From Zopfochytrium polystomum (taxonomy: Eukaryota > Chytridiomycota > Chytridiomycetes > Chytridiales > Chytridiaceae): DNA of 64,000 nucleotides. Of this stretch, positions 1 through 64,000 are shown piece after piece. Numbering within the stretch: position 1 is the first letter of the stretch; every line of letters begins with the position of its first letter. Below the pieces are notes generated by a model. The model worked only from the letters and a program-made list of their open reading frames with translations. It had not been told where the DNA came from and made no database searches. The stretch covers positions 1 to 64,000 of the forward strand of contig JAIVFJ010000029.1 in assembly GCA_025765615.1 (NCBI GenBank), given 5' to 3'. The translations under genes were made by a program, and so were the position numbers.

Positions 1-280
1 GGGGGTGAGGGGAGAAGAAGGAACCTACCTTCATAGCTTCCAGAATGATTGGAGCTTTTGCAGCAGTCCGCACCCGCTGTTTGGTTTCCAGACAAACAGG
101 CAGACAGACAGCTCAGTAGCTCAGTTGTTTGTCTGTCTCTCTCTATCTCCATCATTCACAGAAATTGCAATTGCACATGAGAGAGAGAGAAGAGAGAGGA
201 CTGATGCACGATTCTTGTCTGCCTTGCAGCAGACGCCCCCTTGATTAACTCAAAAACCTCTCCGCCCTCACTATCCATTT
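1..280. other. No gene seen
   Basis: Short CT/GA-rich patches (about 135-200) and no ORF with recognisable similarity. Nothing else can be supported here. Confidence 0.5.
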
Positions 281-282
281 GC

Positions 283-845
283 AGACTGCCCAGAACGCCT
301 CACCACGATCCTCGCAGCCCTAAGCCCTTACTTTGACCGCCTGCCGCCCGTCCTTGGGCGCCGCTGCAGTGACACCAAAATCCTCCTCGCCCACACACTG
401 CAGCTCCTCGCCGACTTTCAGACCATCGGGCGGGCGACGAGCTTGCAGCGACCACGACGCTGACAAACTGCTGTATGCAAACCTGGCGTATGCGTTCAGA
501 TCTGTCAGGCTGGTCGTGGTCGCAGCCTGCCGTGCAAGTGTCAGGAGCTGCCTGGCACTCACCGACGAGCCGTTTCTCGCCGATGGCGTCGCCTTGGGTC
601 TGCTCCCCGGTCTGCCCCACGGGGCACCACAGCAGGCGCGCTTCACAGGCAGGCTCGGCAGGCTGATCCGGGTGGCGATTGCGGAGGTGCACGTGTGGGC
701 GGCGCATGGGGTGTGGGTGGGGATTGTGGACTGGGACGTGCACCGCAGCAGCGGGATTGAGGACGTTGAGTGGCAGTGGGGTGTGTCTGTGGGCGGCGGT
801 GCGGGGAGTGGGTCGGTGGGGTTTGCGCAGGAGAGGAGAAGCTGA
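283..845 (+). pseudogene. Coding-like remnant of unknown function
   Basis: A possible exon opens after a TTTGCAG acceptor at about 276-282 and reads about 60 residues rich in Leu and Arg. The reading then moves to another frame that stays open to 845. Both stretches have the GC bias of the window's real genes, but I recognise no domain. The need to change frame and the lack of a clear start suggest a decayed gene or a poorly resolved exon. Long antisense ORFs also cross this interval, so the assignment is weak. Confidence 0.2.
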
Positions 846-1109
846 ACAGGGTTGCTGGCAGCAGAGGGGAGGGTGTCGCTGGAGTGGACTGCGAGCGGGG
901 TGGGATGAGGGCAGGGCAGGCAGTGACAGCATTGCTGAGCCAGCAGAGCTTGAAGGCAAAGGCCTGGGTCTGCGCTGGGTGCAGCTGCCAGACGCCCAGG
1001 CCGAGACAGATTCAGCAGTTGCGTCAGGGTCGTCATTACCATCTTTAGAGTTGTTGGGGTTGGCGTAGAACAAAAACAGCAACAGCTGCAATTGCGGCGA
1101 GGCGTCTCG

Positions 1110-1661
1110 TTTGGCTTGGTGGCTGCCACCACTGCAGTCATTGGCTTTGAGGAACAGCATGGCGACAGTCAGGCCAATGTGGCAGCAGTACGTCCATGTT
1201 GAAATAGGCGTCGTGGACGATGTGCAGGAAGTGCTGCTGGCGCAGGAACGTGTCCATGAAGGCAGGGAACACATGGGCGCCGCCGCCTCAGGAGGTGGTG
1301 GGGGTGGTCGAGCAGGTCAGCGAGGATGGAGAGGCGTGCCGCGGCGGAGGGGTTGGACACTGCTGGGTTTGGGCCAAGGCTGCAGGCCAGGGGTGGAGCA
1401 GCGACGGTTGACAACGAGGTCCTCACGCTCCATGCAGGCAGAGCACTCGAAGAGGGACGTAGACACCACACCGCTTGAGCCACCGATCAGCAGGCCGATG
1501 AGGGACGACAGGCCAAAGGTGGCGGTAAACACCCCCTCGTACTTGCTGCGGTCTTGGATCAAGACAATGTGGCCGCAGTCGATGATGAGCACCTCCATCA
1601 AAGTGGCAACGTCGCACAGGAGCGAGCCAACCTCGAACATGCCAATTGCAAACACAAACAC
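1110..1661 (-). pseudogene. Major facilitator superfamily transporter relic (DHA2-like)
   Basis: On the minus strand, 1661 to about 1450 encodes a stretch resembling the TM3-TM5 region of MFS drug:H+ antiporters: FEVGSLLC, a spacer, then DRSKYEGVFTATFGLSSLIG. The latter corresponds to the family's REGxYQGxxGxxWGLASxxGP-type segment. Further downstream, in a different frame, a hydrophobic segment ending AMLFLK (about 1150) may be the next helix. The frame changes and the absence of the rest of the 12-14 helix protein indicate a truncated, decayed copy. In the intact family these are plasma-membrane or vacuolar exporters. The family call rests on motif memory, not a search. Confidence 0.45.
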
Positions 1662-1844
1662 CCATTTGCCTATGGGGGTCGAGGGCGCAGGTGCGTGGAG
1701 GGGAGGGTAGTGGGTAGTAGTAACGTGGTTGTGTCAGTATTAATACACAGAGGTGGGAACTGGGCAAACACTTGCTACGATCTTTGTTGGTTGGGCTTCG
1801 CGGCGGGCGGCGACGCAGACAGGACATATTTTTTTTGCCCTCAC

Positions 1845-2010
1845 ATAAAACCATAACAAAATGACAAAATTGACAAAATTGACAAAAAAAATCAATTGCC
1901 ATAATTGCTGGGACTCTGTGGGAACGCTGTGGGGAGGGACGCTCTGTGGGACGCAGTGGCGTGTGTGGACTCTGTGGGAACGCTGATGAGAGGGCGCTCT
2001 GTGGGACGCA
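1845..2010 (+). repeat. Dispersed repeat R2, copy 1
   Basis: An AT-rich block (ATAAAACCATAACAAAA followed by AAATTGAC units) leads into copies of GGGACTCTGTGGGAACGCTG and CTCTGTGGGACGCAG. The same arrangement recurs at 3735-3915 in the same orientation. No coding capacity or terminal structure was recognised. Confidence 0.7.
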
Positions 2011-2169
2011 GTGCGGCTTCGTTTGTACTAATCGGCTTCGTTTGTACTGATCGGCCCCCTGGATGGATATGTCTAGGTGGAACTGACTGGGTTTGCAGCA
2101 AGAGGCACAAGATGGACCTGAACCTGTTGTGACTGTCAGTTATTGTTCTTACGATGCCCATGGGGGAGA

Positions 2170-2550
2170 TGTGACTGTACTCACTCCTTTTTCCCTGGGA
2201 TCTGGGCCCTAGAGCGAGGGAAAGCAAATAATAGGCTAAAACTAACTTTATTGGGCTGTTGTCTTGGGGGTGTTTCAACCCTACTACTTGCCTAGTCAAC
2301 GAAGTATCCCTACTGATCTGTCTAACAGGGGTCTCAAACACAAAGAATGGACATTCAGAGGGACAATCCTCAGAGGGATTAGTGCCAGGGCACCAATTAC
2401 TCGCATGGCAGCAGGATGATGCAAGGGGAAATGGAAGGGCACTCCTGAGGGGGCAACACAACTGCAGAATAAAGTGAGAGAAGGGGGAAACGGGGGTTTT
2501 TATCTCAGGAACCAAATCTCAAATACAACAGGAGTGGTTAATAGCGACAG
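2170..2550 (+). repeat. Dispersed repeat R1, copy 1 (uninterrupted)
   Basis: About 380 bp that matches, with scattered substitutions, 11823-12122 plus 17428-17520, where the gypsy element interrupts the second copy. Landmarks include GGGATCTGGGCCCTAGAG, AATAGGCTAAAACTAAC and GTTTCAACCCTACTACTTGC. It serves as the empty-site reference for the gypsy insertion. I cannot define its exact ends or class; no TG...CA ends or coding region were found. Confidence 0.8.
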
Positions 2551-2559
2551 GACGGGGAA

Positions 2560-3734
2560 AAAAAACCTTGTCAACTGACACTCAAGACCTTTTGCTGCTG
2601 CCCTTTGGGTTCTTGGGTGGCTGCCGCAGCAGCCGCCCCGCCTGCCGCGATCGCAGACCTCCAGAGGCAGCCCCACGGCGCGACCCAATCTCGTCCCGGC
2701 ACAGTTTTCGTGCGCTTCATATCGCAATCTCAACATCAACATCACAATTTCGCTGTGATTGCAGCCAAAGGCTGCGATTGCGATCTCTGCACCAGTCTTG
2801 CTATTTGAAATAGCAATCTTCAGACACAATCTCAAGAATCTCAACCACAACCCCACTGATCTTGCAGCCAAAGGCCGCGATCTCAACACCACCATCACTG
2901 CAGAGCCTCCAGCCGCGATTTTCAACTGCGATATTCGACCTTGATTTGCATCAAAGTGACTGGTTTCTTTTGACAGGAAAAAGCCTTCTGCTGGTTACAG
3001 ACCGCTCTGCCAACTTCCCTGCCAGATTGCGATCCCCAGACCTCATCCTGGCCAGCTTCATTCACATCTTCTTTGAGGCACTGCAAGTCTCCTTAGAGTT
3101 CTTGTCCTCAACTTTGGCACTGTAAGGGGCCCAAAAGACCAGCGACCATAAGCCCAAAGCCACTGCTGAAATGTTCAAGTCCTGTTGCTCTGCAGTGGGA
3201 ATCAGCTGAGGGTGCAGCCTCTCCAGCCTGTCCTTAACCCCTGAACACTCCAAACATGCCTCCTAGTGCTTTTCCTTCCTGTTAAATGCTGCACCAGATT
3301 GAATGACTTAGCATGGGCCCATGTGTGAAGGCAGCTCCAAAGCCTGCGCCACCCTTGTGGGGGAGGCTTTCTGCTGGCACCTCTCCAAGGCACGCTTGTG
3401 CATTCCCGGCATGTCTGAAGCTCAATGTTCTCTGTTCTCACCACTGGCAACTCAATGTCATAGGCCTTGGTCGTGGGGAGCACAAGTGGCAACTCCACAA
3501 AGGAGGGCCTTCTCACTGAATCCAAAAAGTCCTGAATACCAACTGCGGACGGGTCGTCCATCATGATCGAGTACTGCAACTGCGGTGCCCGTCGCATCCC
3601 GCCTCCACCGCCACCGCCACGGGCGGCAGTAACCCTTTGCCGCCGCCTCGGCCTGCTACGTTGGCCGCGGTGCCGCCCCCAGCCCCCTGCGGTCTTGCCC
3701 CTCGTGCAACCCGTTTTTCCGGCGCCCGCGCCTG
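2560..3734. other. No gene seen; imperfect GCGATCTC/CAGCCAAAG repeats
   Basis: At about 2640-2940 there are imperfect repeats of CTGCGATTGCGATCTC-like and GCAGCCAAAGG-like words. The minus-strand ORF that crosses 3202-4041 runs through dispersed repeats and shows no domain, so I do not call it. A Pro/Arg-rich low-complexity patch lies near 3600-3735. Confidence 0.4.
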
Positions 3735-3915
3735 CAACTATAACAAAACGAAAAAATTGACAAAAAAAAATTACGCTGTGGGGACTCTGTGGGGACGCTG
3801 TGGTGCTATAAAACCATAACAAAACAAAAAAATTGACAAAAAAAATCAATTGCGCTTGTTGGGACTCTGTGGGAACGCTGATGAGAGGGACTCTGTGGGA
3901 CGCAGTGCGGATATG
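3735..3915 (+). repeat. Dispersed repeat R2, copy 2
   Basis: This is a partial tandem duplication of the R2 unit seen at 1845-2010. The AT-rich lead and the GGGACTCTGTGGGGACGCTG word occur twice within the interval, about 70 bp apart. Confidence 0.7.
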
Positions 3916-4088
3916 TCCAGGATTCACAATTATTTTCCAAATTTGGCCTCCGGCTGACGGGTTTGGAGCAAAATGTGTCTTCCCTGAATTAGTCAAAGTG
4001 GGCATTGCGGACTCCCTTGACACCAGAGCGGGCTGAGCCATTCATTCAGTCGACAGTCAGAACCGCAGTGCGGAAGCGCACACACGCA

Positions 4089-4207
<119 letters not shown>

Positions 4208-4469
4208 AGTGCTTGGCACGCAAACGGCACTTGCCTGCCGCAGTCCCTCACTGCGCCCCACTCTTCACTTGAGGAATGACATGGTTCATAGCCGACTATT
4301 GCTGGCCACACCGATTGACGATGATCCGGTCTGCTTCCGAGCCGCCGGGTCCCGCCGCTATCCGGCCCGCCTACTCAGTGCCGTCCACCCACCCACTCTC
4401 GCTTTTGCTTTCTGTGGGCTGAGCCCGCTCCAACAAGAATAAATTCACATTCGATCTTGCTTCAACTCA

Positions 4470-7400
4470 ATGATGCTACGCTCTGCACATGCCGCGCCGT
4501 GGCGACGCCCTCAAGCCGGCCGTCTCCGCCGCCCTGCTGCCGCCGCCGGCTGCATCCACCGCCACCCACTGGTCGCAGCCGTCGTCCTCCTGCTAGCTCT
4601 CCTCCTTGTCACTTCGCCGGGCCGCATCATCGCCGTGCCCGCCGGCGGCCTCAATCCTGGCGACAAGGTCACAATCGAGGGAACCAAATACAAGGTAAGT
4701 ACCCAATGTTGTGGGGAAGCGTCGTGCTCTCGTTACCGCACGGCACACACACGCTCATCAACCACCCCACCAATAACCACTTCATTTCTCCGACCCTCCA
4801 CCTGCATCCGCTCGGTTGTCCCAACCCATACAGGTCAAGTCGGAACTGGGTGCGGGCAAGAACGGAAAGACCTTCAAGGCAACCAGCGGATTCCTTGGTG
4901 GAACCAAATCGGTCATCAAGGAGCAGAAACATGTCCCGTTCAATGCAAATGAGCTGGATGCCACTAAGAAGGGTGAGGCTGCCTGGGTGTGAGGTGGTGG
5001 TGGTCGTTCCAACACACATACACTAAAAACCCTTTCCACCAGCCGGCCAGCTTCGCGGTGTCAGCGAAGACAACAGGGTGATGGCACAGAAGCCCGTTGG
5101 CACGCACGCAGTTCGCGACTACCTCCGGGAAAACAAGGACAACAAAAAGTTCCTGAAAGCCGGCGAGGACCCGGCCGCCAACCCGAAAAAGGTCAAGATG
5201 AGCGACCACATCGCCCAGTCCGTCAAGAATCAGCAGACCAAAGTCGGCTACGCCCACAATGACCTCACCTTTGGCAACAACATGCGGGTCAACGCCAAAA
5301 AGAAGGACGCCCGAGGCGCGCCCAAGGTCGAGCTCATCGACTGGGGCGCCGCGTCAAAGCTCAAAGACGGGAAACTGTCGGACTCTGACCACAACTTTAT
5401 CGACAGGACTGCAAAGTCGCTGTGCAACGAGGTCGGCCTCGCGTTCAGGTCCACGGCGGGTTCGCGGCTGTTCCGCCGCGCCGGATGCTCGCGCGGCGGT
5501 GGGAAGACGCAGGCGGGCGGAAAGACTAAGGATGCGACGGCGGCCGGCGGTGGGAAGGGGGCTACTGCGACGGGTACCGGGAGGGGCACTACTGCTGCTG
5601 GTGGCGGCGCCGGCGGTGGGACTGCCGCCAAGGCGGGCGGGAAGACTCCTGGTGCGGCCGGCGGTGGGGCTGCCGCCAAGGCTGGGACAGGAGCCGGAGG
5701 CGGCAAGGCGGCCGCCAGCGGCAAGACACCTGCTGCGGCGACGGCACGCGGCGGCGCCGGATCCGGAGCTGGAGGCGGTGGCGGCAAGGGAGCAGGTGGT
5801 GGCAAGACAGCAACAAACGGTGCAGTCGGCGGCGGCGGGTCTGCCGCCAAGGCCGGAGCCGGAACCGGAGCCGGCAAGGCAGCCACAGGCGGCAAGACAC
5901 CTGTTTCGGCGACGGCACGCGGCGCCGGAGCGGGAGCTGGTGCCGGTGGCGGGAAGGGAGCAGGCGGTGACAAGACAGCTGCAAACGGTGGGGTCGGCGG
6001 CGGCGGAGGAAATGCCCGAGCAGCTCGCGGCGGTGGCGGCGCCGGGACTGGGAACGGAGCTGGAGCCGGCAAGGCGGCCGCCGGCGGCAAGACACCTGCT
6101 GCGGCGACGGCACGTGGTGGCGGCGGAGCTGGAGCCGGTGGCGGCAAGGGACCAGGCGGTGGCAAGACAGCTGCAAACGGTGGAGTCGGCGGCGGCGGAG
6201 GAAAAACCCAAGCAGCGCGCGGCGGTGGTGGCGCCGGGACTGGAACCGGAGCCCGCGGCGGCAAGGCTGCTGCAGCCGGGACGGCTCGCGGAGCTGCTAC
6301 CAAGGGCGCGGGTGGCGGCAAGACACAAGCGACAACGGCCGGACGAGGCGGCGGCGGCGGTAGTGGTGCGGCAGGTGGCGGCAAAGGAGCTGGCGGCGGC
6401 GGGACCGCGCGCGGCGGCAGTGCAGCAGGCGGTGCAGCCGCCAAGGCCAGCGGCGGCAGCGCAGGCAAGACAGCGGGCGGGAAGGGCGGCGCGGGTGCCG
6501 GCGGAAAAACACCAGCTACGACTGCGGGACGCGGTGGCGCCGGCGGTGCGGCTACGGCCAAGACTGGCGGAGGCGGCGGCGGGAAGACACGAACTGCTGG
6601 CAAAGGCGCCGGTGGAGCTGGTGGTGCCGCAACGGCTGGGGCAGGAGCAGGAGGAGGAAAGACCCAGACTGCGCGAGGCGGGGGCGGCGGCGGTGGCGGC
6701 GGTGCAGGCGGTGGCAAGGCGGGAGGCGGCGGTGGCAAGACTCCCACAGCTGCGGCGGGTCGCGGCGGAGGCGGGGCGGCCGGCGCCGGCAAAGGTGCTG
6801 GTGGCGACGGGGCTGCCGGCAAGGCTGCAGGAGGAGGCAGAAAGACGCAAACAGTTCGTGGCGGGGGCGGCGGTGTCGGTGGTGGTAAGGTCGGTGGCGG
6901 GGTGGGTAAGACGACTGCAGCGACTGGTGGACGTGGCGGCGGCGCAACTGGAGGTGGCAAAGGCGGCGGTACAGCTGGGGGCAAGGCTACGGGAGGCGGC
7001 GGAAAGACCCAAACAGCGCGGGGCGGCGGCGGTGGAGGCGGCAAGGCACCGGCTGCAGCGACAGCACGTGGTGGCGGCGGGGCAGCTGCCGGCAAGGCTG
7101 CGGGAGGCGGTGGAGGCGGAAAGGCAGGCGGCGGTGCCGGTGCTGGCAAGGCTGCTCGTGGCGGTGTGCCCGCGCGTGGCGGCGGTGGTGCTGCAGCCAA
7201 GGCTGGAGGCGGTGGTGGAGCTGCAAAGGGAGGTGCCGGCAGCAAGACTCCAGCCGCGGCGAACAAAGCTGGTGGAGGTGGAGCTGGCGGCAAGGCTGCA
7301 GGAGGAGACGGAAAGACACAAAGGGCGCGCGGCGGCGGAGGCGGTGGTGGAGCCGGAGGCGGTAAGGGCGGAGACGGAAGCAAGGCAGCTGGTGCGGGTG

Positions 7401-8348
7401 GAACTGGCGCAAAGGCCGGCGGTGCCACTAAGACTCAAACGGCGCGTGGCGGCGGTGGTGCCGGAGGCGTTAAGGGCGGAGGCGGAGGCAAGGCACCTGG
7501 TGCGACTGCCGCTAAGGCCGGCGGCGACGGCGGCGCTGGAAAGACTCCAACCGCGCGAGGTGGCGGTGCCGCCGGTGGTGGTGGTGGTGGTAAGGGAGGA
7601 GGAGGTGGCAAGGCAGCAGGTGTAACTGTCGCTAAGTCCGGCGGCAGCGGCGCCTTAAAGACTCAAACGGCACGTGGCGGCAGTGCTGGTGGAGCCGGAG
7701 TCGGTAAGGGCGGAGGCGGAGGAAAGGCAGCCGGTGCGGGTGGCGCTGGGACTGCCTCCAAGGCCGGCGGAGGTAAGGGAGGTGGTGGTGGAACTGCCGC
7801 CAAGGCCGGTGGAGGTGGAGGGAAGGTGCAAACGACGCGCGGCGGCGGTGGTGGTGGCGGTGGAGGTGGTGCCAAGGGAGGCGGCGGAAGCAAGGCTCCA
7901 GCTGCGGCGACGGGCGGCAAGGGTGCAGGCGGCGGCGGCGGTGCCGGTCGGGGTAACACTGGTGGAACGACGGCGGCCAAGGCGCCTACTGCACGCACGA
8001 GCGGTGGAGGCGGAGGAGGGGGGGTGAAGGTCCCTGCGAAAAGCGGGTGGCGGCGGCGGTGGTGCAGCGAAGGCGCCGAAGCAGACGACGACGGGGCGGA
8101 CGAGTGGTGGTGGTATTGGTGCGGGAGGTGGTGCGGCGAAGGCTTCAGCGCCGAAGCAGGCAACTACGCAGAAGCAGACGGCGGCGCCGAAGCAACAACA
8201 GGTGGCCGCCACTACGCAGAAGCAAGCAACTACGCAGAAACAAGCAACTACGCAGAAGCAGACAGCAACACCGAAGCAGCAGCAGACAGCAGCGAAGCCA
8301 GCAGCAGCAGCCAAGCCGGCCGGAGGAGGAGGAGGCAAGAAGAAGTGA
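4470..8348 (+). CDS. Membrane-anchored/secreted kinase-like protein with very long RGG/GAK-rich tail
   Basis: Exons are 4470-4694, 4834-4972 and 5043-8348,joined by GTAAGT...CAG and GTGAGG...CAG introns with consistent phase. The N-terminus has an Arg-rich stretch and then a strongly hydrophobic segment (residues about 35-52), a signal peptide or anchor. A kinase-like core follows: Gly loop ELGAGKNGKTFKA, a VAIK-like Lys (SVIKEQ), a catalytic-loop-like HNDLTFGNN (HxD plus Asn) and IDWGAAS in place of DFG. No clear activation-segment APE or C-lobe is seen. From about 5490 the protein becomes about 850 residues of Gly, Ala, Lys and Thr with dozens of ARGGGG units, then an ATTQKQ-repeat end. The frame breaks at an AAAA run (8039-8042): the natural continuation lies in the next frame and stops at 8346-8348, while the uncorrected frame runs to 8566. 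Catalysis is unproven. Confidence 0.65.
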
Positions 8349-8620
8349 GGAGTGGGATGAGGATTGGTACTTATTCTTTGGTAGTGGGTTTGGGGGCGGG
8401 TTGCTACGTTCTCCATTCTGTTACTTCCCAAGACTTGGATGGGATTGTTTCTTTCTTTCTGTGTTCCGTACATGTACTTTTGTGTTCACGTCTCTACTGC
8501 CAATACCATACTGTTTCTTCGACTTTCGACTGCCGCCACGGTGGGTGCCCACAGGCACGTGCTTAGCGTCAAGGTGGGAGCCTGCATAGCAACTATAGAA
8601 ATGTGTAAACATACTAGAGA
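8349..8620. other. Probable 3' flank of the kinase-like gene
   Basis: T-rich, non-coding-looking sequence. The out-of-frame extension of the upstream gene runs through it and shows no domain. Confidence 0.4.
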
Positions 8621-8670
8621 TAAGCAATGCACAAACAAAGGCCGCGGCGCCCGCCCTCCATGGGCGACGG

Positions 8671-8796
8671 AGCAAAAAGAGAGATCGACTGGCTCGCGGT
8701 CTCGTGCCTGCACTGCGGCTTCTGCCGCGCCGGCACCGAGCCCAACTGCACAAAGGCGAAGACCAACCACGCCGGCTCGTTCCAGGAGTACGCCGT
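8671..8796 (+). pseudogene. Zinc alcohol dehydrogenase fragment
   Basis: About 40 residues match the structural-zinc lobe of medium-chain alcohol dehydrogenases: WLAVSCLHCGFCRAG, then EPNC, then GSFQEYAV. Cys residues fall in the family's CxxCxxC...C spacing. No upstream catalytic-zinc motif and no downstream Rossmann fold is found nearby, so this is an isolated exon or a truncated relic. In the intact family this lobe binds a structural zinc and does not contact NAD. Confidence 0.55.
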
Positions 8797-8882
8797 GTCA
8801 TTTGCACTCACGTTACGCCCATCCCCGCCTCTCTTTCGCTGGACGGTCACTTTGCGATGCTATTGGCTGACATGCCACAGGC

Positions 8883-9103
8883 ATGTTGGCCTTATTGATA
8901 ATGCGTGTGGAAGGCGACCGCAACGCAGATCTCACGCCCGGGCAGATGTTCGCGATTGTTGAATCAAATGGAGGGTAAGTTTGTGTGAGTGTTTTTGGGA
9001 TGGTGAGGGTGACAGACTTTGAACAGTAGTTGGGTGCCCCCCCCCCGGCACTCACAACAGATTCTACCTATCTGACAACAACACGCACACGAAAATAGTA
9101 TAG
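8883..9103 (+). CDS. Small two-exon ORF, unknown function
   Basis: Exon 8883-8974 and exon 9061-9103 join across a GTAAGT...ACAACAG intron into one open frame that ends at TAG 9101-9103. An alternative is that 8883 follows a CCACAG acceptor at 8875-8880 and is an internal exon. The product is short (about 44 residues, containing LTPGQMFAIVESNGG) and matches nothing I know. It follows directly on the ADH fragment but does not continue that family. Confidence 0.3.
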
Positions 9104-9272
9104 CACCGAACCATCTTATTTCATTCGACCGCGTGCATATTAACAACCGCGTTTTCACAAATTTTTTATTGGAAGGCTAAAGAAATAAGCATTGACGAGA
9201 AGAGTACAGAATGATTTGGATTGGTGAGCGGAAATGGTGAGCGGGAGAGAGCTAAACCAAAAGGAAAACGAT

Positions 9273-10426
9273 TCAATGCAGCACCAGCTTTAAACACGAG
9301 AGGGGAGAGAGATGGTGGAAAGCATTAGCGTTTTCCCTTTTTGCAGTCAAATGCGAAAAGTAATTGTCAGTCCGAAGTATCGCGAGGGGAATTGCGAGAC
9401 TCACTCGTCCGCCTTTTCCTCCAGCAGCGCCCTTTCCTCCTGAAGAGCCTGCTGCTGAGAGGCCGCGGACTAGGTTCAGGAAAAAAATAAGCATTTGCGT
9501 TGGAAAGGCGTTTTCCCGTTGCAAACAACTTACGAAGTCTGTTGTCGCCTTTTGGAGATATGTCTTATTCGTTTTGGTCAGAAGTATGCCCAACGAAAGT
9601 CGAACGACGCAACTTACTAGACAGGCTCAGGCTGCCAGCGACGGCTGAGGGACAGTTACAGATTACGGATCAGATTGGCATTAGGGTAATGACAGAGATT
9701 TCGCAAGGAATTCGAAAGAAAAGGGAGATTGCGGTTGGATGATTCGTTTCGAAGCCTCTGTGCGATGTTTCCGCGCTCTGGAAGGACGACAACTTACCAG
9801 TCTTGGGGCGGCCAGTGGCTGAGGGACAGATGTTGCATCAGATTTGCAAAAAAGTAACGGGTGGGCACGAGGAATCGGCCAGGGCAGACCATCGGCGAAG
9901 AATTCAAAACAAAAACTTACTTGGACCGATTCCCCTGGTACTGCCTGCGGAAATCACTGTTATAGTTTGGTAGGACAAGAGGTGGCTGGTCAGCATGCGC
10001 TCGTTGCATATGTAACGAAACTTGCCGTTGTTTCGAGAGGGGCCCCGGACTACCAAGGGGGACGATCAGGGACGGAATTGATCAGCATTATGAAGAGTTC
10101 TCTGCTTCAACTTTCCAAATGTAAGTGAACTCACGAAGTCTGTTATCGCCTTTTGGAAACAGATCTTATCACTTTTGGTCAGAAAACGTCCAGCGTCGGC
10201 GAAAGACGACAACTTACGAGCCGCACTGCCGACTAAAAGACAAGGACAGGGGGGGATTAGATTTGCAAGTAGGGAGTGGGATCGGCAAGGGCAGAACGCC
10301 CGCCAGAAGTTTGAATGAAAGATGGGACTGGCGAGGATTTTAGGCGGACGTACGTTGTGGAAGGGGGGCGGCTGACGCCAGAGCGGACAGGAGAAGAAGG
10401 ACAAGCGCACAGTAGCGGGCGATCAT
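9273..10426 (-). CDS. Secreted peptide gene built from in-frame micro-exons
   Basis: Exon 1 (10426-10354) encodes a textbook signal peptide: MIARYCALVLLLLSALASAA. Six micro-exons follow: 10232-10218 (15 nt), 10149-10135 (15), 9944-9921 (24), 9818-9798 (21), 9644-9618 (27) and 9548-9534 (15). Then come 9469-9405 (65 nt) and 9287-9273 (15 nt, stop). Every micro-exon is a multiple of three, sits in phase 1, ends at GTAAG or GTGAG and follows an AG. The joined frame stays open for 89 codons; reading through from 9469 to 9273 also stays open (128 codons). Two micro-exons encode the same DNRL core and have similar flanking introns, so they look duplicated. The C-terminal exon is Gly/Lys-rich. I recognise no family; function is unknown. 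Confidence 0.65.
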
Positions 10427-10532
10427 TTGTTCCTTTTTACTCTGCTGGTCGTCGAGGCACGCGTGAGTTGCGTGAGTTGCGTGCGTGGGTGTGTGATGCG
10501 GTTGGTTTGCTTGAAGGTTGGAAGGGGTTAGT

Positions 10533-10542
10533 CTTCTTATAG
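10533..10542 (-). promoter_or_regulatory. Candidate TATA box of the micro-exon gene
   Basis: The minus strand reads CTATAAGAAG about 107 bp upstream of the ATG at 10426. Spacing suits a short 5' UTR. The candidate is based on sequence only. Confidence 0.35.
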
Positions 10543-11166
10543 TTGTGGGCTCAGCCTCGCAGGCTCGATTTGTGTCTTCGGTTTGTGGCTCCGCCCTTGC
10601 CCCGCTCCCGAAAACTGCGGCTCCGTCCGCAAACGTCAAAGTCAATCTGACCTCCGCCTTCAATAGCAGAGGCGTCGCGTCCTTCGCCCCGAACCTCTCC
10701 GTCGGCTCCGCCAACGGCCGCGGCGAGCGTTGTCTGGCCCCAGCCGCAACTCGGCCGTCTGCGTGTGCAAGATCGGACTTCCTAAAAAGGGGAAGACCAA
10801 AGTATTCCGTCTTGTAGCGCTGTGTTGGAATTTGGGCAGACAAAATTTTTGTCGCTTGCATTGTCTTTTCAACTAGACAAAAAGGTTCTAATACGCGGGG
10901 CACCGCCTCACCCACCCTTGCTTGTTGCTCAACCATTGATTAGTGGGGGATCGGCAAAAAAATAAAATAAAATAAAATTAAAGAAGAACACCGATCCGCA
11001 GGCTCGGTCAGTTCTCTAGTTCAATTTGGCAGTTTCCAGTAAACGTTACTTCCAAGTGGAGACAAAATCGAGGATACACTCAACTCCGCCGATTTTCCAT
11101 TGGCCAGTGCGAAAGAAACATGTCACAACAACAAATGACGCTTCGCGCACCCCCCAGCGCCATCCA
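10543..11166. other. No gene seen
   Basis: A 198-codon minus-strand ORF (10936-10340) runs through the signal-peptide exon and its upstream region, but its upstream part has no domain and overlaps the TATA candidate. I treat it as chance. An AAAATAAAATAAAATAAAATT stretch lies near 10958-10980. Confidence 0.4.
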
Positions 11167-11365
11167 TCACTTCCCCGTGCTGCTGCTCGCGCCGCCCGCT
11201 CCCCTGCCTCCATCGCCGCCGTCGGTCGTCAACGACGCGCTGCCGACCGTGCCAGACTTGATCCCCGACAGGCCGCTCGCGCCCTTTCCTTTGCCGCTGC
11301 AGTTGTACGCGACGATCTGCGTCACGTAGTGGCTGTCGGAGAGGAGGACCGTAGTAATCAGGTTC
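11167..11365 (-). pseudogene. C-terminal exon-like piece of an unidentified extracellular-type protein
   Basis: On the minus strand a frame opens after AAAAG or CCCAG near 11345-11365 and reads about 60 residues, including LITTVLLSDSHYVTQIVAYN, then a Gly/Ser-rich end and TGA at 11169-11167. Composition fits the last exon of a secreted protein, but I found no upstream exons and cannot name the family. Confidence 0.3.
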
Positions 11366-11822
11366 TGGGCTTGGTAGACGAAGGACCTTTTGGTGTTTTT
11401 TGTTTATGGTTGGGGGTCAATTGTGACGTGAAAGAAGTTGAGAAGGGGATGGATTTGGACGAGTTGGTTGAGGTTGTGGAATGGGGGGGTTGAAGGTATG
11501 GACAACAATTGCTCAAAAGTCCAGTTGAAAAATACACAATTGTCAGGTGGTTTGCTGTATTTCGCCTGCTTTGTTTCAGCTTGTCTATGAGGGTCCAACT
11601 TCATTGTTTTTCTCATTGTTTTGAACCGCCTTCACCCATGTCTGCTGGACTGTGATCTTTCCAACTGTCAATGATCGGCAGCCTGCACCTGACAGATACC
11701 TCTCAGCACAGATGTGTCAGAGTTGTGACACGGTGACTAGCAGAGTGGGATTCGGACCCACTCCCCTCTCGAGGTGCCTGTCCTTGGTGTTCGTTCTCTG
11801 TTAATTAGAGGCTGGCGGAAAT

Positions 11823-12122
11823 TGTGAGACTATACTCACTCCTTTGACCCTGGGATCTGGGCCCTAGAGTGAGGGAAAGCAAATAATAGGCTAAAACTAA
11901 CTTTATTGGGCAGTTGTCTAGGGGGTGTTTCAACCCTACTACTTGCCGAGTCCATGAAGTATCTTAACTGATCTGTCTAACAGGGGTCTCAAACACAAAG
12001 GATGAACATTCAGAGGGACAATCCTCTGAGGGATTGGTGCAGGAGCACCAATTACTTGCATGGCCGTGGGCTGGTGTGAGGGGAAACAGAAGGGCACTCC
12101 TGAGGGTGCAACACAACTGCAG
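11823..12122 (+). repeat. Dispersed repeat R1, copy 2, left part
   Basis: Matches the left about 300 bp of R1 copy 1 (2170-2550). It ends exactly at the gypsy 5' target duplication TGCAG (12118-12122). The sequence resumes at 17428. Confidence 0.85.
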
Positions 12123-12150
12123 TGTTATGAATCACCCTCTGGAAACCTCT

Positions 12151-12250
12151 GGAACCTTCTAGAACATTCCTTCATGGAACCTTCTGGAACCTTCTGGAAC
12201 CTTCTAGAACATTCCTTCATGGAACCTTGTGGAACCTTCTGGAACCTTCT
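12151..12250 (+). promoter_or_regulatory. Heat-shock-element-like array in the LTR
   Basis: Reading in 5-bp modules, nGAAn and nTTCn alternate for four modules (12151-12170), eight modules (12176-12215) and four modules (12231-12250). This is the arrangement bound by trimeric heat shock factor (three or more alternating units). A further three-module site (TTC/GAA/TTC at 12315-12327) lies about 35 bp upstream of the TATA box. The 3' LTR carries the same array. Binding is inferred from the motif. Confidence 0.7.
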
Positions 12251-12394
12251 TTGCTTTCCTGACTTGTCTTGTTGTCATTGGTATCATTGGTATCATTGTA
12301 TTACTAATTGCTCTTTCTGGAACTTTCTTGGAGTCTTGACAAGGAACACTCTCAAAAGGTATAAAAGGGGGATGGGGGACCTGTCCCATCCCTC

Positions 12395-12405
12395 AAGTGA
12401 ATTAT
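12395..12405 (+). promoter_or_regulatory. Probable transcript 5' end and self-primer
   Basis: AAGTGAATTAT starts about 35 bp after the start of the TATA box and is perfectly complementary to 12478-12488. In Tf1-type elements the first bases of the RNA prime reverse transcription in this way. Confidence 0.6.
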
Positions 12406-12477
12406 TGTTTCCAATACAATCATCACTCCTCTCAGTTCCTTGTCTGCCTTGTCCTGTCCTGCCCTGTTCCTGACATC

Positions 12478-12488
12478 ATAATTCACTT
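12478..12488 (+). other. Primer-binding site (self-priming type)
   Basis: ATAATTCACTT, two bases after the LTR end, pairs over 11 nt with 12395-12405 of the same RNA. I saw no match to the usual initiator-Met tRNA 3' end. Confidence 0.65.
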
Positions 12489-12515
12489 CACCCTCTCCCA
12501 CTACTCTCTGCCATC

Positions 12516-13439
12516 ATGTCTGACCCAAACAACACCTTCCCTGATGCAACTGCCTTCCAAGCCTTGATGGACCAATTACAAGCCCTCTCAAGACAGACAC
12601 ACCAACTTCAAGAACAAGTCCTTCACCAGCAGCACCAGCTTCAACAACAACTTCACCAACAAGAACATCAAGCTCTTCCCCTGCCCCAAGCCAACCAAGC
12701 AAGAGAGCCCAAGGTTCCCAGCCCTGACAAGTTCACTGGGCTGGCCAAAGACCTTAGGAACTTCATGGCCACTGTGGAGAATGTCATCCTTCTCCAACCT
12801 TCAAGATTTCCCAGTGAGCAAGTCAAGGTTCTTTTCACAAGCACCCTCCTGTCTGGTCAAGCTCAATCATGGTACAGATCTCTCCCAAGCACACCCACCA
12901 CCCTGCAAGAGCTCTGGGAGGGGCTGGAAGCTACCTTTGGTGACCCCTACGCATCTTGGACAGCAAGATCCAAGCTCAAGCATATCAAGCAAGGAAAGCA
13001 ATCTTGTGTGGCCTACACCAACCAATTCAAGCAACTAGCCAGAGACTCTGGATACAATGATGCAGCTCTGATGGAGCTGTACCATGATGGTCTCCATGAG
13101 TCTATCCAAGACATGCTCTCCCAGTCTCTGCACATCCCTGAGACCTTGGAAGAGTACATTCTCCTTGCCATCAAGATTGACAACAGACTCTACTCCAAGA
13201 GGCTGAAGCAAAGACAAGTAGGAACTACATCAAGACCTACCCCAGTTCCTCAAGCTCTTACAGTTCCTGAACCCATGCAAGTGGATGCAGTTGAGACACT
13301 TCCTAAGGGTCCTCTGAGCCAAGAGGAGAAAACAAGGAGGGCCCAGCAGGGACTGTGTTTTTACTGTGGCTCCAAGGAGCATGCTGTCAAGGACTGCCCA
13401 AGGAAGAAGCACCCAAACTCCCAGGTCCAGGCTCACTGA
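12516..13439 (+). CDS. gag: Gag of the chromovirus
   Basis: 307 residues starting at the first ATG after the leader. A Gln/His-rich coiled-coil-like N-terminus (residues about 10-55) precedes a retrotransposon-gag domain with the WYRSLP and LWEGLEATFGD segments. A CCHC zinc knuckle CFYCGSKEHAVKDC lies near the C-terminus. The frame ends at TGA 13437-13439, overlapping pol. Gag forms the virus-like particle and the knuckle binds RNA. Confidence 0.92.
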   Translation: MSDPNNTFPDATAFQALMDQLQALSRQTHQLQEQVLHQQHQLQQQLHQQEHQALPLPQANQAREPKVPSPDKFTGLAKDLRNFMATVENVILLQPSRFPSEQVKVLFTSTLLSGQAQSWYRSLPSTPTTLQELWEGLEATFGDPYASWTARSKLKHIKQGKQSCVAYTNQFKQLARDSGYNDAALMELYHDGLHESIQDMLSQSLHIPETLEEYILLAIKIDNRLYSKRLKQRQVGTTSRPTPVPQALTVPEPMQVDAVETLPKGPLSQEEKTRRAQQGLCFYCGSKEHAVKDCPRKKHPNSQVQAH

Positions 13440-16400
13440 GGGGCAATTCCCTGGACCCTCCTCCAAGCTGCCCCTGTTTCATCACCACCACCAGCACCAC
13501 AAACACCTCAGATTCCAAGCCCCACCAACTCACCATGGATGTCAAGATTCAACTCTCACCCAAGTCAACCATCACAACCAAGGCCCTTATAGACTCTGGA
13601 TCATCCTGCAACATCATTGATGCCACCCTTGCCAAGTCTTGTGCCATTCCTACGATCAAGAAATCCACACCCCTCAAGGTCCACTTTGCCAATCATGCTC
13701 TGTTCAAGGAAATCAGCCATGAAACCAAGCTAAACCTCCACATCCAAGACTTTCCACCATCCATGGTCAATCTGGAAGTATTGGACCTTGGCTCACCCAC
13801 ATTCTCTGTCATCCTGGGATTACCATGGCTGCAAGCCCAGAACCCTGCCATTGATTGGGTCACTGGTCAAGTCCAACCTCCACCAATTGGAACAGTCACC
13901 CAAAACTCAAGTCAAGCCCCCAAGTCTCATGCTCTCAAGCCCTTGATTCAAGATTCACAGCCAGCCAAGACTCCAGTTCCACAGTTCACAGTTCACAGTC
14001 AAGATTCAAGTAGAGCTCATAGAGCTCACAGTCATGGCCATGACTCTTGTTCACAGAACCCACAGTCAAAGATTCAAGTACCACAGTTCACAGTCCACAT
14101 TCAAGATTCAAGTTCCACAGCTCACAGTCTTTGCCAAGAACAGAACTCTCAGTCAAAGATTCAAGAATCACAGTTCCCAGTCAAGAATTCAAGCCCCACT
14201 GCTGAGGAGCACGACAACCTGGACCCATCAGACCTTTTGCTGGCATCCAAGCTACCAAAAGAATATCTCCCTTATGCTGATGTGTTTTCCAAGACCAAGG
14301 CAGACCTGCTACCAGCTCAGAGGCCTTATGACTGTGAAATCCCACTCAAGGATGAAACTTGCAGCCCACCTTTCAAGCCACTGTACCACCTCTCTCCACC
14401 AGAAGCCAAGGCCCTCCAAGAATACATTGAAGAAATGCTGAACAAGGGATTCATCCAACCTTCCAAGTCACCAGCTGGAGCTCCCATCTTTTTTGTCAAG
14501 AAGAAGGATGGGGGACTGAGACCCTGTGTGGACTACAGAGATCTCAATGAGATGACAGTCAAGAACCGCTATCCACTGCCTCTCATCTCTGAATTACTGG
14601 ACAAACTGAGCCATGCAAGGATATTTTCCAAGATTGACCTCAGAGGTGCCTACAATTTGGTCAGAATTAAGCCCCAGGATCAATGGAAGACTGCCTTCAG
14701 ATGGAAATACGGTCACTTTGAGTACTTGGTTATGCCCTTTGGACTTACCAATGCTCCAGCTATTTTCCAAGGCATGATGAATGACATCTTCAGGGATATT
14801 CTGGACCTTTTTGTCATTGTCTACCTGGATGATATCCTGGTATTTTCATCTGACACTGCAAGCCATATGGGACATGTCAAGACTGTCTTGGAGAGACTCA
14901 GACAGCATCACCTCTATGCAAAGCTGGAGAAGTGTGAATTCCACAAGACCTCCATTGAGTTTTTGGGGTTCATTGTGTCTGACAAAGGGATCTCCATGGC
15001 ACCAGACAAGATCCAAACTATTCTTGAATGGAAGGCTCCAAATTCCATCAAGGATGTTCAAAGCTTCCTTGGATTTTGCAACTTCTACAGAACCTTCATT
15101 GCCAACTATTCTGCCATAGCCAAGCCTCTCACTGATCTCACCAAGAAGACCACCAAGTTTGAATGGACCCCAGCAGCAGAGCAAGCCTGGCTAGCTCTTA
15201 AGACAGCAACCACAAGTGCACCACTCCTTAAGCATGTGGATCCCTTGCTTCCCTTCACCTTGGAAACTGATGCCTCAGACTATGCCCTTGGCGCTGTTCT
15301 GTCCCAGCCAAGCTCTCAGGACCCCTCTGCTCCTCTGCATCCAGTGGCATATTACTCCAGGAAGCTGAACAGTGCTGAGTGTAACTACACAGTCCATGAC
15401 AAGGAGTTGCTTGCAATTGTGGAAGCATTCAAATTCTGGAGACACTACTTGGCTGGTTCTAAAGGCATCTCTGTCTATTCTGATCACAAGAACCTCACCT
15501 TCTTCAGGGCAAGGAGGTTGCTCAAGCAGAGGCATGCCAGGTGGGCTGAACTGCTCTCTGAGTATGACTTTAAGCTGTGCTATTCTCCTGGCCACCTTAA
15601 CACTGTGGCTGATGCCCTGTCAAGAAGAACAGACCTTGCACCTGAAGGGGGAGATGGTTTCACCCCACCATCCAAGACACACCTTTCATTGCTTCCTGAC
15701 AGTGTGTGGGCCCATGCTATTTCCAAGGACCCCAAGCCTCACAAGATTCAAATCAGCCAAGAAGAGGAAAAACTTGAGATACTCAAGACAAGGCATGATG
15801 CAGCAACAGCTGGACACCCAGGAGAGCACAAGACATATGAGCTTGTTTCCAGAGACTTCTACTGGCCAGGCATGAGGAAGTACATCAAGAGCTATGTCAG
15901 CAGCTGTGAAACCTGTCAAAGAAACAAATCCAGCAGACACAAGCCCTATGGACTTCTGGAGCCCCTCCCAATTGCCCTCAGCCCTTGGTCATCAATATCC
16001 ATGGACTTCATTGTGAAACTGCCCCCATCCCATGGATTTGACTCTATCCTTGTTGTCATCTGCAGAAGGACAAAGTTGGCCCATTTCATCCCCTGCACTG
16101 AGAATATAGATGCACAAGGAACAGCAGACCTGTTTTTGCAGCACATATTCAGGCTCCATGGGCTGCCTCAGTCAATCGTCAGTGACAGAGGACCACAGTT
16201 CAGATCTCAATTTTGGAAAGCACTCACAGCAGCCCTTGGAATCAAGTCTCAACTGTCAACTGCTTATCACCCTCAGACTGATGGACAAACAGAAAGAACA
16301 AACCAGACTCTGGAGCAGTATTTGAGGTGCTATGTCAGCTATCAACAGGATGATTGGCCCACCCTCCTTCCACTGGCAGAATTTGCTCTCAACAATTCTC

Positions 16401-17074
16401 TCCACTCAAGCACCCAGCTATCTCCTTTCTTTGCAACCTATGGCTTCAATCCAAGAGGAGATCTTCTGGGACAAGAGACCCTATCCAATGTCCAAGCTCC
16501 TGCTGCGGCTTCACACTTACATAAGCTCAAGATCATCAACTCCTTCCTGGACTCCACCCTGAAGCAAGCCCAAGAAGATGCCTCAAGATTTGCCAACACT
16601 CACAGAATGGACCATGACCTTGCTGTGGGTCAGCAAGTTTGGCTTCTGAGGAAGAACTTGCAGACCAAAAGACCAAGTCCCAAGCTAGACAACCTCAAGT
16701 TGGGACCTTTCAAGATCTTGGAGCAAATCAATCCAGTCACCTTCAAGCTGGATCTCCCTGCATCCATGAAGATCCACCCAGTTTTCCATGTCAGCCTTTT
16801 GGAGAAGTTTGTGGCCAATTCCATTCCAGGCAGAGTTGTTCCTCCTCCTCCTCCAGTTGAGGTAGAAGGTGAAGAGGAATTTGAGGTTGAACAAATCTTG
16901 GATGCCAAGTGGTTTGGAAGAACACTCAAGTTCCTTGTTAAGTGGAAAGGTTACTCAGATGCTGACAACACCTGGGAGCCTGAGTCAAACCTCACTCACT
17001 GCCAAGACCTTCTGCTCGAGTTCAAGACCAGGTACCCCACCAAGTTGCAGAAGAGGCCTAAAAGGGGGAGATGA
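13355..17074 (+). CDS. pol: Pol polyprotein with chromodomain
   Basis: The frame is -1 relative to gag and overlaps it by 85 nt; the true entry is probably the slippery site at 13412-13418, so residues before that are not expected in the product. In order, by residue of the 1239-aa frame: aspartic protease (ALIDSGSS, about 77-84); reverse transcriptase with VYLDDILVF; RNase H (ETDASDYALGAVL and SDHKNLTFF); integrase with an HHCC zinc domain (GHPGEHKTYEL...CETCQRNK) and DDE core (SMDFIV, IVSDRGPQF, HPQTDGQTER); then a C-terminal chromodomain (VEQILDAKWF...FLVKWKGYSDADNTWEP, about 1170-1230). The chromodomain usually directs integration to modified chromatin. No stop or frame break is seen, so the frame looks functional. 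Confidence 0.95.
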   Translation: MFLLWLQGACCQGLPKEEAPKLPGPGSLRGNSLDPPPSCPCFITTTSTTNTSDSKPHQLTMDVKIQLSPKSTITTKALIDSGSSCNIIDATLAKSCAIPTIKKSTPLKVHFANHALFKEISHETKLNLHIQDFPPSMVNLEVLDLGSPTFSVILGLPWLQAQNPAIDWVTGQVQPPPIGTVTQNSSQAPKSHALKPLIQDSQPAKTPVPQFTVHSQDSSRAHRAHSHGHDSCSQNPQSKIQVPQFTVHIQDSSSTAHSLCQEQNSQSKIQESQFPVKNSSPTAEEHDNLDPSDLLLASKLPKEYLPYADVFSKTKADLLPAQRPYDCEIPLKDETCSPPFKPLYHLSPPEAKALQEYIEEMLNKGFIQPSKSPAGAPIFFVKKKDGGLRPCVDYRDLNEMTVKNRYPLPLISELLDKLSHARIFSKIDLRGAYNLVRIKPQDQWKTAFRWKYGHFEYLVMPFGLTNAPAIFQGMMNDIFRDILDLFVIVYLDDILVFSSDTASHMGHVKTVLERLRQHHLYAKLEKCEFHKTSIEFLGFIVSDKGISMAPDKIQTILEWKAPNSIKDVQSFLGFCNFYRTFIANYSAIAKPLTDLTKKTTKFEWTPAAEQAWLALKTATTSAPLLKHVDPLLPFTLETDASDYALGAVLSQPSSQDPSAPLHPVAYYSRKLNSAECNYTVHDKELLAIVEAFKFWRHYLAGSKGISVYSDHKNLTFFRARRLLKQRHARWAELLSEYDFKLCYSPGHLNTVADALSRRTDLAPEGGDGFTPPSKTHLSLLPDSVWAHAISKDPKPHKIQISQEEEKLEILKTRHDAATAGHPGEHKTYELVSRDFYWPGMRKYIKSYVSSCETCQRNKSSRHKPYGLLEPLPIALSPWSSISMDFIVKLPPSHGFDSILVVICRRTKLAHFIPCTENIDAQGTADLFLQHIFRLHGLPQSIVSDRGPQFRSQFWKALTAALGIKSQLSTAYHPQTDGQTERTNQTLEQYLRCYVSYQQDDWPTLLPLAEFALNNSLHSSTQLSPFFATYGFNPRGDLLGQETLSNVQAPAAASHLHKLKIINSFLDSTLKQAQEDASRFANTHRMDHDLAVGQQVWLLRKNLQTKRPSPKLDNLKLGPFKILEQINPVTFKLDLPASMKIHPVFHVSLLEKFVANSIPGRVVPPPPPVEVEGEEEFEVEQILDAKWFGRTLKFLVKWKGYSDADNTWEPESNLTHCQDLLLEFKTRYPTKLQKRPKRGR
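13412..13475 (+). promoter_or_regulatory. Candidate -1 programmed frameshift signal between gag and pol
   Basis: The heptamer C CCA AAC (13412-13418) is in the gag frame in the X XXY YYZ arrangement. After a 5-nt spacer, GGTCCAGG (13424-13431) can pair with CCTGGACC (13450-13457). Loop bases AGGGGCA (13439-13445) can pair with TGCCCCT (13469-13475). Together these make an H-type pseudoknot that encloses the gag stop codon. Confidence 0.7.
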
Positions 17075-17427
17075 TGTTATGAATCACCCTCTGGAAACCT
17101 CTGGAACCTTCTAGAACATTCCTTCATGGAACCTTCTGGAACCTTCTGGAACCTTCTAGAACATTCCTTCATGGAACCTTGTGGAACCTTCTGGAACCTT
17201 CTTTGCTTTCCTGACTTGTCTTGTTGTCATTGGTATCATTGGTATCATTGTATTACTAATTGCTCTTTCTGGAACTTTCTTGGAGTCTTGACAAGGAACA
17301 CTCTCAAAAGGTATAAAAGGGGGATGGGGGACCTGTCCCATCCCTCAAGTGAATTATTGTTTCCAATACAATCATCACTCCTCTCAGTTCCTTGTCTGCC
17401 TTGTCCTGTCCTGCCCTGTTCCTGACA
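17075..17427 (+). repeat. 3' LTR of the chromovirus
   Basis: 353 bp, identical by eye to the 5' LTR, including its TATA box and GAA/TTC array. Confidence 0.95.
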
Positions 17428-17520
17428 TGCAGAATAAAGAAAGAGAAGAGGGAAACAGGGGGTTTCTATCACAGAAACCTAATCTCAAATGCAAAAGGAG
17501 CGGTTAATAGCGATGGGACG
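17428..17520 (+). repeat. Dispersed repeat R1, copy 2, right part
   Basis: Starts with the 3' target duplication TGCAG and resumes the R1 sequence interrupted at 12122. Confidence 0.85.
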
Positions 17521-19026
17521 GACAAGGCGCAACCTAGCACCCCTCATCATATGGGGTTCTGAGGGAGCCTTTGTTGTCACCAGCGATGAGGGGGAGAGAG
17601 AGATGGGAGTTGACTATGTAGGGGTCAGAAAGTTGCCAGCAGGGAACCCACCAGATTGCGTCAGCATGATTACTCAACCAACAGGCTTTATCACATCACA
17701 CTCATACTCACACATCTCACTCTCACAGAAATACGACTGAGGCAGGCACTTGTAGATCAAACTCTCAGGTATCAGGGGCTGCGTAGGGCGCGGCCACCAA
17801 CACCCTCATAGGGTCAACAACTCCTGTGATCCTCACTCCAACACAGAGCCAGCGGCGTCACACAGTCGGTGGTGGGGCCAGCTGCTTTCCCCACCTGTGA
17901 CCCCTTAAGAGGAGCCCCCGAAGGGTCCATGTGCTCACCTGGGTGTGTACCACCTCTTGCTGCCCTCACCATCACAAGCCAGATGGATTTGAAGGGACTT
18001 TGTATTGGTGCCAAAGGACAGAAATCAGATTGAAGACAAAAAGGAGAAAGAGAAATGGCCCAAAAACAGAGAGAGAAAATTGAGAAGTCAACCCCCCTGA
18101 CTTGGAGCATCCACCACAAATGCTCTAAGTCCCCCAACCCTATGCATATATGTATAAGTGCCAAATATAAATAATAAATTAAGCAAGCGTGGGGTACAGC
18201 CTGTCAGGCACCCCATCTCTGGGCAGTCAGGCAGTCTCTGTTAGTCACTGAAAATGAAAAAGAAAATATGTTGAGAAAACCCTGGTGCAACAGAAACTGT
18301 TAAGACGAAAGTAGTAAAAGCAGGCCCAATAATAAAGACAGGTTAGCTGCAAATACACTTTGATAATGCCTTGGAAACTAAAAAACTGGGAATAATAATA
18401 TGGGTCCTGATCCTTGCAGTTTTATGACAGGTACGCTTGTTTTTAAGTCAAAAATGCTTCCTCAACTTTAAGTGACATTGTTGCAACAGGGAGAAGCGAT
18501 CAGTGGACGCCCTTGCATAGCCGTATTCTCCTGCTTCTGCTCTTTGATTGATACCTAACGCGCTCTGCCACGACGCCTACAGCAGGAGCTACAAGAGATT
18601 TCAATAAGGGGGTCCGAAAAGTTGAACTACCACTACCTCCAACCACCATTTTTTGTCCTTTCTTGTGTGACAAGTCACCCCTGCTGGACACCAAATTGCT
18701 CTTAGTTCTCTCTATTCCGTTCTCCAACACTCCCCAAGGGAAAACACCACCAAAACGTTGATCCTTGGCCTGAAATTTGGCACACAGTCGCTATTCAACA
18801 GTGCCAACCTGCTATTCCGATTTCAGAATTTTCAGTCCATCAATCAGCTTGCAACAAGCATTGTGTGAAACATACATCTTCTATTCTGGACCATTTCTCC
18901 ATCAAGTAGAGCATCAAACAACTCTTAGAGTCACTATTTGTCACTGCCGGACTGTCGAGCAACTCCTCCAAATTTTTCCAGCCACTGGATTTCTCCTGCA
19001 ACAGAATCATCACTACGTGCAACACA
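17521..19026. other. No gene seen; AT-richer sequence
   Basis: Lower GC than the genes around it, with a TATA-like and poly-A-like patch near 18140-18190. It precedes the gag-like relic and could hold that element's LTR, but I found no terminal repeats. Confidence 0.35.
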
Positions 19027-20282
19027 ATGTCGTCCAACCTAAACTCGTTTGTTGGCATGTTCACTGGCAAAACACTGACGGATGACTTTATTAGCAACCT
19101 TTAGATCAAGGTTATTGGTGAAAAGGGAATTCAGGACCTAACATGGACAGACCTATTCCTCTTGAGAGACCTTTCTGCAACGAGGAGGCCTACCACACCT
19201 ACCCAAGGATGTGGGACGGATGGCATTTCTGGTTGCACTGTCGAAATGGTGGGCATAGCACACCAGAGCCGAAGGCTGGTGAAACACTCTCACCAAACTA
19301 TCTCTATGTACCAACTGTCGCTGAGCAAGATAATGCTGGACCAGTTGTAGCTGTTGAAGCAACTGTCAAGTACCAGATTCAGCATCACATCATGACTTCA
19401 TCAGAGTTCATGAATGCTGTGCTAAAGATGCATGCCACCTTCATCAAGGAGAACAAAACAGCTCAGTCAGCTTTGATGATCAGGCTTCCAGAGACCTCGC
19501 ACTTGTTTGAGCTCTGCCGCAACATTCACCTCTATCGAGACTGTGTGGCTACCGTTCGCCGAGCATTCAACAATGCCCGCCCATCCAGCTTGATTGATGA
19601 TTTTGAAAACGGATGGTCAGGGCTGCAGCTACGCACAGACACTCAACGCCCCTTGCGTTACCAAGATCTGAATTCTTATGTGCACGAGATTGAGCGACTT
19701 CAGCGACTATTCATCCAAAGTCATGGCCAGAACAGACTTGATGAGTTTGTACGCAAACTGCAGAGCAAACTGCGCAGAGACCTTGCGCGTGGCTCAGCTC
19801 ATAGTCGTTTTGGACCATTTGTGGCAGCACTTCGAAACAATGATGCCTGCTTCAACAATCTACAGAATATCATGGATGAACTTACTGCTGTCTTGACTGC
19901 CCTTGAGGCAGATGAAGAGGAAGACTGTAGGAACCGCTGCAACAACCGCAACTGGCGTCAAGTGGGCAACAACCACTGTGACAACCATGACGATTGCGTA
20001 GATAGATGCCACCGAAGTGACCACATCCAAGGAGGCTGCAATGACCTTGAGCGAGAAGAACGAAACTATCGCCACAGAAGCAACTACAGGAACAGCGACA
20101 ACAGTGGTTGCAACATCCACAACAACCACAACCGCTCTCACTCCCCTTGTCATGGGGATAGGCCACGCTACTGGTGTGGTTACCACAAGGCATACGTTCA
20201 CCCCATGGAAAGGGACTGTTGTGACCGCTGCAAGCCAGGAGTCACCCATAGGCCAGAGCCAAAGGCTACCTCAATCCATTGA
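19027..20282 (+). pseudogene. Retrotransposon gag-like relic
   Basis: An ATG at 19027 opens MSSNLNSFVG..., which stops early (TAG about 19102) but continues in frame with plausible coding. After a frame change the 379-codon frame 19143-20282 carries a helical middle (DLARGSAHSRFGPFVAALR), an acidic stretch, and a Cys/His-rich end with YWCGYHKAYVHPMERDC. The C-x-Y-H-x5-H-x4-C pattern resembles the zinc finger of some gypsy Gag proteins. No protease or RT follows before 20.9 kb. I infer a decayed gag with pol lost; another His/Cys protein is possible. Confidence 0.4.
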
Positions 20283-20960
20283 TGTCTTGGAAGAGTTGAA
20301 GGCACTAGGTGCAAGTTCTGTGCGGAGATTCCCGTCCGACGGTCCACAATGAGGCATGCGCGCGTGCGGGATAGTATGCGCACGCACACCCTGATCGCTC
20401 TTTCCTCTAATTTTGCTGCTCCTCTTTGCTTGTTGTGTCATCTCGCTTTCTCCCCTTGTTCCGTGTTTGCCTGGCGTTGTGCTGCCCTTTCCCCCCGAAA
20501 TCGTTCTCAGCAGCGGCCCCTGCTGCTGCAGCCACAACTCTTCTCCTGCTCGCTTTTTTCATTTCCCGCTCTGAAGTGCGCTTCTGATTGTCGTCAACGA
20601 TCGGATCGACGGCGCTCACGACCCTATTGGTAGGTACTGCGACCCATAATTCTTCATTTCTACCCTCAACCAATAAACGAATGACTGTGTTTCAGCTGCT
20701 GCCGACAATTCATTGAAAGACGATGCGCTTGGACGCGGACGGGACGGGATCCGCTGCCCGAATTTCTTGCGGTGCAGGCCTATCCCCTTCAATAATGTTT
20801 CATTCGTAGCGTGGGTTCAAGGAGGTTCAAGGAGGTTCAAGGAGGTTCAAGGAGGTCTCCGTCATCTGAGAAGGCGGGCCGAGCTGCAAAAAAAAAAAAT
20901 CATGTCCGGCCGCCAAACGGGCAGCTTTGCCACTGGCTGCACCAGCCCATGATCCGTTCT
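20283..20960. other. No gene seen
   Basis: ORFs here lack domains. The 3' end contains the 10-bp minisatellite and possible upstream sequence of the F-box gene. Confidence 0.4.
20812..20858. repeat. GGTTCAAGGA minisatellite
   Basis: A 10-bp unit repeated about 4.5 times, immediately upstream of the F-box gene. Confidence 0.9.
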
Positions 20961-20970
20961 GTGCTCCGGA

Positions 20971-22316
20971 AGGAACGACGTGCTCGACGCCATCCTCGAC
21001 CGCCTCCAGATACTCGACCTGCTCGCCGTCTCCCACGTGTGCTCGGCCCTGCGCCAGGTACGCCCCGCTCTTGTCTTGAGTCTGTCGCGCTCCTTCTCGA
21101 TCCCAAATCAACCATCGCCCGTCCTACGCACTCCCCACAGTCCGTGGACCACGACAACGGCCACCGCTGGCGCCTGGCCGTGTTCCGCCGCTACTACGCC
21201 GGCCGTACGTTCCGCGCCTCGCTGCCGGAACGCCAGTGGCTGGTCCCCGTCCCCGCGAACCAGTTTTCCTGCTCACGGTCTCCGAACACGCACGAATGGC
21301 TGCCGGCCGACATGTGCGGGCGTCCGGGTGGCTGCGAAACGTACAGGAAGACGATCGACGATCCGTACCTCCCGGCAGCGCAGGTCACGAGCTATGTCGT
21401 CCATGCCGCCGCGGCCGTCGGCAGTGGTGAGACGAGAGGTGATGCGATGCCTGCGGCCGGATCGCGTGTGAGGACGAGCCATCAGGTTGCGGCTCGTCTT
21501 TCTGGCTTAGGGTTCCCGTCCCACGCCACCAGAATGCTGACCCAACTGCCTCCACACGCAGGACTTTGGCAACACCGACATCGTGACGTTTTTCGACACG
21601 CCGGAGAACAAAATGACGCCCGAAAACACGCGACGCGGCGGCGGGACGTTCAAATCGTATCTAAGATACGGTCCGCGCCATCGACTCTTGGCTGCAGGTC
21701 GGAGTGGGTGGAAGGCGTTTGCAGTGGTTCTGTATGCGTGCATCGATCCCGAGGGGCGACTGGATACGCTGCTCCACCACAAGTGGCTCGCAAAGCTTGA
21801 CAAAGGCGACGAGGAATGGTTCGAAAGAGTCGCGCTGGCGGCTGGGGCAAAGGCCTGGGGCTGGCAGCCGACAGACGGAGTATTTCCGATGTGCAGAATT
21901 CACGGTTTCGACCGCGAGGCCCAGGTGCGACGAACATCGGAAGCTTTCGCGGTAACATCTCACACTCCTCCATTCCCCAGGTGGACTTTTTCTCGATCTT
22001 CCTCCCTGCCAACGTTGACCTTGCGCCGGGATTCTTGAGCATTGAGCGCCGTTACAACCGGCATCCAGACGACGGCGACCGGACGGAGCTCGGCTGGACT
22101 CCCTCCTTCGGAATCCTCACGGAGATGTCGGGCCTGAGGAAGACGCCTTCATATTTTGGATACGAGTGGTCCGCCGACACTTGGAACCACTTTTGGCGGC
22201 TGATGTTTCTTTGCAACGGCGGACGGACCGAGGTGGATTTCGAAAAGTTTACGGGGTCCCGGTGGGAGAGATTCGAGGTGACGGAGTATGCGCCTGGCCT
22301 GATCGGGTCCCCGTAG
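20971..22316 (+). CDS. F-box protein, four exons, start unresolved
   Basis: The first exon (to 21057) encodes an F-box-like helix pair: VLDAILDRLQILDLLAVSHV then CSALRQ. It joins across GTACGC...CCCACAG to 21141-21467 (end uncertain; donors near 21384, 21427 and 21468), then 21562-21924, then 21981-22316 (TAG). The last junction, GTGCGA...CCCCAG, gives a smooth DREAQ-VDFFSIF reading. F-box proteins bring substrates to SCF ubiquitin ligases through SKP1; the C-terminal part has no repeat class I recognise. No in-frame ATG is visible: a stop lies at 20950 and MSGRQTG... (20901) is in another frame. The start exon is therefore missing or a base is lost. A run of such genes is common in these fungi. 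Confidence 0.6.
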
Positions 22317-22635
22317 CTTGATGAAGCTCAACACTTTGGTGAAGCTCTACAGCTTGATGAAGAATCGCAATTGAAGGAATCCTCGCTCGCTCATGACCAG
22401 TTTTGAATCTCCTTCCCGCCATTCCCGCCCGTCTTACCGCATGTTCTCCTACACCTCGCGCCCTCGCTCGTCTGCGCCTGCCCAATTGAGCGCGCTTATT
22501 ACCTCAGCCACCCTCTAGTCCTGACACGAACTCCTCGGGCCCAAAACTGCCGCAGAGAGAAAGAGCGAGAGTGATAAAATGAAGTACAACACAAAAGCAA
22601 TAACGACCTCTTTCCCTCGTCCTCGCCCCCCGCCA
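22317..22635. other. Intergenic, no gene seen
   Basis: Convergent space between the F-box gene (+) and the UFD1-like gene (-). Three imperfect copies of GAAGCTC(A/T)AC-like words at about 22322-22360. Confidence 0.5.
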
Positions 22636-25400
22636 TCACCTCCTCGGCGCATTCGCAAACAACCACGCCGCCGCGTTCGCCTCCCCCGCGCACTCCGCCA
22701 ACGCCCTTACGCACCACTCCACCCTGAACCCGAGCCCGACCAAGTGCGGGGCGGCCTTGCGGCGGGTCGCGGAGGCTTCGTCGGCTACGCAGATGCTGTA
22801 GGACGGCGATTTGGGTTTGTAGAAGAAGGATTTCTTGAGGAGCGCGACGGTGTGGACGGCCGCGGTCGTTGGTTCGAGGGGGGTGGTTGTGAGGGATGGG
22901 TTGGTGGAGGTGGCACAGAACTGTGTTTGGAGGGGTTGGGGTGAATTAGAAGAAATGTTCAGCGGGGGTATGGACACAAAAAAAAAAAAAAAATAGATGG
23001 GGATCGAAAAAGTTCTCGAAGTATAACAACCAAGAGACAAAACAAAGCGCAACAACACACACCCACCCGCTCACACACAACACACAACACACAACACACA
23101 ACACACCTCATTTGAGCAGTGCTTCCTTCCACACCCGACCGTCAGCTGCGCGTGGTACGCGGCCGCGAGCTTCCCCTCGAGCTTCTGGTTGCCCGGGTCG
23201 TGGCGCGGCGACCAGAACGGCGAGTAGCACGCGCGGCAGAGACGCATGTCGTTGCGGTTCTGCTCGCTCTCGAACCCGCCGCACTCGGTGTTTGCGCAGA
23301 GCGGGGGAGTCGGCCGGTTTTGGCGGGCGAGCTCGTGCATCTTGGGTGGCCGATTCGGGAAGGAAGCCGATTCGGCAACGCAAGTACAGCGGTTAGGAAG
23401 TGCAACAGACGTGATTCTTGCAAGAGACGGGGAGGGGGGTCAGGGTGTCGGTTTTTACCTGCGCGTGAATTTTAATATCCTTCAGCTGCACGTTCATTCT
23501 GCACTTTACGCACTCGACCGTCCTGCTTCCGCAGTCGCTCTCGTGCTCGCTAAAGCCCTCGCCGAGCAAAATGTCCTTCGCCGACCGCGACCGGCCGCCC
23601 GCTCTCACCGCCAGGTGGCAGAACCGGCACGCGATGACGCGCTCGGGGCAGTCGCGCCGGCGGTGGGCGGGGAGCTGGGGCAGGGTGAAGGTCGCGCTAC
23701 AGTCGTCGCAGGGGAGCGAGGTGTGGAGGAGTTCTGCGTGTTTGGGTTGCTCAGAGAGGGTGCCGATCTGGACCGGTGGGGGAGAGCAGGGTTCACGCAA
23801 TTTTAGCAGGGAGAGGTCGAGCGCCCAACAAGAAAAAAAAAGGGGATTTGCTCACTTCGTTACCTTGTCGCAGTCGTCGCAATGCCAATGCAACGGCAGG
23901 TCCTCCTTCTTCGTGACGTGCGGCAGTCCCAGCCGCGACAGCGGTGGCACACTGCGTTGTTTAGCCGGCAAAGGCCTCGTGCATGACGGCGCCCTTCGCG
24001 GAGATGGGTGAGAGGCAGTTGCCGCACAGAACTTGGTCGGGGGCGAGATCGGGGTCGTGCGGGACGCTGGATGAAGGTGCGGGAGGCAACGGCGGCCCGG
24101 CTTTGGTGGAGGCCGCCGAGAGGGTGAATGTTGACTCTGTGGAGTAGCCGCGGACGCTGATGAATCTGCAAAGAGAGCTGTGAGTAGTCGGGAACGCATT
24201 TTGAGAACGCATCTTCTTTTTCCACTTACACGAATGGGGCGGGCGGGTCGTCGAGTTCGATGATGATTGAAGATTTGCCCTGGTCGACGTTCGCGTAGTC
24301 GTGGTCTTGCATCGTCGGTCGTTCGATGGATTTCGAAACAAAGAGGTCGCAATCTCCCGTCGCCGGACAATTCAATCTTGAACAACCTCTCGGCGCCAGG
24401 TTTGAACTTTCGCCACACAGTTTTTCGAAAGTCAAACTTCGTTTGGGGGCAACAATGCGCCGCCAGCTTACCTTGTACACAGTGTACTCCCCGGCCGCCA
24501 CAGACCCAGTAACCTGTCCAAACAATTCGCCGTCGCCCTTTGCCGCGACCGGTATCACCGCAGCCCCGTCCGGCTGCGGCTGCGCAAGAAACTTTCTCTT
24601 GACAGCCTCCGTCGCTACCTCGTCGTCCGGAACAACGTCCAAGGAGTAGTCGACGTCGACGCATATGCACGTGTGGCTCGGCTTCTGTAACGAGAAAGTG
24701 GTATTCGGACGGGGGTGCGCCCCTTTTCGACGGTGGCGAGACGGTGAGCGTGTCGCCGAGAGAGATGACGGCGCGGGGCTGGCGGATGTGGGACTCTAGC
24801 AACGATCTTTGATCGGGTTGAGGGGGGCGGGGGTACCGTCAGTCGGGCGGTTGACAGGAAAAACGAATATCAACAGCGATCTTACTATTCCTACCTCAGA
24901 TCCGGCAGCTCCAGGTACTCCGGCTCCATCGGCGCCATCCTGAGGTATTCGCACTTTGGCAGGGTCGATACCAAGCTGACGTTGACGACGGGCCTCGGCG
25001 TCGACCATCTCCTCGTCGTCGATCCGGATGTCCAGAGCCTCCCTGAGCTCGCTGCTCAAGACGATCGCGTCGTCAAAAGGGGCGGTGAACTCGCGCACCG
25101 AGCCGTAGGCCTTTCGCAAGTTGGCGGGGTTGGTGATGGCAAAGACCAACAGCGACGGCAGGGCGGTGCCGCCCGCGGCCGACGGCGCGCAGAGGATGCC
25201 GTCGAGCGCGGACTCGGAGAGGATAATGCGGTCGCCGCGGAGCTGTTGCGGCCGCTGCTGCTGCTGTTGCGGTGCGGCGGCGATCGCGCCTTGCTCGGCG
25301 GCATGGTGGTGGGCGGCGGCGTGTTGGTGCGGCCGGACACGCAACCCCTTGCTGCTCCACTCTTTCGTCGCTGGGGCGGTTGGCAGATGTGACAAACTCG
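22636..25400 (-). CDS. UFD1-domain / TRAF-type zinc-finger / UBA-like protein, with frame breaks
   Basis: Minus-strand exons: A about 25400-24895, B 24806-24472, D about 24389-24230, E 24165-23864, F 23767-23459, G 23340-23107, H 22920-22636. Exon A carries the UFD1 fold start (GDRIILSESALDGIL...NPANLRKAYGSVREF). B-D continue it (PEYLELPDL, CICVDVDYSLDVV, GDCDLFVSKS). E holds LCGNCLSPISAKGAV and HWHCDDCDK zinc ligands; F and G are TRAF-type Cys/His modules; H ends with a UBA-like segment (EWCVRALAECAGEANAAAWL). This order is seen in fungal UFD1-like proteins, relatives of the Cdc48 cofactor. Conserved motifs need about five single-base frame changes (near 24980, 24690, 24370, 23975 and 23940). 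It is either a recent pseudogene or an error-rich stretch of assembly. The start codon was not found. Confidence 0.7.
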
Positions 25401-25778
25401 CCAGAAGTTCTGAAATCTGGAAGAAAATGATTCCAAACGAAAGCAAATTCGTCAGAGCGCGATGAGCGAGCAGTTCCTCAATCCCCAATGAAGAAGCATT
25501 CCATCGATGACATAAAAAGCATTCATCGAGCTGTGGAGACCCACCAGCCCGAGGTGCATATGCCGTCGAAGTCGAATCTCTCCCGCCGCAACACCCCAGT
25601 AAACCTTTCCGAAATCCACCTCGGGGCCGTCCGTGGTTGCAAAGAAACCGATGAGTGCAGACGCAACTGGTCCCGCATTTGCTCACATAAATGAATTTGA
25701 AAAACACATGTCGCGTTGCCGGGCTACGGACACGAACATGTTCATCTTCATCGAATGGGAACGCGCCCTCCCGTAACA

Positions 25779-25925
25779 GTGAATCGGCTGTTAGGGGAGT
25801 TGTGTGTCTTTCCGAGGAGGCGACGGCTTTCCAACCGTACAAGTCCGGATGTATTTAGGGCCTCGAATCTGGTGGAGGGCTTTGCGGGCCGGTTGTCGGC
25901 TGGGGAAGGCGGGGTGGGACGTGGC
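25779..25925 (+). repeat. Dispersed repeat A, copy 1
   Basis: Nearly identical to 56569-56715 (CAGTGAATCGGCTGTTAGGG to about GGGGTGGGACG). A coupled block B lies 165 bp downstream. Confidence 0.9.
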
Positions 25926-26090
25926 CGTCACGGTTGTGAGGCTAAATCAAAAATTTTTTCTTTGCGCCGTCGATCTCGCTCGGGTTGGCCAAGATGAATA
26001 CTGAGACTGTGCGCTGGATACTAACCCAAATCGCCGTCGCTGCGCTGCGATGGCAGTGTTTTCTCAGTAGTACTGGTTGTAAGGTAGTAG

Positions 26091-26287
26091 GATCTGAAGG
26101 AGTAGAGCGTCGCGGCAGGGGAAAAGGTTGATGGGCAGCGGAGCATGGTCCATTGACAGACTGGTTCCCTGACTATTGGAACAAAGGCCCCGTAATAGCT
26201 CTGCCATGCGATGAGGCGCCTTGCAGTGCCGGGCGTCATGTGAAATGGACGCTAACATAATGAGGAAGGCGAGGGACAACATTTCGA
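26091..26287 (+). repeat. Dispersed repeat B, copy 1
   Basis: About 90% identical by eye to 60230-60427, same orientation as repeat A. Confidence 0.9.
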
Positions 26288-26853
26288 CCCAAAAGCGGGC
26301 GCAAAGACGGTGACATGAACGAGCCGCATTGAGAGCCCAGAGCGACTCATGACTAAAAAGGTCCAAAGAAGCAGCAGATCCAAAAAAAGTTCTGAGGGAA
26401 TGGAGGGAGTGTTGAGAAGAAACAATGCACTGGCCCCTTCTTTTGCCAATTTCCTTCACTTCTTCTTTTCTCCCTATTCTCCGAGGTCCTTTATAATCAG
26501 TTCTTGTTTACGCTCAGTGATCTTGGGAACTTCAGCGCGAGTAGTTCCACAACGCTTGTATGTGCTGACACGACTGGTTAACCTTTTGCAAATATTAAGA
26601 CCTCGCTATTACGATTTTCAAACGCTTTGGGCCATCGAAAGCGGCTCCGCCGAGCAGGCGGGTGCCGTTGTGTTGTCTGTTGAAGGAAGGATGCGGGTGG
26701 CAGAAGTAGCTGTGCCACCCACCAGTATGAATAGACAGGGCGCGAACGAAACAGAGCCTGGCTCAGACCCGAATCACATGGTGCTGGGTCCACGGTAGCG
26801 ATGGCCGTCGAGGCCGCTTGGGGTGAGTATTATCACGCTGAGGATGAAGGCGG
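26288..26853. other. No gene seen
   Basis: Short ORFs on both strands without domains. Confidence 0.4.
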
Positions 26854-27118
26854 TGTTGAGGATCGGGAGGAGCTGCACGCGCGGATGAGACGAAGATTCT
26901 CCCACATATATTGAGGAAGGATGACGAGAGAGGGACATTGGGGGACAGCGACGAGAAAGGAGGGCGCGATCACAAACCTGCACGCGCGGATGAGACGAAG
27001 ATTCTCCCACACCGCATGTGACATGGAAAATGGCATAAATAGAGAGGGAGGCATGATCAGACCAACTAAAGGGGGCAAGAAAGAGAAAAGGAGAGAAAAG
27101 AAGGTTTAAAAGTCAACA
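26854..27118 (+). mobile_element. Solo LTR, family S, copy 1
   Basis: 265 bp starting TGTTGAG and ending TCAACA (inverted 6-bp ends), flanked by a perfect 5-bp duplication GGCGG on both sides. Homologous to 33587-33847. Contains an internal direct repeat of about 35 bp (GCACGCGCGGATGAGACGAA start) and a TATA-like GGCATAAATAG. The sequence is unlike the 353-bp chromovirus LTR. Confidence 0.85.
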
Positions 27119-27132
27119 GGCGGCGATGATAG

Positions 27133-27483
27133 CGAGCGGGGGGGCAAGACGCTTACCGTCGTCTACCTCACGCAAGTCCCTTCAGCATCCGACAGGCCCA
27201 CCTACCAACCGCAGATGGCCACCACCTCGCCACCGCCGCCTCCAACCCAACCGAACCGCCCTACCAAGTCACATTCAACGACGAGCAAGCCCGATGCAAC
27301 AGCTGCTGCGTCTACTCGGTCATCTTCGCCGAGGTCCCACTAATGCTCCCCTGCCTCCTCAAGGACTGCTGCCCCCGACCACAGCAAGCGATCATCGTCG
27401 ACGCTGTTATCCGCTACAACGACGCGCCGCCTGCGGAACGTGACCCGCGTGGCGCTGTCGCGAAGATCAATATCAATCCCTGA
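27133..27483 (+). pseudogene. Cys-rich coding-like fragment of unknown function
   Basis: An open frame runs from just after the solo LTR to TGA 27481-27483. From about 27187 it reads like protein: PYQVTFNDEQARCNSCCVYS and LPCLLKDCCPRP, with seven Cys, then QQAIIVDAVIRYNDAP. There is no convincing start; the reading may begin at an acceptor (CCCTTCAG at 27178-27185). I recognise no family. The solo LTR sits directly 5' and may have cut off the upstream part. Confidence 0.35.
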
Positions 27484-27687
27484 CTGCCTTGAGGAAAGGC
27501 CCCTTCCCGACTTGCAGAACTTTCGCCCAGGATAAATGGTATCAAGGGCCGAGGGAGGAAAAGGGAATGCGAAGGTCGCTCGGAATGTTCCGCTGTAATC
27601 GTCGTCGCTTTGCAAGAACAAACCACGCTTTGTGGAAATACTGGCAGGATAAGAGAAAAAAAAGTAACATTTCAAAATCATATTTCT

Positions 27688-27758
27688 AGCAGCGGAACGT
27701 TTCGATCGTTCGACCTTTGGGTTATGAGCCCAACGTGCTTCCACTACACTACGCTGCT
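27688..27758 (-). tRNA. tRNA-Met (CAU)
   Basis: 71 nt without intron. The acceptor AGCAGCG pairs with CGCTGCT. Anticodon arm TTGGG-CTCATAA-CCCAA gives anticodon CAU. T-stem GAACG/CGTTC has a variant loop ATCGAAA. CCA is not encoded. Elongator versus initiator was not decided. Confidence 0.85.
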
Positions 27759-28600
27759 GCCAACTTCGAACAAAAATTTTTGTTAAAGTTAGGTTGAAAT
27801 GAATCACCCAAAATGAGATGAATCAGCGCAACGCAACCCCCGGAACCCTAACGTGAGCGAAAGTTCGGCAGATGTTTGAGATCATCCTGGAGACGAATCC
27901 AGAGGAAACCGATTCGCGAGAGCTTCCCGGCTAAATGCTGGAACAGAAATCGGGGCACTCAAAAAAAAACACCAGTTGTATTACTTCCTGTGAAGGACAA
28001 AGCTCAACATTTCCCCAAGTTAATTGGGACGCTGGACAAGAATACGAGAAATTTTATCTTGGGTTTGGGTTTGGAAAAGCGCCCCGGCCCGCACTGGATA
28101 AGGAACAAGAGTACAATCAGCTGAGTACGCGAGCCACCTTCAGTCGCACTGCCATGTTTCCGCGTCCATGGCAAACCTTACGCCAAAACTGCAAAGTATC
28201 AAGCAGGCTGTTCGATGGTGGCAACGCCTGACCAAGTACCTGTGGCTAGGGACTCCAGGACGCCAAGGTGCGATTTTCTCCATCGAAAAATGGCGGTCTG
28301 CCATTTCCTTTTTAAGCTCGCAGTCCCTGCACTTTTCAAGTCAAATATCCAATCAAGGTTTTGGTCGAAAATGCACAACCTTACCATTACGTTGCGGCGT
28401 GATCTCAAGAAGCTCATCGTCTTTCAACACGTCCGGCCTCCAACTTTGCTCCTACGCAGATGCGTCAGCTGCAGGGGTTCGGAGATACACTTGCAGGTGC
28501 GCGGCGTGGCACAGCACCATCTGTCAAAACACAGCTTCCCTGGCCGCACTGCAGCCGGCACCATGTCGATGGTGTACCCAAGTTGACTTTCAATTCCACC
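27759..28600. other. No supported gene; possible retroelement trace
   Basis: The plus frame 28168-28689 includes QAVRWWQRLTKYLWLGTPG and a CSYADASAAGV segment reminiscent of RNase H/DIRS-type TDASxxGxG motifs. That is too little to call a family. Confidence 0.2.
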
Positions 28601-28672
28601 GCTGTATTCGTATAGTGGTTAGTACGCCTCGTTGTGGCCGAGGAAACGGTGGTTCGATTCCACCATACAGCA
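28601..28672 (+). tRNA. tRNA-His (GUG)
   Basis: Acceptor GCTGTAT pairs with ATACAGC, discriminator A at 28672. Anticodon arm CCTCG-TTGTGGC-CGAGG gives GUG. The T-arm GGTGG-TTCGATT-CCACC is canonical. No intron. Confidence 0.92.
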
Positions 28673-29870
28673 ATCATGCACTAGATTAACTAGTGCCGAA
28701 TGACAAATAGGAGTTGGTCAAACTGCTGGCGCCGAGCAGTTCGTCAAAACAAAGGACAAGTGGCAGTGTGTACTGCACTGTGCCACCTTGCTTCACGGGT
28801 TTTATTGAGTCATGAGACGCGGCTAACGCGCGTCATTCACTAATTTATAGCCACCTTCATGGGCCGATGCCTCACTTCCGCCCACCATCGCTTCGAGTAT
28901 AACGAGTCGCCAGCCGCGGCCTCTACTTCAAACGGAACCCTATAACCTCTAACAAGCCGCCATTCAAGTACCGCATAATTTTCCCACAAAGACCGCTTCG
29001 TATAGTTCTCAGAGATGTCGCCGACTCTGAACCGCGCACTCTCCACCACTTGAGACTGTCCAGTGCTTCCTCTCGACCACGTCTTTGCAGCCGGTTTGTT
29101 GCGACTGTGATCAAATCAAGCCAGGGCCACTCCAGGTCCGCAGGGACTCCGCATCGGTCGCTGCCAGCACGGTCTTGCATCTCGGCAACTCCATAAATTG
29201 GCGGTTGGACGCCTTCCTGGTGATGAATTCTCCGATCACATTCAGGGTTAGGTCTCCACCAGCCGTACAATTCCTCCTTGAGCGTTTCCGTGTGGAACGT
29301 CGAGACTGGCGTCCTAGTGTCCACCATCAGGGTTTAGAGGGTTTCTTTTTGGGACCGCGGTGGGACGTGGCGAGAATCACTTATTAGTTATTCCTTCGTT
29401 ACTTTCTTGTCCTGCAAGGCTCAATGCATTCAAGAGCTCGCCAGAGCCACAAAGCCGTGTGGGAAGTGGCGCCGATGCCCGGCGGGTCGAAGCCGAGAAT
29501 ACTGCGGTGTGCCGATGACCCTTCCGCCGATGAGCTCAAGTGGTCGAGGGAAACCGTCAGAGATCCATCAGTAGAAGTCGGTCGTGCCTATTTTTCCATC
29601 AGAACTGGTCAGGCGTGGGAAAAGCCTTAGGACGTGCGGCAGGAACGAGAAAGCTAGGGATAAACCGCCAGGAAAGAGTTTGCGCAGCCCAGACGAGCGG
29701 CGGGGTTAGAAGCAGTAAGAGCTGTCGCCCGTGATGGGCGTCGTGCTCATCTCGCTCGGTCCGCATCGGCCTCAACGCTGTGCAGGACACCGCGACGGTA
29801 CCGTTGGTGCTCAAATTCAGCTCTTAACCCCAACCCATCTCCAACGCGCTGGATCTGCTGTGGCAGGCGC
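28673..29870. other. No gene supported
   Basis: A 134-codon minus ORF (29327-28923) and a 100-codon plus ORF (29085-29387) overlap on opposite strands. Neither shows a domain. Confidence 0.35.
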
Positions 29871-30319
29871 ACCAGCGGGGCCCACGACCCAAAACTCCAC
29901 CGCCTTCGCGTACAGGCCGTTCAAGCAGCCCGGCGTCATCGGGAACTGGCCAAACTGGGATCCGTACTGTCGCCCGCAGAACAGCATCGACAAGATCGAC
30001 CTGAACGCGGTTTCCGTGGTCAGCTACGCTTTCCGTGAGTTGAAAGTCGTCTCGTTCGTTCCCCACCACGATGCTTACTCTTCTTTTTTTTTTTTTTTTT
30101 CCCCTCCTTTCGTGTGGTTCCCCATTTTTAGCAGTGAACATTCTTGCGAACGGCACCTTCGCCAGCTTTGAGTCCTGGGCGGACTCCACGTGGGTCCCCA
30201 CGACGCTCAAGGGGGTGGCGGTTCGAACCGGTGCGGCCGCGCGGGTGCCGGAGGCGTGGCGGAGGGCGTCGTTTTGCCTGGACCACGGGGCCGGGGTGTT
30301 TCTGGCGAGCGGACGCTGA
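29871..30319 (+). pseudogene. GH18 chitinase-like N-terminal fragment
   Basis: Exon 29871-30034 and exon 30132-30319 join across GTGAGT...TTTTTAG in phase 1. The reading contains GVIGNWPNWDPYCRP, then KIDLNAVSVVSYAF, then NGTFASFESWAD. This follows the start of the GH18 barrel (YYPNW...KLTHINYAFA...W-D). The frame stops at TGA 30317-30319, well before the SxGG and DxxDxDxE motifs, so no active enzyme is encoded here. Chitinases remodel fungal walls or degrade external chitin. The upstream exon was not identified. Confidence 0.5.
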
Positions 30320-31458
30320 CGCGGGTGCTGCCGCGAGCGATTTGCTGCGGGGAGGTGGTTGGGGTTGGGGACGGGGTTGCAGTGGACGGGCGTTTGCGGC
30401 GGCGATGGCGGCGGCGGGGGCGATTGCGGATGAGGGGTGCGGCGGGGGCGGCGCGGCGAGGGCGGCGGGGAGGCCGGGGAGGGGATGCCTGTGGGGGGTG
30501 GTGCTGGTGTCTTCTGAGGCGGCGTTTCTGGCTTTCGCCGCGGCGGGACGGTGCGGGACCGGGGAGTCAGGGCCGCGGCGGCGGCGTTGGTGGGGCCGAG
30601 CGAGGCGGTGCTTGTCGCGCGGTGGGCTGAGGCTGTGCGGATGTTTGGGGAGTTGGTGGTGACGTTCGGACGGAGCGGTGGTGGCGGCCGTCGTATGGCG
30701 AGATGTGCGGGCAGCTGTGGGAGGTTGGCGCTGGGCGATGTTTGAGACGGGGACGGGGAGGTGGAGGATCAGTGGGAGCCAGAGCGTGGCGGCGGCGGCG
30801 GAGCGGGAGGAGGCTGCGCATAACTGGAAGAGGACGTCGGAAGTGTTCGTCGAGTTTATCATTGTCGGGATCCTTCGACTCGTTCGGTCGTTGCTGGGTT
30901 CAGTCTCGCCGCCGGTCGTAATCAACTCGAACACCGATCGCGCACGTAGCCAAGCGTCCAGGAGGAGCAAAGACGGGTGACTCTCCATTTATAAGGCTGG
31001 AGCCTTATCCACAACACAGATGTTGATGATTCGGACTGGGACAAGTGGGAAGGGTTCTTGACTCAACTCATTTCCGGCACAGAGGGAGAGGGCGAGTGGA
31101 ACGAAGACCTTGGACCCTGGCAGACGCACTTCTCTCAACCCCAACTTAATCCATTTCCTTTCGCGGTTTACTTTCTTGATAATTACACACCAAGTTCTTT
31201 TGCCTAATGGTAACTACAACAGCAATCAACAATTTTTCTTTCATTTTATCGTGCCGCTCCCAACATACGTTCAGCCCGACGCCGAACCGTTGCGGCGCCG
31301 ACCTTTCCTTCGCGGATTGGAACTGAAACACTTCGCGTTTATTCAAGAGGCTTTGGCAGAACAAAACAGGAGTTTGGGACATGAAAAAAATAAGGTGCTA
31401 GGAGGCGACGGCTTGCAAAAGCACATGAAGTGAATGTTCAAACTTATAAGTGAGCCAT
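30320..31458. other. No gene supported; GC-rich low-complexity then AT-richer
   Basis: 30320-30700 is G/C-skewed, giving long chance ORFs on both strands (Pro/Ala/Arg-rich on minus). Nothing domain-like was found up to 31458. Confidence 0.4.
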
Positions 31459-32343
31459 TCAGTAAGTCAAGGACACGCAACGGTTCTCCCACAGCCCACT
31501 TCCTTGAATAACGTTTTCAAAAACCCAGCGGCCCACGTCCTTCCTGCTGATGGTATACCCAACGGCGGGACCGCGGGCAGAGTCATCTCCACCGGCGACG
31601 TCGACCCCGTCCGCCGGAACCCACCCGGCGCGGACCTTATCGGAACCCTTGGAGTCTCCGTCGACCAGCAGCGATGGCCTTACGACAACAAAGCCCCCGA
31701 GAACGCCGTCCTTGTACGCAGCGACGACCGTGTCCTCCATCTGCCGCTTGTCGACGTGCGGGACGGCGAGGAAATAGTGGTACACGCCGCGGACGAGGAA
31801 AGGAACATCGGGCGTCTTGAGGTCGGTGCCGGTGGTTGAGATGACGATCATAGTCGGGCGTCGCGCTCCGGCGTCCGGATGCAGGTCTGCGAGGGCCTGG
31901 ACGACGGTGCGGGCGACGTCGGCGCAGATGGAGGGGTCGGTGAGGCTAACGGGCTGGGAGAGGCTCGCCTGCATTACGGGGGTGGCGCCGACGCCGCTCA
32001 TGATGATTTCGACGAGGCGGTTGTTGGGGGTGAGGGTTTTGCGGACGGCGGCGACGTCTTTGGCGTCGCCTTGAACGATGACGAGGTTGTGGTCAATGGT
32101 GGATTCGGAGACGCCGTGGTTCTTTGTGAGCGTGTCGCGAAGCTTGGAGGGTGTTCGTGCGACTGTGGATTGCAGGAGTTTGTGAGTGGGAAGAGCTAGG
32201 AACGGGAATTGAAAGGCGGGAGAGCGAGCGCGGAGGTACTCACGCGCAGAGACCGGGTGGCCGGCTTCGAGCGCGAGGGCGAGCGCGGCCGCGGTGCATC
32301 CGCCGGTTGCGCCAAAGAAAGCGATAGCTGGCTTTGTCGGCAT
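31459..32343 (-). CDS. NAD(P)-binding NmrA-like / atypical SDR protein
   Basis: Exon 1 is 32343-32244 and exon 2 is 32162-31459, joined in phase 1 across an 81-nt GTGAGT...CACAG intron into 267 residues. The N-terminus MPTKPAIAFFGATGGCTAAAL has the GxxGxxG nucleotide-binding loop, and the spliced VSALARTPSKLRDTL matches the family's second strand. A VIVQGDAKD segment and a late YTISRKDVG fit NmrA/atypical SDR proteins, which bind NAD(P)H as reductases or redox sensors. The intron-retaining reading inserts about 27 residues and is not preferred. A TATA box lies about 85 bp upstream. The gene looks intact. Confidence 0.85.
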   Translation of the reverse strand: MPTKPAIAFFGATGGCTAAALALALEAGHPVSAREYLRARSPAFQFPFLALPTHKLLQSTVARTPSKLRDTLTKNHGVSESTIDHNLVIVQGDAKDVAAVRKTLTPNNRLVEIIMSGVGATPVMQASLSQPVSLTDPSICADVARTVVQALADLHPDAGARRPTMIVISTTGTDLKTPDVPFLVRGVYHYFLAVPHVDKRQMEDTVVAAYKDGVLGGFVVVRPSLLVDGDSKGSDKVRAGWVPADGVDVAGGDDSARGPAVGYTISRKDVGRWVFENVIQGSGLWENRCVSLTY

Positions 32344-32425
32344 CTTTGTTTTTTGTGTGAAGTGTTGTGTGAAGTGAATTATTAATTGTGTTGCTTCTGG
32401 AGACGCCAGGGGTGGATCAGCCTGC

Positions 32426-32434
32426 CTTTTTATA
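32426..32434 (-). promoter_or_regulatory. TATA box of the NmrA-like gene
   Basis: TATAAAAAG on the minus strand, 83-91 bp upstream of the ATG at 32343. Confidence 0.6.
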
Positions 32435-33586
32435 CAAAGCCTCGCAGTCCGAGCCATCGCCGCCGCTGGTTCAGTGCGGGAGGCCATCCCGCTCCGCCCT
32501 GCATTCCCAGACTTGTCAGCTGGCGGGCGGACGCAATGTCCACCTTCAGGGTTACGAAGCGCCATCCCCCGTCCTCACCCTCTGGAGATGGTCTAAGTGG
32601 TGCGGGTGGAGAAGGCGGCGGAGGAAAGGACGAGGGTGAGGCGAAAAGCACACCGCCATCGTCCCATTGACGGTGGCGGTGTCCGTACAGTGCTGACTTG
32701 CGACCCGGAGCTCCTCTGGCCGATGGCAAGCTAGTCGCACTAAAGTGGCCCAGGGGCGGCGTTTCTGACCGGCACCGCGACCACATCGGCATATGCAGTA
32801 TGCCCTCGACGTCTGCAATTGTCGCCACAATCCCCTTTACCCACGCTCGCATTTCCGCCCATGCTCTAGTACCGCGCAGAACGGTGTGCTAATGGGTTTT
32901 ACAGATGCTGTCTGACGACGTACTCGCTTGTTCGGGAGAAGGTTGGTTGAGGGAGGCGCGGGGAGAGGCTTTTCCTGAAAATATACCCTTCTCACGACCC
33001 TCAATCTGAAACTCGAGCCGACATCGTCCACGTCCCCATTCGGACCGGGCAGAGGCGAAACGGGGCAGAAGCATCAATGATTCAACATGATTAAAGCACA
33101 GAGCTCAGTGGCGTTGTAACTCTAACCCGTGACAGGAGAATACACTAGCCACCATACGAACTGGGACAGGTCAGACTGCCCCTGGAGAGACTGTCCTCAT
33201 CCTGTGTGTGTCAAGATTCTTCAACTGAACAAAGAGTTGGGGACTTGCAGAGTTGCAGAGTTGCGGCAGTGTAGCAGTGTGGCAGAATGGCAGAGTTGCA
33301 GAAGGGCAGAACAAAGCAAAGTCAGGGAGTTGCACTCAGGAGACCAGAACTACGCTATCTTTTGACTTTCAGGCTGAATTGAGTGGCCAAGTTGCGGAGT
33401 CTGGGAGTCCCAGAATTCCTCCGCAATATCTGCGGCCACAGTGGGAGTTTTTGGGGTAACTGCAAAGGCAGTTGCGGAGCAGTTTTTAATAAGTCCAGTC
33501 TGAGTAAGGATGTCCTCTGCCGGATTTGGAGCGGATATTGGAAGGTCTGTAGCTGCTTTGGAATGCCAGAGAATACCACCCCAAGG
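32435..33586. other. No gene seen
   Basis: ORFs without domains. A patch of repeated GCAGAGTTGC/GTGGCAG-like words lies at about 33245-33310. Confidence 0.4.
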
Positions 33587-33847
33587 TGTTGAGAATTGGA
33601 GGGAACTGCACACGAGAATGAGATGAAGGTTCTCCCACTTATATTGAGGAAGGATGACGAGAGAGAGACATTGGGGGATGGCAACGAGGAAGGAGGGCAG
33701 CGTCACAAACCTGCACACGAGAATGAGATGAAGATTCCCCCACACTGTGTGTGACTTGGAAATCAGCATAAAAGAGAAAGAAGAGAATGGACAAACACGT
33801 GAGAGTAAAAGGAGCAGAGAAAAAGGTCTAAAGTCTAAAAGTCAACA
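33587..33847 (+). mobile_element. Solo LTR, family S, copy 2
   Basis: 261 bp, TGTTGAG...GTCAACA, flanked by the perfect 5-bp duplication CAAGG (33582-33586 and 33848-33852). Same family as 26854-27118. Its 3' end lies 8 bp before the ATG of the next ORF. Confidence 0.88.
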
Positions 33848-33855
33848 CAAGGTTC

Positions 33856-34308
33856 ATGTCCGGCGGATACCGTTACCTGGTTAATATCCGCGGGCTGCCG
33901 GATCTTCCCGTCGAGATACTCTTCTTCATCGCCCACCAGCGCCTTAAACCTTTAACGAAGAGTGGCTTGCTGCCCGCAGCAGCCGACGAGACGCGTTTTA
34001 CGGCTGCGACAACAGCACGGCATGAAAGAGGCTGCCTTGGCACTCTCTTCCTTGACCACGACCGCCTGTTGTTGGTGACCGCTTCCCGGGCACGCATCGA
34101 TGCCGCCGACGCCACTGCCGATCTGATTTCCCTCGGGTTGGGGGGGAGCGGTCGCGTTTACCCCACGGACTTGGGCGAGCAATTGGGGAGGAAGCGCCTC
34201 GCTCGTCTTTGGTGCGGCGCGCTGCGCAATCTAGTCGAATGGTGCAAGGCAAGAACAAGCACGGCGTGCATTCACGGTGATGTTGAGCGAGGGTTGTTGA
34301 TTTGCTAA
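33856..34308 (+). CDS. F-box-like ORF directly downstream of a solo LTR
   Basis: 150 residues from ATG to stop. The start has IRGLPDLPVEILFFIAHQRL, an F-box-like helix signature; the rest is Arg/Leu/Ala-rich without recognised repeats. It is shorter than typical F-box proteins, so it may be truncated or have unrecognised introns. The solo LTR ends 8 bp upstream, so the native promoter is displaced and the LTR may drive it. The stop overlaps by 4 bp the stop region of the convergent gene at 34305-35272. Confidence 0.4.
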   Translation: MSGGYRYLVNIRGLPDLPVEILFFIAHQRLKPLTKSGLLPAAADETRFTAATTARHERGCLGTLFLDHDRLLLVTASRARIDAADATADLISLGLGGSGRVYPTDLGEQLGRKRLARLWCGALRNLVEWCKARTSTACIHGDVERGLLIC

Positions 34309-35272
34309 TAGGCAAGTACAGTACAAGTAAAGCGAACTGTATATTTGTTGCGCTTTGAAAAAGCCCCCCCTCCCCACCCATAGTGGCACCACCCCAACTT
34401 ATTCGGCCGACGACCACGGGGATGCAACATTGAGTCAGGCAGCCGGGGCAGCGTTGCCCGCACCCCCATTTTCAGGCGGCTGGCGGTCTGAGGGGAAAGC
34501 AGGGTATCAGCAAAACGGTTTACAGAGCTGGGTGTTACTTACTTTCTCGCTCCCAGCGAGCACGCTGATTTTCGCGCTCTCGACGGGCGTTCTCTCGATC
34601 TGGGATGGGGTTGTGCGGGGGGGTGGGGGGATTGTTGAAGTGGACCGCCGGCGCGGGGTGATAGGTCAGGACGGATTTGGAGGCGGAGTTGGCATGCAAG
34701 TCGAAAAAGGAACAGAAAATAGGACGGAAGGAAATAAAATGCTTACGCCTGGGACCTTCAATTGGACCTTTTTTTTTTGTGGAAAACAAAGTCGTTAGGT
34801 CAAGAACGCTAAAGCGGTGACATGATACTGACGTCCTTCCGGCGACGGAGATCGGGACCGTTCCGCTTAGAAAGAGCGCCTAGTTAGCCTCAAAATAGCC
34901 ATAAAAGTTTGATCGCGAGATGACCCGCCATCACCGGACCTCACCTCCTCCTGGACGGGCGATCCGCGCACAAAGTCGAAGTGGCCGAAACAGTGGTCAG
35001 TGCGGGAAGGGAAAGAAAGCACACCACAATTGATGACCTTATTTTGCGGTACTCTAATTCGGGGGGGCGGTGGGGGCAAGTCTGGATGGAAGAAGGAGAT
35101 GCGAGGGGGGAACTCAAGAAAGGTCAGAGTGACAGAGGAAACTAATAACCCAACTGAGGTTGCGGCCGCCGCTGCCGCCGGGAGTACTAGGATCGGCGAC
35201 GGCGGACCATACGGCAGCGATGAGAATGGTTGCGATGAAGAGGAGAGAGACGACAGACTTGGCAAGAAGCAT
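34305..35272 (-). CDS. Secreted protein gene with small phase-0 exons
   Basis: Exon 1 (35272-35188) encodes a signal peptide, MLLAKSVVSLLFIATILIAA plus a short tail. Then 35081-34945 (137 nt), 34865-34833 (33), 34767-34747 (21), 34599-34543 (57) and 34487-34305 (183, stop). The introns use GTACTC, GTGAGG, GTCAGT, GTAAGC and GTAAGT donors; CTAAC/CTGAC branch-like sites precede several acceptors. The joined frame is open for 171 codons. Exon 2 holds CGVLSFPSRTDHCFGHFDF; later parts are basic. I recognise no family. A TATATTTAAAT-like AT patch (about 35360-35372) lies upstream. It resembles the 9273-10426 gene in having a signal peptide exon followed by tiny in-frame exons. Confidence 0.55.
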
Positions 35273-35693
35273 GGTCGTTTTAGTTGAGGCTGGGTGCTTG
35301 AGATTACTCAGGGAAGTGCGGCTGTTCCAGAGTGGCGGCGTGAAACGAAACAATCTCGTTGCGATTTAAATATTACTGACGCCTTTACGCTTAGCCTTCA
35401 GTGTCAGTGTGCTCAGCCGCGAAGTTTTCCGCCGCACACGACCGCTGGGTTCAATCTGACGCGGAGGGAACAAACAACCAAGAGGAATTGTTTGGGGAGT
35501 GCCCTCACAGTGTCTGCTATTGAGCGACCCGTTATGGAAAAAGTAACTAACGTTTTATTACTTCCGCCCTAACCCCGCGCCTGTCGGAACTGTGTAATAA
35601 TTATATGAAGAAAAATAAAGGAGGGGCTGTGCCAAGACGCAACCATGTTGGGAGCAACCGAAATCATGTTGAGACCAACGGCTTCAAATCAAA

Positions 35694-35694
<1 letters not shown>

Positions 35695-35753
<59 letters not shown>
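35695..35753. repeat. (CA)n microsatellite
   Basis: About 29 units, ending 9 bp before the stop codon of the SDR gene. Confidence 0.95.
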
Positions 35754-35754
<1 letters not shown>

Positions 35755-35761
35755 AAGAGCA

Positions 35762-36505
35762 TCACCACTCGTACACCCCGTCCTTGTGGATAAACTTGCC
35801 CACGTCGGCATCCCTCTTGCCTTGAACGACTGACTCGATGGTCGCAGCACTCGTCTCTGAGCTGAGGGCACCGCGCGCAACCCTGTTTGCGCGGTCCGCC
35901 TCGCCCGTCAGGTTTGTGACGACGTAGCCAGGGCACATTGTCCACACCTTGCAGCCCCACTCAGCAAACTCGCGGTGGTGGTACGCGGCCAGCATGTTGA
36001 GGGCCGCCTTGCTCATGCGGTACGCGGGGGCGAACACCCCGTAACTCCACGACGCGGCGTCGCCGATCGAGCCGAGCGCGCTGGACACGTAGAGGAGACG
36101 GGGGTCCGCCGACTTTTTGAGGAGCGGGACAAAGGCGTCGGTGACGATCGCGGGGCCGGTCGAGTTGGTGGCGAAGGTGTCGCGCAGCTGGGTCGCGAGG
36201 TCGCCGGACGTGACGACGATGCCGGCGTTGTTGACGAGGACGTCGACGCGGCCGATCTGGGCGGCCACGTGATCGGCGGCGGCGCGGACAGATGCTGGGT
36301 CCGAGACGTCGATGCGAATGAGGGTGAGCGGAGCGGTTGAGCCGCGCGCGCGGATGTCTTGGACGGCCTTTTGGCCCTTTTCGACGGAGCGGACGCCCAG
36401 CAGGACGTGGTAGCGGGCGTCGGGTGCCGAGGCGAGAAGAGCGGCGGTGTCGAAGCCGATGCCGCTGTTGGCGCCGGTGATGAAAACGACAGTCGGAGTT
36501 GACAT
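35762..36505 (-). CDS. Short-chain dehydrogenase/reductase (intact cluster member)
   Basis: 247 residues, single exon. VVFITGANSGIGFDTA is the TGxxxGIG cofactor loop; VNNAG, the Ser of LLYVSSALGS and the YRMSK Tyr/Lys complete the classical catalytic set. CPGYVVTNLTGE follows in the usual place. The protein should use NAD(P)(H) to oxidise or reduce a small carbonyl/alcohol substrate in the cytosol. A TATAAATAAAA box is 120-130 bp upstream, and the 5' UTR contains a GT/CA microsatellite. Three decayed relatives lie within 2.4 kb. Substrate cannot be predicted. Confidence 0.92.
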   Translation of the reverse strand: MSTPTVVFITGANSGIGFDTAALLASAPDARYHVLLGVRSVEKGQKAVQDIRARGSTAPLTLIRIDVSDPASVRAAADHVAAQIGRVDVLVNNAGIVVTSGDLATQLRDTFATNSTGPAIVTDAFVPLLKKSADPRLLYVSSALGSIGDAASWSYGVFAPAYRMSKAALNMLAAYHHREFAEWGCKVWTMCPGYVVTNLTGEADRANRVARGALSSETSAATIESVVQGKRDADVGKFIHKDGVYEW

Positions 36506-36550
36506 TTGCGAGAAAGAGAGAGAGAGTGCGTGTGTGTGTGAGAGCGTGGA

Positions 36551-36552
<2 letters not shown>

Positions 36553-36595
<43 letters not shown>

Positions 36596-36637
36596 ACTAT
36601 GAGAGTGCGCCAGGGATGGGCGCGTTTTTATTTATAG
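36553..36637 (-). promoter_or_regulatory. SDR promoter: TATA box plus (CA)n in the 5' leader
   Basis: On the minus strand TATAAATAAAAACG (36637-36624) is followed by an interrupted (CA)n (36594-36553) and a CT-rich leader ending GCAAATG. The SDR relic at 36.9 kb has the same order of CA tract, CT tract and ATG. Confidence 0.55.
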
Positions 36638-36781
36638 GCTGGCCTTCGATTGTTGTTTGTGTGCTCAAGTGTGTCCTCCGTCAAAAACAAACCGACTTTG
36701 TCCCGAGACGGCGGATCTGCTGCGGAAAAATTCGGAAATATTAATACATTGAAGAACTAAACAAACAGCTTTGCACGCCGC

Positions 36782-37150
36782 ATACACACACGCACACATA
36801 CACACACCCACAGACTCATACACACACACCCACACACACACTCTCTCTCTTTATCTCACTCTCTTGTCCGTAAACTCTCCCTTTATTTTCATCACTTTTG
36901 CATATGTCAGCAGCATCTGCGCACGCAACGCCAACCGTCGTTTTTCATCACGGCCGTCAATAGTACCATCGGCTTCGAGACCACCACGCTTCTCGCTTCC
37001 ACTCCTAGCGTCCACTACCACGGTCCGCTCCGTCGAAATGGGTCACAAGTTCGTCGCACATATCCGCGTGCGCAGGGCCCGCCACCGCCCACAACGGTTT
37101 TGGACCAGCACTCCGTTGAGAGACCCGAAAGTGGTCCGTCATACAATCCA
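36782..37150 (+). pseudogene. SDR relic 1 with copied CA/CT leader
   Basis: A CA tract and CT tract lead to ATGTCAGCAGCATC (about 36904). Translation matches the intact SDR start (TPTVVF) but shifts frame at TTTTT. The next frame gives FFITAVNSTIGFETTTLLAS, the eroded TGxxxGIG loop, and then decays. It cannot make a functional enzyme. Confidence 0.75.
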
Positions 37151-37634
37151 AGCGAATAAGTCCGTACGAAGCCGATTTCCGCTCCAGACCGCTGGCACAG
37201 CTTCCTCCAAGACGAGGAGTCTGAGAAATGAATATAAAGGGAAAGCACGGCGGGGGTACAGACAACTCGTGAAGTGCGCTTCATCAAGCCTCCATTTTCA
37301 TACGCGGTATATCTTTCCTTCCAATGTAGAGGCCAAAAGAAATTTGCGTCCTGGGGAGTAGCAGTGATACTCGCCCCTGTGGTGTAGTGCGATCGCACGG
37401 ATGATCCTCGCTGCACATTTCGAGCCTGCCGCGCAGCGAGGAGGATTTAAGCCTGCACGTGAATCCCCAGGGCTGGAAATCGCAGCAGAAAGTTACCTCT
37501 CGGGACGAGGTGGCAGGCATTTGATGGACAATCCGTTTGTGCCTCCATTAGGCAAGAATTAAACAACTACCTACGCTCTCTACCCCCCAAAGGGAGACGA
37601 GCTTTCCTACCTTTTGTCAGAATGGCGAACGAGC

Positions 37635-37703
37635 GTCGCCTGCATCAGCGGTGTGAACGGTGGCATCGGCTTGGACACGGGCGTCGCCGTCTTTGCAATT
37701 TAG
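37635..37703 (+). pseudogene. SDR relic 2 (cofactor loop only)
   Basis: The frame reads VACISGVNGGIGLDTGVAVF then TAG, an eroded copy of the intact gene's first 20 residues. No further SDR sequence follows. Confidence 0.55.
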
Positions 37704-37827
37704 ATGACACCAAGCGGCTGCTTTGAAATCGAGCGGTGGGGTGGATCTGTCGCGAGAATACAAATGCCGGTAACTCGGTTTTTTTTTTCGTGTCTTTGCT
37801 GCCGGCAGATGGATGAAGTCACGCTTT

Positions 37828-37873
37828 GCTTGTTTGTTTGTTTGTTTGGTTGTTTGTTTTGAAGCGACGCCCG

Positions 37874-37906
<33 letters not shown>
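37828..37906. repeat. (GTTT)n and (GCTT)n tetranucleotide repeats
   Basis: GTTTGTTTGTTT at about 37828-37860 and CTTGCTTGCTTG at about 37873-37906. Confidence 0.9.
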
Positions 37907-37907
<1 letters not shown>

Positions 37908-38143
37908 GGGGGCACATCCGTCCGTAAACAAAAAGGGTCTCCCGCCGACGTAGCCGGGCTCGGCGGGGCTCGAAGGCTCGAAGGCCGGTGCTTACCGTAA
38001 GTATTTAATCCCTCCGCCCGTTTTTCTCTCACGCTCACCATCACCTTCATCAAACACTTTCTTGCCTTGAGCAACGAAACTACCGTCGCTACAACACAAA
38101 GAACCAACCTCCTGGAGAGAGAAGAAGAAAGAAAAAATAAAAA

Positions 38144-38894
38144 AATGGCAGCTACTGCGGCAACGACGACGACAGCAAACACCACAGTGGTCTTCATCAC
38201 TGGCGCAAACAGCGGCATCGGCTTCGACACTGCCGCCCTCCTCGCCACGACCACCGCTTCCACCGACACGCCCTAGCACGTTGTCCTCGGCGTCCGCTCC
38301 CTCGCCAAGGGCCAAAAGGCCGTCGACGAAATCCGCGCGCGTGGCGCCACCGGTCCCTTGACCGTCGTTCAAATCGTCACCGACCCGGCGTCCGCCCGCG
38401 CCGCCGCCAACCAGGTCGCCTCCGAGCTCCGCCGCGTCGACGTGCTGCTCAACAACGCCGGCATCTTTTCGTTAGCTTCGGGCCTCGCGACGCAGATGCG
38501 CGCCTCGCTCGCGACCAACGCGACCGGCCCGGCCATTGTGACCGAAGCGTTCGCCCCGCTGCTGAAAAAGTCGTCGGACCCGCGCTTGATATACATTTCC
38601 AGGCTCGGGTCGATCGGCCACCCCGTGTGCTGCTGTCTGCCGCGTACCGCGTGAGCAAGGCGGCGCTCAACATGCTGGCGGCTTACCACCACGAGTTTGC
38701 CGAATGGGGCTGCAAGGTGTGGGCCCGGCCACGTCGTCACGAACTTGGGCGGGGAGGAGAGCCGCAAGACTGCGATTGCTCACGGTGCGCTGAGCGCCGA
38801 GACGAGCGCTGCGACCATTCAGAGCGTTATCCAAGGCAAGCGCGATGCCGACGCCGGCAAGTTTATCCACAAAGGCGGTGTGTATGCTTGGTGA
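38144..38894 (+). pseudogene. SDR pseudogene 3 (nearly full length)
   Basis: Starts MAATAATTTTANTTVVFITG and keeps the GIGFDTA loop, VLLNNAGIF, YRVSKAALN and the same C-terminus (KFIHKGGVYAW) as the intact gene. It is broken by TAG at 38273-38275, a lost segment and frame changes around 38600-38750 (part of the SS region before the catalytic Tyr is missing). Most recent decay in the cluster. A TATA-like element is not obvious. Confidence 0.85.
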
Positions 38895-39239
38895 ATACAG
38901 CTGCCACCTTCTATCCTTTTTTTCGCTGTTGAAGAGTCACCGGATGGGAGAGTATCTACTTTACGCAATAAAGAATTGAAGTTCTGTTTTTTTTCTTTTT
39001 TCTTTTTTTTTTTTTTCCCCTCTTTCTCACCGCTCGATGGCCTGGTCTTTGATGCGCCTCGGATCACCAACGTGCTCCCTTTCTCCTTTTCTCTCTTCTC
39101 TCTTTTTGTTTTCTTGTCGCTATATCATTACCAAGAACGAGATCAAAGTGCAGTTAGATGGCAGGAGGTAGTGGCATTGTTGCCGGCTCATCTTTCGCAA
39201 AGTCGACGGAGGAAAGACATGTTCTCCGTCTCTTGCTTC
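38895..39239. other. No gene seen; T-rich tract
   Basis: Poly-T interrupted by C at about 38988-39017. No domain-bearing ORF. Confidence 0.4.
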
Positions 39240-41438
39240 TCAGAGGTAGGTCGTTGGAGAAGTTGGCGAGTTGACAGACGAGAAGACCGACGCAGTGGGT
39301 TCGACAGGTGAGGATAGCCAGTAAGATGGCGAGTAGGTTGGCGAGGTTGGCGAGGTTGGCGAGTGGGTTGGCGAGGTTGGCGAGTAGGTTGGCGAGGTTG
39401 GCGAGGTGCAACGCAAACTAGTAGAGTAAACCGGCGAATCGGGGGAGCAGTACGTAGGGGACATGGGGCGGTAGTTTGAGAAGGGCAACTCTGGCGGAAA
39501 CGAGGCCACCCAGCTGCCCAATTCTTCCAACTCTTGCAAGAATTGGGCACGGATTTGAGGGACCTCACCAACATCGACGATGGCAGTCTCCACGTTGTCG
39601 GATGCAGCGCCCGCGCCTGCGTCCGCGGAGCTTGGATCATGTTGTTGCTGTACTTCTTGTTCGTCCCCCTGCGAACGCCTCTCTTCTGTCCGCTCGCGCT
39701 CGCGCCACTGGTACAGCACCGACAAGAGGCCCGCGTTGAGCGCAGCCTTTACAGTGTGAGACGAGTACTTTAGCGGAAGCCCAGATTGGGACCACCAGTT
39801 CAGTGCAGCCATCTCCCTCCGTTCGACCGCGTGCCGCAGCGCGTCCTCTGTGTACGCCAGCGCGCACCCGCTGTCCTTCCACCACTGCAGCACCGCGACG
39901 TGGCCCATCCCACTTGCATAGTTCATCGCGCGGCAGGTGTACGGGAACGGCAGCCCAGTCGCCTTCAGCCACTGCAACACCGCGGCTTGGCCGCTGGCGC
40001 TCGCGCGGTCGACATGGTCGCCGCGGTAGCGCTCTATCCAGAGCCCGCTGTCCTTCCACCACTGCAGCACGTTGACGTGGCCGTTTTCGCACGCCCGGGC
40101 GAACGCCGAGTCGGTGTAGCGGAGGGAAAGACCGCTGCGTTTCCACCAGTCCAGGACCGCCACGTGGCCGAACCTGCTTGCGTCGTTCACAGCCCTTTTT
40201 GTGTATCGTAGGTGGAGCCCGCTGTCGCCCCACACCTGCAGCACCGCGACGTGACCGTAGGCGGACGCCCCGTCCACGGCCCTTTCAGTGTATCTCCAGC
40301 GATCCGGGCGCGAGACGTTGCTTCTGTGACCGTCCCTGTCGCCACCGCAGCCGCCGGCCAGGTTCCGCAGCCACCACGCCACAGTTTCCGAGTGTCCGTT
40401 CATGCTCGCGCGATCCAGCGCACACGTTGAGCTGTCCAGCACGATCCCGCGCTCGCGCAGCCACCGAAGCGCGGCCACATGTCCCTCGGCGCTTGCATCG
40501 TCCACCTGCACAGTCCACTCAGCATGCCGCCCAGCGCGCCGCAAAGGCGCGATCCAAGCGTCCCACCACCACTGCAGCACCGCAAGCTGCCCGTGCGTCG
40601 CCGCCTGCCTCATCGCTTGCTGCACGACGCAGCGGTGGCCCCATGTGTCGTAGTCGCGGCCGCCGTCATGTGACAGACCCGGAAAACGCCTGTCTTTATG
40701 GACTCTAGTCGCCACCACCGCTGCCGCCAACCCCACGGCGATCTCTCCGCCGCCACCCTCGCCGGAAACATCATCGTCACCACCATTGTGAGCGTCAGTC
40801 CCCGATGCCCACCGCGCAAGCACCGCCACGTGCCCGCCCTCGCTCGCGACATACAGCGGCGGCCGTTGATCGAGATGCACCGGCGTCTTCCATCTCCGCC
40901 TCCAGCTTCCGCCGTCGCCGCCGGACGGATAAACTCCGCGTCCCCGCACCCAGTCGCAGCCAACTTCCGCGAGGCAGGCGATCGCGTGTTTCAGCAGAAA
41001 GTCCAGCATCGCGGGGTCGCTGCGGGCGCTGGCGGCCTCGAGCGCGCAGCGCGGTCGCGGGCGAGGCGAGCCTCGTTGGCGTGGAGGGCTTATGGGGCGG
41101 CGGCGGCGGTGCATGTTGCGTGGTGGTATCCACGTTGGCGCGTCGGCTCCCGAAAGGTAGTAAAGGGTGCTGTGGACGGGGTCGTCGCAGTGGGAGGTGG
41201 TCGCTGGACGGCGGGAGCCGTCTCGACTGTCATCCCTTTCGCGGCAATCGTCGAGGCCGGCATCGTCGCCGCGGTTGCCATGAGCGTGATCGTATACGCG
41301 CACAAGTGCTTCGGCCTGGCGGTGCTTAAGGCGGTAGAGCGTCGCGAGGTGCATCCGATCGCGGGCATCGGTGAGGTAGTGGAGGACGACGGCGACGACA
41401 AGGGGTGGCGCTGCAGACGAGGGTCCTGCACCCGCCAT
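39240..41438 (-). CDS. Ankyrin-type repeat protein with RNA polymerase II CTD-like tail
   Basis: 732 residues in one open frame. An N-terminal helical region and low-complexity Arg/Pro stretch precede about ten degenerate ankyrin-type units (residues about 195-595) with the core GHVAVLQWWKDSGL and intervening YT-xx-A-xx-AS. This repeat style is typical of zoosporic fungi. After an acidic linker, the last about 75 residues form a Ser/Pro/Thr/Tyr heptad region including YSPTSPTHSPTSPT and TSPTYSPSYW, like the YSPTSPS heptads of RPB1. The DNA of this tail is a GGTTGGCGA minisatellite (39320-39411). Ankyrin repeats bind proteins; the tail could bind CTD-reading factors or be a phosphorylation target. 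That role is inferred. A relic of a related gene lies at 55190. Confidence 0.75.
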   Translation of the reverse strand: MAGAGPSSAAPPLVVAVVLHYLTDARDRMHLATLYRLKHRQAEALVRVYDHAHGNRGDDAGLDDCRERDDSRDGSRRPATTSHCDDPVHSTLYYLSGADAPTWIPPRNMHRRRRPISPPRQRGSPRPRPRCALEAASARSDPAMLDFLLKHAIACLAEVGCDWVRGRGVYPSGGDGGSWRRRWKTPVHLDQRPPLYVASEGGHVAVLARWASGTDAHNGGDDDVSGEGGGGEIAVGLAAAVVATRVHKDRRFPGLSHDGGRDYDTWGHRCVVQQAMRQAATHGQLAVLQWWWDAWIAPLRRAGRHAEWTVQVDDASAEGHVAALRWLRERGIVLDSSTCALDRASMNGHSETVAWWLRNLAGGCGGDRDGHRSNVSRPDRWRYTERAVDGASAYGHVAVLQVWGDSGLHLRYTKRAVNDASRFGHVAVLDWWKRSGLSLRYTDSAFARACENGHVNVLQWWKDSGLWIERYRGDHVDRASASGQAAVLQWLKATGLPFPYTCRAMNYASGMGHVAVLQWWKDSGCALAYTEDALRHAVERREMAALNWWSQSGLPLKYSSHTVKAALNAGLLSVLYQWRERERTEERRSQGDEQEVQQQHDPSSADAGAGAASDNVETAIVDVGEVPQIRAQFLQELEELGSWVASFPPELPFSNYRPMSPTYCSPDSPVYSTSLRCTSPTSPTYSPTSPTHSPTSPTSPTYSPSYWLSSPVEPTASVFSSVNSPTSPTTYL
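39320..39411. repeat. GGTTGGCGA(GG/GT) minisatellite encoding the CTD-like tail
   Basis: About nine imperfect 9-12 bp units within the coding region of the ankyrin-like gene. Confidence 0.85.
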
Positions 41439-41682
41439 TATTTTTGTATCCGAAGAAGACGTTTATTTGATTTCTTTCGCGTATCTTTCGTTCACGATCG
41501 ATCCAACAATGCGAAGAACGAACTTTGCCTAGTACGACCGTCCAGAGTAGCCCACAAAGGTTAGCACCTCCTTGTGAACGGATGTTCAGTTTCACAGACA
41601 AGTGCTACTGGTACGAAATACCCTAATCCTGTTGAAATTCACGCCTATTCATCCATTTATAGTACTGCCCGCACACGGTGCA

Positions 41683-42600
41683 TTAAAAGAGATTGCACGA
41701 AGCATGGACTTGGTGAGGTTTGGAGTTGGCCACAAGTGGAAGATTTCGCATATCCTCTCGCTCGAATACTTTGTCAAGGCCGTCACTGTATTTGGCTGAG
41801 CACTCTACGTAACGGAATGCGCCGATGTTTTTGGCCATTTCGAGTCCCTAATATTTCAAAAAGAGTAGTCTTCGTTTAAGAGGATTGTGGAGCAGGTACA
41901 ATACCTCTTCGAAAGTCACTGGATGCTTGTTTTCGCGTGCGAGCGCTTCTATCGTCGCTTGATCCTCTCTCAAGTCTTTTTTACATCCTACAAGGATCAT
42001 AGTCGCTTCGGCAAAGTAGTGTTGAACCTCCCTCAACCACTTGTGTGTTGAAACAAGACACCTCAGAGGTGCGCAAATCGATCAGCACTGCACCAGCTCG
42101 TACCTGATATTCAATGCGGGCTAGACTTGCCGGCGATGCGATCGAAAAGCAGAAGAGGAAGACATTCGTTGCAGGGTACGATAATGGGCGTGATTGGGAT
42201 TTGGCAGAAGAGTCCCAAAGATAGAGAAGGATCTTCGAGCCATTCTCCAAACGGACGTCCGTGTCCAGCACGTCTGACACTGGGAGTGATACAAGATTTC
42301 CTCAGCGACAGACTTTCGGAACGAATTCCTGCCGAGTAGCGATAGAGTCATTAGAAAATCGGCGCAAAAATCCATGAACCAGGGTCCCATAATTACCTCT
42401 GGAAAGCGTCCCGATGCGAATGAAATCAGGAGGGACGCTTTCCGACTGCAAATCGAGAATGAGAGGCCGAAACGAATTCAGAAGGCGAGGCTCACCGCCT
42501 GGATCGCCGATGGCAACCAGCTTTTTGGGACCGATCAGCTTCGCTTTCTCGGCTCGGGTCGGACGACTGCGGCTTCTTTCACTTTTCGCGAATCGCAGAA
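41683..42600 (-). CDS. Rho-family-like small GTPase, atypical, frame-broken
   Basis: Minus exons: about 42600-42496, 42445-42397, 42328-42104, 42039-41905, 41847-41683. Reads LIGPKKLVAIGDPG, then a P-loop GVGK...SLLISFASGRFPE, then ILLYLWDSSAKSQSRPLSYP (G3 DTAG replaced by DSSA), VFLFCFSIASPASL, MILVGCKKDLRED (G4), and YVECSAKYSDGLDKVFE (G5). It ends HASCNLF, a possible CaaX prenylation box. Rho GTPases are membrane-bound switches for actin and wall growth; the missing G3 Gly/Gln suggests weak or no GTP hydrolysis. The P-loop exon lacks one base in an AAA run, and a TGA (about 42305) lies in the switch region. The start exon was not found. Confidence 0.6.
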
Positions 42601-43881
42601 AACCGGAGACGTATCTGCAACGTGAATGACGCGAGTTGGGGCGGAGGTAGTGGGCCTGAAAGTAGTCAACTTGGTCATTCGGTTGCAGACCAAGGCCTCA
42701 CTTCTTCGATCGCGGCCAAGGCATCGTTGCGCGTGGACGAAGACACAGCTGGTTCGGTGGCCCACCCAACAAAACCGCTCAGACACCCCAAAGAGTTGGG
42801 CAGCGGCGGGTGTGGCCCACCGATCCCTCCGACGCCGATACTGGGAGCTCCGACGCTCCGGCAGGGGCGGCGTCGGAGCAGCTGTCCTATCATTATTTCC
42901 TTCATCCGCTACCTTCAACATCACGCGAGAGGCCGTCTAATTGCCTTTTCTGCCAACGGTTTGTTCTTCCCACGTTTCTTCCATTCATTATTGAAACATC
43001 CTGGAATTGGGCGATAGGAAGCGAGCGAGAGAGTCAGTCTGTTTGAGAGAGTGAGACGCAAGATCTTTGGTTTGTTGCTTTACTCTCTTTCTCCGCACCA
43101 CACGGCTAGCCCTCTTCACAATTCATTCGTGCTGCCTGAAGAAATTCGTGATCGTTTGGCAGTTTGTACGAGCTTTCTTCTTGGCAGACTCACATTCTCT
43201 TTTCCTCCCCTTATTTCTCTTCTTGCAATTGTCAAATGCCTTGTTTGTTGCTGGTGCCCCCTTTTCTCCAAATAGAGGCTTGAATTTCAGGCTGGACGAA
43301 TCAAGAGCTCCCTCTGCTGATTGGAGAGGTATTTCCACGGGGCTGAAGGATGTATCGGGAACACGTCGCAAGTTGTTGCTGAACGCTCCACGGTTGGACT
43401 GGGGCCACTGGGCCACAAAAAACGAACGAGTAGAACACGTGGAAAAATTCAGTGATATCCCACAACGGAAGCCACACCGAAAGTCAGTCATCTGGCAAAG
43501 AGAAGAGAAGAAAACTTGAACACATGTTCTGTGAACAGTTGAATTGCATCTTCTGGACTTGGCTTACCTTCAAGACTTTTGAACTTTGAGGTGTCGAAGA
43601 AATATGAGCAATACACGATGTTGCGTCACTGAATTTGTCTGCTTCCGTTATCGTTGCTTCACCTATTTCAGCTCCCATGAAAAACTGGGGAGGATCACCC
43701 CACCCCAACCCCCCCAGCACAATCTCCCAGCTCCATGGTCTTTCTCAAAAAAAGGTACCGCAACAGAGATGCTGTCGACGTGTACTACGACTATGGCTTC
43801 TCGTCTGCGTTTGACAAGAAACCGTCGATGGGCCTTGAGACTGAATGTATGATATAATAAATAGATTGAGAAGTAGACCGA
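42601..43881. other. No gene supported
   Basis: The minus ORF 42924-42535 flanks the Rho-like gene and may hold its 5' exon, but no ATG-bearing exon could be joined. The remainder is ORF-poor. Confidence 0.35.
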
Positions 43882-43955
43882 GCTCTGTTAACTCAGTTGG
43901 TTAGAGTGTAGTGCTAATAACGCTAAAGTCACAGGTTCGATCCCTGTACAGAGCA
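43882..43955 (+). tRNA. tRNA-Ile (AAU)
   Basis: 74 nt: acceptor GCTCTGT pairs with ACAGAGC, discriminator A. Anticodon arm TAGTG-CTAATAA-CGCTA gives AAU. T-arm ACAGG-TTCGATC-CCTGT is canonical. No intron. Confidence 0.93.
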
Positions 43956-44397
43956 TTTTCCTCCCGCTGAAAGCCATTTAATCCTATCTCAGTTATCGTT
44001 CCGCTAACAGCACGATGATTGACTTTTCTGCCATTACAAGAAGAAGAACTTCACGAAAACGAAACGAATCCTCGTGAAACTTTAATATGTTGTCGTCCTA
44101 CCAATTCTGCAAATGCGGTCTAAATTGGCTTCCTCGTTTTGTTAGTGAAAAAAAATTTCGTCAAACCAACGAAACAGCGTGCCATATATGGCACAGTGCC
44201 ACCGATCACAACCTGCCTGCTTACCACATCTGTGTGCCACAAAAAGAGTGATCCAGCAACATCGCTGTGATTCCCAATCGCGATTTTTAGCATAGAGGTA
44301 GATCCAGTATGCACGCATCTGTGGACACCTCATTTGTTTGAATCTGTTCACTGATCAGCTAACGCCAACCTGCTGTAGAACAAAACTTCGGAAAAAG

Positions 44398-45466
44398 ATG
44401 GCTGATGAAAACACTCCCCCAGCTACACCAAAACTGCCAAAGAAGCGCAGAAGAAACACAAAGGCATATTGGGAGATCCATTTAATCAACTCTGGACACT
44501 CCAAGAAATCGCTGGCTGGTCTACTTTGAAATAATTGAAATCTTGGGCTGGTGATATCTGTTCTTATCCAAAAACTTGCAACTTACAAAATCTATGTGAT
44601 CGTGCAGCCCAAAGTGGCTCTCTTATCCGCCGTCAAGCAACATACACAGAGAGCTCTGATGGACCTCGTCCTCTTGAGATGATTGATGACATTGTGATTG
44701 TCAACGCTGAGCAGTTTGAAAGAGACATAGGTGCGCTCCTAGCAGAGGGTGAGCAGTGTACAACCAACCCTTGTGAGTGGGTTGAATTGGTGACAAAAGC
44801 ATGGACATTGCATCCATGCCGTCATCCACATGAGACTGGAACACTGTCAAAAACTGTTCGGATCTCAGCCAAACAAGCCGCACAGTTTACTCCAAAGGAT
44901 GCGTTTGATCTTGTTTGGAACGAAGAAGTTCAGAATTTGATTGTGCTTCATACAATCATGAACTGCATCACCCAAAGAATGGAATGTCTGAAGAAAGGAG
45001 ATGGAGCTGGCTCAATTGGATTGTGCTCAACTGGCTGCAGAAGAACTCAATTGTGAGACTGAAGAAGAAGCAGGCTCTGAAGCTGCTGAAGGTGGTGATG
45101 GAGCACGTGCTGTGAATGCTCAAGTAGCTACTGGTGGTACTGGTGCACTGGCCCCTTGTACCACACGGGCTCAAGCAGGCAAAATCACCCTGGGCTATCA
45201 CATTCCAGTTCAAATTTTATCCATTTACATTGGAGGATGCACCTCCTGGACCATTGTTGGAGCGTGTTCGATGCCAAGGTTGCCCTGCAAACCCAGGACA
45301 ACCGGACTTCGTTTATCTGTGCACCATGCTGCATTGGATTTTGTGTTGGAAGTGTTTCTCTGATCATACTTTTGCCAGCGGAACTTTTGATATGATCAAA
45401 AGAAAGGCGTTTGACAATGCTGAGGGGCAAGCTGTCAAAAAAGGAAAGCAAAGGGTATCTTTGTAG
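44398..45466 (+). pseudogene. Decayed gene in an AT-rich island, probably transposon-derived
   Basis: Base composition here is clearly more AT-rich than the flanking genes. An ATG at 44398 starts a Lys/Pro-rich reading (PKLPKKRRRNTK) that stops at 44528. The frame at 44535-45056 is protein-like (VNAEQFERDIGALLAEGEQC, KTVRISAKQAAQFTPKDAF). The end, in another frame (to 45466), has RVRCQGCPANPG and LHWILCWKCF, a possible CxxC...CxxC zinc unit, and a basic tail. At least two frame changes are needed. I recognise no transposase catalytic motif, so the class is unknown. Confidence 0.35.
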
Positions 45467-45779
45467 TGGATTTTGCATCCATCATGGATACCGTCTATGA
45501 CCCCCAAAAATCATTTAATTCTTTCAAAATTTTCTGTGGCCAGATTTATCAATAAAAATTCAAAAAAAAAGCAAGATTTTGAAGCTTAGTCATTTCGCTA
45601 TGCGCTATGTAAGTTTGGTCTTATTTGGAGAATGCTGGGATTGCTAAAACGACGGTAAGTGGCTCCATGATCATTCAAAAGTGCCCCCTACATAATGGGC
45701 CAAATCTTCATCAAAACTCAATTAAAGGAGCAAACAGCCAGCATCATCAGAGAGCCCTTATTCAAAACAGTCTTTGCTA
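45467..45779. other. AT-rich, no gene seen
   Basis: Probable 3' flank of the AT-rich element. No terminal repeats recognised. Confidence 0.4.
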
Positions 45780-46016
45780 CTAAGTAAGTAGTTGTGTATC
45801 TTTGTTCCTCTTGGTGCGCGGCGGCGGCGCAGCTCCGGTCGGCGCGGCGAGGATGATGAGGGCGAGCAGGAGAGCGAGGAGCAAGAAGCATGCTGAACTA
45901 TCACATCTGCCGAGTCGGCCCCGGCCGCAGCGGTGGCGATGGACTGGAGGTGGTGGTGGTCGGCGCATCAAGGGCTTATTAATCCTCGGCGAATCGATTT
46001 TTGTTTGAGCCAGCAA
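45780..46016 (-). CDS. Possible small secreted or anchored peptide
   Basis: A 78-codon frame with Pro/Arg-rich start, then [19 protein letters not shown], a signal-peptide-like core with a plausible cleavage site, then a short basic tail. An ATG directly before the hydrophobic core is one base out of frame. No exon continuation was found. Weak call. Confidence 0.25.
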   Translation of the reverse strand: MLAQTKIDSPRINKPLMRRPPPPPVHRHRCGRGRLGRCDSSACFLLLALLLALIILAAPTGAAPPPRTKRNKDTQLLT

Positions 46017-46699
46017 AGGCCAATTCGGGGGTGCGACTGTGTGTCTTTTTCCCTAATCCGAGGCTGGCCAGACTCAACTAAATATTTCCTGTCTTGTTTT
46101 GCGTTTTTGCTTATTGTCTCTTTATCTTTTCATTGGGAATGTCAATCGCTCAACGAATGGTTGCCAGTTTCCGGTTAAATAGCAACAGCGATTGCCCGTT
46201 GAGAAGAACCCGCTGGATGCAGGATAGCGGATGCGCTTTGTCCACCCACAAAGCAATGAACCGCGACCGAGATGCTCTCCCACACGCCGTTCAAGAATGC
46301 GAACATTTTAACCTCAGGTCACACTCAGTGGCGAGAAAGGAGAACGCCTGAAAAGAACCCCCCCCTCCATCCACTCGCCTTCCCGACGCATCATCGATTG
46401 CTTTCGTTTGGTCGTCTGCCTTCGTTGGGGACGAGCGTTACATACCGAGGGTAGGGTAGGGTCCGAGGCAGGTGGAGGAGGGGCGTGCTTCGGGTGTCAT
46501 AGATCTATGACGATTAAGAATGAACAGTGGCTATTTAACAAGGGCGGTATGGACAAAAGTGGCAAAATAGGGAAGGCGGCAGTGAAGGCTTTGGAGGGAG
46601 ACGAAAGGAAAAAACAAAAAACAATTACCATCAGAAGAGGGCAGACCCTGTCTTGCGCCTCCAACATCATGAGATGGTGAACGAACCGGATCCGCCTAC
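46017..46699. other. No gene seen
   Basis: No recognisable coding region. Confidence 0.4.
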
Positions 46700-47060
46700 A
46701 TCGGTGGCGGAGGCCAACGAAGACCTTGACCTCGCCCTGGAGCACGGTCCACACCCGCTCTTTGTAACGTCGTACTTTCCTTGTAGACGTTGAACCGGAC
46801 GGTCCTTGTCTCGCCGGGGATGAGTCGGTTACGATCAAAGTCGCTAAGCTCCTTGGAGCATCCCTGAGGCTGGCAGGTGGGCTTGGGCAGCTTGACGTAC
46901 AGCTGGACGACCTCATGGCCAAATACGGCCGCGGTGTTTTTAACGTCGACGGAGACGGTGTAGGCGATGTGTCTCGGGGAGACGCGGGACGAGATTTGAA
47001 AGTTTGAGTAGGCGAAGGAGGCGTAGGAGTGGCCGTGGCCGATGGGGTAGAGGGTTCGCA
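46700..47060 (-). pseudogene. GH3 beta-glucosidase C-terminal (FnIII-like) fragment
   Basis: The minus frame reads LYPIGHGHSYASFAYSNFQI, then VSVDVKNTAAVFGHEVVQLYV, then KELSDFDRNRLIPGETRTV. This is the fibronectin-III-like domain that ends GH3 glycosidases (PFGHGLSY, DVxNTGxxxGxEVVQLY, LxPGExxTV). The catalytic barrel is absent; upstream sequence belongs to an opposite-strand relic. Truncated. Confidence 0.75.
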
Positions 47061-47109
47061 AATGGACTCCCTCAAGAGCAAACCCGCGTCCTTCAGCGCC
47101 GCGGGCGAA

Positions 47110-47541
47110 CAAAGTGTGTCCGCACGTCCTGGCGTTCGCCGACGACGTGCGCGCCAGACTGGGCGCGACAAGGATCGGGACGATCGGGTACTGCTTTGGC
47201 GGGCAGTACGCGGTGCTGATGAGCGGCTGGAACAAGGCTGACGCGCTTGCGACGGCGCCACGCGTCGAACGCGGCGGTACCAAAGAACCTGCTGGCGGCG
47301 ACGAGGCCCGGGCTGATGTGTCTGGCGGAGAAGGAGGTGAAGCGGTCGGGGTACATTGCGACGGACCAGGCGGAGGAGGCGTTTCAAGTCTTTGCGTCGC
47401 GGCCGAACGCCGACGCTGTACCAAAAGTTCAGCTCAAGTAGTTTAAGGGAACGGCGCACGGCTTTGCAGTGCGGGGAGACGAAGACGATCCCGACGTGAG
47501 GACGGCCCGGGACGATGCGCTCGCTTGCGTCGATGCTTGAT
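47110..47541 (+). pseudogene. Dienelactone hydrolase family relic
   Basis: Plus-strand frames give LAFADDVRARLGATRIGTIG then YCFGGQYAVLMSG with the DLH nucleophile Cys, and later KGTAHGFAVRGDEDDP with the catalytic His. The reading changes frame near 47245 and has an in-frame TAG at 47439-47441. The N-terminal third is missing and abuts the GH3 fragment on the opposite strand, so the junction marks a rearrangement. Intact relatives hydrolyse dienelactones or related esters in the cytosol. Confidence 0.7.
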
Positions 47542-47728
47542 TTTTCACCGAGACGTTTCGAGAAGTAGGAACTCTTCCTCCTGCCCCTGAAGTTCTTGGA
47601 GACCAGCTCAAAAAAGTAGAAGAAAAAAGCTCAATTGGAAAGTAAATGATATTCTTTCGTGGACATCGGACAAGTAAGCGAACGACGGCCCAACCCAAAA
47701 AAAAGAGAAAAAGGAAGCTAAAATATCC

Positions 47729-47811
47729 GCCCCTACGACGATTTGAACGCCGATCTTCACCGAGGTTTGTTTGTTTGAGTGGTGATGTCCTAGCCATTGG
47801 ACGACAGGGGC
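47729..47811 (-). tRNA. tRNA-like locus with enlarged anticodon loop (tRNA-Glu-like; intron or pseudogene)
   Basis: Acceptor GCCCCTG/TAGGGGC, D-stem GTCC/GGAC with loop AATGGCTA, anticodon stem TCACC/GGTGA and T-arm CGGCG-TTCAAAT-CGTCG all form. The D-arm resembles fungal tRNA-Glu. The anticodon loop is 19 nt and holds a (CAAA)n-like run. A standard intron after position 37 would give anticodon UCA and lack U33. It may be a normal gene with a short intron in another position, or a pseudogene. Confidence 0.45.
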
Positions 47812-48034
47812 TTGGAAAGAGTTGTACTTCCATTTAAATAAGTAAAGACTTTGCTCAGGAAAAAAAAATCGAAAAACTTTGCCGAAAGGCTCTCTTTCTC
47901 GATGGAAAAAGAAAGAAAAAATGTATTGGATATATTATCCGAGATGCACGATACAACATCTGAAACCAATCAAACCTGTCAACCCCACCTCGCACCGACA
48001 CCCCAAGACCCATCTGGCCCCTCCCCGTGCGCGC

Positions 48035-48763
48035 TCACTCATCCTCCTCAAACTCCTCCTCGTCGACCCCGTCCTGATCCACAGCATCATCATCCTCAAA
48101 CGCCTCATCCTCCACGACGTCGTCGTCCATGGCCTCGCTCTCGTCAAACGCCGCGTCGTCATCAAACAGCGCCGCGTCGTCGTCGACAAATCCTTCAACC
48201 CCCGCGTACTCGTCGTCGTCAAAGGCGGCGTCGTCGTCAAGGAGCGCGGCGGCGGCGGCGGAGTCGGCGGAGGAGGCGTCGGCGGCGGGGGCGGCGTCGG
48301 AGGACGAGGAGTCCTGGGACGGGGGTTTTTCTGGTGATTTTTTTTTTTTTTTGGTCGAGTTTGGCGCGGAGGGAGAAGTGCCAGAGGAGTGAGTGGCGGC
48401 TGAGGGCTGAGGAGTAAAGAGCGAGCGGAGAGTTCCCATTTACCGTCGTCGCCGCGGTGCTTGCGGTGGTGGTGGTGTCGTCCTCCGTGGCCGTGGTGCC
48501 TGTGGTGGCCGTGGTCGCCGCGGTGGTGGTGGTGGTGGTGGTCTATGTTAATGAAGGGGACGTGTTAAACACCTGGGTGCTTGGTCGCCGACGTCGACAG
48601 CTGCAAGAAACCCACGGTCGCGGCGCTCGAGGTCGACGGTCCCGTCGAAGAGTGCGGCGGCGGGGCTCTGGGCGTTGAGCGAGACGTCGGAGCCGCGGAG
48701 GGGGGCGGCGACGACGCAAGAGGCCGCGAGGAAGGCGACAAGGAGCAGGGAGAGGGTCTTCAT
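48035..48763 (-). CDS. Secreted Thr-rich, highly acidic protein
   Basis: Exon 1 (48763 to about 48573) gives signal peptide MKTLSLLLVAFLAASCVVAA and about 43 further residues. Exon 2 (48542-48444, 99 nt) read in phase 0 is Thr/Ala-rich (TTTTTTTTAATTATTGTTAT). Exon 3 (48406-48035) starts Ser/Thr/Pro-rich, then Lys run, then Ala/Asp/Glu blocks such as LLDDDAAFDDDE to EEEFEEDE. Exon 1's GTGTTT donor leaves phase 2 while exons 2-3 read best in phase 0, so one base or junction is uncertain. Wall-associated or ion-binding roles are possible but unproven. A TTATAAG box is about 115 bp upstream. Confidence 0.5.
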
Positions 48764-49944
48764 GTTTGGATGTTGCTGTTGTTGTTGCTGCGTGCGTGCG
48801 AGTGCGTGTGTGTGTGTGCGGGCGTGTGTTTGTGTGTGTGTTGACGAAGGGGGATGGCATCGTGCCGAGCCGCTTATAAACTGCTTCTAGTTCGATCGCC
48901 GACCCCTCGCTCGGTGGCTTTTGCCCCACTGCACCATCATCCCACCAGGCGCAAAGTGCAAGGGAGCCACACGGATTGTGAAGACACAAACACCAAGTTT
49001 TGGCGTCAAAGGAAAAATCTGTCTCGCGTGTCTGTCCTTCTGTCTCCCTCGCGCACCCTCGTTCGTTCTCCTCCTGCTCCACCCGTCCGCTTGACAGCAG
49101 CCCTTACTCCACCGGCTGCCGCCGCGGCCACGATCAGTATTACCAACTGCCCTTTACTTTGCTCTATATTGACTCGGCCACCCGAGACACAATGCTCCGT
49201 TCAGGGTCGACAAAACATTCTTTCTCTCTTCGCGCGCGCCGTACCACCACCAACGAGCACTTTCTCGGATCGCGTAAACCTGCAAAATGGATGGACAGAA
49301 ACTGGCATAGGGCGAGACAGTCGTTTGACCTGTTACAGGGTCCTCCACGAGTCGGTCTCTCTTTTTCTTTCACACCAGAAACGCTAATAACGCACTCTCG
49401 CAGCAGCAGCAGCACAGCCGCGCACGCTCGTCGGGGGGCGCACACTCTGTTCTTCTTCTTCTTCTACTTCTTCGTCGCTCTCAGCATCATCAACATCATT
49501 ATCATCATCATCATCATCATCGTTCATCATCATCAGCATATGCATCTCCCTCCCACCGCTCGCAGCTCGCTCTGTCGTCACTAATATTTACTCTAGTCGC
49601 AGGAGAGCCATGGGAGCATGCGGATGTGTTCTCGTCCGATGCATTCTTTTTTTTCTTTTTCTTTTTTTTTTGTTTCTCTCTCTGCTTAACCACCGATCTA
49701 ATCCATAAACAGATCGACCATGTCCGACAAACAATCACACAAACAATTTAAGCACCAAAAAATAAAAAATAAACAATAAAAAATTAAAAAAAAAGATAGT
49801 GGAGAAAATAGCTGTGGAGATAAACAGAAGTTGCGACAAGGACCACCCAACAACCACTTCCTTCTCTCCACTGGAACAACAACGGCCGCCACCATTGTTC
49901 CTGTTCCCATCCAATCAAATAGCCTGCGCTCAGCGTGACACGCC
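48764..49944. other. Promoter region and no further gene; (TCA)n tract
   Basis: GT-rich leader near 48800-48840; a long plus ORF 49000-49584 passes through a (TCA/ATC)n trinucleotide tract (about 49486-49530) and shows no domain. T-rich and A-rich tracts at 49647-49800. Confidence 0.4.
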
Positions 49945-50500
49945 ATGACAGATACGCTCCTAATTCAAGTCCAGGGCATCGAAAAGGTATGTATGCGTGC
50001 AGCCTGATCGACCAATTGGATTACAGCCACCACGGCCCTTCCCCTCCTCCCCGCCTCCCCCTTATCTCTCCCAACAAGCGTATTGCCAAGATGCTAGTAA
50101 TCGAGTCATTAGCCGCCGACGGCAACAACGTGGAAACCGCAAAAGAAGACGTGATCCTCCGCTACGGCAACTACATGAAGATCGTAAACGTTTGTAGTCT
50201 CACCGTGTTTTCAACGTCATCCATACCCACTGAACGCATTTACAGGAAATCCAAGTGGGTTGGCGACGCATCTTTCGGTACTTGGCCGACGCGGGGATAT
50301 TGTCTGCTTCGGCGTCGGTAGCGTCGGCTCCCTTGGCGGGGGTCGGGGGCGATATGAGGCCGCTGCCGTATCGTGGGTCGGCCGAGGGAGGAGAGAAGGA
50401 CTTTGAAAACATTGTGGAGGCGTTGAGTTTAATAAAGGAGGCGTTGCGAGCGAGTGCCGGGTCGGCTCAGTGGTCAAACGACGCGTCTTTTCCTTTGTGA
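49945..50500 (+). CDS. Small three-exon gene, unrecognised
   Basis: Exons 49945-49986 (42 nt), 50079-50183 (105) and 50246-50500 (255, TGA), all in phase 0, joined by GTATGT...CAAG and GTAAAC...TTACAG. The 133-residue product starts MTDTLLIQVQGIEK and continues RIAKMLVIESLAADGNNVET then EDVILRYGNYMKI, then EIQVGWRRIFRYLADAGILS; it is predicted soluble. Clean splicing and even codon use argue for a real gene. I do not recognise the family. Confidence 0.65.
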
Positions 50501-51101
50501 GCTGGGGGGACCCAAAAAGTCGTTCATGATTGTGGAGTTTCCCAGATTCATCCCGTCATAAAAAAAGAAAACGCTTCGGACGGCATTTTGTTCGCAACCC
50601 TGCAGCAGCAGCAATACGGAAGGTTGGACGGCCCCAGACCATTAGAGCCCCCAACATCTTGGAGAGTTTCGATTCAAGCAAGCTCAATCTTCCTCCAATC
50701 TTCTGCCCGTTTGGCGCAGTTTCTTGCCTTTTCTGAGTGTATTTATTTGGTACAACTGAAGCAACGCTAGCAACCCATTTCCACCAAGGCGCCTGCAGCA
50801 GTTTCGGAAATTTTCGTCATTGTTAAGGACTTTGAAGCAACATTAGAGCAGAATTCTCGCTTCGCGGTGAATGCTTGGTCGGGGGTGGGGGGTGGTCGGT
50901 TTTGATCGCCCACTCCAGGCAACGACGAAAACTCGACGACGACAAGGGGACCGCTGAGAGAGCGGAGAGGACTTCCATCGAGAGGTCTTGGAACGCGACG
51001 GTATTCAAACAAACTTTCTCTTAATCAAGGGGGCCTAAGCCAGGTGGTCTTTTTTGCAAGATTTTGAGGCTCGGTTGACAGGTTGACGGGTTGACAGCAA
51101 G

Positions 51102-51145
<44 letters not shown>

Positions 51146-51334
51146 AGACTTCACGCTACTCCGAGAGAGCAAGCAAGAAGAACTAAGAGAGACCGAGAGG
51201 TTGGCGCAAAGAAATGGGAAGGAGAAATTCTAAAAAAATTGTTTCATGAAAAAAAAAGGGGCTAAACCCCGCCTCTGGGACAACACAAAAAGCAAACCCC
51301 AGCATACACTACCTCTTTTTCTTTAGGGGTGTGT
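50501..51334. other. No gene supported; 40-nt poly-A
   Basis: A 40-nt A run (51104-51143) could mark the 3' end of a retroposed sequence, but I found no matching coding body upstream or flanking duplication. An 81-codon minus ORF (51012-50767) has no domain. Confidence 0.35.
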
Positions 51335-52593
51335 TCATTCCAACCCGACTCTCTTCTTGTACTTCCCCGCATAGTCCGCGATCGCCCTGTTCCTGTCGAC
51401 GCGCGGGGCGAAGCCGACGCGCGGTGCGGGGGACGCGAGGTCGGTGGATCCGTAGTCAAAGACCGACAGCACGCTCCTGAGGAACGGCACGCCGAGGATG
51501 GCGTCGCCGAACCAGCGGTCCCAGGCGTTCATGCCGCCCTGGCAGTAGACGGTGCCGTTGACGACCCGGTGCTTGCCGGGGACGAGGAGGTCGAGGGGGT
51601 CGATGGCGAGCCACTGGTCGCCGACGGCGACCTCGATCAGCTGCGGCTGGTCGCAGGGCCACTCGACCTGGGTGTACGCGCCGAGGTCGCGGAAGCCGGG
51701 CATCAGCGGGGCCATGGCGTCGATCTGTGTGGAGCGGAAGCCGACGAACTGGTCACCCGAGTCGACGAGACCCAGGACCGTTGGCGGGGCGATGGAGCCG
51801 TTGATCAGCGGGACCTCGACGCCGTTGACGCGGATGCCGGTCAGTGGCACGTTCCAGTTCTGGTAAGTTTCGGGGAACGAGTCGTAGTTCAAGTTGATGA
51901 TCGGGGTCACGTTTGTGAACGCGACGGGTTCCTCCTCGTCGTACCAGCCGAGGGTCAGTCGGCCGGCGGGGGCAGAGTCCGGGTCGTTCAAGCGCGGGAA
52001 GGTCGCGGAGAAGACGGGGGCGCCGACGGCGGCGGATTCGACGAGGGCTTCGAAGAGCGGGAGGGCGCCGTAGAGCCAGTGGACGCGGCTGACGTTTTGC
52101 ATGGCGAGGCCGAGGAGGCCGGCGAAGGAGTAGTCCTGGAACTCGTTGAGGGCGGCGGAGTAGATGATCGGGGTGGGGAAGGCGGGGAGGGAGAGGCTAT
52201 CGCCGAGGACGGTGGAGAGGTTCGCCATGCGGCCGAGGACGCCGCCCTCGCCGACGATGGTGCCAAAGTCGTTGGTGGACGGGTCCCACAGGCGGGTGGC
52301 GGCGGTGGTGGAGAAGGCATCGGCGGGCGATGCGGTGCAGGAGGCGTTGGAGGTGGTATAGCGGCAGTCCGCGCCGGCGATGAAGGTGTCTGCGGACGCA
52401 AAGTCGACGAGGAGAGGGAACGACTGGTTGTCGAACGACACGCGGGCGATGTAGTACTTGTCGTCGGTGCGGCCGACGCCGAACTCGATGGGGATGGACG
52501 GGCGTTGCTTTGGATCTGTTGCGACGGGGACCGCGACGGCGGTCACGGCGGCGGCTAGCACGGCCACGGAGGCGGTTGCGGCGATGCGGCCAT
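51335..52593 (-). CDS. Pepsin-like (A1) aspartyl protease homologue with altered first active site
   Basis: A hydrophobic leader (IAATASVAVLAAAVTAVAVP) precedes a pepsin-type bilobal protein of about 400 residues. The first lobe has FPLLVDFASADTFIAGADC where DTGSSDTW is expected; the second has VLGLVDSGDQFVGF with a normal DSG. FAGLLGLAM and DAILGVPFLRSVLSVFDYG fit the family's G-L-G and strand motifs. The first catalytic Asp is kept but lacks Thr/Gly, so activity is doubtful. In-frame Met is absent after 53281; ATG at 52593 is one base out of frame, so the start is uncertain and upstream repeat-encoded residues are discarded. Potential N-glycosylation sites support secretion. Confidence 0.7.
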
Positions 52594-52884
52594 CCGTTCG
52601 ACGGTGATGAGGCGGGCAAAGGGAGAGAGGCGAAGACGATGGGAGAGAGAGCGATGCGGCAGAATTATAAGTGTCGCTATTTATGTGTGTTTGTGAGTGA
52701 GCGAGTGAGTGAGTGTGGCCGGATGTGGCGGTGTGTGTGCACCTTGTTGACTGAGGTTCCGCGAACGAGGCTTGCCGCGGCTGGCTGTCACCGAGGGCGG
52801 TCACTGTGACGGAAGCTGTGACGGAAGCGGCTTGAGGGCTTGAGGTGATGGATGGGACAGAGAGAGGCAGAGAGAGAGGGAGAC

Positions 52885-52890
<6 letters not shown>

Positions 52891-52981
<91 letters not shown>

Positions 52982-53007
52982 GAGAGTGTGTGTGTGTGTG
53001 TGTGTGT
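52891..53007. repeat. (AG)n followed by (TG)n microsatellite
   Basis: About 94 bp of AG, then about 22 bp of TG. Antisense ORFs through it are artefacts. Confidence 0.95.
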
Positions 53008-53889
53008 TGTGGCAGCGAGTGCCGTCCCATTTTTCCAGGACAGTTCGTTGACCTGGACCTGCTTGTTCCCTTTTTTTTGCGCAGTGATTGTGGAGCCGGC
53101 CGAGACTGGAATGCGTCTGTCTACTTGCCTGTCTCTCGTCTTCCAGCCACGAAAATCTCCCCCAAAAAAGGCAGGTCCCGGGCACAAGGTGGGCCACCAG
53201 ACACGGCCGCGATCCCGGAGAGGACAGAGACAGAGACGGAGACAAACAGTATGTCCACCAAACGCATATGCGCACCCACAAAATAAAAAGTCACTCCCAG
53301 CTTGAAAGGGGCTGCCGGCCGGCAAGAAGGAAAAGTCCTAGTCTTATTGCTGTAATAACACTCGGTTGAGAGTTTGAATCACCCAGGGAAAGTCGCTTGG
53401 TCCCCTCTTAAACTTGGCGCTCAATTGTGGGACTGGGGGGCAGCCTCTGTCGGAGCTCGCGACCAAATGCACATTCTTTCATGGGAAACCGAAATTTCCC
53501 CCCTCATCTCCCTTAAATATGTTCTCAGGTTATTCAGCTGGTGAAACATCGACGTCTCTGATCCGTCTGGACCAAAACAAGATTCAAAAGCAGAACTGGA
53601 TTCACCGGTGTCCCACCCCAAGGCGTTCACAGCCTTCCCTTTTAAATCTACCTCCGTCCAGCAGGTAAGTGTGCGGCGGGGTAACGCACAACAACCTCGC
53701 TCCTTCTCCAGCCTCCCCAACGCCTCACTCGGGATCGGCCGACACTCACGCCCACGCCAGCCCGCACGGCTCGCCGATGATCCCTCGCACGTACGCCAAC
53801 ACCATCGACGCGACGCCGGCGGCCACGACCCGCCCGCGCCCGCGGACTCCCACAGCGGCGCGAAGCCCGAAGACAGGCGCCCTGGACTA
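53008..53889. other. No gene supported
   Basis: Ser/Pro-rich plus ORFs at 53608-53916 and 53669-54073 overlap the LINE relic's 3' side and show no domain. Confidence 0.35.
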
Positions 53890-54516
53890 CTTTGGCGGCC
53901 AGTTCGCACAGCCTGATGGGCCGGAGGTTGGTGACATCACCACCCCACGCATCCTTCTTTGGAATTGGGAAAATGGCGGTGAGGGTCCATGTGGAGGGGA
54001 TATCGAGGACAAGGAAGGTTCGTTGGACAAGGGAGAGAAAGAGAGGGATTGCATGGGGACCAGACAGGAGTAAAAGTTCACGAGAGAGCGGGGAGGGGCC
54101 AGGGGCATTATTGCGGGCGAGAGACTTGAGGACAGAGCAGCATTCATCAAGAGACAGAGGAAGCATGATGTGAGAAAAGGTGTGTGGGGGTATGTAAGGT
54201 CGGGGGTCATCTCTTCATGTAGGGGGGACGTGGGGGGGAAGGGGTGAAGAGCCTGAGGACGAAACCACTGTTCCACCTGTTCACTACAAACTCGGGGGAT
54301 TTGGGAAGGGTCATATTCAATTTCCGGACCCTCTGGGGTCTCTGCCGAAATGTGATCAATGCTGAGAGTGGAGAAGAGGTCTTGGCGGCGGTCAATGCCG
54401 GTGGCAATATCAGAGCGCTTAAAGGAGGCAGTTGCAGAGAGCTGGGCGCGATAGACTGCTTTTTGGAGGCGCTGGAGGAGTGGAAGAGCGTCGCTGGTGA
54501 AGGCTGCTGCAGTCAC
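53890..54516 (-). mobile_element. LINE (non-LTR retrotransposon) relic
   Basis: On the minus strand LDECCSVLKSLARNNAPGPS, then FLVLDIPSTWTLTAIFPIPKK, then GGDVTNLRPIRL match the start of LINE reverse transcriptase (LxxNKAPGPDG, W, PIPKKGD, NYRPISL). An upstream overlapping frame has QDLFSTLSIDHISAETPEGP and VEQWF, as in the linker before the RT. Frame changes and absence of the FADD motif show a truncated relic. Confidence 0.75.
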
Positions 54517-55189
54517 AATGGAGCTGGTGAAGCGCTCAAAAAGAAGGCACAGGACATCCCGAGGGATTGTTGCGTTCCAAGACTCAGGGAGAGGGGGAAG
54601 GGCAACGAGGAAGGTGTAAACAGTCTACTCTGAGGGAGTGAGTGGAAGGAGTGAATGAAGTGGAGATGTGTGTTTGTGGGTGGTCCATCTCCCCAACTTC
54701 AAGAGAAAGGAGAAAAACTCTGTTATGAATTATTGGTACATGATGATGATATACACGCTGTAATAGTTGCTAGGCAAGCGTGACCAGCACAGGGTAAAAA
54801 CCTCTCCTATATTATCTGCTTGAGCAGAGGAGGAGGAAAACTGTTGACACCAGGTTCCCTTTCCACTTAATACTTGGAGTATTTGTCATCAGGGTTAGGG
54901 TTAGCAACGTTGGAAACAAGTGAAGGAGGTTTGGTCCTCGTTCCAATAGGGTTGAAGAGTGGTGGAGCGTCCATTGATAAGAATAGAGTTGTTAAGGGAG
55001 AGAAGGTCACAGTGGGAGGGAAACACAAGGAAGGCTTTTGTTGGAGCGACCAGCAGAATTGGTAACAGGCTTAAAATAACTGGGGTTACGAACGACGGAA
55101 CAGCCAAGATCAGTAGCGAGGGGCCCAGGTCACAAGCGGACAGGTTACGCGGCAAGTTGAAAAGAACACCAGTGCGAAGGTTAGCGATC
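54517..55189. other. No gene seen; short TTAGGG-like doublet
   Basis: Contains GGGTTAGGGTTAGC at about 54892-54905, only two telomere-like units. A minus ORF at 55200-54901 may be further LINE sequence. Confidence 0.35.
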
Positions 55190-55640
55190 GAGAACGTCAC
55201 ACGCGTGGTGGTGCAACTGCTGAAGGAATGCGGAGTTACTCTCTGCTACTCGTACGATTGCATAAACCGAGCGAGCGGAAACGGACATGTGGCTGTTCTG
55301 CAGTGGTGGAAGGATAGTGGGCTGGATCTCAAGTTCTCGAATGAGTCCATGTACTTAAAAATGGTCACTTGGCTGCTTTGGCGTGGTGGAAAGAGGGCGA
55401 GGACGACTTGTCTGTTTATTATTCAGAGGATGCAAGGACTGGGCGAGTGCAAACGGACACGTAGGTGTTTTGCAATGGTGGAAGGACAGTGGGCTCGACC
55501 TGGAGTACACTGTTGCAGCCATCAACCACGCATCCTCGAGGGGCAGGACTGAAGTTCTTCGACACTTCCATCGGCGTGGCGACCGGTGGAAGTGGCACAT
55601 TGCACGACTCACTTGGCGGAACCGTCCTGCAGCGTCGGAG
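55190..55640 (+). pseudogene. Ankyrin-type (WWKDSG) repeat relic
   Basis: Frames alternate but repeat units are clear: NRASGNGHVAVLQWWKDSGL, and 120 bp later ANGHVGVLQWWKDSGLDLEY. They belong to the same repeat class as the gene at 39240-41438. At least two frame changes; no start or end. Confidence 0.7.
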
Positions 55641-56544
55641 CATTCGTTCTGAGCGTGCTGAACTCTGGATCGACCACGCCGTTCGTCGGAATCATCGTGT
55701 TCTTGCCAGTGGGACAGACTCTCCCCCGCGGCGCGAAAACCCAATCGGGCACGTCAAACCTGCTTTTACATCGGTCTTCCAAAGCAGACAGCCAGGCCAC
55801 ATCCGTCACGATATCTGGTATGAGGCAGGCCATCTTGGTGATCGAGTAAAGCTTCTGCGCCGTCCGCGCGAAGGCCAACGCGAGGATCGACTCGCCTTCG
55901 TGGACGCGGTTTTGCGTGATGCGGCCAGGGAAGGTGGGGGCGGCGGCGGCAGACGCCCGAGGCGGGGTGATATCGAGGCCGGCAGCCAGCTGCTTGTCTG
56001 CGCCGCGCCGTCTCGGGGTCGCTCGCGCAAGTAGACCGGGGCCGCCAGTGGGCTTGACGGGTGCAACGGCTGCAGTGGCCTTCATTGGAGGGCTCGTCTT
56101 GGTTGCTGCCTTCGTGGGCTCCGGAGTGCTCGCTTTCGCCGCTGGCGACTCTTCGGTGCTGTCGCTTCCTGGTCCAGCTCCATTGGAAGATTTTAGAGCT
56201 GGAGGTTTTTCGCCAACCTTTCCGATTCCGTTCCTAACGTCGCGAGCGCAGCGTTGAGCCGTGCTGTCTTTTTGTTGGCATTTTGCGAGTCCTCGGTCGG
56301 AATTGAGACTGCCGAATCCGAAAGCAGAATTGCATCGACTTTGTGCTCTAACGGTACCATTCGCCGCCCTTTCTGATTCAGCCGCGCTTGCGGCACTGGG
56401 ACCACCCGTCCGTCGTCGCTTCACCGCCTTTTCCGGCTTCGAAGGTTTCTCCGTCTCCACGGTTGCAAAAGTTGCGCGCAGAAGGAGGCTTCTACACATG
56501 CCGATGGGCCGCAAGCGCGGGAAAGAAACAGGAAGGTGCACCAA
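55609..56544 (-). CDS. Hypothetical protein, Lys/Ala/Pro/Thr-rich
   Basis: A 311-codon frame. The first two thirds are low-complexity (Lys/Ala/Pro/Thr/Ser). The end is more ordered (ALAFARTAQKLYSITKMACL, then VTDVAWLSALEDRCKSRFDV). No recognised domain. It overlaps the ankyrin relic by 30 bp on the other strand and begins just before repeat A. Probably a real or recently lost gene, but an unidentified chance ORF cannot be excluded. Confidence 0.35.
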   Translation of the reverse strand: MVHLPVSFPRLRPIGMCRSLLLRATFATVETEKPSKPEKAVKRRRTGGPSAASAAESERAANGTVRAQSRCNSAFGFGSLNSDRGLAKCQQKDSTAQRCARDVRNGIGKVGEKPPALKSSNGAGPGSDSTEESPAAKASTPEPTKAATKTSPPMKATAAVAPVKPTGGPGLLARATPRRRGADKQLAAGLDITPPRASAAAAPTFPGRITQNRVHEGESILALAFARTAQKLYSITKMACLIPDIVTDVAWLSALEDRCKSRFDVPDWVFAPRGRVCPTGKNTMIPTNGVVDPEFSTLRTNAPTLQDGSAK

Positions 56545-56568
56545 CCTATTGATTTTTGCTGCGTCCGA

Positions 56569-56715
56569 GTGAATCGGCTGTTAGGGGAGTTGTGTGTCTT
56601 TCCGAGGAGGCGACGGCTTTCCAACCGTACGAGTCCGGATGGATTTAGGGCCTCGAATCTGTTGGAGGGCTTTGCGGGCCGGTTGGCGGCTGGGGAAGGC
56701 GGGGTGGGACGCGGC
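56569..56715 (+). repeat. Dispersed repeat A, copy 2
   Basis: Near-identical to 25779-25925; here it is followed directly by a copia fragment instead of the sequence seen in copy 1. Confidence 0.9.
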
Positions 56716-56749
56716 CTTCGCGGTGGAGAGGATGTCGTCGAGTACTCAG

Positions 56750-57972
56750 ATTGCAGGAATCCACTTTGATGAGACTTATGCCCCAACCGCCAAGCTCTCC
56801 AGTGTCCGCACAGTTCTTGCTCTTGCTGCCCAAGCTGGCATGATGGTGCATCAGATGGACGTCACGACTGCCTTCCTCTACGCCCCCATTGACCGCGCAA
56901 TATACATCGAGCAGCCTGAGGGCCACGTTGGCCCAGGTCGTCCTGGGCATGTTCTTCGTCTCAAACGCGCCCTGTACGGCCTTAAACAGGCTCCGCACCT
57001 CTGGAACAAGACCCTTGACGCGTATCTTCTATCTGCCGGCTTTGTTGTCAGCGCCGCTGATCCATGTGTCTACGTCCATTCAACTCCTTCCTCAACAGCA
57101 TCCATCACTGTCTATGTTGACGACCTGATCATTGCCGGCTCCAATGATCAGACCATCACCTCTGTCAAGGATGCCCTCCACCGTCGCTTCCGCATGAAAG
57201 ACCTCGGCGAACTTTGCTACTGCATTGGGATGGAGGTTGCACAGGGTTCATCCTCCATCACAACCCATCAATCCGGCTACATCAATGCTGTCCTCTCCTG
57301 CTTTGGCATGTCGTCTTGCCGCCCTGTTGGCTCTCCAATGACACCCTCGTACCTGGCTGAACGACCTGACCCCGCTGCTACCATCCCTGTCACCTCTGAG
57401 CCTTACGACGCACTGGTTGGTTGCCTTCTGTACATTTCACTCGCCACGCGTCCAGACATAGCCATGGCAGTTGGACGCCTCTGTCATCAACTTCAGTCCC
57501 CAACCTTGCACGACTGGTCTGCAGCCAAAGGCGTCCTTCGATATCTCAAGGGCACGTCTCAACTTGGTCTTGTCTACACTGCTGGTCAGTCCACCCTCAG
57601 CGCTTTTGGGCGAACGGAATATAATGGCCCAGCACTTGACAAACTCGACGGCCGCAAGCTCATCAACTACTCTGATGCTGATTTTGGTGGTACCCGTCGC
57701 GATCATCGTTCCACCACTGGGTACATTACGACAATTGCTGGAGCGGCTGTTTCATGGAAGAGTCAGGTTCAGAAAACCGTTGCATTGTCGACTCTCGAAG
57801 CAGAATACATGGCGTTAGCCTCGACTGCACATCAAGTAGTCTGGCTTCGCCTGCTTCTCTCTGATCTTGGTCACCCTCAAGCAAACCCTTCCATCATTTT
57901 TGAGGACAACACAAGTTGCATTTCCGTCGCCAAAAGCCAAAAGATGACTGATCAGATTAAACACATCGATAT
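56750..57972 (+). mobile_element. Ty1/copia RT-RNase H fragment
   Basis: The frame reads HFDETYAPTAKLSSVRTVLA, then QMDVTTAFLYAPIDRAIYIEQ, LYGLKQAPHLWN, VYVDDLIIAG, LLYISLATRPDIA and TLEAEYMALASTAHQVVWL to IKHIDI, i.e. copia reverse transcriptase (YVDD) and RNase H. Gag, protease and integrase are absent, and the normal continuation after HIDI is replaced by unrelated residues. No LTRs were found. It is truncated at both ends, so immobile alone, though this stretch is still uninterrupted. Confidence 0.92.
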
Positions 57973-59243
57973 CCTGCTCGTTTTGCGACAATTTCTGTGG
58001 ACGGACTTGTCAGCAGCGAGGGAAATTGGAGAAGAAAAGATCGGAAGGCATCAACCACCGCAAACCGCCTGAGCTAGCACCCAACATGCCAAAGAAGGTC
58101 GTCGTCGCAAAGAAGGTGAGAGAGAGAGAGATGGAGTAGCGCATTTGCTGATGCAGCGTGAGAGAGAGTGAGAGATCCAATGGTAACCAACCAAAAACTC
58201 ACTGCTGTCGTCGAACCAGCCCGTGAAGGCGCTTTCATGTACCATCAGATTTGATCGATGCCAGCCATCGTTGCGGTTGTCGTGACGTATTTTGGTGCTG
58301 GTGGCGCGCCCGTGGACGTTTTGGAGTGCAGCTGCGTTTCGGGTGCTGGGTACGACCGGGTTTGCGTCGCTCTCCGCGGGACCTTGCTCTGGCTTGTTCT
58401 GGCACGGTTGCGGAAGATTCTAGGAACCAAGGGTTTGGCCCTCCCGTGTGATCAATAATTTGCCGTTTTTCTCTTGCCGCTTTGCATGATCAACCGCATC
58501 CTGCGATGGGGCTGTTGGCCATTTGTTCGACGGGGGATCTCGACGAGGGTGCAGGATATAGCGATAGCGACGCGCTTGCGGCAGAAAGAATCTTTTGGGA
58601 GGCCCCAGACAGAGCAATCCCAGAGACCCCTCACCGCAAATTATATTAAAGCGAGAGGCAGAACAATTTTTCTCCCTGCTATGCTGCCGGGGACGTAACG
58701 CCTCGCCGTGCTGCCCCAGCAGGTCCAGCGGTGTGTGTTTTGCGATCCCTCCGAGTGCGTGCGCGAGAGGTTCTTTGGGTTGGAGACAAAGAGCAGATCC
58801 TCCTGTGCGCGGGTGTCTGTCCTCAAGGGTCGGAATATTTACCACACATCTGGACAGGAGATAAACTGGGCAATAATGCGGGAGGGCTGCGACCTGCTCG
58901 ACTTTGGAAGCAAGGAAGTGCGAGTGCGCAACGTGAGTTGTGCGATGTTCTTCTTTCCCTTCTCCGTGGCATCGTTCCCCAACCCTTCTACGGTGCCTTT
59001 CACAACCGCGAGACCTTCCCGCCCGACGACGTCATAACTGCCCTCGTTTCATTTCTAACTACCTCTCGCGCGACGAGACAATCCTCTGGGACTACCAATG
59101 CGCGCAGCCTCCCCCCCTGACCGTTCCCCAGTGCAATCTTCCCGACTCCACACCACCCACCGAAATGACACTTTTTGTGTGGCCGCGGCCCCCTCGCGAA
59201 AAAACAAGAGAGAAGGAGAAAGAGAGACCGAGAGAGAGGGAGA

Positions 59244-59301
<58 letters not shown>

Positions 59302-59739
59302 GAGAGGGAGAGAGAGGGAGAGAGAGAGAGAGAGTGTGTGTGTGTGTGTGTGTGTGTTGTGTGTGCGCGTATCTGTGTGTTGCGTGTATGAGCTTTCAGG
59401 AAGTGAGTCCAAGAAGCACACACCAAATGGAAGAAAAGGTAGCCCGACAGACAGTGCAAGTTGAAACTTTGGAAAAATCCCCCCATCGGAGCTTCAAAAA
59501 TTGGTGGGTTTGTCTGGACCCACCAGTCATCTGCTGGGCACATACATCCATTTATGGAAATCCGAAAGACAATCGATCGATCGACGTTTTTTTTCACTTT
59601 TCTTTCTTTCTTTTTTTTTTTTTTCCCCCTCTTCTGCGGAGGGAACGACGACTTGCGGGAAAACGGAGGTGGGGACAGGCGGCTACCCTGACAGGGTTAG
59701 ACCCATCCACGACGGTTGAGAAAAACACACACACTCACT

Positions 59740-59776
<37 letters not shown>

Positions 59777-60229
59777 GTACTCTCACTCAGACAAGCAATC
59801 ACTCAACAAAAGAAGGACATCAAAAGAACTGATGGAGGCCGTTAATAGAGAGAAAAAAAAATAAACTGCTGGTCTAACTAGGGTTGAGCAAAAATGATCG
59901 GGGCAACGGGGGGAAAAGAACGAGACGAGCACGAATGGATAGTGGGGGAGGAGGAAGGGGGGACGGGTACGAGGAAAAGTGACAATTGTCAAAAAGAGAC
60001 ACTTTTCAAGAGAACTGGACCCGCGAGCGCTTCGAAGACGACGACGAGGAAGAAGAAGAAGAAGGAGCCCGCGCCTCGCCCGCGTGCGCTTCGGCCGCCG
60101 ATCTCTTGCGGCTCTTGCTGCTTGTGGGTGCGAGCTCGGCCGACTTGGCGGCGGCGCCACCCCTCCGCCGCAGCCGCCGCTGCTTTCGCTGCCGCAGCAG
60201 CAGCAGCCGCCGCCGCCGGCTCCCGCCGC
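57973..60229. other. No gene supported; microsatellites
   Basis: A possible start exon (MPKKVVVAKK then GTGAGA) lies at 58087-58116 but I could not find a continuation. A plus frame at about 58708-59037 reads CVFCDPSECVRERF without a recognised family. (AG)n lies at 59241-59334, (TG)n at 59335-59357 and (CA)n at 59739-59773. Confidence 0.35.
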
Positions 60230-60427
60230 GATCTGAAGGAGTAGAGCGTCGCGGCAGGGGAAAGGTCGATGGGCAGCGGATCATGGTCCATCGACAGATT
60301 GGTTTCCTGACTATCCGAACAAAGGCCCCATGAATAGCTCTGCCATGCGATGAGGCGCCTTGTAGTGCCGGGGGTCATGTGAAATGGACGCTAACATAAT
60401 GAGGAAGGCGAGGGACAACATTTCGAC
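60230..60427 (+). repeat. Dispersed repeat B, copy 2
   Basis: Matches 26091-26287. Together with repeat A copy 2 it brackets 3.5 kb that is only 165 bp in copy 1. Confidence 0.9.
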
Positions 60428-61089
60428 GATTGTGATCGTCTGGCTGGATCACAGCCTACCACAGCGTTATTTTGACAGCCGTCGATTCTGTTTACCTAAA
60501 TGCAATCCTGCCGCGTCAGCTTGCGAGTCGGCCCAAATATCCTTCTGTATGCCAGACCGCAGCAAGACACCTGGCCGGCTCGGTAAAGCTTACATGCTCT
60601 GAGGGTTTGAAGATCCTGTTCAGCAAATTTGAGGATGGGAGCGGCTAATCCACCCAAAACTTACCAGCAAGCGTTATAGTAGTATTTTCGATCAAAATGA
60701 GATTTCGAGGTGAGCACAGTCAACGTGAACCGAAACCAAGCCCGCGAAGGCTACGCGATGGCTGTTGTCTCCTTTGGCGGCTTACAAGTGCTCAAATTGG
60801 TAATAAGGAACTGAGCAGTTCCTATGCGGTGCCAAAATCATTATTTCCAACGTGGTCGCACGAAGGAGCAGATGGGAATGGAGGGCAGGGGTTTGATCTT
60901 TGACGGTGACTGGTTTTAAAACAAGCAGATTGGGCGTGCTCCCTTCGCCTTCTTCTTGTTCTTCTGCCTTTCTTTTCTATTTCTCTTCTCTGTCTTTGCG
61001 AGAGCATGCACACACACACACACACACATACGCATTGCCCCTCCCGCCCTCTTATGTTCTCCATCTCTTTTCTTTATACCAACAACATT

Positions 61090-61130
<41 letters not shown>

Positions 61131-61437
61131 CGATAACAACAAGACTACGCAGTCCGCCTGCTTTGAAAGTGTGCTCTTTTTCTTGAATGAGCAGCCGCGC
61201 GTTCTCCCTGCAATGTAATTAAGAAGGCAAAGTGAAGCGGTATCGCCCGCGACTGTGCCACAGGCGACCACTCTCTCTCTTTGTCTGTCTCTCTCTCTCT
61301 CTGTCTCTCTCTCTCTCTTTCTTGCAACCCTGTCCACTGACCGCACCGGCTGCTTCTTGAACATTAAATGGACGAAGCAGGAAACAAAAAAGAAAAAAAA
61401 TTAAAAAAAACCAAAAACTAGTAAAAGAAAGGAAAGC
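60428..61437. other. Intergenic; microsatellites before the ubiquitin-like gene
   Basis: (CA)n at about 61005-61026, (CAA)n at about 61094-61131 and a CT-rich tract at about 61268-61320. No gene. Confidence 0.5.
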
Positions 61438-61711
61438 ATGATGGCCCAAGGCGACGCCGCCGGCCCTGTTGCTGCCCCCGCCGCCGCCTCCAGGAGCTCC
61501 GCCTCCTCGTCTTCCTCCTCCTCCTCGCCCGGGCCGTGCGTCGGAGTCAACGTCAAGAACACTGCCACAGGAAGCGAGTGGCAGTTCACAGTCCCGACCA
61601 CCGACCCGGACTGGTTCGCAAAAGTCCAGCGCACCGCCATCCATGCCATCAAAGTCGATGCCGCAACCGCAGAAGAAGAAGAGGATCAAGAACAACCAAC
61701 CACCACCAACC

Positions 61712-61742
<31 letters not shown>

Positions 61743-63324
61743 GAGCGCCAATAACAGAAAGAAAAATTCTCACCGCACCGCCCCGCCGAAACTCCGCCTG
61801 GTCGTTGACGGAACGCCAGTCAACGACCTCAACTTTTCACGCCCCCGCGCGCGCCCCCTCCCGCGCCTCGCTGCGGACCACCTGGACCGCTCGTTCCTCG
61901 ACATTTACAACGACACCATCCTCGTCGCGCAAGACCGCTCCGCCCCGCCAGCCGTGCAAGGCGGCGACTACGGCAGCAAGCTCTCCTTTTTCGACGGCGC
62001 CTTCAACCTGAGCTTCCAGCGCACCATCCGCGTCCCCGACGACGGCAAGGCCCGCTCCCTCCCGCCGGGCCTCGGACCCTTCCCCCTCGCCCAGATCGAC
62101 GACGGCTCCGTCGCGCTTCCCATGTACCAGGCCGAGGCCATGTGGATGCTGTTCGGCTGCAGAGCTCGATCGGCGTTTGCCATCAAGATTGGCGTCGGCG
62201 CCGTCAATGCTGTGGATGGCCGATATTGGAAAGATGATGCAGCCGGCAACAACCACGAAGACGACGACGACGACGACGACGCTCTGGATGAGGACGGTCC
62301 CGAAGAGGCCCCGCTGCGCCAGGGACAGTCGCAGAACTATGTCGCGTGCCCGCACCAGCCGTGGCTCGACGGGGTTGTCGTCCCACGTCGCGGCAACAAA
62401 CAAGTGGACGTTGTGCGTCAGTTTGTCGCCATGCCCCTGGACAACCCCGCGACTATTGAGCGCCAGCTCAAAGAGCAGGGCAAGATTCCAAAGGTCGAGG
62501 GCGGCCTGCGCATCGACGTGTTCCCGCTCCGAGAAACGGAATGCACCGTGTGGATCCCGCGCTTGCGGCGCATCGTGCCGACCAGCACGACCCCGCGCGA
62601 AGCAGGCCTCGTTGAGGGCGACGCCGTCGTGTTTTTCGGACCCTCCATCCGCGAGGCCAAGGTCACACTCGCGGAGCTGGGTCTGGACGCCGCCAAGGTC
62701 GAGTTTGAGTTTGACGGAAGCTGGTTTGGCTGCGTCTTCGTAAAGACGCTTAGCGGCAAGACGCTGGAGTTTGACCTGGAGACGAGCGACATCACGGCCG
62801 AGGAGATGAAGGAGATGATTCAGAACAGAGAGGGCATCCCGCCGGATCAGCAGCGACTTATTTACGCCGGCAGGCGGATCGAGGACGGGCGCACCCTCGC
62901 GGATTACGACGTGGAGCCGGAGACCATCATCCACCTTGGGCTCCGTCTGCACTGCGGAGGCTCCTTCGAAGTCGCCCACGACATGGGCTTTGCCGCCGAC
63001 GGAAAGATTAAGCAAAAGGTCTACGCGGACCCAACGCCGCTCTCGCAGTACTGCCTGGCCCGCGCGCAGCGCTGCCGCGTCAACGTGCTCAACACCATCC
63101 TCTGGCCCGTCTACACAGGCCGCCCCGCCCCGCCCCCCGTCGTCTCGCACGATCTGTACGTCCAGTACGGATTCCCGTGGTACGCCCTGTTTGACCAGGA
63201 TCAGGACGCCGTCGCCCCCGCCGCCGTCGACAGCCTGGTTGAGGCGGTCAAGTCCATCGCAGACTGTGCGGCGAAGGACGGGACGGACGTTGGCCTCGGC
63301 ACCGACGTTGTTGCATCTGCATGA
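61438..63324 (+). CDS. Large protein with internal ubiquitin-like domain
   Basis: 628 residues, single exon, start MMAQGD (second ATG at 61441 also possible). A Ser-rich start and Asn run (61719-61740) precede a large domain with [37 protein letters not shown] and [10 protein letters not shown] recall this set from a fungal/protist family found with ubiquitin, but did not check. Residues about 431-508 are ubiquitin-like: [20 protein letters not shown], then [20 protein letters not shown], ending LGLRLHCGG, where ubiquitin has LRLRGG. The GG is internal, so conjugation would need processing. The C-terminal part is unrecognised. Probably a cytosolic regulator; function unknown. A Asp run lies about residue 276-284. 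Intact frame. Confidence 0.8.
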
Positions 63325-64000
63325 ATGCAGAGTGCAATGTGGAGCTTAGTCCGTGTGGAAATCGGGTAGGGCAAAGGGTTTTTTTTTCTTTTTCTTTTCG
63401 CTCACCTCTCGCTTGCTGGCGTTGGCAAGGAAGCGTACACCACCAACGCGGAGGACCCGACGGTGCTACGCCTCATCCACCGCTGAATCGTTTGTCGTGT
63501 GTGTGTTTGTGGCAATGTTTGTTTACTTTGTTACCTCATCAGCAGTTGTTGTATCAGTCCCATTCAATTCCCCTTTCTCAAATGCGCTGCGTTTCATTTG
63601 AATCGTGGTCTTATCGAGTACGTGTGTGTGTGTGTGTGTATTTGGGTGAGGAAAGCAGGAAGGATCGATGAGGTACTTTCGGAAGAGAGGACGGGCTTCC
63701 GAGTCTGTAGATTCACATCCGGGGATGGACACGAGTCAAAAAAAGGAAAAAGAGCACAAAGAAGTAATCGAAGGGCCGCAAAAAAATATATCTCTTGATG
63801 CTACATTGCCGGAGGGAAAAAACAAAAAAAAAATTCCTGATGAAATAACAAAACTGCAACGCTGCAGCGCTGAAGAAAGCTTTCACCGTATCGCCACTTC
63901 CAACTTAATGATTCGGTTGGACGGTGTCACAAATCTCCACATAAGGAGGCATTCGGACGCTATGTGGCGTCGGGTAGAGGTGTTTCATGAGGGCTCCACT
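63325..64000. other. 3' flank, no gene seen
   Basis: T-rich stretch after the stop, a (GT)n at about 63621-63638, and A-rich runs near 63780-63835. Confidence 0.5.

Follow-up and report, generated by a model that had tools for sequence, protein, structure and literature searches.

A young gene family that appears to be restricted to the chytrid Zopfochytrium polystomum (Chytridiales) probably encodes a secreted orphan protein of about 114 amino acids, and its micro-exons, which would have arisen by internal duplication, may offer alternative splice choices; the probability of this reading was put at about 0.55. The member studied lies at positions 9273-10426 on the minus strand of the window, the 64 000-nucleotide stretch of contig C29 that was analysed, and consists of a signal-peptide exon followed by tiny exons. 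Exons and candidate exons are designated e1 to e9 and are listed with the other copies of the gene in Table 1.

The genome comprises 80.2 Mb in 761 contigs. At least four near-complete paralogs were found, with the layout of the gene repeated in each; they are 89-91% identical to the window copy, and pairwise identity among the five copies (window and four paralogs) is 89-95%. Searches of the genome with exon 1 and the 3' end gave no further full members of the family, and the family counts are lower bounds. The two short matches in Table 1 seem to be degenerate remnants of e9 and the 3' region, one frame-changing base apart from each other.

Table 1. Exons, candidate exons and related copies of the micro-exon gene (window coordinates unless a contig is given).
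Feature	Position	Strand	Remarks
Exon 1 (e1), 73 nt	10354..10426	-	Start codon and predicted signal peptide MIARYCALVLLLLSALASA-APLPQ; donor GTACGT; deposited model agrees
Micro-exon e2, 15 nt	10218..10232	-	Phase 1-1; position and length as in deposited model
Candidate micro-exon e3, 30 nt	10135..10164	-	Acceptor AAG; skipped by deposited model
e3 as originally predicted	10135-10149	-	Last 15 nt of e3
129-nt exon	9921..10049	-	Deposited model; 0 indels in five copies
e5 as originally predicted	9921-9944	-	Last 24 nt of 129-nt exon; internal CAG acceptor
Micro-exon e6, 21 nt	9798..9818	-	Phase 1-1; position and length as in deposited model
Micro-exon e7, 27 nt in window	9618..9644	-	Indels in multiples of three; donor as in deposited model
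Deposited 8-nt exon	9618-9625	-	Last 8 nt of e7; window acceptor GAG, not CAG
Micro-exon e8, 30 nt	9534..9563	-	Deposited model; originally predicted as last 15 nt, 9534-9548
Last exon e9, 69 nt	9401..9469	-	TGA 9401-9403 in deposited frame (SAASQQQALQEERALLEEKADE)
Poly(A) signal, AATAAA-like	9165..9170	-	By eye
Near-complete paralog, C50 first copy	C50:30182-31333		91% identical to window over the interval
Near-complete paralog, C50 second copy	C50:45889-47040		
Near-complete paralog, C493 first copy	C493:5110-6237		
Near-complete paralog, C493 second copy	C493:11774-12930		
Partial copy	C6		Starts exactly at 3' boundary of 129-nt exon (9921)
Exon-1 remnant	C686		
Two short matches	near C50:48.2k and C493:14.1k		

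A search of about 5.8 billion proteins with translated fragments of the region gave a sole match, DFJ73DRAFT_760687 (P0001), a hypothetical protein of Z. polystomum; the fungal source assumed in the original prediction is thereby borne out. Two such searches, which covered candidates of about 72-346 amino acids, gave no other relatives at E values up to 10 and no deposited protein for the window copy; within this length range a deposited protein was found for only one of the five copies. Within the same limits the gene appears to be an orphan restricted to Z. polystomum. A search for deposited models of this species by way of a neighbouring LRR gene gave four proteins at E values up to 1e-10 among the 7994 scored candidates that shared most words with the query, none of them labelled as Z. 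polystomum.

The first C50 copy yields P0001 (114 amino acids) without a single mismatch when seven exons of 73, 15, 129, 21, 8, 30 and 69 nt are joined, all six introns being GT-AG. Four of the five internal exons are of 30 nt or less and together contribute 74 (15+21+8+30) of the 345 nt of coding sequence. The internal exons are entered in phases 1, 1, 1, 1 and 0. The 8-nt exon is not symmetric, and because its length is not a multiple of three the last exon is read in a frame different from that originally predicted: as SAASQQQARQEERALLEEKADG followed by a TGA stop rather than as RGLSAAG-SGGKG. The TGA of the deposited frame overlaps the seventh GTAAG/GTGAG donor of the interval, and in the other frame e9 stays open on to a TGA at 9273-9275. 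The presence of an 8-nt exon hints that the deposited model may have been built on reads. Micro-exons of the family are already annotated in the deposited protein, though as another set than the predicted one.

The original prediction had joined the signal-peptide exon to six intervals delimited by AG and GTAAG/GTGAG, of 15, 15, 24, 21, 27 and 15 nt, all multiples of three, in phase 1 and open. These intervals are present as described. It had further stated that all six donors of this type were thereby accounted for; the interval holds seven, the seventh at 9404, and each of the seven has an in-frame AG partner at a distance that is a multiple of three. Comparison with the deposited model confirmed e1, e2 (15 nt) and e6 (21 nt), while the other four micro-exons differ. 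e3 is skipped, e5 is just the 3' end of the 129-nt exon and, for e7 and e8, the deposited model keeps the donors but uses other acceptors, giving 8 and 30 nt. Read to its stop, the predicted plan has 117 of 387 nt in micro-exons. What survives is a small, presumably secreted product with several real micro-exons, as supported by the deposited model of the paralog and its indel-free exons; the specific set of six exons differs from that of the deposited model.

The prediction had also judged a chance origin of the chain improbable. When the 60 nt preceding each of the six donors were dinucleotide-shuffled, all six exons could be chained at lengths of 6-30 nt in 5 of 5000 trials and at 15-27 nt in none of 5000. 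Full chains are rare in shuffles, but the odds are overstated and the true odds are less extreme, since e3 and e8 are copies of each other and e2 and e7 lie in a duplicated block. The predicted chain is open through e8 in all five copies, the window copy included, because the stop-bearing part of the 129-nt exon is treated as intron. An unspliced reading through e2 and e3 of the window copy (RKLSSFADAG...) was ruled out, as 1-nt indels between the copies break its frame.

The block e2-e3-e4 (10184-10128) resembles the block e7-e8-e9 (9583-9527), with 84% identity over 57 nt and 78% over a longer match. Weaker internal likenesses link the e2 donor to that of e6 (20 nt, E = 0.022) and the intron after e1 to the one after e5 (43 nt, 67%, E = 0.065). 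In the five copies e3 and its duplicate e8 are identical at 25-29 of 30 bases without gaps, whereas the flanking introns are 74-84% identical before and 73-85% after these exons, with gaps in both. That e3 is better kept than its introns suggests that it is at times used or that it was recently converted. Tandem duplication of an internal exon-intron block would have enlarged the gene and left several very small exons, most of them multiples of three and of phase 1-1.

All five copies have a TAG or CAG acceptor and a GTAAGT donor at e2, and a CAG acceptor and a GTAAGT donor at e6; such conserved splice sites carry little weight because the copies are recent. e7 measures 27 nt in the window and 21, 21, 12 and 21 nt in the paralogs. 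The window copy differs from the C50 paralog whose product is P0001, and whose DNA is 91% identical over the interval, by a 6-nt insertion at e7 that changed the CAG acceptor of the 8-nt exon to GAG.

Between the start and stop codons 20 indel events were counted among the five copies, and the 345 columns that the deposited plan assigns to exons contain none of them. When the exon mask of this plan was rotated, zero indels were obtained at 8 of 1036 positions (mean 6.8). The seven exons of the original prediction contained 2 of 17 indel events and 257 of 900 rotations gave as few; the indels show no clear avoidance of these exons. The only indels of the gene in multiples of three (2 of 20, of 9 and 6 nt) both lie in e7 as predicted.

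Substitutions gave the opposite picture to indels in the deposited plan: variable columns were similarly frequent in exons (52 of 345) and introns (87 of 639) of the five copies. In the deposited frame pN/pS was 0.85 for exon 1, 0.38 for e2, 1.49 for the 129-nt exon, 1.22 for e8 and 0.65 for e9, while e6 has no synonymous change; the predicted frame gave 0.62 for e8 and 0.54 for e9. For exon 1 and the 129-nt exon the lowest value of all came from a frame that cannot be coding (0.17 and 0.44), and this comparison of frames, which rests on few changes, picks none of them. The substitutions reveal neither strong purifying selection nor any constraint from coding. Under the deposited plan three of the five copies are open to the final stop; the second C50 and second C493 copies carry a TAG stop inside the 129-nt exon and are both shortened. 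All 216 tested combinations of exons with lengths in multiples of three are open through e8 in three copies, and 144 of 216 in the other two.

Exon 1 has a maximum hydropathy over 11 residues of 2.94-2.97 (four distinct peptides in the five copies) and an A-x-A motif, and by eye it encodes a canonical signal peptide. An AlphaFold2 model of P0001 from the single sequence had a mean pLDDT of 49.6, mostly below 50. Its sole long confident part is a C-terminal helix (residues 78-113, pLDDT about 70-80) whose codons run from the end of e6 through the 8-nt exon and e8 into e9. P0001 carries no recorded Pfam domain.

Actin-family matches in the genome served as a rough control. Of the 65 listed matches, 47 were assigned manually to 17 genes, giving 30 junctions, and 18 were left out. 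The shortest matched stretch covered 30 profile positions (47 stretches, 17 genes). The control covers matched stretches only, with unmatched first exons outside it, and gaps of at least three profile positions, in which small exons could hide, occurred at 5 of the 30 junctions (4, 4, 11, 17 and 112). The actin genes are matched by ordinary stretches, so micro-exons are not the rule in the actin-family genes of this genome.

The neighbourhood of the gene was also inspected. A Ty3-like LTR retrotransposon (12123-17428) lies about 1.7 kb upstream, with identical 354-bp repeats (12123-12476 and 17075-17428) around an ORF encoding protease, RT, RNase H, integrase and a chromodomain. A long Gly/Lys-rich ORF on the plus strand (5078-8566), convergent with the micro-exon gene, has DNA matches on C493, C50, C6 and C686 and no Pfam match. 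On contig C686, exon 1 and its 5' leader (10359-10468) run straight into the sequence equivalent of 8642, which places the signal-peptide exon next to other DNA within a 98-amino-acid open frame. The block 10600-10758, which lies directly upstream of the gene, occurs inverted and displaced in three other copies (C50:31.6k, C50:47.4k and C493:13.3k), and alignments with the four near-complete paralogs are interrupted at about 10595-10600. An open stretch on the minus strand at 11167-11360, identified by eye and ending in CSGKGKGASGLSGIKSGTVGSASLTTDGGDGGRGAGGASSSTGK, may belong to the end of a further Gly-rich gene; the DNA surrounding it is repeated on C493.

e1, e2 (15 nt), e6 (21 nt) and e8 are very probably used. 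The anatomy of the gene suggests competing splice options: a 15- or 30-nt form of e3 or e8, skipping of e3, a 129- or 24-nt acceptor, and an e7 of 27 or 8 nt, that is, a multiple of three or not. Use of the short e7 acceptor together with e8 would give a helical C-terminus (ARL-IQLQKAITDF-SAASQQQ...), and use of the long e7 a Gly-rich one (RGLSAAG-SGGKG). A family with such splice choices is supported by the exact rebuilding of P0001, the indel-free deposited exons, the indels in multiples of three in e7, the likeness of e3 and e8, the block duplication, the open exon combinations and the predicted C-terminal helix. The DNA layout, the copies, the deposited model and the indel pattern are observations; secretion, the splicing that actually takes place, any variation of the protein and an extracellular function are inferred from them. 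Weighing against it are the equal variability of exons and introns, the unclear pN/pS, the recency of the copies, the single deposited protein and the shortening of two of the five copies.

The deposited model may instead be right for all functional copies, in which case the gene would be a constitutive seven-exon gene, its tiny exons by-products of duplication without isoforms, and e3, e5 and the long e7 would not be exons. The rebuilding of P0001 and the absence of all 20 indels from the deposited exons also fit this explanation, as do two changes between CGCGTCTA and CGCGCTTA that are synonymous in the deposited frame and the helix predicted at the deposited C-terminus (the only frame modelled). 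It was considered possible but unlikely, as the window copy has GAG in place of the CAG acceptor for the 8-nt exon, a stop interrupts the 129-nt exon of two copies, the likeness of e3 to e8 outlasts that of the introns, and the sole indels in multiples of three fall in the long e7. The avoidance of the deposited exons by indels (8 of 1036 rotations) argues against a decaying, repeat-borne family in which a block is copied along with its neighbours and the exons drift without coding constraint. One copy moreover has a deposited protein and three of the five are open under the deposited plan, and decay was judged very improbable, even though exon and intron substitution rates are alike, two copies contain stops under that plan, and partial copies (C6 and C686) and degenerate 3' relics exist.

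It is also highly doubtful that varied skipping among six symmetric micro-exons generates a pool of secreted variants in the manner of the schistosome micro-exon genes (MEGs). The predicted exons are multiples of three, in phase 1 and open in all five copies, their chain is rare in shuffles, and MEG reports likewise describe a signal peptide, recent duplication and weak purifying selection; however, four of the six differ from the deposited model, micro-exons form a minority of the coding sequence, and the 2 of 17 indels inside the predicted exons are matched by 257 of 900 rotations. It seems rather improbable that the fungus independently evolved a micro-exon family that diversifies secreted proteins, with duplicated phase-1 exons in multiples of three being skipped or lengthened and the 8-nt acceptor switching the last exon between a helical and a Gly-rich frame. 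If the tiny exons of the preferred splice-choice family are spliced variably, micro-exon variation of secreted proteins would have arisen outside animals, in a fungus, and the five young copies would show its birth via duplication of an internal block. Even if they are not, the gene is a clean annotated case of an 8-nt exon with copies that disagree on exon choice, and the family is one on which splice-aware annotation of chytrid genomes can usefully be tested. We know of no parasitism in Z. polystomum.

No paper on a fungal MEG-like gene was found in the literature searched, as judged by titles and the openings of abstracts, and passages of two papers that mention Zopfochytrium (PMC7482067, PMC9926174) contain nothing on the family or on reads of the species. 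Schistosome MEGs are described in two reports as having a signal peptide, a coding region made up mainly of tiny symmetric exons, and alternative splicing (PMC4350168, PMC4015677), and in one of these as restricted to platyhelminths (PMC4350168). The chytrid gene shares with them a predicted signal peptide, a small product and tiny symmetric exons. Recent species-specific duplicates with high nonsynonymous change are likewise common to both (deposited-frame pN/pS of 0.85 for exon 1 and 1.49 for the 129-nt exon), a ratio that in the chytrid family could equally reflect relaxed constraint. The chytrid gene differs in its organism, which is no flatworm, and in its tiny exons, which supply 74 of the 345 coding nt, a minority, and include one of 8 nt. 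The likeness 'in plan' to MEGs that had been proposed extends to the signal peptide, the tiny symmetric exons and the recent duplicates, and stops at the share of coding sequence that is micro-exonic. As to membership of the MEG families, only P0001 was matched among the approximately 5.8 billion proteins at E values up to 10 (candidates of about 72-346 amino acids), a result of these searches rather than of direct alignment to MEGs.

The products of the aphid bicycle genes are secreted. These genes, putative gall effectors, are described as fast-evolving and containing microexons, with about 17 exons on average and nearly all internal exons in phase 2 (PMC9168663). The two protein searches found no sequence relation to them. 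The chytrid gene has seven exons, the internal ones being entered in phase 1 and then 0 in contrast to the nearly uniform phase 2 of bicycle genes; what it shares with them is fast evolution and the possession of several unusually small internal exons.
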